Of a stretch of 34,842 nucleotides of DNA, positions 1 through 34,842 are shown piece after piece (position 1 is the first letter of the stretch; every line of letters starts with the position of its first letter). The stretch comes from Nitrososphaerales archaeon (GTDB taxonomy: Archaea > Thermoproteota > Nitrososphaeria > Nitrososphaerales > Gagatemarchaeaceae): contig JASHUU010000080.1 in NCBI GenBank assembly GCA_030039795.1, positions 1-34,842 of the forward strand, read 5' to 3'. Position numbers and translations under genes: made by a program. The notes below the pieces were generated by a model. It saw only the letters and a program-made list of their open reading frames with translations. It was not told the origin of the DNA and ran no database searches.

Positions 1-1
1 G

Positions 2-178
2 TATCTTGTCCCAATGACACTCGTAATCGCCTATCTATGGATTCAATACTATGTCTTAGCGAGTCCCTTGGTGTTTGCCGAGTTGTCGCTCCCCGCAACT
101 CTACTCTGCTATGGCGTCATGATTACGCACAACTACAAGAAAGAAGTGGCGTCCCCCAAGAGTGAAACATCGAATTGA
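2..178 (+). CDS. C-terminal fragment of a membrane protein of unknown family (partial, runs off window start)
   Basis: Open frame 2 from window start: YLVPMTLVIAYLWIQYYVLASPLVFAELSLPATLLCYGVMITHNYKKEVASPKSETSN*, hydrophobic segments; distinctly lower GC than nuoA downstream. Confidence 0.5.
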   Translation, partial: YLVPMTLVIAYLWIQYYVLASPLVFAELSLPATLLCYGVMITHNYKKEVASPKSETSN

Positions 179-262
179 ATCCCCCTACCTACGAAACAGA
201 ACCTCGCGGCCCTGTAGATTATCTTAAATAGACTGAGAGGCTCCGCGGGGAAGGAAACAGGA

Positions 263-631
263 ATGTCCCTCGGAGACATAGGCTTGGTCTTCGCCATGGG
301 GATGGTAGGCGTGGTGTTCACCACCCCAGTGGTCCTGGTCCCGAAGCTCCTCGGGCCGAAGAGGCCCAACCCGGTCAAGAACGCCCCCTTCGAGTGCGGC
401 CAGGTGCCGGTGGGCGCGGGCAAGATGCACTACATGATGCAGTACTATGCATACCTCCTGATGTTCATAGTCTTCGACGTGCTGTCGATGTTCCTCTACG
501 CCTGGGCCGCGGCCTACAAGCCGCTGGCGCTCGGCCTGACGGCCGACTGGGCGGTGACGCTCTTCATGGGGATGCTCTTCATCCCGATGGCTTTCGCCCT
601 GGTGCTGGCAGGGAGGCGCGACCTATGGTGA
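263..631 (+). CDS. nuoA: NADH-quinone oxidoreductase-like subunit A (NuoA)
   Basis: 122 aa, three TM segments, PFECGQ motif (NAPFECGQVPVG), followed by nuoB/C/D. Confidence 0.95.
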   Translation: MSLGDIGLVFAMGMVGVVFTTPVVLVPKLLGPKRPNPVKNAPFECGQVPVGAGKMHYMMQYYAYLLMFIVFDVLSMFLYAWAAAYKPLALGLTADWAVTLFMGMLFIPMAFALVLAGRRDLW

Positions 632-2280
632 CGGTGGAGAAGTCGGGGACGTTCCAGGTCCTCGTGGGCAAGGTCAACGACATACTCCAGTACGCCGTCG
701 GGGACCCGATGAGGTACCTGGCCAACTGGGGGAGGCTCTACTCTCTGTGGCCTGTGCATCTTGAGACGGCCTGTTGCGTCCCGCCCGACACCGTGCTGCT
801 CGGGGACAACAAGCCCATCTCCGAATACCGGGTCGGCGACGACGTTGCGGGCGCCGGCGGCCGCGTCACGGTCACGCAGACCTTCGCGAGGGAGTTCGAA
901 GGAAACCTGGTCAGGATCAACGGCGGAGGGATGCTTCCCGTCCTCGCCACTCCGGACCATCCAGTCTTCACGATGGGACGCGAGCTCCGGGGCGGGAAGG
1001 GAGTGTACTCTGGCGTGGGCACCTGGAAGAAAGCAGGGGACCTGGTCAGCGCTCCGCCGGTTAAGAAGAACGGGCGGTTCCTGTACCCGGACGGAGAGCA
1101 TGACTGCCTGCTCATCCCGCGGGTCGAGGGCACGGTCGGGGACAGGGCCATCTCGCTGGAGAGCTACGCCAACGAGCGCGGCCTGGACGTCGTCAGGGGC
1201 AGGGGGAAGAACCCGCCGCTCCGGTTTCCGCTGACAGCCGACACAGCCTGGCTCCTTGGAGTCTACGTGGCAGAAGGGTGGACGACGGAGAACCACGACG
1301 TCTGCTTCTCGTTCGGCCACGGCGAGGAGTCGCTCGTAAGCCGCGTCTCTGAGGTCTCAAAGTCGCTAGGATGCGCGCCGTTCGTGAAGGTCAGACCGAC
1401 GACCACTGTCGTCAGATTCTCCTCCAGTATACTCGCCCGGGCGCTGCGGGAGTGGTGCGGGCACCTCGCCGAGAACAAGAGGATCCCGGACTTCCTCCTC
1501 TTCCACAGGGATCCGGAGCTCCTGAAGGCGTTCGTCGCAGGATATCTGGAGGGCGACGGGAGCGAGACGGCCGACGCGAGGGGCCAGGTCTACGGAAGGG
1601 CCACGACGATGTCCAAGGTCCTCGCGCTCCAGCTGCAGCTGGCATACGCGAGGTTCGGCCAGTTCGCGCGTATCTCGGTCCGACACGCGGCCGGCGTCTC
1701 AGAGATAATGGGCCGTACGGTCAGGACGAAGGACTCGTACGAGCTGTGGGCGCTGAAGTCAGAGAGGAAGTGCGCCGACTTCCATGTCGGGGAGGACTTC
1801 ATCGCGGTCCCGATAACGTCGACATCCGAAGTCGGCTACTCGGGCCAGGTCAGCAACCTCGAGACGAGCGACAACACCTACCTAGTGTCGAACGCCGTCG
1901 TCCACAACTGCTCAGTCGAGGTAGGGGCGGCAGCAGGCTCGAGGTTCGACTTCGAGAGGTTCGGGACCCTCGAGGCATTCGGCTCCCTCAGGCAGTGCGA
2001 CCTGCTGATAGTCATGGGCACCGTGACGCGCAAGCTCGCGCCGAGGCTGAAGCTGATCTACGACCAGATGGCCGAGCCGCGGTGGGTGATAGCGATGGGA
2101 GCGTGCGCGATAACCGGCGGCCTCTACTTCGACTCTTACAACGTCCTCAGGGGGATAGACGACGTGATCCCGGTGGACGTCTTCGTCCCAGGCTGCCCGC
2201 CGAGGGCCGAGGCCCTTCTGCAGGGCATCGTCCTGCTGCAGGAGAAGATACGGAAGCTCCCGACGCTGAGCGGCTCGTGA
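625..2280 (+). CDS. nuoB: NADH-quinone oxidoreductase-like subunit B (NuoB) precursor containing an in-frame intein
   Basis: MVTVEKSGTFQVLVGKVNDILQYAVGDPMRYLANWGRLYSLWPVHLETAC | intein | CSVEVGAAAGSRFDFERFG...CDLLIVMGTVTRKLAPRLKLIYDQM...GACAITGG...VPGCPPRAEALLQGI. Start overlaps nuoA stop (ATGGTGA). Confidence 0.95.
   Translation: MVTVEKSGTFQVLVGKVNDILQYAVGDPMRYLANWGRLYSLWPVHLETACCVPPDTVLLGDNKPISEYRVGDDVAGAGGRVTVTQTFAREFEGNLVRINGGGMLPVLATPDHPVFTMGRELRGGKGVYSGVGTWKKAGDLVSAPPVKKNGRFLYPDGEHDCLLIPRVEGTVGDRAISLESYANERGLDVVRGRGKNPPLRFPLTADTAWLLGVYVAEGWTTENHDVCFSFGHGEESLVSRVSEVSKSLGCAPFVKVRPTTTVVRFSSSILARALREWCGHLAENKRIPDFLLFHRDPELLKAFVAGYLEGDGSETADARGQVYGRATTMSKVLALQLQLAYARFGQFARISVRHAAGVSEIMGRTVRTKDSYELWALKSERKCADFHVGEDFIAVPITSTSEVGYSGQVSNLETSDNTYLVSNAVVHNCSVEVGAAAGSRFDFERFGTLEAFGSLRQCDLLIVMGTVTRKLAPRLKLIYDQMAEPRWVIAMGACAITGGLYFDSYNVLRGIDDVIPVDVFVPGCPPRAEALLQGIVLLQEKIRKLPTLSGS
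775..1908 (+). mobile_element. Intein with LAGLIDADG (DOD) homing endonuclease domain inside NuoB (~378 aa)
   Basis: N-terminal Cys1 block A CVPPDTVLLGDNKPISEYRVGDDV; block B LATPDHPVF (TxxH); endonuclease motifs WLLGVYVAEG and FVAGYLEGDGS; C-terminal block YLVSNAVVHN followed by Cys+1. Flanks join to give the conserved NuoB ...LETACCSVEV... Confidence 0.96.
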
Positions 2281-2290
2281 CACTGCGGCC

Positions 2291-2821
2291 ATGAGTCAGG
2301 CAGCGACGACACCGCCGGCGGCGCCCGCGAAGCCGGCCCCGCCCCAGGCGAAGCCGGAGCCCGTCCGGGCCGCGGACGTCGCGTCCAAGATAAGGGCCAG
2401 GTTCCCCGAGGCGAAGGTCGACTGGATGAAGGAGAGGCGCCTGAAGGTGACGGTCCCACCGGAGAAGATCAAGGACGTCTCGTCATTCGCGAAGGTCGAG
2501 CTCGGGTTCGACCACATCAGCACCGTCAGCGGGGTCGACTGGATAGCGAAGAACGAACTGGAAGTGGTGTACTTCGTCGGCTCGACCGCGCCTGGATGGG
2601 TCGACTTCGTGCTGGCCATCGCCGAGAGGATCCCGCGCGACAACCCGGTGGCCCAGACGCTCGTCGGGGTGTGGACCGGCGCCGACTACAACGAGAGGGA
2701 GACCCATGAGATGCTGGGCATCAACTTCCAGGGGCACCCGAGCCCGGCCCACCTCCTCCTACCCGAGGACTGGAACGACCTGCCGCCGCTCAGGAAGGAC
2801 TACGTGTCCCCCGGGAGATGA
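2291..2821 (+). CDS. nuoC: NADH-quinone oxidoreductase-like subunit C (NuoC)
   Basis: 176 aa; ...NPVAQTLVGVWTGADYNERETHEMLGINFQGHP...LLLPEDWNDLPPLRKDY typical of 30-kDa subunit. Confidence 0.95.
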   Translation: MSQAATTPPAAPAKPAPPQAKPEPVRAADVASKIRARFPEAKVDWMKERRLKVTVPPEKIKDVSSFAKVELGFDHISTVSGVDWIAKNELEVVYFVGSTAPGWVDFVLAIAERIPRDNPVAQTLVGVWTGADYNERETHEMLGINFQGHPSPAHLLLPEDWNDLPPLRKDYVSPGR

Positions 2822-2867
2822 GACCACGGCCCTAGAGTCTGAGTACACCCCGGACGCGGACAGGATA

Positions 2868-3944
2868 ATGGCGGTCTCGCTCGGGCCGCAGCACCCGGGC
2901 GCGGGCCATTTCAGGATCAAGCTCTGGCTCGACGGCGACTTCCTCGTGCGCTCCGAGCCCGACGCCGGCTACGTCCACAGGGGGGAGGAGAAGATGGGCG
3001 AGTACAGGAACTACATCCAGAACGTGCCGCACCTCGAGCGGCCGGTCATACTCGACTCCTCGAATATCCTGCTCGCGTACTCGCTGGGCGTCGACGAGCT
3101 GATGGGCGTGACCGCCCCGCCGAGGGCTCAGTACCTGCGGGTGATAATGAGCGAGGCCAACAGGATCATCTCGCACATGTACTTCCTCGGCATAATGGGG
3201 ATCTTCGTGGGCCACTCCACGATGATCGAGTGGGCCATGGGGGACAGGGACTTCTGGATCGACTTCGCGGAGAGGATCGGGGGCGCCAGGGTGACCTTCG
3301 CATACGTCATCCCGGGCGGCGTGAGGAACGACATCCCGGAGTTCGCGATAGAGAAGGGCCTGAAGACGTGCGACTGGTTCGAGAAGAGGATGGACGAGTA
3401 CGAGAAGATATTCCTGAAGAACCCGGTCTTCGTGCAGCGCTCGCACGCGGTCGGAGTGCTGTCGAGCAAGGACGCCATCGACCTGGGTAGCACGGGGACC
3501 GTGCTGAGGGCCTCGGGCGTGAAGCACGACCTGAGGAGGGACGAGCCTTACTGCGCGTACCCGGAGCTGGAGTTCGACGTCCCGGTGCTCAACGACGGCG
3601 ACTCGTGGGCGAGGTCGTACATCGCCCTGCTGGAGATGCGCGAGTCGGTCAAGATAATCAGGCAGTGCCTCAAGAAGCTCCCGCCGGGCTCCGTCAGGCT
3701 CAAGCTCGGCCCCCAGCCCCGCGTCCCGCCTGGAGAGGTCTACTCCAGGACCGAGGCGGCAAGGGGCGAGATGAGCTATCACATCGTGAGCGACGGCTCG
3801 CCGAGGCCGTACAGGCTGAAAATCGGGACGCCGAGCTTCAAGAACCTGAGGGCCCTGCCCCACCTGCTCAGGAACGTGCACGTGGCTGACATACCGGTCA
3901 TCTATTGGAGTTTAAATTATTGGCCGGTCGAAGCGGACCGATAG
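2868..3944 (+). CDS. nuoD: NADH-quinone oxidoreductase-like subunit D (NuoD); start codon uncertain
   Basis: GPQHPGAGHFRIKLWLDGD...VHRGEEKMGEYRNYIQNVPHLER... ending SLNYWPVEADR; homologous-looking residues (ADRI) precede the ATG at 2868 in frame. Confidence 0.93.
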   Translation: MAVSLGPQHPGAGHFRIKLWLDGDFLVRSEPDAGYVHRGEEKMGEYRNYIQNVPHLERPVILDSSNILLAYSLGVDELMGVTAPPRAQYLRVIMSEANRIISHMYFLGIMGIFVGHSTMIEWAMGDRDFWIDFAERIGGARVTFAYVIPGGVRNDIPEFAIEKGLKTCDWFEKRMDEYEKIFLKNPVFVQRSHAVGVLSSKDAIDLGSTGTVLRASGVKHDLRRDEPYCAYPELEFDVPVLNDGDSWARSYIALLEMRESVKIIRQCLKKLPPGSVRLKLGPQPRVPPGEVYSRTEAARGEMSYHIVSDGSPRPYRLKIGTPSFKNLRALPHLLRNVHVADIPVIYWSLNYWPVEADR

Positions 3945-3945
3945 T

Positions 3946-5058
3946 TCAGCCACCAGCAAGAATAGCCCCCCGCCTGGCATAGTAGATTCTCTCCGCTTCC
4001 TTCACGTATGCGTTCCGCTCAGCTCTGATTCCTTCCAGTAACGAGTCCCAAGCAGCTTCGAAATCTCCTGCGCGTTCTGCCTCACTTGCTAGATATTGTG
4101 CCAACACGATCTCCTTCTTCGCGACCTTCTCCGGATGCCTTATCGGAAGCATCTCTAGCGTTAGTTTGACATCACTTCGCCTCCAGACTCTTAGCTGCCA
4201 GACGTCCCCGCCAGGGGAGAGTTCAGTGGCGCCATGTCTGACCAGCCTTGAGTAGATGCCCAGCTCCTCTAAGCCTGAGAACACCCTGAGCAAGAGCTCT
4301 TTGTCCGAGTTCGTAATCGAAAGTTCATACCATCCAGTAGAGTTTCTGGTGATAGAACCCTCGGCGTCGAACAACCCGGCTACGTAGTGGGCGAAACTCG
4401 CAGGAGCAAGGTCTGAGCTCAAAACGTTGTGGTCGAGCAGGAAGTCGAAACTTCTGTCCAAGTCAAAGGTGAAAGCCCACTCAAATCCTGTCAGTCTGCT
4501 CCTCTTCGGACTAGTGTAGAGAGGTCCGTAGCCACCGAAGCATGACTTCAGGAGATCACGCATCGCAGGATGAGTCGAAGCTGTCTTGACACGGATTAGG
4601 CGCCCGTGGCTAGCGACGTATAGGTCGCCTTGTGTGAGACCCCTGAGGTACGCTTTGCCATCGGAACCTCCCGCGAATGACACGCGACTGTGCTTAGTCG
4701 CTGACTCGATTTGAGCTGAGACCTTGTCCCTGATTTCAGTCCCCTCCTTCCTCAGGTGATTCCAGACGGTTACGGAATCCACCAGACGACCTGCAATCTG
4801 CCTCAGCGACTCGCCGGCTTGGTACCTCCGAACCCACTCGGAGGTCATCTCCTCGGTCACCTTCCGAATGTGTTCTGCTCTGTCTCTTCGGCCGATGCCG
4901 TTCTTCCTGAGGTGATATAGGATGGTCGACTCTGCCGTCTTGTTACTTGGATAGTTCAGTCCGTATGCCTTGGCAATCTTCGAGGCCGAGAGTTTCTCAA
5001 CCAGATATAGCCTCTCGAGGTCTTCCTTCTTCGGAGGCCAAGTGAGACCTTCAGGCAA
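3946..5058 (-). CDS. Free-standing LAGLIDADG-family homing endonuclease-like protein with N-terminal helix-turn-helix repeats
   Basis: LRGLTQGDLYV and HYVAGLFDAEGSITRN motifs in a 370-aa ORF; HTH-like repeats LSASKIAKAYGLNYP and ESLRQIAGRLVDSVTVWNHLRKEG; lower GC than neighbours; TTG start. Confidence 0.85.
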   Translation of the reverse strand: MPEGLTWPPKKEDLERLYLVEKLSASKIAKAYGLNYPSNKTAESTILYHLRKNGIGRRDRAEHIRKVTEEMTSEWVRRYQAGESLRQIAGRLVDSVTVWNHLRKEGTEIRDKVSAQIESATKHSRVSFAGGSDGKAYLRGLTQGDLYVASHGRLIRVKTASTHPAMRDLLKSCFGGYGPLYTSPKRSRLTGFEWAFTFDLDRSFDFLLDHNVLSSDLAPASFAHYVAGLFDAEGSITRNSTGWYELSITNSDKELLLRVFSGLEELGIYSRLVRHGATELSPGGDVWQLRVWRRSDVKLTLEMLPIRHPEKVAKKEIVLAQYLASEAERAGDFEAAWDSLLEGIRAERNAYVKEAERIYYARRGAILAGG

Positions 5059-5173
5059 CGTTGTGGAATGTCAACAGAGTATTTAACGGCCAATCAGACG
5101 TTCTGCCACTGGGAGAATCCGAAACGCGAAGGCGGGGGCTAAAGCTTAACTAAAAATCCTGCGAGACCTCCTT

Positions 5174-5563
5174 GTGGCGACGGACGACGACATCCTGAAG
5201 GAGCTCCAGGAGATTCACAAGCTCCTGACGCCCGCTCCCGCCCCTCCCCCGCCTCCGAAGAAGGGCCTGATAGGGGAGTTCAAGGACTTCCTGACCACCT
5301 ACAAGGTCCTCGGCCTGGCGGTGGCGTTCATACTGGGCCTCTACCTTGGGATGCTCGTCCAGGCGCTCGTCAAGGACCTGATCCTCCCTACGATCGGGAT
5401 CCCCCTGGGCCCCATAGTCGGGAACCTCGCCACTTACACCGTCATGTTCGCGCACCAGACGTTCGGAGTGGGGGACTTCCTCAACAACCTGATCACCTTC
5501 ATCATCGTGGCGTTCGTGATCTTCCTCATCGTTAAGATGGCCAACAGGTACAAGATCGCCTGA
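5174..5563 (+). CDS. MscL-family large-conductance mechanosensitive channel-like protein
   Basis: GEFKDFLTTYKVLGLAVAFILGLYLGMLVQALVKDLILPTIGIPLG; two TM segments; GTG start. Confidence 0.8.
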   Translation: MATDDDILKELQEIHKLLTPAPAPPPPPKKGLIGEFKDFLTTYKVLGLAVAFILGLYLGMLVQALVKDLILPTIGIPLGPIVGNLATYTVMFAHQTFGVGDFLNNLITFIIVAFVIFLIVKMANRYKIA

Positions 5564-5659
5564 CACGCCGCTTTGTGAACCAAGTTTCACAACCCCGTCC
5601 AACGTTCTTGTCAGCGTCAGTCATGTCCGCCGTCGCCTGACATCGCCCTCGATATCACG

Positions 5660-6304
5660 ATGAGCAGCAAATTCGAAAAGGGATGGAACACGCAGGCCAA
5701 CAACGAGCCTTTCTCCCAGCAGGTCCGCGACACAGTGCGCGGCCCACAGCCAATGCGACCCCAGATCCAGAAGGCCACGCAGCAGCTCACAGGCGAGATC
5801 AACCGCCTCGACCAGGCGATGAACAGGCTGAAGCAGCGCGAGAACTCCATATTCAAGAAGACGGTCACGGCCGTCCAGGCCCACGACCAGGAGTCGAGCA
5901 AAGCCTACTCGAACGAGCTCGCAGAGGTGCGCAAGATGCAGAAGATAGTCACGCAGTCCAAGATAGCACTGGAGCAGATCACCACCAGGCTCCAGACGGT
6001 CACAGACATAGGCGACTTCGCGGCCACGATCGCGCCCGCGATCGGGGTCATCAGGAACGTCAGGACAACCCTCGGCGAGGCGATGCCGGACGCCCAGGGA
6101 GCCCTCGGCGAGATCGGAGCGCAGCTCAGCTCGATCATGTCGGACGTCGGCCAGATAACGGGCACGACGTTCTACCAGGCCGAGAACAGCGAGGAGGCGA
6201 ACAAGATCCTCTCCGAGGCGGCTGCGATAGCCGAGAAGAGGATGAGCGAGTCGCTCCCGGAAGTCCCCAACACGGCGGGCCAGTCCATCTTCACGAGCGA
6301 ATAG
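5660..6304 (+). CDS. CdvB-like ESCRT-III (Snf7 family) protein
   Basis: 214 aa coiled-coil protein: ATQQLTGEINRLDQAMNRLKQRENSIFKKTVTAVQAHDQESSKAYSNELAEVRKMQKIVTQSKIALEQITTRLQTVTDIGDFAATIAPAIGVIRNVR. Confidence 0.85.
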   Translation: MSSKFEKGWNTQANNEPFSQQVRDTVRGPQPMRPQIQKATQQLTGEINRLDQAMNRLKQRENSIFKKTVTAVQAHDQESSKAYSNELAEVRKMQKIVTQSKIALEQITTRLQTVTDIGDFAATIAPAIGVIRNVRTTLGEAMPDAQGALGEIGAQLSSIMSDVGQITGTTFYQAENSEEANKILSEAAAIAEKRMSESLPEVPNTAGQSIFTSE

Positions 6305-6340
6305 GCAAACCCAGAGGGCAGCTCGGCGCCGCGCCGGGCG

Positions 6341-6352
6341 ACCCTTTTTCTT
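6341..6352 (+). terminator. T-rich putative termination signal downstream of the cdvB-like gene
   Basis: accctttttctttg about 40 nt after the stop codon. Confidence 0.4.
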
Positions 6353-6423
6353 TGTGAAAGTCGCAGGCAGCGCTCCATGGGGCGGCCTCGCGTGCTCGAG
6401 TCTGCGGTGGAATCCGTGACGGC

Positions 6424-7125
6424 CTAGATCGGGGGACTCGAAGCGGTCCACAGGAGCTCGATGAACTGCCGGAAGTGGCTGGCCACCGCCTGGCTGTCGA
6501 TCCAGCCGCAGGCGGAGTGGTCGGGCAGCCCGATCAGGGCGACCTTGCCGTCTACGAGCATGTCGAACGCGATCTGGCTGCCGGTCCTGATCTCGACTCC
6601 GGCGGGGAGGAGGCCCAGCGCGCCCTCGTCGGAGATGGCCCTGACCTTGACACCCCTCTCCACTGCGTCGGCGAGGAGCTGCATTATCCCTGCGTCCTCG
6701 ATCCCCATCGCGGGGGCGATGAGGATTATGCTCTCCTTCGCCTCCCTCAGGAGCTCGTAAATCTTCAGCAGGACCTTCTCGCTCCCTTTGATCGTGTAGA
6801 CGAGCTCCGCGGTCTGGAGCGCGTCCGCCCTGTAGACCTTCTCGAGCGACGCGAACACGTCCTCCAGCCTGGACGTGACCATGGCCTTCACCGTGCCGGG
6901 CCTCTTCGCCCTGTAGGTCACGGGCTTGGCGAGGACCTCCTCGATCCACCCCTTCTCTTCCAGGCCCTCCAGCGCAGGGTAGACGCTCGTGTAGGGGATG
7001 CGCGCGTCCTTCGCGACCTTCTTCGGCTCGGAGGGGCCCAGGCTCACCAGCGAGACGTAAGACTTGGCCTCGTAGCTGGAGAGGCCGAAGGCCCTCAGGT
7101 CTTCCTCGATGGCGTGGTCGCGCAT
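6424..7125 (-). CDS. TrmB-family transcriptional regulator
   Basis: MRDHAIEEDLRAFGLSSYEAKSYVSLVSLGPSEPKKVAKDARIPYTSVYPALEGLEEKGWIEE; 233 aa with C-terminal sensor domain. Confidence 0.88.
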   Translation of the reverse strand: MRDHAIEEDLRAFGLSSYEAKSYVSLVSLGPSEPKKVAKDARIPYTSVYPALEGLEEKGWIEEVLAKPVTYRAKRPGTVKAMVTSRLEDVFASLEKVYRADALQTAELVYTIKGSEKVLLKIYELLREAKESIILIAPAMGIEDAGIMQLLADAVERGVKVRAISDEGALGLLPAGVEIRTGSQIAFDMLVDGKVALIGLPDHSACGWIDSQAVASHFRQFIELLWTASSPPI

Positions 7126-7148
7126 TCCGTGATGCGGAGTCGAAGCTC

Positions 7149-7165
7149 TTATATAGCATTTTATT
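7149..7165. promoter_or_regulatory. Divergent promoter region with TATA-like elements for trmB-like gene (minus) and GGR gene (plus)
   Basis: ttatatagcattttatta between divergent starts at 7125 (minus) and 7180 (plus), spacing compatible with leaderless transcripts. Confidence 0.5.
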
Positions 7166-7179
7166 AGTTAAAACGAATA

Positions 7180-8655
7180 ATGGCTCCCACGCCTGACTAC
7201 GACGTCATAGTCGCGGGCGGGGGGATGGCTGGTCTGATAACCGCGGCCTCCATAGGGCACTACTCCAAGAAGGCGGTCAGGACGCTGGTCATAGACAGGA
7301 ACAGGGAGGAGGAGCCTGGAAAGAAGACCAACAACGGCTGGACGTGCGGAGACGCGACGAGCAAGAGGTCGCTCGACTATCTGGCCGAGCACGCGGGGAT
7401 AAGGTACGGCGAGCCGGAGCTGGAGCATCCTGTCAAGGGGGTCTACGTGTACTCGCCCGACAGGAAGAGCAAGGTCCTGTTCGAGGGGGAGGGGTACCTG
7501 CTCAACAGGAAGGTCCTGCCGAGGCGCCAGGTGGCGGACGCGAGGAAGGCGGGGGCGGAGCTCATGTTCGGGTCCACGGCCGAGAGGCTGCTGTCGGAGG
7601 ACGGAAGGATCACCGGCGTGACTGGGAGGAGGGCGGACGGCTCGAGCTTCAGCTTCACAGCGAAGGTGGTCGTCGACGCGACGGGCTCGTCGTCGGTCCT
7701 CAGGAGGTTCCTTCCGATACAGTCGAAGATCGAGAAGGAGATCGACCCTGACGACGTGGTGGGCACGGGGCGGTACATCCTCGACTTCACGCCTGCGGCC
7801 GACAACACGGAGTACTTCGACCCCGACTACTGCATAATCCACCTGGACCAGTTCATAGCGCCTGCGGGATACGCATGGATCTTCGCGAAGGGGAAGACGA
7901 AGGTGAACATAGGGCTCGGTGTCTCGAAGTCCGGCCTGGACAGGAGGAACAAGAAGTTCGGGCTCAGCGACAACCTGCAGAGTCTGATCGACAAGTACCT
8001 GAACGACAACCCGGTGATCAAGGACTGGAGCCAGCCCTCGGACGAGGCGAACTCGGGCAACACGAAGGGGAACTGGCAGGTGCCGGTGAGGAGGCACAAC
8101 GACTGCATGGTGGCGAACGGCTTCGCGCTCGTGGGCGACGCCGCCTGGATGCCGAGGCCGATCGACGCCGGCGGGATCAGCCCTTCGATCTACGGGGGGA
8201 CGATCCTCGGGAAGGTCGTGGCGGAGGCCCTGGAGGCGGGCGACACGAGCGAGGCGGGCCTGTGGAAGTACAACGTGGAGTACATGGGCACGCATGGATA
8301 CCCCATGGCCAGCTTCGAGGTCCTCAGGCGCTACCTGCAGACTGTGACCAACGAGCAGATCAACTACGGGATGAAGCACTTCCTCTCCGAGGAGGACGTG
8401 GTCGCGATCACCGAGCGCAAGCATCCCGAGTTCAACAGGGCCCGGTTCATGAACCCGGGGATGTGGTTCAGGGTGCTCGGCCAGCTCCAGCTGGCGAGGG
8501 GCCTGCGCTACACCGTGAAGAAGAGCGCGGCGCTGGTGGACGTGAACCTCGCGTATCCGTCCTCGCCCGAGGGGTTCGGGGAGTGGAAGACGAGGCTGGC
8601 CTCGGAGCTGGCGGAGACAGTGCAGAGGTTCGGCCCGCTGGGCGCGGCTAACTAG
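7180..8655 (+). CDS. Geranylgeranyl reductase family FAD-dependent oxidoreductase
   Basis: N-terminal DYDVIVAGGGMAGLITAASIG; ...GFALVGDAAWMPRPIDAGGISPSIYGGTILGKVVAEALEAGD. Confidence 0.88.
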   Translation: MAPTPDYDVIVAGGGMAGLITAASIGHYSKKAVRTLVIDRNREEEPGKKTNNGWTCGDATSKRSLDYLAEHAGIRYGEPELEHPVKGVYVYSPDRKSKVLFEGEGYLLNRKVLPRRQVADARKAGAELMFGSTAERLLSEDGRITGVTGRRADGSSFSFTAKVVVDATGSSSVLRRFLPIQSKIEKEIDPDDVVGTGRYILDFTPAADNTEYFDPDYCIIHLDQFIAPAGYAWIFAKGKTKVNIGLGVSKSGLDRRNKKFGLSDNLQSLIDKYLNDNPVIKDWSQPSDEANSGNTKGNWQVPVRRHNDCMVANGFALVGDAAWMPRPIDAGGISPSIYGGTILGKVVAEALEAGDTSEAGLWKYNVEYMGTHGYPMASFEVLRRYLQTVTNEQINYGMKHFLSEEDVVAITERKHPEFNRARFMNPGMWFRVLGQLQLARGLRYTVKKSAALVDVNLAYPSSPEGFGEWKTRLASELAETVQRFGPLGAAN

Positions 8656-8659
8656 AAAT

Positions 8660-10342
8660 ATGCCCCATGGCCGGCCAACCGCATTGGCGCCCGATGACCT
8701 CGACGCTGAGATAATCGGCTTCGTGCAGGAGGTCGCGCCGTCGGGGGCCTACATCATGGGGTTCGACGACTATGCCGGGAAGCTCTTCATAGCCTCGGAA
8801 GCGAACATCCGGGCAGCGCTCAAGAAGGTGCGCGGCTTGCGAGCGAGGGCGAAGACGGACATCCAGAAGAAGGTTCTCGATTCGATGGAGATCGCCCTGC
8901 TCTTCGACGAGCCGCAGCCGGTCCTGGACGACATCACGAGCGCGATCTTCGCCCACATGGTCAAGGAGGGCATAGACGACCGGCACATGCTCTCGCTCTT
9001 CGACTATGCGAAGAGGGACCTGGAGGCCTGCGCGGAGAGATACTCGAGGAAGGATGTCCCGGTGGCCGTGAAGGCCCTGACGCTCTACAGGCTGGACGGG
9101 GTGCTGGAGATACTCGACACGGTCAAGCGCGAGACGAAGAGCGGCGAAGTAAAGAAAGGGTGCGACGACCTGAAGGCGAAGGTCTCCGCCTACGTCAAGC
9201 TCTTCGAGCTCGAAGGCTGGGGAAGGGGCGAGTTCCCGAACGCCGAGAGGATCTTCAAGAAGCGCGGCTTCGACCTCGGGAGGTCGAAGTTCTACCCGAC
9301 CGTCCTGAGGAAGGGGTACGACTACACGGAGTCGCCGGACGAGTTGGAGAGGAAGGCCATGGCCTGGATAGACGAAGAGCTGCCGAGACTCAAGCGCGTC
9401 ACCCAGAGGCTCGCGAAGCGGTTCGGGTGCGAGGCGACCCCGGAGGAGGTCGAAGCGAAGATCAACGCCAGGATGGTCCTCGACCCGAAGAAGTTGGTCA
9501 AGGTGACGCTCGAGATACGCACCGTGATCCAGAGGCTGGTCGACGAGGACGTCAGCGGCATCAACCCGAAGTACAAGACGACGGTCATAGAGACGCCGCC
9601 CTACCTCACGGGCGTCATACCCACCGGGGCGGCGCAGTTCTTCGACACCTACACGAAGAAGCCTTTCCAGTACTTCTTCCAGACCACGGACCCGAAGCGC
9701 GACCCTGACAAGTCGGTGGCGGCCCTGATCGACCTGCTGGTCCACGAGGAGTACGGCCACTGCGTGCACCACTCGAACAGCGCCACGGGGTTCGCGGGGA
9801 AGCTCTCCGCGCTGCAGGTCCTCCCCGGCGCTCCCACCGGTGCGCCGATAAGCGAAGGCCTCTCGTTCAACAGGGAGCTGGAGTTCTTCGAGGTGTCGAA
9901 GTCCTTGGAGACGAAGAAGAGGCTGACGGGCGCCGAGAAGGCATACGTCAAGCTGATGGAGAAGTACGGCGGGCTGAAGCAGGTCAACATGGAGATAGAG
10001 TTCATGACAAGGCGCTGGAGGATCACCAGGTTCCTCCGCGTCGTCGGAGACGTGTGGGTCAACACAGGGAAGAAGAGCCTGCTCGAGTTCGTGGACTGGG
10101 CGCACGAGCGCACCGGCGTGCCGAGGAGCAGCGTGTACTTCCAGCTCTTCCCCGCGCACGAGGGGATCTTCCCCGGATATGCGACGTCCTACGCGGTGGT
10201 CGGGCAGGAGATCAGGGCGATGGAGAAGAGGATCAGGGACCCGAGGAAGCGCGTGAAGTTCTCGACGTACCTGTGCAGCATAGGGTTCCCGCCGAGGAGC
10301 ATCTACCGGAGGATGCTTCAGGACTACGTCGCGAAGCTCTGA
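8660..10342 (+). CDS. DUF885-like zinc metallopeptidase (putative)
   Basis: 560 aa; LLVHEEYGHCVHHSNSATGF (HExxGH), APISEGLSFNRELEFFE and FPGYATSYAVVGQEI resemble motifs of DUF885 peptidases. Confidence 0.65.
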   Translation: MPHGRPTALAPDDLDAEIIGFVQEVAPSGAYIMGFDDYAGKLFIASEANIRAALKKVRGLRARAKTDIQKKVLDSMEIALLFDEPQPVLDDITSAIFAHMVKEGIDDRHMLSLFDYAKRDLEACAERYSRKDVPVAVKALTLYRLDGVLEILDTVKRETKSGEVKKGCDDLKAKVSAYVKLFELEGWGRGEFPNAERIFKKRGFDLGRSKFYPTVLRKGYDYTESPDELERKAMAWIDEELPRLKRVTQRLAKRFGCEATPEEVEAKINARMVLDPKKLVKVTLEIRTVIQRLVDEDVSGINPKYKTTVIETPPYLTGVIPTGAAQFFDTYTKKPFQYFFQTTDPKRDPDKSVAALIDLLVHEEYGHCVHHSNSATGFAGKLSALQVLPGAPTGAPISEGLSFNRELEFFEVSKSLETKKRLTGAEKAYVKLMEKYGGLKQVNMEIEFMTRRWRITRFLRVVGDVWVNTGKKSLLEFVDWAHERTGVPRSSVYFQLFPAHEGIFPGYATSYAVVGQEIRAMEKRIRDPRKRVKFSTYLCSIGFPPRSIYRRMLQDYVAKL

Positions 10343-10412
10343 CCTCTAGAGCACCGTAGGAAGGACTGCCGCCGAGGGTTCCTGACTCGTTTCTGGGACT
10401 GCGAACTCGGGC

Positions 10413-12083
10413 CTAGTCGAAGTCTCCGCCTTCGCCGCCTGGACCTCCTGCGCCTCCGGGCGGGCCGCTCGGCATCTTTGTCTTGCCTGCGGCTATGACG
10501 TCGTCGATGCGGAGTATCATCGAGGCCGCCTCGGTGGCAGACCTGATGATCTGTATCTTCACGGACAGCGGCTCGAGGACCTGGCGCTGGTACATGTCCT
10601 TGACCTTGCCCTCCGCAGCCTCGACGCCGTACCACTTCCCGTTCTCAGTCGCGTGTTTGGCCCGGAGTTCCACTTGGGCGTCGATCGGGTCCATGCCGGC
10701 GTTGAGAGCCAAGGCCAGCGGGATGGACTCCAGCGCCTCCGCGAACTTCTGCGCCGCGAGCTGCTCCCTGCCGCTCAGCTTCTCCGTCCACTTCAGCACC
10801 TGGTAGGCCGCTTCAGCCTCTGCTGCCCCGCCGCCTACGACTATCGACGGCCTCTCGATGACGTCCTTCGTCACCATCAGGGCGTCGTGGAGGGACCTCT
10901 CGCCCTCGTCGACTATGCGCTGCGTGCCTCCCCTGATGAGGATGGTGACCGCCTTCGGGTTCTTGCACCCTTCCACGAAGACCCACTTGTCCTCCTCCAC
11001 CTTCCTCTCCTCGACCAGGGCCGCGTTGCCGAGGTCTGACGGCGAAAGGTCTTCGAAGTTGTTCACCACACGGGCTCCTGTGGCCTTGGCCAGCTTGGTC
11101 ATGTCGCTCTCCTTCACTCTCCGGACGGTGAGTATCCCAGCCTTCGCCAGATAGTGCTGGGCTACGTCGTCAATCCCCTTCTGGCATATCGCGACGTTCG
11201 CGCCGACCGACTGCACCTTGTCGACCATCGCCTTCAGCATCTTCGTCTCCTCGTCGAGGAACTTCTTCATCATCGAGGGGTCGTTGATGTTGAGCTTGGC
11301 GTCGAACTCGGTCTTCTCGATCTCGAAGGGCGCGCTTACCAGGGCGATCGACGCCTTCTCGATGCGCTTCGGCATGCCCGAGTGGACGACCTCCTTGTCG
11401 AGGACTATCCCCTTGATGAGCCTCGTGTCCTTGAGCGAGCCTCCAGGCTTCTTCTCCACCTTCACGTTGTCGATGTCGACCCTGTAGCCTTTGTCGCTCT
11501 TCTCCGCCACCGAGAGGACCGCGTCTACCACGAGCCCTCCTAGCTCCTCCGCCTCTCTGGAGACGAGCTTGGTCTGCATGCTCGTCTTTGCGACCTTCAG
11601 GAGCGCCGCCTTGTCGGTGGGCTCCACCTTCTCGGCCGCCTCGTCAAGCGCTTCCATCGCCCTCTTGGCGGCCTTTGAGTAGCCGTCGACCACCACGGTA
11701 GGGTGTACGTCCTTGTCAAGCAACTCCTCGGCCTTCTCCAAGAGCGCGCCGGCGAGCACGACCGCCGAGGTCGTCCCGTCTCCCACTTCGTTGTCCGTGG
11801 TCTTCGAGACCTCGACCAGCATCTTCGCGGCCGGGTGCTGGACGTCTATCTCCTTCAGCATCGTCGCGCCGTCGTTTGTTATCGTCACGTCGCCCAGCGA
11901 GTCGACGAGCATCTTGTCCATGCCTCTCGGCCCGATGGACGTCTTGACTACTTCGGCGATCAGCTTCGCCGCCGCTATGTTGTTCCTCTGGGCCTCTCTC
12001 CCTCTGCTCTGGTTCGACCCCTCCTTCAGTATCAGGACAGGCTGTCCTGAGGACGTAACCGCCGGTATTGCTGTTGCGGACAT
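10413..12083 (-). CDS. thsA: Thermosome subunit (group II chaperonin)
   Basis: [112 protein letters not shown]; Gly-rich C-terminal tail. Confidence 0.98.
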
Positions 12084-12111
12084 ATTACAACTAGGCGTAT
12101 ACAACCGCATA

Positions 12112-12122
12112 GTGTATAAAAA
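12112..12122 (-). promoter_or_regulatory. TATA-like element for thermosome gene
   Basis: tataaaaatc on plus (GATTTTTATA on minus) about 30 nt upstream of the start at 12083. Confidence 0.5.
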
Positions 12123-12143
12123 TCTTGTGAGGGTGACGCGGCG

Positions 12144-12449
12144 CTACTTCCGTTTCATGCCCCTAGGCCGGAGCTCCTCCTCTATCGCCTTCGCAAGCCC
12201 GATGTCCCACTCGGTCACCCCTCCTTCTGAGTGCGTCTGAATCTCGAGCTTTATCGTGGTGTACCTGATCCAGACGTCAGGATGGTGTTCCTGCTCCTCG
12301 GCTATCCTGGCCACGCGGTCGACGAAGCCGATGCCGTCCATGAAGCTGGGAAAGGAGAACGTTTTAGTGATGAACTTGCCCTCGTGCTCCCAGCCCTTCA
12401 AGGGCCGGAGCATGCGCTTGATTTCCTCGTCCGCGAGGAGCTTGGGCAA
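12144..12449 (-). CDS. Pterin-4-alpha-carbinolamine dehydratase
   Basis: [74 protein letters not shown]. Confidence 0.93.
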
Positions 12450-12546
12450 CTGTCCGACTCGCGCGGGTCGGTGTGCTATATAGTTCAGTCGGTGGACAAC
12501 GGCTTTTGACCGTCCGCGTTAACGTGCTGGCTCGGAGAAGAGTGCA

Positions 12547-12870
12547 GTGTTGGGCTCTGGGAAACTCGTCCGCTCCTCCGCGGAGTCCGTCGCGAGAAGG
12601 GCCGAGGAGAAGGCCACGACAGCCGCGGCGCTCGAAGGCGCGGAAGCGGCGCGCAGGCTCAGGGACCTCGCCTCTCCAGGCTCGCCCGGTGGCGCGCTCA
12701 AGAAGGTGGGAGTCGCCCTCGTGGTGGCTCCGGACCCGGTCACGACCGTGGCAGGGGCTGCGATGGTCGCGTCGTCCTACGCGCTGCGGAACAGGAAGCC
12801 GGCCGGCCTCGACGACCTCGCGGCCGAGACGCGCAGGGTCCTCCGCGACATGAAGTCCTTGAGCCTTTAA
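12547..12870 (+). CDS. Small protein of unknown function, Ala-rich
   Basis: 107-aa ORF with GC3-rich host-like codon usage; no family recognised. Confidence 0.6.
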   Translation: MLGSGKLVRSSAESVARRAEEKATTAAALEGAEAARRLRDLASPGSPGGALKKVGVALVVAPDPVTTVAGAAMVASSYALRNRKPAGLDDLAAETRRVLRDMKSLSL

Positions 12871-12899
12871 GTATCCGAAAAGTCCGTGAACGAAACCCG

Positions 12900-13199
12900 T
12901 TGGACCTCAAGCCTTCGAAGGGACTGAAGGTCAGGGTCGGCGCCGACAGGGAGGCGATATTCGGAGACGAGTCGGTGTCGGTCCAGAAGGCAGTACTCAA
13001 CGACGGGAACAGGTCGGGTGTGATGACGGGCGCGACGCTGGCAGGCTTCTGCGAAATCGAGATGCAAAGGCTGGACGGGAAGAAGCACTGGTATCCCATC
13101 GAGAGCGTCTCCGGCGAGAAGGGAGAGAAGATTGTGGAAGAGGAGATACTGACAGATTCAGAGCTGGAAAGCGGCGAGGACGAAGGGGCGCCGGCCTAG
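12900..13199 (+). CDS. Protein of unknown function (99 aa), TTG start
   Basis: ORF MDLKPSKGLKVRVGADREAIFGDESVSVQKAVLNDGNRSGVMTGATLAGFCEIEMQRLDGKKHWYPIESVSG..., acidic C-terminus. Confidence 0.6.
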   Translation: MDLKPSKGLKVRVGADREAIFGDESVSVQKAVLNDGNRSGVMTGATLAGFCEIEMQRLDGKKHWYPIESVSGEKGEKIVEEEILTDSELESGEDEGAPA

Positions 13200-13200
13200 C

Positions 13201-13530
13201 GTGCCGGGCGTCCGCGCCGAGGAGCTGGTCTTCGTCGTGGACGTTTCTTCATTCACGAAGGAGGGGTTCGAGGGCTCGGTCATGTTCGAAGGGAAGCCGG
13301 TCGAGCTAGAGTTCGATTCAGGGAACAAGGGGGTGTTCCTCCTTCCCGGCATGGCTCAGAGAATCCACGTGAGAAAAGGCTCCAAGGTATCCGTCGTCGT
13401 CGAGGACGTGGTCGAGTCCAACACCGCGACAGTGGGCGGCGTGGGGAAGGCCCTGAGGATTTCCAACGCAGGGGTGTACTACGCGGTGGGAAGGGGCGGC
13501 GGGGCCGTGCTCAGGATCAGGAAGGCCTAG
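13201..13530 (+). CDS. Protein of unknown function (109 aa), beta-rich; GTG start 2 nt after preceding stop
   Basis: ORF PGVRAEELVFVVDVSSFTKEGFEGSVMFEGKPVELEFDSGNKGVFLLPGMAQRIHVRKGSKVSVVVEDVV... Confidence 0.6.
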   Translation: MPGVRAEELVFVVDVSSFTKEGFEGSVMFEGKPVELEFDSGNKGVFLLPGMAQRIHVRKGSKVSVVVEDVVESNTATVGGVGKALRISNAGVYYAVGRGGGAVLRIRKA

Positions 13531-14289
13531 CCGAAGACCGCGTCCTCGTCCATGTCAGGGAGGTCGTACCACCTCGCCTTCTCTCCGATCCTGGCGCGCA
13601 TCCTCCAGCCGAAGCTCTTAGGCGCGGAGTCCATCATCGCGAGCAGCTTCTCCACCCGCGCGGCTACTACCGCCCCGTCGCCCGAGGCCGGCGAGCCTGA
13701 TTTGGCCAGCAGGGCCTCGAGGCTCTTCCTGAACGTGGTGTAGACCCCCCAGTCCTTCGCGCAGAGCTCTGCGATCTCGTTCCCCTGGATCTGGCCTCCT
13801 CCGTCCGTTACCTCGAAATCGTGGAAGGCGGCGGCGAGGTCCAGGTACTCCTTCTCGCTCTTCTCCACGACCTGCAGCTTCGTCATCACAAGCTGGGTTA
13901 TGGGAAGCGTGTACGTCCCCGCGAGGATGCTCTCCTTGAAATTGAACCTGTGGCACATGACGAACTCGTCGAGGAAGATGTCGACCCTCCTCCTGTTGCG
14001 CATGTCGTAGTAGATCAGCCTCTGGCCCATGTTGAGCTTGTTGAAGATCTCCCGCGGCTTGTACCCCAGGCCCTCCATCACTTCCACCACCCCCTTCGTG
14101 TCCTTCCTCCTGCCCATCAGGTCGATGTCCTTGTTCTCGCGGAAGTACTGCGGTCCTCCGGCGCTCGGGCAGAGCTTCTTGAACGCGAGGCCCCCGAGGA
14201 GCCTGAGCCGCACGCCGTCCTTCTCCGCCGTGTCTATTATCTGGGTGGCTGCGTCGAGCGCGCTGGCCGGGAGCATCACGACGCTCTCC
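13527..14289 (-). CDS. Nucleotidyltransferase-fold (Pol beta superfamily-like) protein; start uncertain (14289 or 14348)
   Basis: RLRLLGGLAFKKLCPS...ENKDIDLMGRRKDTKGVVEVMEGLGYKP...RRVDIFLDEF: GG then DxD pattern plus later D. Confidence 0.6.
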
Positions 14290-14378
14290 ATGCGACGCGG
14301 CAGGGGTTGTTCATCTGATTTAAGTTGTGACCATCCTTGGCGCGTCAATTAGCACGAAGATGCGAATCGGGCCGGGCG

Positions 14379-14705
14379 CTACTCCTCGTCGGGCCTCTTG
14401 CGGACGTGCCTGAGTATCCATCGCGGCTTCTCCCACTGCTCGTCGTAGCCCTCCGAGTTCCTTACTATCACGCACCCGCCGTCGTCGTCTAGCATCTCCA
14501 CGGCAGGCACCGCGTTCCTCAGTCTGGAGTACTCCTTGTCGGTCATCTCCAGCCCCCGGCCCCCTTCGCCGATGCTCGCGTGCCAGTCGGCGCGGCGCCC
14601 GTCGAGCGAAAAGGAGACCGAGACCGCGCCTGCCTCCAGTTCCACGTGCGCGTACCTGAGCCTCTTTGGAAGGCGGTGCTCCAGCAAGAACTTCATGCTG
14701 CGCAC
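14379..14705 (-). CDS. Hypothetical protein (108 aa)
   Basis: ORF MRSMKFLLEHRLPKRLRYAHVELEAGAVSVSFSLDGRRADWHASIGEGGRGLEMTDKEYSRLRNAVPAVEMLDDDGGCVIVRNSEGYDEQWEKPRW; no family recognised. Confidence 0.5.
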   Translation of the reverse strand: MRSMKFLLEHRLPKRLRYAHVELEAGAVSVSFSLDGRRADWHASIGEGGRGLEMTDKEYSRLRNAVPAVEMLDDDGGCVIVRNSEGYDEQWEKPRWILRHVRKRPDEE

Positions 14706-14752
14706 GGCGCTCGGCGGACTAATTAGCGTTGCCCGACGGTGAGTGTCCTGGG

Positions 14753-15235
14753 CTACTCGAACTTCGAGTCCCAGGTCCCGGCTTCGACTTCGGCCATGAA
14801 CTCCCTGGGGTCCTTGCCTTCTATCCTTATGCCCATGCTGACGCAGCTCCCGACGACCTCCTTCACGGCCGCCTTGACCGTCTTGGCGTACGAGCCGGCG
14901 ATCTTGCTCCTCGCTATGCCCACGACCTTGTCTATCGTAAGGTCGCCGGCGAACTCGGTCTTGGGCTTCGACGCACCCTTTGGAATGCCCGACTCCTTCG
15001 CCACCAACGCGGACGTGGTCGGCGTGCCGACCGAGATGGCGAACTGCTTCGTCTCCTGGTCGACCTCCACCTTGACGGGGACGCGCATCCCCCTGAAGTC
15101 CGCGGTCTGCTTGTTGATCTCGTTGACGATCCCGAGCACGTTGACGCCCAGAGGGCCGAGGGCGGGGCCCAGAGGAGGACCGGCGCTTGCCTCCCCTCCC
15201 GTCACCAGCGCGTTGATGACCTTCTTCTCTCCCAC
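14753..15235 (-). CDS. rpl11: 50S ribosomal protein L11 (uL11)
   Basis: VINALVTGGEASAGPPLGPALGPLGVNVLGIVNEINKQTADFRGMRVPVKVEVD. Confidence 0.97.
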   Translation of the reverse strand: MGEKKVINALVTGGEASAGPPLGPALGPLGVNVLGIVNEINKQTADFRGMRVPVKVEVDQETKQFAISVGTPTTSALVAKESGIPKGASKPKTEFAGDLTIDKVVGIARSKIAGSYAKTVKAAVKEVVGSCVSMGIRIEGKDPREFMAEVEAGTWDSKFE

Positions 15236-15242
15236 TTCAGGA

Positions 15243-15731
15243 TCACTTCGGGGGCTCCGGCTTCGCGCGTTCGACGACCTTCACGTAGGAGGCGTCGATT
15301 GTGATCGGCATGGCGAAGGCTGTGTCTATGAGGACGACCGTGATCTCCTGCTTCTCCTTGTCGAGCCTGGATATCTTGGCCCGCATGGTCTTGAAGGGGC
15401 CTGCGACTATCTCGACCGTGTCGCCCTCGTTGAGCTCGGCGACCATCGACTTGGTCACGAGGAACTTCTCAATGTCCGAGTACTGCATCATGCCGGGGAT
15501 CTTGCTCCTGACGTGCTTGAAACCCTGGATGCTCTCGTCGACCACCTGGCTGTTTGGGGCCTCGAAGAGGACGTACCCCTTCCAGGTGTCCAGGGCGAGC
15601 ACGGAATAGATAGGCTTGCTCTTCTGGACGGCCCTGGCTGAGACGAAGGTGGCGACTGTCCTTTCCTGCCCGCCGGTCGTCTTCACAGGGAATATGGAAC
15701 TGGTCCTCTCTTGTTCGCTCAAGGCAGACAC
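15243..15731 (-). CDS. spt5: Transcription elongation factor Spt5 (NusG-like NGN + KOW)
   Basis: SIFPVKTTGGQERTVATFVSARA...YVLFEAPNSQVVDESIQGFKHVRSKIPG...LNEGDTVEIVAGPFKTMRAKISRLDKEKQEITVVLI. Confidence 0.96.
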   Translation of the reverse strand: MSALSEQERTSSIFPVKTTGGQERTVATFVSARAVQKSKPIYSVLALDTWKGYVLFEAPNSQVVDESIQGFKHVRSKIPGMMQYSDIEKFLVTKSMVAELNEGDTVEIVAGPFKTMRAKISRLDKEKQEITVVLIDTAFAMPITIDASYVKVVERAKPEPPK

Positions 15732-15780
15732 TTTCAGAGATGGCCGACCGAGATTGGCCTAATAACCTTGCGCTCGGGGT

Positions 15781-15948
15781 TCAGCCGAAGAAGATGTTAC
15801 CGAGGAGCTTGATGACGAATCCTATGGTACCGACCAAGGCTATCCCCAGCCCCACCAGCTTGAGATACAGGGCGAACTCCGACCTGTCACTCTTGTGCGC
15901 GAGCCTGAAGATGGCCGCGCAGGACCTCAGAAAGTCTCTGAAACCCAT
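15781..15948 (-). CDS. secE: Protein translocase subunit SecE (Sec61 gamma), 55 aa
   Basis: Read from the sequence (too short for the ORF track): MGFRDFLRSCAAIFRLAHKSDRSEFALYLKLVGLGIALVGTIGFVIKLLGNIFFG*, directly upstream of spt5. Confidence 0.93.
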   Translation of the reverse strand: MGFRDFLRSCAAIFRLAHKSDRSEFALYLKLVGLGIALVGTIGFVIKLLGNIFFG

Positions 15949-16050
15949 CTCGGGAAACCTGACCGCGTTCTGCTGCGGGCCTTATATGTCTTGGGTAGTG
16001 CTCTTAGGTTTCGCCGAGGATTCTGGTGGAGAGTGCACGTTCCGGCAGGT

Positions 16051-17943
16051 TCACCTTCGAGCCTTGCCCGGGCTCATCCTCAACGCTCTGTAGACGAAGG
16101 CGAGCTTGTCGGCTTCTTCCCTGATCCTCGACTCCGGGGTGGTGCCGATGTGGCCCGACTCGGGCTCGACCCTGAGGAGGACGTCGGCGCCTGCGTCCTT
16201 GAGCTTGGAGTAGAACTTGAAGGCATGGGAGGGGTGGACCCTGTCGTCCTTCAGCCCTGTGTAGATGAACACGGGAGGGTACCGCTTGCCCCGTTCCACA
16301 TGGTGATAGGGAGAGTACTTCATCAGGAACTTGGCGTCCCCGGCGTCGTCGGGGTCCCCATACTCAGGGACCCAGGCCCTGCCGACGAGCAGCCTGTGGA
16401 AGGCCATCATGTCAAGGACGGGATATCCGATCAGCACGCCCGAGAAGAGGTCCGGCCTCGCGTTCATCGTTGCGCCCATCAGCAGGCCGCCGTTGCTCCT
16501 CCCGAAGCCCACGACCTCGACGCCTTCGCGCCTCAGCTTGGCCAGGACCGCGAGGTAGTCTTCGAAGACGTTGAACTTCTTCTCCCTCATCCCAGCCTTG
16601 TGCCAGTCTTCGCCGTGCTCCAGGCCTCCTCTGAGGTTAGCGGCGGCGTACGACGCGCCGTCCTCCAGCAGAGGGACGTACGCAGGGTTGAAGGACGGCG
16701 GAATCGAGAGCCTGAAGCCGCCGTAGCCGAAGAGCAGGGCCTTCTTCGGAGAGGTCCCGGCCCTGGCAGTCATGAAGTAGTGGATCGGCGTGCCGTCGGC
16801 CGACTTGGCGTGGCCCTGCTTGACCGCGTATTTCCCGGGGAGCTCCTGTGACAGGAGCGCCTTGAGGCGCCCGCGGTTCAGCTGGTAGACCCTGAAAGGC
16901 AGGGCGAAGGAGCTGAACGTGAAGACCGCCTTGTCGCCGAGAGCGCTGATGACTGGCTCGCCGAAGAGAGCCCCTGGGACGTCGAACCTGATTGTGCGCC
17001 CCTTCTTGCCGTCCATGCCGTACATGCGCAGCTCCGAGCACGCGTCGACAAGGTAGTGGCAGAGCAGCTCGTCCCCCACCAGCGCCGCGTCCAGGAGGGG
17101 CCACGCGGACTCGCGCACCAGCCTCTCGGCGCGCCCCGACCTGACGGCGAGGACCTCGCCGCAGCTCCTCTCGAAGGAGAGCAGGAGGTGCCTCCCTCCC
17201 GAGTAGTCGACGTTGGCCACCACCGCTTCGACGTCGGGGTATATGGGCGACCAGGAGTCTGGCCGACCTACGTCCCCGGCGTAGGGCCTGCTCTTTGAAT
17301 ATCCGTAGAAGGCGTCTAGGAGGGCCTTCGAGGAGTCGTGGGAGGCCGAGATCCCGACGAAGGTGTTGGTCTTGAACCCGCGTCCGAACACGAGCTCGTC
17401 CCTCCCTCCCTTGCGGTGGAACACGCGGGAGGTCGGGGGTTCGACTCCGTCGGGTGACCGCTCGCCCCGGTAGGATCGGACGTAGTAGTAGGAGCCGTCC
17501 TTCAGCCACAGGAGCTGGCCTATGAACCCGCGGAGCTCGTCGACCTTCTTGCCTGTCTCTACGTCCAGGAGGGACATGGTCCCCTCGTCGCTGCCGCCTA
17601 TGGAGTGGTGCAGGGCGACCGCCTTCCCGTCTTCTCGGGCCTGGACGCCCTGGATGACGGCGTCCTTGCCCAGCGCGGCGGAGTCGGAGATCGTCTCCCT
17701 TTGTCCGTCTCCGCGCAGGAGTTGGACCTTGTACGACTTGTCGTCTGAAAAGAACAGAACCACGCCCTGCTTTGTCAGCTGCACGGACCTCATGATCGGG
17801 AGGCTGTAGGCTCGGGTGAGCCTCCTGAACAGGACGTTCGAGAGCGGGCGGACGGACCTCCGCGCGGCCTCGTCCTGCTTCGACGCCCATGCGGCGACCT
17901 TCGGGTCGCCTGTGTCCTCCAGCCAGGCATACTCGTCCTTCAA
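16051..17943 (-). CDS. S9 family prolyl oligopeptidase (start uncertain, TTG 17943 or GTG 18039)
   Basis: KDEYAWLEDTGDPKVAAWASKQDEAARR; GFGRSNGGLLMGATMNARPDLFSGVLIGYPVLDMM (GxSxGG); DDRVHPSHAFKFYSKL; ESGHIGTT. Confidence 0.92.
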   Translation of the reverse strand: MKDEYAWLEDTGDPKVAAWASKQDEAARRSVRPLSNVLFRRLTRAYSLPIMRSVQLTKQGVVLFFSDDKSYKVQLLRGDGQRETISDSAALGKDAVIQGVQAREDGKAVALHHSIGGSDEGTMSLLDVETGKKVDELRGFIGQLLWLKDGSYYYVRSYRGERSPDGVEPPTSRVFHRKGGRDELVFGRGFKTNTFVGISASHDSSKALLDAFYGYSKSRPYAGDVGRPDSWSPIYPDVEAVVANVDYSGGRHLLLSFERSCGEVLAVRSGRAERLVRESAWPLLDAALVGDELLCHYLVDACSELRMYGMDGKKGRTIRFDVPGALFGEPVISALGDKAVFTFSSFALPFRVYQLNRGRLKALLSQELPGKYAVKQGHAKSADGTPIHYFMTARAGTSPKKALLFGYGGFRLSIPPSFNPAYVPLLEDGASYAAANLRGGLEHGEDWHKAGMREKKFNVFEDYLAVLAKLRREGVEVVGFGRSNGGLLMGATMNARPDLFSGVLIGYPVLDMMAFHRLLVGRAWVPEYGDPDDAGDAKFLMKYSPYHHVERGKRYPPVFIYTGLKDDRVHPSHAFKFYSKLKDAGADVLLRVEPESGHIGTTPESRIREEADKLAFVYRALRMSPGKARR

Positions 17944-18040
17944 GCGGCGGCCCTGCCTTGGAAGTCGCAGAAAAACCGTCCTCCTACGGGCGAAGAGCCG
18001 GCGTGCTCGGTTTATCTCCCGAGTCTGGACGGGAGGCACG

Positions 18041-18877
18041 ATGGCCTACAACGCCGCGCCTCAGGGAGAGCCTGCGACTGTGATAGTCGCCTCGTCCTCC
18101 GACCTCGCCTCCCGGACCCTGGCGGAAGCGGTGGTGAGCGAGGGGTTCGAGTCCACGGGCGTGAACCTGTTCGGCGGCCCGGTGTACCAGAAGGGCCCGC
18201 TTCTTCTCGCTACGTTCGAGGACACCATAGTGGCTCCTCCTGACCTGGACAAGTTCTTCAATCCCAAGGCGTACGTCTTCCTGTCAAGGCACAGCTCCGA
18301 GTCGGGGATAGCCTCCCTCACCGCGCACACGACGGGGAACTTCTCGCGGGAGGCGAGGTTCGGCGGGTCCGGGCGCGAGCTGGGAAGGTCTGACCCTTCG
18401 CTGCTCAAGAACTACATGGTGGCCCTGCACAGCAGGCGCGAGAGAGTCGAGGGATACGAGATCACTCTCGAAGCGACGCACCACGGTCCGACCTCGCTCG
18501 GGAAGCCGGTGCTCTTCGTGGAGATCGGAGCATCGGAGAAGAACTGGGGCGACAGGGATGCGGCCGGGGTGGTGGCCGAGGCGCTCGTCGAGAGCCTTAC
18601 TTCGAAGGCCACGTCTGCCGACGTCGCCGTAGGGTTAGGCGGGACCCACTATCCGGAGAAGTTCACCAAGCTTGAGGTCGAAGGGGACCTCGCCTTCTCC
18701 TACATCGCGCCGAAGTACGCCCTCGAGCAAGTCGACGAGGCCATGCTCGGGCAGATGATACAGAGGACCACGGCCCCGGTGAGGCGCGCCGCGCTGGACT
18801 GGAAGGGGCTGGGGGCCAACAAGGACAAGATGGTCGAGCTCGTGTCGCGGTTCGGGCTCGAGCTGCTCAGAGTCTGA
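18041..18877 (+). CDS. dtdA: D-aminoacyl-tRNA deacylase, archaeal DtdA/DTD2 type
   Basis: SRHSSESGIASLTAHTTGNF...LEATHHGPTSLGKPVLFVEIGASEKNWGDRDAAGVVAEAL...VGLGGTHYPEKFT. Confidence 0.93.
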   Translation: MAYNAAPQGEPATVIVASSSDLASRTLAEAVVSEGFESTGVNLFGGPVYQKGPLLLATFEDTIVAPPDLDKFFNPKAYVFLSRHSSESGIASLTAHTTGNFSREARFGGSGRELGRSDPSLLKNYMVALHSRRERVEGYEITLEATHHGPTSLGKPVLFVEIGASEKNWGDRDAAGVVAEALVESLTSKATSADVAVGLGGTHYPEKFTKLEVEGDLAFSYIAPKYALEQVDEAMLGQMIQRTTAPVRRAALDWKGLGANKDKMVELVSRFGLELLRV

Positions 18878-19823
18878 GCCCGGAGAGTTCCTTCGGGCCG
18901 AGCATCAGGAAGCAGAGGAGCGCCTTTGTGGTGTGGAGCCTGTTCTCCGCCTCGTCGAAGACGAGCGACCTGGCTCCGTCGATCACGTCGGCGGTCACCT
19001 CCTCGCCCCTGTGGGCCGGGAGGCAGTGCATGAAGACGGCGTCACCTTTAGCGGCCGACATCAAGGAGGCGTCCACCTGGTACGCAGGCATGAAGGCCTT
19101 CGCACGCCGTTCCCTTTCAGCTTCCAGTCCCATCGAGACGAACGTGTCCGTGATGACGCAGTCGGCGCCCTGGACCGCCTCTCTGGGGTCGGTGGTGGCT
19201 TCTACCTTCGTCCCCGTGGTCTTTGACAGCTCCTGCGCCTCTTTGAAGGCTTCCGCGGAGGGCTCGAAGCCCTGAGGCGTGGCGGCCACGAAGTCGATGC
19301 CCGTCAGGGCGGCGCCGATGGCCCAGGAGTTGCAGACGTTGTCTCCGTCGCCCACCCACCCCACCCTGAGGCCCTTCAGGCGTCCCTTGTGCTCCTTCAG
19401 TGTCAGGAGGTCGGCGAGAATCTGGACAGGGTGATAGAGGTCGCTGAGCGCGTTCACAACCGGGACCGTGGACGAGCCCGAGAGGCGGACGAGGTCCGCG
19501 TGGGAGTTCACCCTGGCCGCTATGCAATGGACGTATCTCGAGAGGACTCTGCCCGTGTCCTCGACGGTCTCCCCCCGGCCGAGCTGGAGCTCGCTTGAGC
19601 TCAGGCTCACCGGGCTGGCGCCGAGCTCGGTGGCGGCCACCTGGAAGCTCACTCTGGTCCTGGTGCTCGGCTTCTCGAAGATCATGGCGACGCTCTTCCC
19701 GCTCAGCGCCCCTGAGCCTGCGCGCGCCCTTCTCCCTTCCTTGAGCCGCTGGGCGGCCGTGAGGATGGAGTCCAGGTCTGAAGGGGTGAGCTCGCCCAGC
19801 GTCAGGAGGTCCTTGCCTCTCAT
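18867..19823 (-). CDS. argF: Ornithine carbamoyltransferase
   Basis: FEKPSTRTRVSFQVAATELG; LQLGRGETVEDTGRVLSRY; VVNALSDLYHPVQILADLLTLKE; FMHCLPAHRGEEVT. Confidence 0.95.
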   Translation of the reverse strand: MRGKDLLTLGELTPSDLDSILTAAQRLKEGRRARAGSGALSGKSVAMIFEKPSTRTRVSFQVAATELGASPVSLSSSELQLGRGETVEDTGRVLSRYVHCIAARVNSHADLVRLSGSSTVPVVNALSDLYHPVQILADLLTLKEHKGRLKGLRVGWVGDGDNVCNSWAIGAALTGIDFVAATPQGFEPSAEAFKEAQELSKTTGTKVEATTDPREAVQGADCVITDTFVSMGLEAERERRAKAFMPAYQVDASLMSAAKGDAVFMHCLPAHRGEEVTADVIDGARSLVFDEAENRLHTTKALLCFLMLGPKELSGLRL

Positions 19824-20920
19824 CTGCTCCCTCCCGACAGCTTCCCAAGCTGCCTTATCGCCTCCGTGGCGACGTCGATGCTCTTCAGATAGTCCGCGAC
19901 ATCCACGGACTCCCTGTCCGTGTGGCTGGTCGAAGTGTCCCCGGGGCCGTAGGTGACGCACTCGACGCCCCTCTTCTGGGCGAAGGTGTTCATGTCGCCC
20001 GTCCCGGTCTTCCTCACCAAGGCAGGCTTCGCCTTCATGCTGAGCAAGATAGCTCTTTGGAACGCCCTGACAAGGGTGGAGGACAGGGGCGCCTCGTAGG
20101 CCTCGGTCGGGTCTCCGGCCTTCACTTCGATTTCCGGGCCTTTGGGGGCCTGACTCGCGATCTCCTTGATGTCCCGGAGGGCTTCGGCGACTGGGGTGCC
20201 GGGGGGGACCCTCAGGTCGAGGGTGGCTTCGCAGAGAGCCGGGACGACGTTGTGAAACGACCCCGCCTTGACGATGGTGGGCGAGAGAGACAACGACCTG
20301 AAGTGGTCTCCGGCGACTGCCTTCGAGGCCTCGAACTCCCTGAGCCTGGCCAGCAGCGAGCAGAACTCGTCGAAGGCGCTGTCGTGCGCCCAGGGCGAGC
20401 CCGCGTGCCCACCCTGGGTTCTGACCGTGACCCCGACGCTTACCCTGCCCCTGTAGCCGATCGTTATCCTCCGGGCGCCGCTCGGCTCGCCGAAGACCGC
20501 GCAGTCGAAGGCCGACCTGCTGCGGATGAGCTCCTCGACTCCGGCGCCCGCGCCCTCCTCCTCGGTCGCGCCGGCGAACGTGACCCTGACCCCGGCCTCA
20601 GACGCCCTTGCTCCCGCCAGCATCAGCGCGCAGAGCGGAGACTTCGCGTCTGACGCCCCTCTGCCGTAGATCGTCCCTCCCTCTCTCCTGACCGGGAGCT
20701 CGCCCGGCACGGTGTCCATGTGGCCGCAGAGGAGAAGCCTGACGCCCCCGTCGCCTATCTCCCCCACGGCGTTTCCGGCCTTGTCGATCCTGACCTTCGA
20801 GTAGCCCATGCCGCGCATCCGGTCGCAGAGGAACCCGGCGAGCTCCCCCTCTTGGGAGGTCGGGGAGTATATCTTCAGAGCCTCAAGCAGGAGCCGGACC
20901 GGTTCGTTCTCGCGCGTCAT
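19820..20920 (-). CDS. lysK: LysW-gamma-L-lysine/ornithine hydrolase (LysK, M20 family)
   Basis: [42 protein letters not shown]...[16 protein letters not shown]; sits in LysW-type Arg/Lys cluster; ATGA overlap with argF. Confidence 0.92.
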
Positions 20921-21675
20921 CTTTTCTGTGCGGCCGCTAGGTAGTCTACGACCAAGCCGGGGATGTCCACTCCGGTCGCAGGCACCGTGTTCTTGAACTC
21001 TGTGGTGTTGTTGACCTCGTGGACCATGAGCCCCTCGGAGGTCTCCATCAGGTCGACGCCGACGATCTCGCCGCCGACCGACTCGGCCGCTTTGACGGAG
21101 AGCTCGTCGAGCTCCTTGCCCACCTTGCACGCCTCGGCCTTCCCGCCGCGGGCGGTGTTGGTCCGCCAGTCCGTGCCGTCTGAGTTCCTGTATATCGCGG
21201 CGACCGTCTCCCCTCCTATGACGAAGGAGCGTATGTCCCGCGGCGGCCGGTCGACGAACTCCTGGAGGTAGTAGACCTGGTACAGCGGGAACATGTGCTC
21301 CCTGTCTTCCACCACGGCCTTTGCGGCGTCACCGTCCTTCAGGAGGGCCGAGAGCCTTCCCCAGCTGCCCACGACCGGCTTCAGCACGACCGGATAGCCC
21401 ATCTCCTCTGCGCTCCTGAGGGCGGAGCCGTCGGACAGCGCCAGGACGGTCCTCGGCGTAGGGACGTTGTGTCTGACCAGCTGGAGGCTGCCGAAGAGCT
21501 TGTTGCCGCATGTCCAGGCGCAGGAGAAGGTGTTGACGACCCTGCAGCCGGCCTGCTCGAGCGCCGCGGTCGAGTGGACGTTCCGGAAGTAGCTGACGCA
21601 CCGCTGGAGCACGATAGTCTCCGTCAATGGAGGGCGGGAGCCGAGCTCCAGCACCAGGTCCTTGGAGTCGACCAT
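20917..21675 (-). CDS. argX: LysX/ArgX ATP-grasp ligase paralog 2 (LysW-glutamate or LysW-aminoadipate ligase); true N-terminus likely upstream
   Basis: VLQRCVSYFRNVHSTAALEQAGCRVVNTFSCAWTCGNKLFGSLQLVRHNVPTPRTVLAL...YPVVLKPVVGSWGRLSALL...HEVNNTTEFKNTVPATGVDIPG. Upstream in-frame LLYDTIRWEEKAIAAAAEKRGVKAE is homologous to the paralog. Confidence 0.85.
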   Translation of the reverse strand: MVDSKDLVLELGSRPPLTETIVLQRCVSYFRNVHSTAALEQAGCRVVNTFSCAWTCGNKLFGSLQLVRHNVPTPRTVLALSDGSALRSAEEMGYPVVLKPVVGSWGRLSALLKDGDAAKAVVEDREHMFPLYQVYYLQEFVDRPPRDIRSFVIGGETVAAIYRNSDGTDWRTNTARGGKAEACKVGKELDELSVKAAESVGGEIVGVDLMETSEGLMVHEVNNTTEFKNTVPATGVDIPGLVVDYLAAAQKR

Positions 21676-21769
21676 CTCCGCCTTGACGCCCCGCTTCTCG
21701 GCGGCCGCCGCGATCGCCTTCTCCTCCCAGCGTATGGTGTCATAGAGAAGAGAGAATGAAGGCGTGAGC

Positions 21770-21952
21770 CTACTCGCCCCAGTCTTCTTCCTCCTGCTCG
21801 GCGAGCAGGAGGGTGAAGGCGCCGTCCGAACCTGCGAGGGCCAGCTCGAAGGCGGTCCCGCACTCCTTGCAGGTGACGATCTCGCCCTTGATCGCGTCCT
21901 GTGGGACGGGGACAGGGGCGTCGCATTCCAGGCAGTTCGCCGTGGCGCTCAC
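21770..21952 (-). CDS. lysW: LysW amino-group carrier protein, copy 2 (start 21952 GTG or 21979 ATG)
   Basis: ANCLECDAPVPVPQDAIKGEIVTCKECGTAFELA...EEEDWGE: two CxxC motifs and C-terminal EDWGE. Confidence 0.95.
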   Translation of the reverse strand: MSATANCLECDAPVPVPQDAIKGEIVTCKECGTAFELALAGSDGAFTLLLAEQEEEDWGE

Positions 21953-21999
21953 TTGGGCATCCCTCGCACCCGTTTTCATTTAACGGTATTCGGACGAAA

Positions 22000-22434
22000 T
22001 CAGCGGATGGTCCGCAGGACCATGGCGGTATTCGTATTGATCACGCCGTCTATGCGCCGGATGTCCTCCACTGTTGCGTTGACAGCGGCGATGTCCGGAC
22101 CCTGCACGACGACGGCGACGTCGAACTGCCCGGCGGTCTCGTAGACGGCCTCGACGCCTTTGACGCCGCGCATCTTCTCGCTGACCTGCCTGGTGGGGAC
22201 GGAGGGCCTGACGCTGACCCAGGTTATCGCGCTGCTGAGCTGCCTGTCGTCGACGTCTATGGTGAACCTGCGTATCTTGCCGCTGGCCGTGAGGTTCGAG
22301 ATCCTGCGCCTGACCGCCGACTCGGAGACGCCGAGCCTCTGGGCCAGCTCTGTGTTCGACGCGCGCGAGTTCTCCCTGAGCAGGGAGAGGATCAGCTCGT
22401 CGACCCTACCGGACTCTTCCCGCTTCCTCTTCAT
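22000..22434 (-). CDS. lysM: Lrp/AsnC family transcriptional regulator (LysM-like)
   Basis: RVDELILSLLRENSRASNTELAQRLGVSESAVRRRISNLTASGKIRRFTIDVDDRQL; RAM domain; embedded in the Lys/Arg cluster. Confidence 0.9.
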   Translation of the reverse strand: MKRKREESGRVDELILSLLRENSRASNTELAQRLGVSESAVRRRISNLTASGKIRRFTIDVDDRQLSSAITWVSVRPSVPTRQVSEKMRGVKGVEAVYETAGQFDVAVVVQGPDIAAVNATVEDIRRIDGVINTNTAMVLRTIR

Positions 22435-23596
22435 TTATCACGCCCTCCAGCACGGAGAGGCCCTTCTGAATCTGGTCGTCGCCGATGACGAGCGCGGGGA
22501 GGAACCTGAAAGTGTCGCGGCCTGAGTAGGCGAAGATCGCGCCTCTGTCCTGCGCCGCGAGCAGCATGGAGTGTATGTCTATCCTCGCCTGCATGGCGAG
22601 CATCAGCCCGAGGCCGCGGACCTCCCTTACCAGCTTGTGGTCCGAGGCGATGCGCGAGAGGGAGGCCTTCATCGCCTCGCCCTTCTTCTTGGCCTGCGAC
22701 GGGAGGTCGTTGTCCTTGATGAAGTCGAGCGTAGCCGACGCGGCTGCGCACGCGAGCGGATTCCCTGCGAAGGTGCTGGTGTGCTCGCCTCCCTTGAGGC
22801 TGGCGGCGACCTCGCTTCTGGTCAGCGCTGCGCCTACGGGGACGCCTCCTCCGAGGCCCTTGGAGACGGTCATGATGTCCGGGACGACTCCCCAGTGCTC
22901 GGAGGCCCACATGCGGCCTGTCCGGCCGAGGCCGGTCTGAATCTCGTCCATGATGAGGAGGGCGCCTTCCCTGTCGCAGATCTCCCTCGCGCGTTTGAAG
23001 TAGTCTGCGGGCGGGACTACGATGCCGCTCTCGCCCTGTATGGGCTCCGCGATGACGGCGGCGGTCTCCTTGCTGACGAGGCCCGCGAGCGACTCAGCGT
23101 CACCGTAGTCGGCGAAGTCGAATCCATCGAGGAGCGGGAGGAAGGGGTCCCTGTATTTCTTGTTCCAGGTGGCTGAGAGCGACCCGTAGGTCTTGCCATG
23201 GAAGCCGCCTTTCATCGAGACTATCCTCTTCCTTCCCGTGTGCCGGCGGGCGAGCTTGAGGGCTGCCTCGACGGTCTCGGTGCCGCTGTTCGTGAGGAGG
23301 GCCTTCTCCAGTCCCCGGGGGGCCGCCTTCGCGAGCCTCTCGAAGAGCCCCGCCCTGGCGTCGTTGTAGAACGAGCCGTGGCAGGTGATCAGGGTCGAGG
23401 CCTGCGCCGCCACCGCCCCCGCTACGGAGTGGTTCGAGTGGCCCACGAGGGCCACCCCGTAGCCCGTCATGAAGTCCAGGTACTCCTTGCCCGACGCGTC
23501 CCACACGACGGACCCCTCCCCCCTCACGAGGGTGAGCGGCATCTTCTGGAACGCCTGCACCCCGAAGGCGCTCTCCAGCTCTTCGTATCTGTTCAT
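22406..23596 (-). CDS. lysJ: LysW-aminoadipate semialdehyde/glutamate semialdehyde aminotransferase (LysJ, ArgD-like)
   Basis: MNRYEELESAFGVQAFQKMPLTLVRGEGSVVWDASGKEYLDF...GSFYNDARAGLFERLAK...NSGTETVEAALKLARRHTGRKRIVSMKGGFHGKTYGSLSATWN...LLIMDEIQTGLGRTG. Confidence 0.94.
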   Translation of the reverse strand: MNRYEELESAFGVQAFQKMPLTLVRGEGSVVWDASGKEYLDFMTGYGVALVGHSNHSVAGAVAAQASTLITCHGSFYNDARAGLFERLAKAAPRGLEKALLTNSGTETVEAALKLARRHTGRKRIVSMKGGFHGKTYGSLSATWNKKYRDPFLPLLDGFDFADYGDAESLAGLVSKETAAVIAEPIQGESGIVVPPADYFKRAREICDREGALLIMDEIQTGLGRTGRMWASEHWGVVPDIMTVSKGLGGGVPVGAALTRSEVAASLKGGEHTSTFAGNPLACAAASATLDFIKDNDLPSQAKKKGEAMKASLSRIASDHKLVREVRGLGLMLAMQARIDIHSMLLAAQDRGAIFAYSGRDTFRFLPALVIGDDQIQKGLSVLEGVINEEEAGRVR

Positions 23597-24402
23597 CGCT
23601 TGCTTATCACCGTGCACGACTCGTGGGCCAGGGCTGCGGCGAGGGGCCGCTCCCGCGTCCCGGAGCAGATTATCGCTTCTGCGACGCCCGCGTTCACCGC
23701 TTCGACCGCGGCCATCACCTTTTTCTGCATGCCGAACCCAATCTTTGGGAGCCTAGAAGACGCCTCGGAGGGGGTGAGGCTGGAGACCAGCCTGCCGTCC
23801 AGCGAAAGGCCTTCGACGTCCGTCGCGAAGACAATCCTTTCTGCGTGTATCCCCGAAGCCACCGCGGACGCCGCCCTGTCTCCGTCGATGTTCAGGGGCT
23901 CGGACTCCTCGCCGACCGCGACCGGGGAGACGACCGGGAGGTAGCCGCCGGCCATGAGGAGGTCGAGGACCGCAGGGTCCACCGAGCTGATCTTGCCTGT
24001 GTAGCCGCCGTCGATGGCGACCTTCCTTCCTCGCTCGTCGACTATGACCAGCCTCTCCTTCCGTCTGGCTTGGAGGATGGAGCCGTCGACTCCTGAGAGG
24101 GAGACGCCCCTGGCCCCGGCCTTCCTCAGCGCGAGCACGAGGCGCTTGGCCAGAAGGCCGCTCATGACCATCTGATAGATGTCCGCGGTCTCCCTGTCGG
24201 TGTACCTGCTCCTGATTCCTTCTGGGGACGTGACGAAGCGCTGTCCCTTGCCGAGCCTCTCGGCGGTCCGCGTGACGACGTCTCCGCCGCCGTGGACGAT
24301 CACCACCTGGTCAGAGGACGCACGCCCGGCCGCGTCCGCGACGAGCGCGTCCGGCGTCCCCTCCTTCATCAGGCTGCCTCCTATCTTAACGACGATCTTC
24401 AT
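23593..24402 (-). CDS. lysZ: LysW-aminoadipate/glutamate kinase (LysZ, amino acid kinase family)
   Basis: MKIVVKIGGSLMKEG...VVIVHGGGDVVTRTAERLGKGQRFVTSPEGIRSRYTDRETADIYQMVMSG...PLNIDGDRAASAVASGI. Confidence 0.94.
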   Translation of the reverse strand: MKIVVKIGGSLMKEGTPDALVADAAGRASSDQVVIVHGGGDVVTRTAERLGKGQRFVTSPEGIRSRYTDRETADIYQMVMSGLLAKRLVLALRKAGARGVSLSGVDGSILQARRKERLVIVDERGRKVAIDGGYTGKISSVDPAVLDLLMAGGYLPVVSPVAVGEESEPLNIDGDRAASAVASGIHAERIVFATDVEGLSLDGRLVSSLTPSEASSRLPKIGFGMQKKVMAAVEAVNAGVAEAIICSGTRERPLAAALAHESCTVISKR

Positions 24403-24407
24403 GGCCG

Positions 24408-25469
24408 CTACACCGGATGCAGCGGAGCCATGGTGAGCCCCGTCTTCTCGTCGAGGCCGAGCATGAGGTTCATCGACTGGACGGCGTTGCCCGCGGCTCC
24501 CTTGACCAGGTTGTCCGTGGCGGACAGGGCCACGAGCCTGCCTGTCCTCTCCTCTATCTCAAAGCCGACGTCGCAGAAGTTGGAGCCTATGACGAGCTTG
24601 GGGTCGGGGAGCCGGAACGGGCCCTGCTTGTCCCTCACCATCCTGACGAAGTAGCTTCCAGAGTACATCGCCCTGTATGCCTTCCAGACGTCGATCGGCT
24701 TGGGGGGCGGCGAGACGAAGAGGTGAGACGTGCTCAGGATGCCCCTGACCATGTTCACTGCGTGGGCGGACATGGAGACGGCCACGCGCTCGCCAGACAG
24801 GGAGGCCAGGACCTGCTCGATCTCCGCCGAGTGCCTGTGGCCTGCGGGCTTGTAGGGGCGGACGACGTTGAACCTTTCTGAGAAGTGCGTCGACAGAGAG
24901 GGCTTGCCTCCGGCTCCGGAGGAGCCGACCTTGGCGTCCACGACGATGTGGTCCCTGTCGACGCCGAGGGACTTGTCCTTGAGGAGAGGGGCGAGGGCGA
25001 GGATGGCCGTGATGGCCGTGCACCCTGGCGACGAGACGAGGGAGGCGCCCTTCACCTTGTCTCTGTTTATCTCGGGTATCGAGAGGACGAATTTCTCCAG
25101 AAGGTCGGGGCGCGGATGGTCATAGCCGTACCAGACGGGGTACATCCTGCTGTCGCTGAGGCGGAAGTCGGCGCTGAGGTCTATCACCTTCAGCCCTGCG
25201 TCTGCCAGCTGGGGTACCGCCTTGACGGACTCGCCGTGGGGGAGGGCGGCGAAGGCCAAGTCTGCGGACCCGGCCAGCCCCCCGCCGTCGAAGGAGGAGA
25301 ACTTCAGCTCGGTCGTCCCCCTAAGGTTCGGGTGGACCCTGAAGACGTACTCGCCGGCGTGGGTCCTGGACGTGGCGGCGACGAGCTCTGCTTCAGGGTG
25401 CTGCAGGAGCAGCCTGAGGAGCTCGCCTCCTATGTACCCCGACGCCCCGAGGACCGCTACCCTGACCAT
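24408..25469 (-). CDS. lysY: LysW-aminoadipyl/glutamyl phosphate reductase (LysY, ArgC-like)
   Basis: MVRVAVLGASGYIGGELLRLLLQHPEAELVAATSRTHAGEYV...VSSPGCTAITAILALAPLL...VDAKVGSSGAG. Confidence 0.94.
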   Translation of the reverse strand: MVRVAVLGASGYIGGELLRLLLQHPEAELVAATSRTHAGEYVFRVHPNLRGTTELKFSSFDGGGLAGSADLAFAALPHGESVKAVPQLADAGLKVIDLSADFRLSDSRMYPVWYGYDHPRPDLLEKFVLSIPEINRDKVKGASLVSSPGCTAITAILALAPLLKDKSLGVDRDHIVVDAKVGSSGAGGKPSLSTHFSERFNVVRPYKPAGHRHSAEIEQVLASLSGERVAVSMSAHAVNMVRGILSTSHLFVSPPPKPIDVWKAYRAMYSGSYFVRMVRDKQGPFRLPDPKLVIGSNFCDVGFEIEERTGRLVALSATDNLVKGAAGNAVQSMNLMLGLDEKTGLTMAPLHPV

Positions 25470-25471
25470 CC

Positions 25472-26320
25472 TCACCGCCTCGCGCAGGAGGCGACGTAGC
25501 GCATGAGCTGCTCGGGGATGCTGGTCGAGACAGCCGACTGGGCCCCCTTGAACTCGATCGTGTTGTTGACCTCGTGGATGACGTATCCTTCCGACGACTC
25601 CATGGCGTCGACGCCGAGGATCCCGCCCCCGACGGCCTCGCTGGCCTTGTGGACCATCTCCTTCAGCTCCGAGTCGGGCTTGAACGCCTTCGAGGTCCCT
25701 CCCCGGGCGACGTTGGTCCGCCACTCTCCGTCGGGCGCGTACCTGTGGACGCTGGCCACAAGGCGGTCGCCTGCGACTATCACCCTGATGTCCCTTGGAG
25801 GCCTCTTGACGTATTCCTGGAGGTAGTACATGTGCTCGAGAGGGTTCGCGAGCTCTTCCTTGTACTCCACAAGGGCCTGCAGCGTCTCCATGTCCCTGAC
25901 CACCGAGACCATCCGGCCCCAGCTCCCTGAGAACGGCTTCATCACCAGCGGGAAGCCGAGCTGGCCGGCGGCGCTCTCGACGGCCTCCGAGGACATGGCG
26001 ACCATGGTCCTGGGCGTGGGGATCCCGGCCCTCGACAGGGCGATGGAGGTGGCGAGCTTGTTGCTGCACACCTCGGCGACCGAGAGCCTGTTGACCACCC
26101 GGACGCCGGCTCCCTCGATGGCCCTGGTCACCATCAGCGACCTGTAGTGGCTGATGCACCTCTGGAGGACGATGTCGCCCAGCTCGCGGTGCCCCTTCGA
26201 GACCTGGAAGACCATCGCCTTGGCGTCGACCAGCGAGGCGTCCAGTCCGGTTGAGGAGGCGGCGTCGGCCAGGGCCTTCTCCTCCCACCTCAGCCTGTCG
26301 AAGGTTATGCTTGCCTTCAA
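25472..26320 (-). CDS. lysX: LysX/ArgX ATP-grasp ligase paralog 1
   Basis: MKASITFDRLRWEEKALADAASSTGLDASLVDAKAMVFQVSKGHRELGDIVLQRCISHYRSLMVTRAIEGAGVRVVNRLSVAEVCSNKLATSIALSRAGIPTPRTMVAM...HEVNNTIEFKGAQSAV. Confidence 0.92.
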   Translation of the reverse strand: MKASITFDRLRWEEKALADAASSTGLDASLVDAKAMVFQVSKGHRELGDIVLQRCISHYRSLMVTRAIEGAGVRVVNRLSVAEVCSNKLATSIALSRAGIPTPRTMVAMSSEAVESAAGQLGFPLVMKPFSGSWGRMVSVVRDMETLQALVEYKEELANPLEHMYYLQEYVKRPPRDIRVIVAGDRLVASVHRYAPDGEWRTNVARGGTSKAFKPDSELKEMVHKASEAVGGGILGVDAMESSEGYVIHEVNNTIEFKGAQSAVSTSIPEQLMRYVASCARR

Positions 26321-26494
26321 CTATTCGCCCCAGTCCTCGCCTGCCTCTTCGGCGGGCTTGAGGAGCACGCTCCCGCTGGAGATCTCTGCCACCTCGTACT
26401 CTGACGAGCAGTCCTTGCACGAGACTATCTCTCCGACTATCGCGTCCTCAGGGACGGAGATCCCTGCTCCGCATTCGGCGCAGTCTGCATTCAA
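26321..26494 (-). CDS. lysW: LysW amino-group carrier protein, copy 1 (TTG start overlapping argH stop)
   Basis: MNADCAECGAGISVPEDAIVGEIVSCKDCSSEYEVAEISSGSVLLKPAEEAGEDWGE. Confidence 0.95.
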   Translation of the reverse strand: MNADCAECGAGISVPEDAIVGEIVSCKDCSSEYEVAEISSGSVLLKPAEEAGEDWGE

Positions 26495-27975
26495 CTCTTG
26501 GTTTTCACCTCCCGGGCGAGGCCCGACGAGACTCTCAGCAGCCTCTCCTGCGAGGCCCTGAGCTGCGAGCCGAGCTCGGACAGCCTGGCCCTGTTGGAGG
26601 TCAGCTCCCTCCGCCTCTTGGCGGCGTCCGACCTGATGAACGAAGGGTTGGCGCCACCTGAAGTCGCTATCGAAGAGACGAAGCGCAGGGGGTCCAGGAC
26701 CTGCCTGGAGGTGGCCTCGTCGATGGCGACCCGCTTCCCGTGCTTCGATGAGACTCGGGGCAGCTGCGAGGAGACCGTCTCCGGAAGCGAGACGCCCCCC
26801 TCCGCCGAGAGGCGGACAAGCTCGCCCACGATGGCGTGCGCCTGCCGGAAGGACAGGCCCTGGCTCTTCACCAGATGGTTGGCCAGCGCCACGGCAGTCG
26901 AGTCGTCGTGAGCCACTGCCTTGGCCATGGAGCCGGTCAGCGGGCGCATCGTCGCGGTGGCCCCGGCGAGGACCTTCAGGGAGCGGGACGCGTCCTCCAT
27001 CGCCCTCCAAAGGTGGGGAGTGGCTTCCTGGAGGTCGAGGTTGTAAGAGTAGGGCATGGCCTTGAGGACGGCGGCGGCGGCCACGAGGCAGCCCAGCACC
27101 GAGCCGGCCTTGGCTCGGACGAGCTCCGAGACGACGGGGTTCTTCTTCTGCGGCATTATGCTGCTCGAGGCCGAGTAGGAGTCGTCGAGCTCGACGAACC
27201 CGAACTCCTTTGAGCTCCAGAGTATCTGCTCCTCCGCGAGCCTGCTGGCGTCGAGCATGGCCATCGTCGCGACAGCGGTCGCCTCCACCATGAAGTCTCG
27301 TGAGGAGACGGCGTCGATGGAGTTGCGCACGGTCCCGCTGAAGCCGAGGAGCTCCGCGACCGAGTCCCTGTCCACGCCGACGCTAGTGCCCGCCAGCGCC
27401 GCGGCGCCCATGGGCGAGAGGTTGACCCTGGAGTAGAGCTGGACGAGGCGGTCTGAATCCCTGCCCAGGGCGTCGAAGTGGGCGAAGAGGTGGTGCGCGA
27501 GCGTGACGGGCTGGGCCCGCTGGAGGTGGGTGTACCCGGGCATGAGTGAGCTGCCGTAGCGATGCGCGACCCCGAGCAGGGAGTCCTGGAGCTCGAGGAC
27601 GGCGCCGAGGAGGTCGAGGACGCGGAGCCTCAGCTCCATCCTTATCGCCGTGGCGACCTGGTCGTTCCTGCTCTTCCCGAAGTTGAGGAAGCCTGCGGTC
27701 TCGACGCCCAAGGAGTCCACTGCGTCCTGCTCCAGCTGCTGGTGGAAGTCCTCTGCCTTCGACCCCGGTCTGATATCTGGCGACGCGGACAGGAGGAACT
27801 TCATGCATGCAGAGCCGGTCGGCCTCCCGACCTCCCCCGCCCTGACGAGCCCTGCCATGTGGGCCATGTTCACCGCGATGACGTGGCGGGCGATCTCCCG
27901 GTCCGACGCCATCGAAGAGATGAACTCCAGGGCGGCGTCACTCTGCTTCTTTAGCCTCGGTCCTCTTATGTCCAT
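26491..27975 (-). CDS. argH: Argininosuccinate lyase
   Basis: GFLNFGKSRNDQVATAIRMELR; MPGYTHLQRAQPVTLAHH; SSSIMPQKKNPVVSELVRAKAG. Confidence 0.96.
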   Translation of the reverse strand: MDIRGPRLKKQSDAALEFISSMASDREIARHVIAVNMAHMAGLVRAGEVGRPTGSACMKFLLSASPDIRPGSKAEDFHQQLEQDAVDSLGVETAGFLNFGKSRNDQVATAIRMELRLRVLDLLGAVLELQDSLLGVAHRYGSSLMPGYTHLQRAQPVTLAHHLFAHFDALGRDSDRLVQLYSRVNLSPMGAAALAGTSVGVDRDSVAELLGFSGTVRNSIDAVSSRDFMVEATAVATMAMLDASRLAEEQILWSSKEFGFVELDDSYSASSSIMPQKKNPVVSELVRAKAGSVLGCLVAAAAVLKAMPYSYNLDLQEATPHLWRAMEDASRSLKVLAGATATMRPLTGSMAKAVAHDDSTAVALANHLVKSQGLSFRQAHAIVGELVRLSAEGGVSLPETVSSQLPRVSSKHGKRVAIDEATSRQVLDPLRFVSSIATSGGANPSFIRSDAAKRRRELTSNRARLSELGSQLRASQERLLRVSSGLAREVKTKS

Positions 27976-29179
27976 CCTGTTGTCTTTCTCCTGAGCCTGT
28001 CATTCCCGCTGCCACCCTCGACTGGAGTCCCCACAGCTCGATGAACCCCACCGCGCTCTTCTGGTCGAAGGTCGAGCCCTGGTTGTAGGTGGAGAGGGAC
28101 ACGTCGTAGATCGAGTTGTCGGAGGACCTGCCTACCACGGAGGCGGACCCCTTGTACATCTTGACCTTCACCGTCCCGGAGACCCTGCTCTGCGTCGCCG
28201 CGATGAACCTGTCAAGGGCGGTGCGGAGGGGCTCGAGCCACAGCCCCGAGTACACCAGCCATGCCCACTGCCTCTCCACCTGCGCCTTGAAGTCGAGCTC
28301 GTGGCGGGTGAGCACGAGCTTCTCGAGGTCCCTGTGGGCGTCGATGATGGCGAGGGCGGCGGGGCACTCGTACACTTCGCGCGACTTGATCCCGACGAGC
28401 CTGTCCTCCACGTGGTCTATCCTCCCTACGCCGTGCGAGCCGGCCAGCTCGTTGACATGGCGCACCAGCTCCAGGGGCCGCGTCGGCCTTCCGTCCACCT
28501 TCGTCGGCACGCCTTCCTCGAAGCCCAGTTCGACGTATCCCGGTACGTCGGGGGCCTCCTCGGGGGCGACGGTCCACTCGTAGACGTCGGGCGGGGGCTC
28601 CGTGTAGGGGTCTTCGAGCGGGCCGCTCTCGATGGAGCGGCCCCAGAGGTTCTGGTCGACGCTGTAAATCGACTTTGACGCCCTGACGGGGATGCCCTCC
28701 CTCTGGGCGTAGGCTATCTCCTGGTCCCGCGTCATGTTCCACTCGCGCACCGGAGCGATTACCTCGAGGGACGGGTTCATCGCCCTCACCGTGACGTCCA
28801 TCCTGACCTGGTCGTTGCCCTTGCCTGTGCAACCGTGGGCGACCGCCGTGGCGCCCTCCTTCTCCGCGACCTCGACCAGCTTCTTCCCGATGAGAGGCCT
28901 GCCGAGGGCGGTGCTCAGAGGGTACTTCCCTTCATAGAGGGCGTTGGCAGCCACGGAAGGGAAGACGTAGTCTCTGACGAACTCCTCCTTGGCGTCGATG
29001 GTGTAGTGGCTGCGCGCGCCGATGAGCTTCGAGCGCCTCTCGATCTCGTCGAGGTCGTCCCTCTGTCCCAGGTCGAGGGTCACGGTGATCACTTCTGCGT
29101 CGTACTTCTCCTGGAGCCACTTGACGCACACTGAAGTGTCTAGACCACCGGAAAACGCGAGAGCTACCGTCCTGCGCAA
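27938..29179 (-). CDS. argG: Argininosuccinate synthase (TTG start)
   Basis: LRRTVALAFSGGLDTSVCVKWLQEKYDAEVITVTLDLGQ...VAHGCTGKGNDQVRMDVTVRAMNP...SIYSVDQNLWGRSIESGPLEDP. Confidence 0.97.
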   Translation of the reverse strand: MRRTVALAFSGGLDTSVCVKWLQEKYDAEVITVTLDLGQRDDLDEIERRSKLIGARSHYTIDAKEEFVRDYVFPSVAANALYEGKYPLSTALGRPLIGKKLVEVAEKEGATAVAHGCTGKGNDQVRMDVTVRAMNPSLEVIAPVREWNMTRDQEIAYAQREGIPVRASKSIYSVDQNLWGRSIESGPLEDPYTEPPPDVYEWTVAPEEAPDVPGYVELGFEEGVPTKVDGRPTRPLELVRHVNELAGSHGVGRIDHVEDRLVGIKSREVYECPAALAIIDAHRDLEKLVLTRHELDFKAQVERQWAWLVYSGLWLEPLRTALDRFIAATQSRVSGTVKVKMYKGSASVVGRSSDNSIYDVSLSTYNQGSTFDQKSAVGFIELWGLQSRVAAGMTGSGERQQDGHKRTEAKEAE

Positions 29180-29208
29180 ATTTCTGAACGTCCGCGCCTG
29201 GGAAACGC

Positions 29209-29217
29209 TTTTATAGA
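29209..29217. promoter_or_regulatory. TATA-like element in the 57-bp divergent argG / ACT-protein intergenic region
   Basis: cttttatag about 20-28 nt upstream of both start codons. Confidence 0.5.
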
Positions 29218-29236
29218 TTTTGGCCAGAATTCTTGT

Positions 29237-29965
29237 TTGTTGGCCAGGCGTGACCCGAAATTGGTCAGCGCCGTCTCCGTGACGAGGGCTGTGAGCGACG
29301 AGGTGGGGTCCGACTTCTCGGTCCAGGACGCGATCGCCAGGGACTACGTCAACCTGAGCGCGCTCGCGAGGATGCTCGTCCCCAGGGTGGCCCGCAGGAC
29401 CGGGCAGAAGGCCAAGGACGTCAGCGAACAGGGCGTCGTCACGGCGCTGAAGAGGCTCAGGAGTTCGTATCCCGGGGCCTCGCCCAAGGTGAGCGAGGTC
29501 CTCGCCCAGAGCACCGTGAACGTGAGGACGCGGGTTTCGAAGGTCTCTGTGGAGAAGACCAGGAGGACGCTGCAGGCGGTGAGCGGGATGCTCTCCATGC
29601 ACCAGGAGGACTTCATCCAGGTCTCGGAGTCGTTGTCTTCGATCACTCTGATCTTCGACCAGAAGCTTCACGGGAAGGTGAAGAAGGCGCTCTCGGGTGC
29701 GGAGATCCTGGAAGAGGGAGAGGAGTGCGCGGCGATCACGGTGCACAGCCCTCGCGAGATCATCTCAACGCCAGGGTGCATAAGCTCGCTCTACGACCAC
29801 CTGGCGAGGAGGCACGTCAACGTCGAGGACACGGTCAGCTGCTACACCGACACGATCCTGGTAGTGAGGATGAAGGACGCGAGCTGGGCCTTCGAGACCC
29901 TGAACGAGCTCACGCGTGAGGAGCTGGAGAAGACCGATGGCGGCCAGGGCCAGCGGCCCGGCTAG
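29237..29965 (+). CDS. ACT-domain-containing protein (putative amino-acid-responsive regulator)
   Basis: DFSVQDAIARDYVNLSALARMLVPRVARRTGQKAKDVSEQGVVTALKRLR... followed by ACT-like ITVHSPREIISTPGCISSLYDHLARRHVNVEDTVSCYTDTILVVRMKDASWAFETLNEL. Confidence 0.7.
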   Translation: MLARRDPKLVSAVSVTRAVSDEVGSDFSVQDAIARDYVNLSALARMLVPRVARRTGQKAKDVSEQGVVTALKRLRSSYPGASPKVSEVLAQSTVNVRTRVSKVSVEKTRRTLQAVSGMLSMHQEDFIQVSESLSSITLIFDQKLHGKVKKALSGAEILEEGEECAAITVHSPREIISTPGCISSLYDHLARRHVNVEDTVSCYTDTILVVRMKDASWAFETLNELTREELEKTDGGQGQRPG

Positions 29966-30870
29966 GGCTGCAGCAGGGAGCGCAGGAACTTCTGGGAGTC
30001 GAACGGCACCAGGTCGTCATATCCCTGCCCGACTCCCAGGAAGAGGACGGGCTTCCCGGTCGAGTACACGATCGAAAGGGCCGCTCCGCCCCTCACGTCC
30101 GCGTCGGCCTTGGTGAGCACGGCGCCGTCGAAGCCGACGTGCTCGTTGAACAGCTCCGCCTGCGAGACCGCGTCGTTGCCGGTGAGGGCGTCGGCCACGA
30201 AGAGCCTGAAGTCTGGCCTGACGACCCTCGCTATCTTGGCCATCTCCTCCATCAGGTTCTGGTTGGTCTGCATCCGCCCTGCCGAGTCGATCAGCAGGCA
30301 GTCCACGTGGTGGGCCCTGGCGTAGAGGACGCCGTCCCGCCCGACCGCCGCAGGGTCGGCGCCGTAGCCCTGCGATATGACCTTCACGCCCAGCCTGTCC
30401 GCGTGCTCTGTGAGCTGCTCGATCGCCCCGGGCCTGTGGGTGTCGCCTGCTGCGCACGCCACGGAGAGCCCCTTCTTCTTCAGGTAGTTCGCGAGCCTGG
30501 CGACGGTCGTGGTCTTGCCTGTGCCGTTTATCCCGAGGAAGAGGATGGAGTACGGCTCGCCTGACTTCCGCTTCTCCTTGATGCTCGTGACCAGGTCCAC
30601 GGTGCCGGCCTTGCTGAAGGCGGCCTCCAGCGCGGAGGCGAGCTGCCTTCCGACCACCTCGGAGGCGTCGGCGGACCTCTCGACTTTGACGCCCTTCAAG
30701 CCGCTCTCCACCTCGTGAGCCAGGGCCTCGGCGACCCGCTGCGCGACGTCGCTCTCGACGAGCGACATCTGGAAGTCGAAGAGCGCCTTGTCCAGCTCCT
30801 CGTCCCCGAGCTGCCTCTCCTTGACCGCGGCGCTGATGGACTGGAACGCTTGCTTCAGCCTGTCGAACAA
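29962..30870 (-). CDS. ftsY: Signal recognition particle receptor FtsY
   Basis: ILFLGINGTGKTTTVARLANYLKKKGLSVACAAGDTHRPGAIEQL...LLIDSAGRMQTNQNLMEEMAKI...KADADVRGGAALSIVYSTGKPVLFLGVGQGYDDLVPFD. Confidence 0.97.
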   Translation of the reverse strand: MFDRLKQAFQSISAAVKERQLGDEELDKALFDFQMSLVESDVAQRVAEALAHEVESGLKGVKVERSADASEVVGRQLASALEAAFSKAGTVDLVTSIKEKRKSGEPYSILFLGINGTGKTTTVARLANYLKKKGLSVACAAGDTHRPGAIEQLTEHADRLGVKVISQGYGADPAAVGRDGVLYARAHHVDCLLIDSAGRMQTNQNLMEEMAKIARVVRPDFRLFVADALTGNDAVSQAELFNEHVGFDGAVLTKADADVRGGAALSIVYSTGKPVLFLGVGQGYDDLVPFDSQKFLRSLLQP

Positions 30871-30873
30871 GTG

Positions 30874-31296
30874 CTACTCCTGGCTGAGTAGACTGTTCAG
30901 GACCTGCCTGTCGGACTCGAGGCGCTGGGCCAGCTCGTTCCTCTGGCCCACTATCGAGGCCAGGGTCTTCTCGTACTCTCTCGCCCTCTCCTCAAGAATC
31001 GCAACGGCCTCCTCCTTCGGCTTCTCGATCACTATCCCCGCGCCCACTCCGAGCATCACCTTGTCGACGGACGGTGGCGGCGACCTCAGAATCGCCCCGC
31101 CGCCGATCTGGGTGAGCACCTCCTTCGGGGCGCCCTCTGACAGCCCCTTTATCGACTCCAGGGCCGCCCTGCTCTCGATGAGCGCCCTTTCAAGGAGGGA
31201 CTGGCGGGACGTGAGCTCGTTGTAGGTGTTCTCCAGCACTCTCGACTCTAGGACCAGGGCGTTGACCTGCTCCTCGGCCGTTGGACGACTGCTCAC
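30874..31296 (-). CDS. pfdA: Prefoldin alpha subunit
   Basis: Coiled-coil 140 aa with LTQIGGGAILRSPPPSVDKVMLGVGAGIVIEKPKEEAVAILEERAREYEK; upstream of ftsY. Confidence 0.92.
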   Translation of the reverse strand: MSSRPTAEEQVNALVLESRVLENTYNELTSRQSLLERALIESRAALESIKGLSEGAPKEVLTQIGGGAILRSPPPSVDKVMLGVGAGIVIEKPKEEAVAILEERAREYEKTLASIVGQRNELAQRLESDRQVLNSLLSQE

Positions 31297-31318
31297 TGAT
31301 GAGACACCGCTCTTATTT

Positions 31319-31984
31319 TCAGACGCTCAGCGCCCGCGTTATAAAGACAAGCTCAGGTCCTGTCGTCTGGCTCCCTGCCACGGCGTTCTTCGAGTTGGCG
31401 ACCACCCCGGAGGCCACATAGGGGACCCCGCCGTTGACCGAGGTGGGGCACGCCTCTACGCCCAGCATCTGGCCGACGGCCGACACCTCCGCCTCGCCCA
31501 GGCCTGGGTACACCGCGGCCCCGGCGTTGGTCGCGACTACGAGGGCGCCTACCTGGTGGAACTCGCCTATCGCGACGCGTTCCACCTCCGTACCGAGGAT
31601 GTCCCTCACCTGGGAGGCGGCGCGGCCGTCGAGCGCCGGAGAGACGATGGCGCGCCTGTCGTTCGCGGCCACCAGGTTTCCCACCGCCGTGAGCTTCGAC
31701 TCGAGCTTGGAGACGTTCAGCCCGGTGGCAGCCCTGATCTCGGCCACCTCGCGGTCTTCGGCCAGGCGGGAGAGGAGCACTCCGTTCCCGTTCATGCAGA
31801 CGAGCGGGCCGAGGAGCCTGGACTCGCCCACCGACGTCGCCACTATCTCGGCGCCCAGGTACTCTGAGAGCCTGTCGCACTTGGTCCCGGCGAGGCCCTT
31901 GGGGACCAGCAGGAACCTGTCGTTCCCCCTCATGAAGACGCCTATGTTGGGGCTCCTGTAGACGTCGAACAGGTGGAGTCCCAT
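31319..31984 (-). CDS. eif6: Translation initiation factor aIF6
   Basis: DVYRSPNIGVFMRGNDRFLLVPKGL...GPLVCMNGNGVLLSRLAEDREV...NLVAANDRRAIVSPALDGRAASQVRDILGTEV. Confidence 0.97.
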   Translation of the reverse strand: MGLHLFDVYRSPNIGVFMRGNDRFLLVPKGLAGTKCDRLSEYLGAEIVATSVGESRLLGPLVCMNGNGVLLSRLAEDREVAEIRAATGLNVSKLESKLTAVGNLVAANDRRAIVSPALDGRAASQVRDILGTEVERVAIGEFHQVGALVVATNAGAAVYPGLGEAEVSAVGQMLGVEACPTSVNGGVPYVASGVVANSKNAVAGSQTTGPELVFITRALSV

Positions 31985-31986
31985 GG

Positions 31987-32271
31987 CTAGGGGGGGCTTT
32001 CTTGCTCTGGGAGCCTGACGGTGACCACCCCGTCCTCGTCTCGCTCCATCTCGAGCTTCATCCTGCGCGGAGGGTGCTTGATCCCTCTGGCCCAGACGAC
32101 CTCGTTGACCTCGGCTTCGATCTTCACCTGCGTGGCCTTCATGTGCCTCGTGGCGAACGCCCGGATGACCGTGATGGCCTTCTTGGCCCTGCGGTAGGGA
32201 GGCGCCTCGAAGACGACCCCGAGTGGGACGACGTAGGTCCGGGTCAGTTCTTCTGTCTTCTGTTCCGACAA
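31987..32271 (-). CDS. rpl31e: 50S ribosomal protein L31e (eL31)
   Basis: RTYVVPLGVVFEAPPYRRAKKAITVIRAFATRHMKATQVKIEAEVNEVVWARGIKHPPRRMKLEM. Confidence 0.96.
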   Translation of the reverse strand: MSEQKTEELTRTYVVPLGVVFEAPPYRRAKKAITVIRAFATRHMKATQVKIEAEVNEVVWARGIKHPPRRMKLEMERDEDGVVTVRLPEQESPP

Positions 32272-32275
32272 GGTC

Positions 32276-32434
32276 TCACCTGAGCTTCAGCTTGCGCTGC
32301 CTCCAGTTCCTCTGCTGCAGCGTCGACCTCATCTTCCTGTTGGTCTTGACGACCACCCAGGTAGGCGGCGACTTCCTCTGCCTCTCGGCCTTTGTGAGGC
32401 GGTTCTTCTTGGACTTGTCCTTGACTCGTGCCAA
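32276..32434 (-). CDS. rpl39e: 50S ribosomal protein L39e (eL39), 52 aa
   Basis: Read from the sequence (absent from ORF track): MARVKDKSKKNRLTKAERQRKSPPTWVVVKTNRKMRSTLQQRNWRQRKLKLR*; TTG start. Confidence 0.95.
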   Translation of the reverse strand: MARVKDKSKKNRLTKAERQRKSPPTWVVVKTNRKMRSTLQQRNWRQRKLKLR

Positions 32435-32436
32435 TC

Positions 32437-32709
32437 CTATAGCCTCCTGATCTTGATCTCCCTCTTCTTCTCCTGGAGGGCCGCGAGCATCTGCTTGACC
32501 TGCTCGTCGTCGACCGCGGACTTCAGTCTTCCGGACGAGGCGAGCTGGACGATGTACTCCTCGACGGAGGACGCGAGGTCCGGCCTGACCATGCGCACGT
32601 TGGTGAGCCGCTGCCTGGCTTCTGAGGTCAGGGCCATCCTGAGCACTCCTTCGCGCATTGCTCTCCTCTCCGCCTCCTTGTCAGGCTGCTTCTGCGGCTG
32701 CTCGGACAA
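32437..32709 (-). CDS. PDCD5-family DNA-binding protein
   Basis: MREGVLRMALTSEARQRLTNVRMVRPDLASSVEEYIVQLASSGRLKSAVDDEQVKQMLAALQEKKREIKIRRL. Confidence 0.92.
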   Translation of the reverse strand: MSEQPQKQPDKEAERRAMREGVLRMALTSEARQRLTNVRMVRPDLASSVEEYIVQLASSGRLKSAVDDEQVKQMLAALQEKKREIKIRRL

Positions 32710-32711
32710 GG

Positions 32712-33161
32712 CTATGCGTACCTCGCCAGAGACTTGTCGGACTCTGCGATGGAGGAGAAGAGCTGCTTGCTTGTCTTGTCGAGCAGCGCGCGGCCCTTGG
32801 GGGTGAGGACCCTCCCCTTCGGGGTCTTCGCCACTAATTCCGCCTGCTCGAGCTGCCTGAGAATCACCCTGACCGACGACCCGCCCGCGTCCCTGTGGTG
32901 CTTGGGGTAGTAGTGGAGCGCCTTCGTCCCCCCGTACGCCCGTTTCAGGTCTGAAAGGCCCAGCGGCCCGTGCACATAGAGCTTCCTGAGGAGGGATGCT
33001 GCCCTGGTGAACCACCACCCGGCGTCGGCGGGCGGCCTTTCAGCGTGGGAGCCGGTCTTGACGTAGCGGGCCCACTCGGGCTCCTGTACTCCAAGGCCCC
33101 GGACCTCCTGTGAGAGGAGGGCGATTAGCCTCGACTGCGGGACGTCGTTGACGCTTACCAA
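32712..33161 (-). CDS. rps19e: 30S ribosomal protein S19e (eS19)
   Basis: PEWARYVKTGSHAERPPADAGWWFTRAASLLRKLYVHGPLGLSDLKRAYGGTK...SSVRVILRQLEQAELVAKTPKGRVLTPKGRALLDK. Confidence 0.96.
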   Translation of the reverse strand: MVSVNDVPQSRLIALLSQEVRGLGVQEPEWARYVKTGSHAERPPADAGWWFTRAASLLRKLYVHGPLGLSDLKRAYGGTKALHYYPKHHRDAGGSSVRVILRQLEQAELVAKTPKGRVLTPKGRALLDKTSKQLFSSIAESDKSLARYA

Positions 33162-33209
33162 TATGCTTCACGAAGCAGAAGCCGAGCGTTCCCCGAGTCT
33201 ATATAAGGC

Positions 33210-33521
33210 CTACCCGACGATTTTGCGGTTCACCCGCCCGCACTCCGAGCAGGTGATCCTCACGATGGTCTGCCTGCCGTGGCCCAGCCTTACGCGCGCG
33301 TTGACGCCGGGGACGAGCAGGGTCTTGCACCCGCGGCAGGTGAGCCTCCTGAGGGGTGGTTCGAGCCTGACGTTGAACCTCAGCCTGACCTTGCCGGCGA
33401 GCTCGGCCTGGGCCTTGGCGAGAGGGAGGTCGGTGTGGGAGAGCTCCACGGCCGAGTCCATGAGCAGCCTGACGAGGGCGGCCGCGTCTTCCTTGGCTTC
33501 TCTCCGGGACTTCGTGGCCAC
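33210..33521 (-). CDS. RNase P protein component 4-like (Rpp21/Rpr2 family)
   Basis: VRLRFNVRLEPPLRRLTCRGCKTLLVPGVNARVRLGHGRQTIVRITCSECGRVNR: zinc ribbon CxxC...CxxC; GTG start. Confidence 0.85.
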   Translation of the reverse strand: MATKSRREAKEDAAALVRLLMDSAVELSHTDLPLAKAQAELAGKVRLRFNVRLEPPLRRLTCRGCKTLLVPGVNARVRLGHGRQTIVRITCSECGRVNRKIVG

Positions 33522-33570
33522 GGCGGCGCGGGGAAAGGTCTTAACCCTACCCGCGGGCTTCGACGGGAGA

Positions 33571-34290
33571 TTGCTGAGCCTCGTGCTGGCGGAGTCAGCC
33601 CTCGAGCTCGTCCCGGAGGAGATACGCAGGAGCCCGGCGGTGGCCAGCGACTCAAAGAGGAGGGGGGTCCCGGCGGCGGAGATCCTGCTGGACAGGAGCT
33701 TCCACCACACAGCGATGCTCAGGCTCAAGGAGGCGGAGAAGCGGGGGAGGCCGGACCTCGTGCACGTCGCGCTGCTCAGCGTGACAGGGTCGCCCCTCTA
33801 TCAGGAGGGCGGCGTCAGGGTCTTCGTCCACACCTACGAAGACGTCGTGGTGGAGATAGAGGCCAAGACCAGGATCCCGAAGAACTATATCAGGTTCAGG
33901 GGACTGATGGAGAAGGCGCTCCGCGAAGAGCCGGAGGGCGGCCTCGTGAAGGTCTACCCCGCCGACATCAGGGAGCTGGTGAGGAAGGTGATCGCCCCCG
34001 ACCGAGTGGTGGGCCTTTCGGTCCAGGGCCGTCCGACGTCCTACGACGGGGTCGCGAAGGAGTTGGCGTCGGCGAGGAGTCCCTGCGTGGTAGTGGGAGG
34101 CTTCCCCCACGGGCACTTCTCGGAGCGGACGCTCGGGCTCCTGGACGGACTGGCGAGGATAGACACGAGGCCCCTGGAGGCGCACGTTGCGGTCGCGAGG
34201 CTCGTGTACGAGATGGAGAAGGAGTGGTCGGGCTCACCTGCAAAAGGCAGGGCGTTTCAGGAGAGCGTGAAGGTCGAGTCCCGGCGTTAA
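33571..34290 (+). CDS. rRNA pseudouridine N1-methyltransferase Nep1/Emg1 (start probably TTG 33571)
   Basis: LLSLVLAESALELVPEEIRRSP...EILLDRSFHHTAMLRL...RPDLVHVALLSVTGSPLY...RIPKNYIRFRGLMEKAL...VVVGGFPHGHF. Confidence 0.92.
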   Translation: MLSLVLAESALELVPEEIRRSPAVASDSKRRGVPAAEILLDRSFHHTAMLRLKEAEKRGRPDLVHVALLSVTGSPLYQEGGVRVFVHTYEDVVVEIEAKTRIPKNYIRFRGLMEKALREEPEGGLVKVYPADIRELVRKVIAPDRVVGLSVQGRPTSYDGVAKELASARSPCVVVGGFPHGHFSERTLGLLDGLARIDTRPLEAHVAVARLVYEMEKEWSGSPAKGRAFQESVKVESRR

Positions 34291-34318
34291 ATATCAAGGT
34301 GGGCGGCGGTAGTGTCGC

Positions 34319-34671
34319 TTGGCAGGTGAAAGACCGTCTGGGGCCGTCGTCCTATCCTTGATTGGCGGCGTGTTCATCCTTCTGGTAGGTCTGGGCGTGG
34401 CCGTAGTGGGAGCCGTCCTCACCTTCTTCATCGGAGGGGTTGGAGGGATCTTTGGTCTTGTCGGAGCGGTGTGGGGGTGCTCATCATCGTCATGGCGGTC
34501 CTGCTGAGCATGAACCCTCGGAACCATGTGGCATACGGGGCGTTGATAGTCGTGTTCGCCGTCCTCAGCTGGTTCGGGTCGTTCGGCGGGCTGTTCATCG
34601 GGTTCCTCCTGGCCCTAGTCGGTGGGATCCTCGCCATCGTCTGGCAGCCAGCGGTCCGGACGCCCGCATAG
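34319..34671 (+). pseudogene. Small multi-TM membrane protein split across two frames at a GGGGG run (frameshift or sequencing indel)
   Basis: Frame A 34319-34507: MAGERPSGAVVLSLIGGVFILLVGLGVAVVGAVLTFFIGGVGGIFGLVGAVW...; frame B from about 34471: GVLIIVMAVLLSMNPRNHVAYGALIVVFAVLSWFGSFGGLFIGFLLALVGGILAIVWQPAV; junction gtgtgggggtgc. Confidence 0.55.
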
Positions 34672-34737
34672 TGGACCGGACCTCGCGCGACGCGAGAGTC
34701 TGGCGGAATCCAGCCGACCGGTGATGGCAAACAGAAT

Positions 34738-34748
34738 GCTCTTTTAGG
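34738..34748 (+). promoter_or_regulatory. Box A/TATA-like element upstream of tRNA-Gly
   Basis: gctcttttagg about 30 nt upstream of the tRNA 5' end. Confidence 0.45.
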
Positions 34749-34772
34749 CCCGGGACTTGCGAAGCCAAACGC

Positions 34773-34842
34773 GCGGTTGTCGTCCAGTCTGGTCTAGGAC
34801 ATCAGCCCTCCAAGCTGGTAACCCGGGTTCAAATCCCGGCGA
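34773..34842 (+). tRNA. tRNA-Gly(TCC), truncated at window end
   Basis: gcggttg acceptor 5' strand; D-stem gtcc/ggac; anticodon stem tcagc/gctgg with loop cctccaa (anticodon TCC); T-arm ccggg ttcaaat cccgg; 3' acceptor strand begins cga. Confidence 0.9.

Follow-up and report, generated by a model that had tools for sequence, protein, structure and literature searches.

The familiar hosts of inteins are proteins of replication, repair and nucleotide metabolism. Hosts involved in Fe-S chemistry are represented by the mycobacterial SufB and Pab MoaA inteins, which likewise have cysteines near the splice junction and, in MoaA, known redox effects; this comparison draws on general knowledge and the literature rather than on sequence, and neither host belongs to complex I. 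Disulfides between C-3 and C1 (Pab MoaA) or between C1 and C+1 (Pab PolII) block splicing (PMC3922620), and zinc and copper inhibit intein splicing (PMC7765530). A 2023 survey table lists one intein across 18 Thaumarchaeota genomes (PMC10643990).

The element described here, NuoB-a, lies in the NuoB subunit of respiratory complex I of an uncultured archaeon of the Gagatemarchaeaceae, and is best explained as a homing intein of canonical class-1 type that occupies a new host site, a reading to which we assign a probability of about 0.9 and for which we infer the splicing chemistry, the order of splicing relative to cluster insertion, and homing. The initial annotation was aware of no described NuoB intein, and a search of 5.39 million open-access texts agrees with it: no paper was found there that combines 'intein' with 'NuoB' or that describes a complex I intein, and the four open-access papers containing 'intein' and 'NADH-quinone oxidoreductase' were unrelated as judged by their titles and abstracts. 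The papers covered on the Gagatemarchaeaceae and on family UBA183, which is reported to be abundant in acid mine drainage and to which the window's family probably corresponds, do not mention inteins.

An intein between the tandem N2 cysteines of NuoB

The window, that is, the whole 34,842-nucleotide stretch that was analysed, is an entire contig (C16) of a metagenome-assembled genome (MAG) of 1.29 Mb that is 79% complete and consists of 97 contigs. It contains a nuoB precursor gene whose ATG overlaps the end of nuoA (Table 1), and whose single open frame reads WPVHLETAC/CVPPDTVLLG at the upstream junction and SNAVVHN/CSVEVGAAAGS at the downstream junction, the insert spanning exactly 378 codons. 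Removal of the insert restores the conserved host protein: the joined NuoB of 173 aa aligns with solved NuoB/PSST chains (e.g. 8b9z_B) over the ACC, GxCA and PGCPP motifs and also matches 2fug_6, so that NuoB family models and solved chains agree with the earlier proposal that joining the exteins re-forms the tandem cysteine pair. Cysteines 50, 51, 116 and 146 of the joined protein are taken to be the N2 ligands by homology to established complex I structures. A second intein site, NuoB-b, immediately before Cys116 (2103/2104, MGA/CAITGG), is empty in the window, and an intein at Cys146 was seen in none of the relatives examined.

Table 1. Features of the nuoABCD region, in window coordinates
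Feature	Position	Strand	Details	Support
nuoA	263..631	+		PF00507
nuoB precursor gene	625..2280	+	551 aa, one intein	NCBIfam NF005012 and TIGR01957 above cut-offs, matching the C-extein
N-extein	625..774	+	50 residues, last is Cys50 (first tandem N2 cysteine)	tblastn, joined NuoB 1-52
Intein NuoB-a	775..1908	+	378 aa; Hint splicing domain interrupted by LAGLIDADG endonuclease domain	
Intein Cys1	775..777	+	N-S acyl shift nucleophile (predicted); block A CVPPDTVLLG	invariant 14/14
Block B	949..963	+	TPDHP (Thr59, His62)	T59, P60, H62, P63 invariant 14/14
LAGLIDADG motif 1	1252..1278	+	LLGVYVAEG; acid E167 present	
LAGLIDADG motif 2	1540..1563	+	GYLEGDGS; acid D261 present	
Blocks F/G	1843..1908	+	GQVSNLETSDNTYLVSNAVVHN; His377 penultimate, Asn378 terminal (HN at 1903-1908)	both invariant 14/14
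C-extein	1909..2280	+	123 residues, first is +1 Cys51 (second tandem N2 cysteine)	PF01058, E 1.4e-25
Cys116	2104..2106	+	third N2 cysteine	
Cys146	2194..2196	+	fourth N2 cysteine (VPGCPP)	
nuoC	2291..2821	+		PF00329
nuoD	2706..3944	+	open frame; actual start further downstream, near 2869	PF00346, NF004739
Free-standing HTH + LAGLIDADG_3 protein	3946..5058	-	370 aa; convergent with nuoD	

NuoB-a has the class-1 residue set of N-terminal Cys, TxxH, HN and +1 Cys, and all of the motifs first listed for it, including two of LAGLIDADG type, are found in frame 625-2280. Cys1, Thr59, His62, His377 and Asn378 are invariant in an alignment of 378 columns that comprises 14 complete inteins from the same site, 55-66% identical to that of the window. 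The profile check proposed by the initial annotation had a divided outcome, with LAGLIDADG_3 (PF14528) matching at E 1.2e-8 whilst Pfam Intein_splicing (PF14890) gave no match on the contig at E<=1e-3, nor one with P0001; this miss is attributed to model sensitivity, the profile being a convenience test and not a biochemical definition. The endonuclease part matches PI-PkoII (phmmer, E 2.5e-8). An AlphaFold2 model of NuoB-a (pLDDT 86.1, pTM 0.86) has the horseshoe-shaped Hint fold, and its top Foldseek matches are the TliVMA (E 4.8e-18), PI-SceI, PhoVMA and PI-PkoII inteins. The window copy retains the catalytic acids of both LAGLIDADG helices, E167 and D261.

The nuo genes of this genome are divided into nuoABCD (window 625-3944) and a second cluster on contig C6 that includes nuoH and nuoI; nuoH is likewise absent after nuoD in the closed genome G010. 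The free-standing LAGLIDADG gene downstream of nuoD has a GC content of 0.544 against about 0.64 around it. Ten genomes (G077, G100, G124, G106, G166, G115, G181, G094, G112 and G139) have a relative of it (29-55% identity) immediately after nuoD, likewise oriented; some of these genomes have NuoB inteins and some do not, and other genomes lack the gene. It is classed, from its sequence and occurrence, as a putative homing-type gene with a patchy distribution at the same operon. A splitting of the operon by this gene was rejected, since the closed G010 has the same nuoABCD/downstream order without it.

Distribution, decay and probable transfer of NuoB-a

In a sample of 46 genomes of the window's family searched by tblastn, the intein is complete at the same codon in 15 genomes and truncated where the contig stops in another two, G094 and G172, which answers the earlier call for a search of archaeal NuoB for insertions at this site. 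A further 19 NuoB loci of the family lack both NuoB inteins and keep the CC pair intact. This recurrence, the empty sites and the invariance of the splicing residues rule out a chance resemblance. Such empty alleles and patchy presence are the pattern expected of LAGLIDADG homing. Among about 400 Thermoproteota genomes NuoB-a was not found outside this family.

The recurrence of the junction across genomes also refutes an assembly or binning artefact in the form of a chimeric contig, to which we give next to no weight. The fragmentation of the MAG into 97 contigs and the several NuoB versions of G151 (8% contamination) would fit such a chimera, but the junction is identical in 15 genomes, one of them in only 8 contigs (G044), a related insertion at site b is present in the one-contig genome G010, and the composition of the intein (GC 0.651, GC3 0.862) matches that of the exteins (0.638, 0.879). 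Several other candidates were discarded. A split intein was rejected because the NuoB-intein pieces in G077:C22, G172:C79, G154:C82 and G094 all reach contig ends, and are hence cut contigs. Long tblastn spans in Armatimonadetes (L043, L057) proved to be two tandem normal NuoB genes, and verrucomicrobial matches extending into the intein were ordinary NuoB N-termini. In G151:C14 (L158 5731-6462, minus strand), an internal 244-aa NuoB-like frame has only the last intein residues and the C-extein, and could be an intein remnant, a rearrangement or a bin mixture in this contaminated MAG.

The endonuclease and splicing parts of the site-a inteins differ in their conservation. The first endonuclease acid is replaced in G091 (K), G025 and G151 (both Q) and G166 (V), whilst G081 has D at this position and is the only genome in which the second acid is lost. 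Endonuclease acids are thus altered in 5 of 15 inteins and splicing residues in 0 of 15, the signature of an element that needs splicing but not cutting, and this is what the homing cycle would predict. In informative pairs, dN/dS is 0-0.09 for the exteins and 0.09-0.24 for the intein, with many or most dS values saturated; the extein values show purifying selection. Motifs, conservation over 14 rows, AlphaFold and Foldseek results, empty alleles and extein selection together uphold the initial description of the element as a homing-type intein of full length, situated between the two tandem N2 cysteines.

On a host tree of NuoB, NuoC and NuoD (ArgH was left out as a species marker, being too divergent and missing from key genomes), at least 7 state changes are required for site a and at least 5 for site b. 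In the intein tree G121 groups with G077, and the pairing of G121 with G091 seen in the hosts is rejected (p 5e-7); the converse test, on the host tree, falls short of significance (p 0.066), so that transfer of NuoB-a between hosts is likely, not proven. A viral source was considered and dropped, IMG/VR being without a relative; remote matches are confined to about 28% identity in an Aeromonas phage thymidylate synthase and 26-29% in two plasmids.

Intein sites in complex I and other Fe-S proteins

The second NuoB site, NuoB-b, lies between A115 and C116 (MGA/CAITGG), directly before the third N2 cysteine. Its intein is 406-409 aa long, or 203 aa in the mini-intein of G081, which has lost the endonuclease. 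Nine members of the family carry it, complete in G010, G066, G172, G151, G115, G181, G081 and G166 and partial in G094; both NuoB inteins occur within one gene in G081 and G166. NuoB-a and NuoB-b share the host protein, the cluster and a +1 residue that is an N2 ligand, and differ in insertion site and in belonging to separate intein alignments; furthermore, NuoB-b is found outside the family (G300 of f45 and G250 of f25, both in other Thermoproteota families), whereas NuoB-a is not in the sampled genomes of the phylum.

NuoI is also occupied. In the window's genome, a 369-aa intein at YGR/CVFCGLC (G000:C6, L190 5093-6712, minus strand) precedes the first cysteine of motif II, and its predicted structure shows the same intein fold. 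The family has two NuoI sites, NuoI-a (R107/C108) and NuoI-b (L113/C114), and C108 and C114 are presumably N6b ligands, by homology to Thermus Nqo9. Among 36 family NuoI genes, 14 have an intein at site a only, 8 at site b only, 6 at both and 8 at neither. NuoI-a mini-inteins of 172-182 aa without the endonuclease (G066, G151, G112 and G181; L227, L229, L277 and L278) occur only alongside a NuoI-b intein six residues downstream, a pattern that fits the idea of adjoining inteins disturbing each other's homing (PMC10643990). The NuoI inteins and NuoB-a share the enzyme and a cluster cysteine as +1 residue, and differ in subunit, NuoI-a also lying on another contig.

Complex I of this family therefore has four intein sites, each immediately 5' of a cluster cysteine codon, and the window's genome carries NuoB-a and NuoI-a. 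The initial annotation was right about NuoB site a and incomplete in its coverage, having seen one of the four complex I sites and overlooked the intein that this genome carries in NuoI. Among about 400 Thermoproteota genomes, NuoI-a is found outside the family in G330 and NuoI-b in G285, G475, G499 and G530, so that, of the four sites, all but NuoB-a hold inteins in other Thermoproteota families as well. Since the searches began at complex I, the four-site pattern is not an unbiased count of enrichment at Fe-S cysteines.

In the closed, one-contig genome G010, the sole copies of NuoB and NuoI carry NuoB-b and NuoI-b. Unless it goes unused, complex I would there require protein splicing for its assembly, and a working complex I in such organisms would depend on splicing. 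It is conceivable that the insertion is non-functional, with nuoB broken and complex I either lost or served by another copy; the host is uncultured and some relatives have additional NuoB-like genes. This is nevertheless very improbable given the strong purifying selection on the exteins (dN/dS 0.013-0.09), the invariant splice residues, the restriction of G010 to intein-bearing NuoB and NuoI, and the retention of the remaining nuo cluster, including nuoH and nuoI, on contig C6.

Inteins are also present in other proteins of these genomes. In the window's genome, aconitase has one at GLGCTT/CIGNSG, between two [4Fe-4S] cysteines (G000:C43, L181 1200-5519, minus strand), and the Fe-S assembly protein SufB has another (G000:C78, L274); G142 has two in SufB (SufB loci L274 and L174). 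Further inteins of the window's genome lie in TopoVI-A/Spo11-like, RtcB, aIF2-gamma (P-loop), RadA and PolB proteins (contigs C4, C96, C59, C85 and C20), hosts that were named by eye from sequence. A PorB-like protein (2-oxoacid:ferredoxin oxidoreductase beta) has a homologous intein directly before a functional cysteine (CPG/CGDFG) in G517 and G071, and an IscU/NifU-like protein of G324 has another before its scaffold cysteine (GNPV/CGDLM; PorB-like and IscU-like loci L272, L319 and L320). As the inteins in Fe-S hosts were reached via homology and Pfam searches, they represent a pattern and not a measured enrichment.

NuoB-a itself has homologues among the inteins of SufB (G142), PolB, TopA (G287) and the PorB-like protein (G517), at 36-42% identity or profile E-values of 7e-79 to 7e-33, and its nearest relative outside the family in the sampled genomes of the phylum is the TopA intein of G287. 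In all of them the +1 Cys belongs to a functional site that is conserved; the hosts differ.

Proposed splicing and cluster assembly, and comparison with known inteins

In the proposed mechanism, the entire NuoB precursor would be translated first. Cys1 would then attack the Cys50-Cys1 bond (N-S shift), the N-extein would pass to Cys51, the +1 residue and an N2 ligand, Asn378 would cyclise with the assistance of His377, and an S-N shift would link Cys50 to Cys51. NuoB could bind the N2 [4Fe-4S] cluster only after splicing, because in the precursor the ligands are 378 residues apart and Cys51 is the splicing nucleophile. With Cys51 in both roles, splicing and cluster binding would compete for one thiol, and geometry and intein chemistry suggest that splicing comes before N2 assembly. 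In nuoB alleles whose Cys-Cys site is intact, the LAGLIDADG domain would cleave the DNA and the intein would be copied in. As mutation of the +1 Cys would destroy complex I, the intein would be hard to lose except via exact deletion. The same logic of an irreplaceable cysteine is the best explanation for the sites at NuoB C116, NuoI C108 and C114, and those in aconitase, SufB, PorB and the IscU-like protein.

Splicing could in addition be conditional on redox state, oxygen, metal or pH and act as a maturation checkpoint for complex I, with C-1, C1 and C+1 forming a disulfide or binding iron or zinc and thereby stalling splicing under oxidative stress. C50, C1 and C51 all converge at the splice junction, the blocking disulfides and metal inhibition cited at the outset (PMC3922620, PMC7765530) are precedents, endonuclease-free mini-inteins persist at NuoB-b (G081) and NuoI-a (G066, G151, G112, G181), and several inteins cluster in one enzyme. 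Persistence of mini-inteins is, however, also expected where exact deletion is rare, and the patchy occurrence among close relatives, many with no intein, indicates that NuoB-a is dispensable and speaks against a needed switch. Since blocking disulfides are known and all three junction positions are cysteines, a redox-gated version is conceivable, although we regard such regulation as unlikely. Slightly less likely still is a joint checkpoint, in which the complex I inteins would be redox- or metal-sensitive and the N6b-N2 relay would be built only with cytosolic thiols in a reduced, free state; if true, Fe-S ligand cysteines would double as nucleophiles and a lineage would gate respiration by splicing.

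For the canonical homing intein, the significance lies in its location. The inteins of this family are inserted in the core of complex I, at four separate cysteines holding the last clusters before quinone, and the majority of the family's members, as well as other Thermoproteota, carry complex I inteins. The choice of intein sites at an irreplaceable +1 Cys and the competition of cluster insertion and splicing for one thiol both become testable. Within one lineage, moreover, single genes are found with a full, an endonuclease-dead, a mini or no intein, a natural series of the homing cycle.

On the basis of the open-access literature, we rate NuoB-a as an element of known kind whose host complex and sites are new. 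The RtcB intein of the window's genome (G000:C96) likewise stands directly before what is presumably an essential metal-binding Cys, there a Mn/Zn and not an Fe-S ligand. With PI-PkoII (Tko Pol), TliVMA, PhoVMA and yeast PI-SceI, NuoB-a shares the Hint and two-motif LAGLIDADG architecture, the C1/TxxH/HN and +1 Cys chemistry and the predicted fold, with an identity of only 15-17% across the fold alignment to the solved inteins that match best; it differs from these archaeal and yeast inteins in that its host is a respiratory Fe-S subunit.
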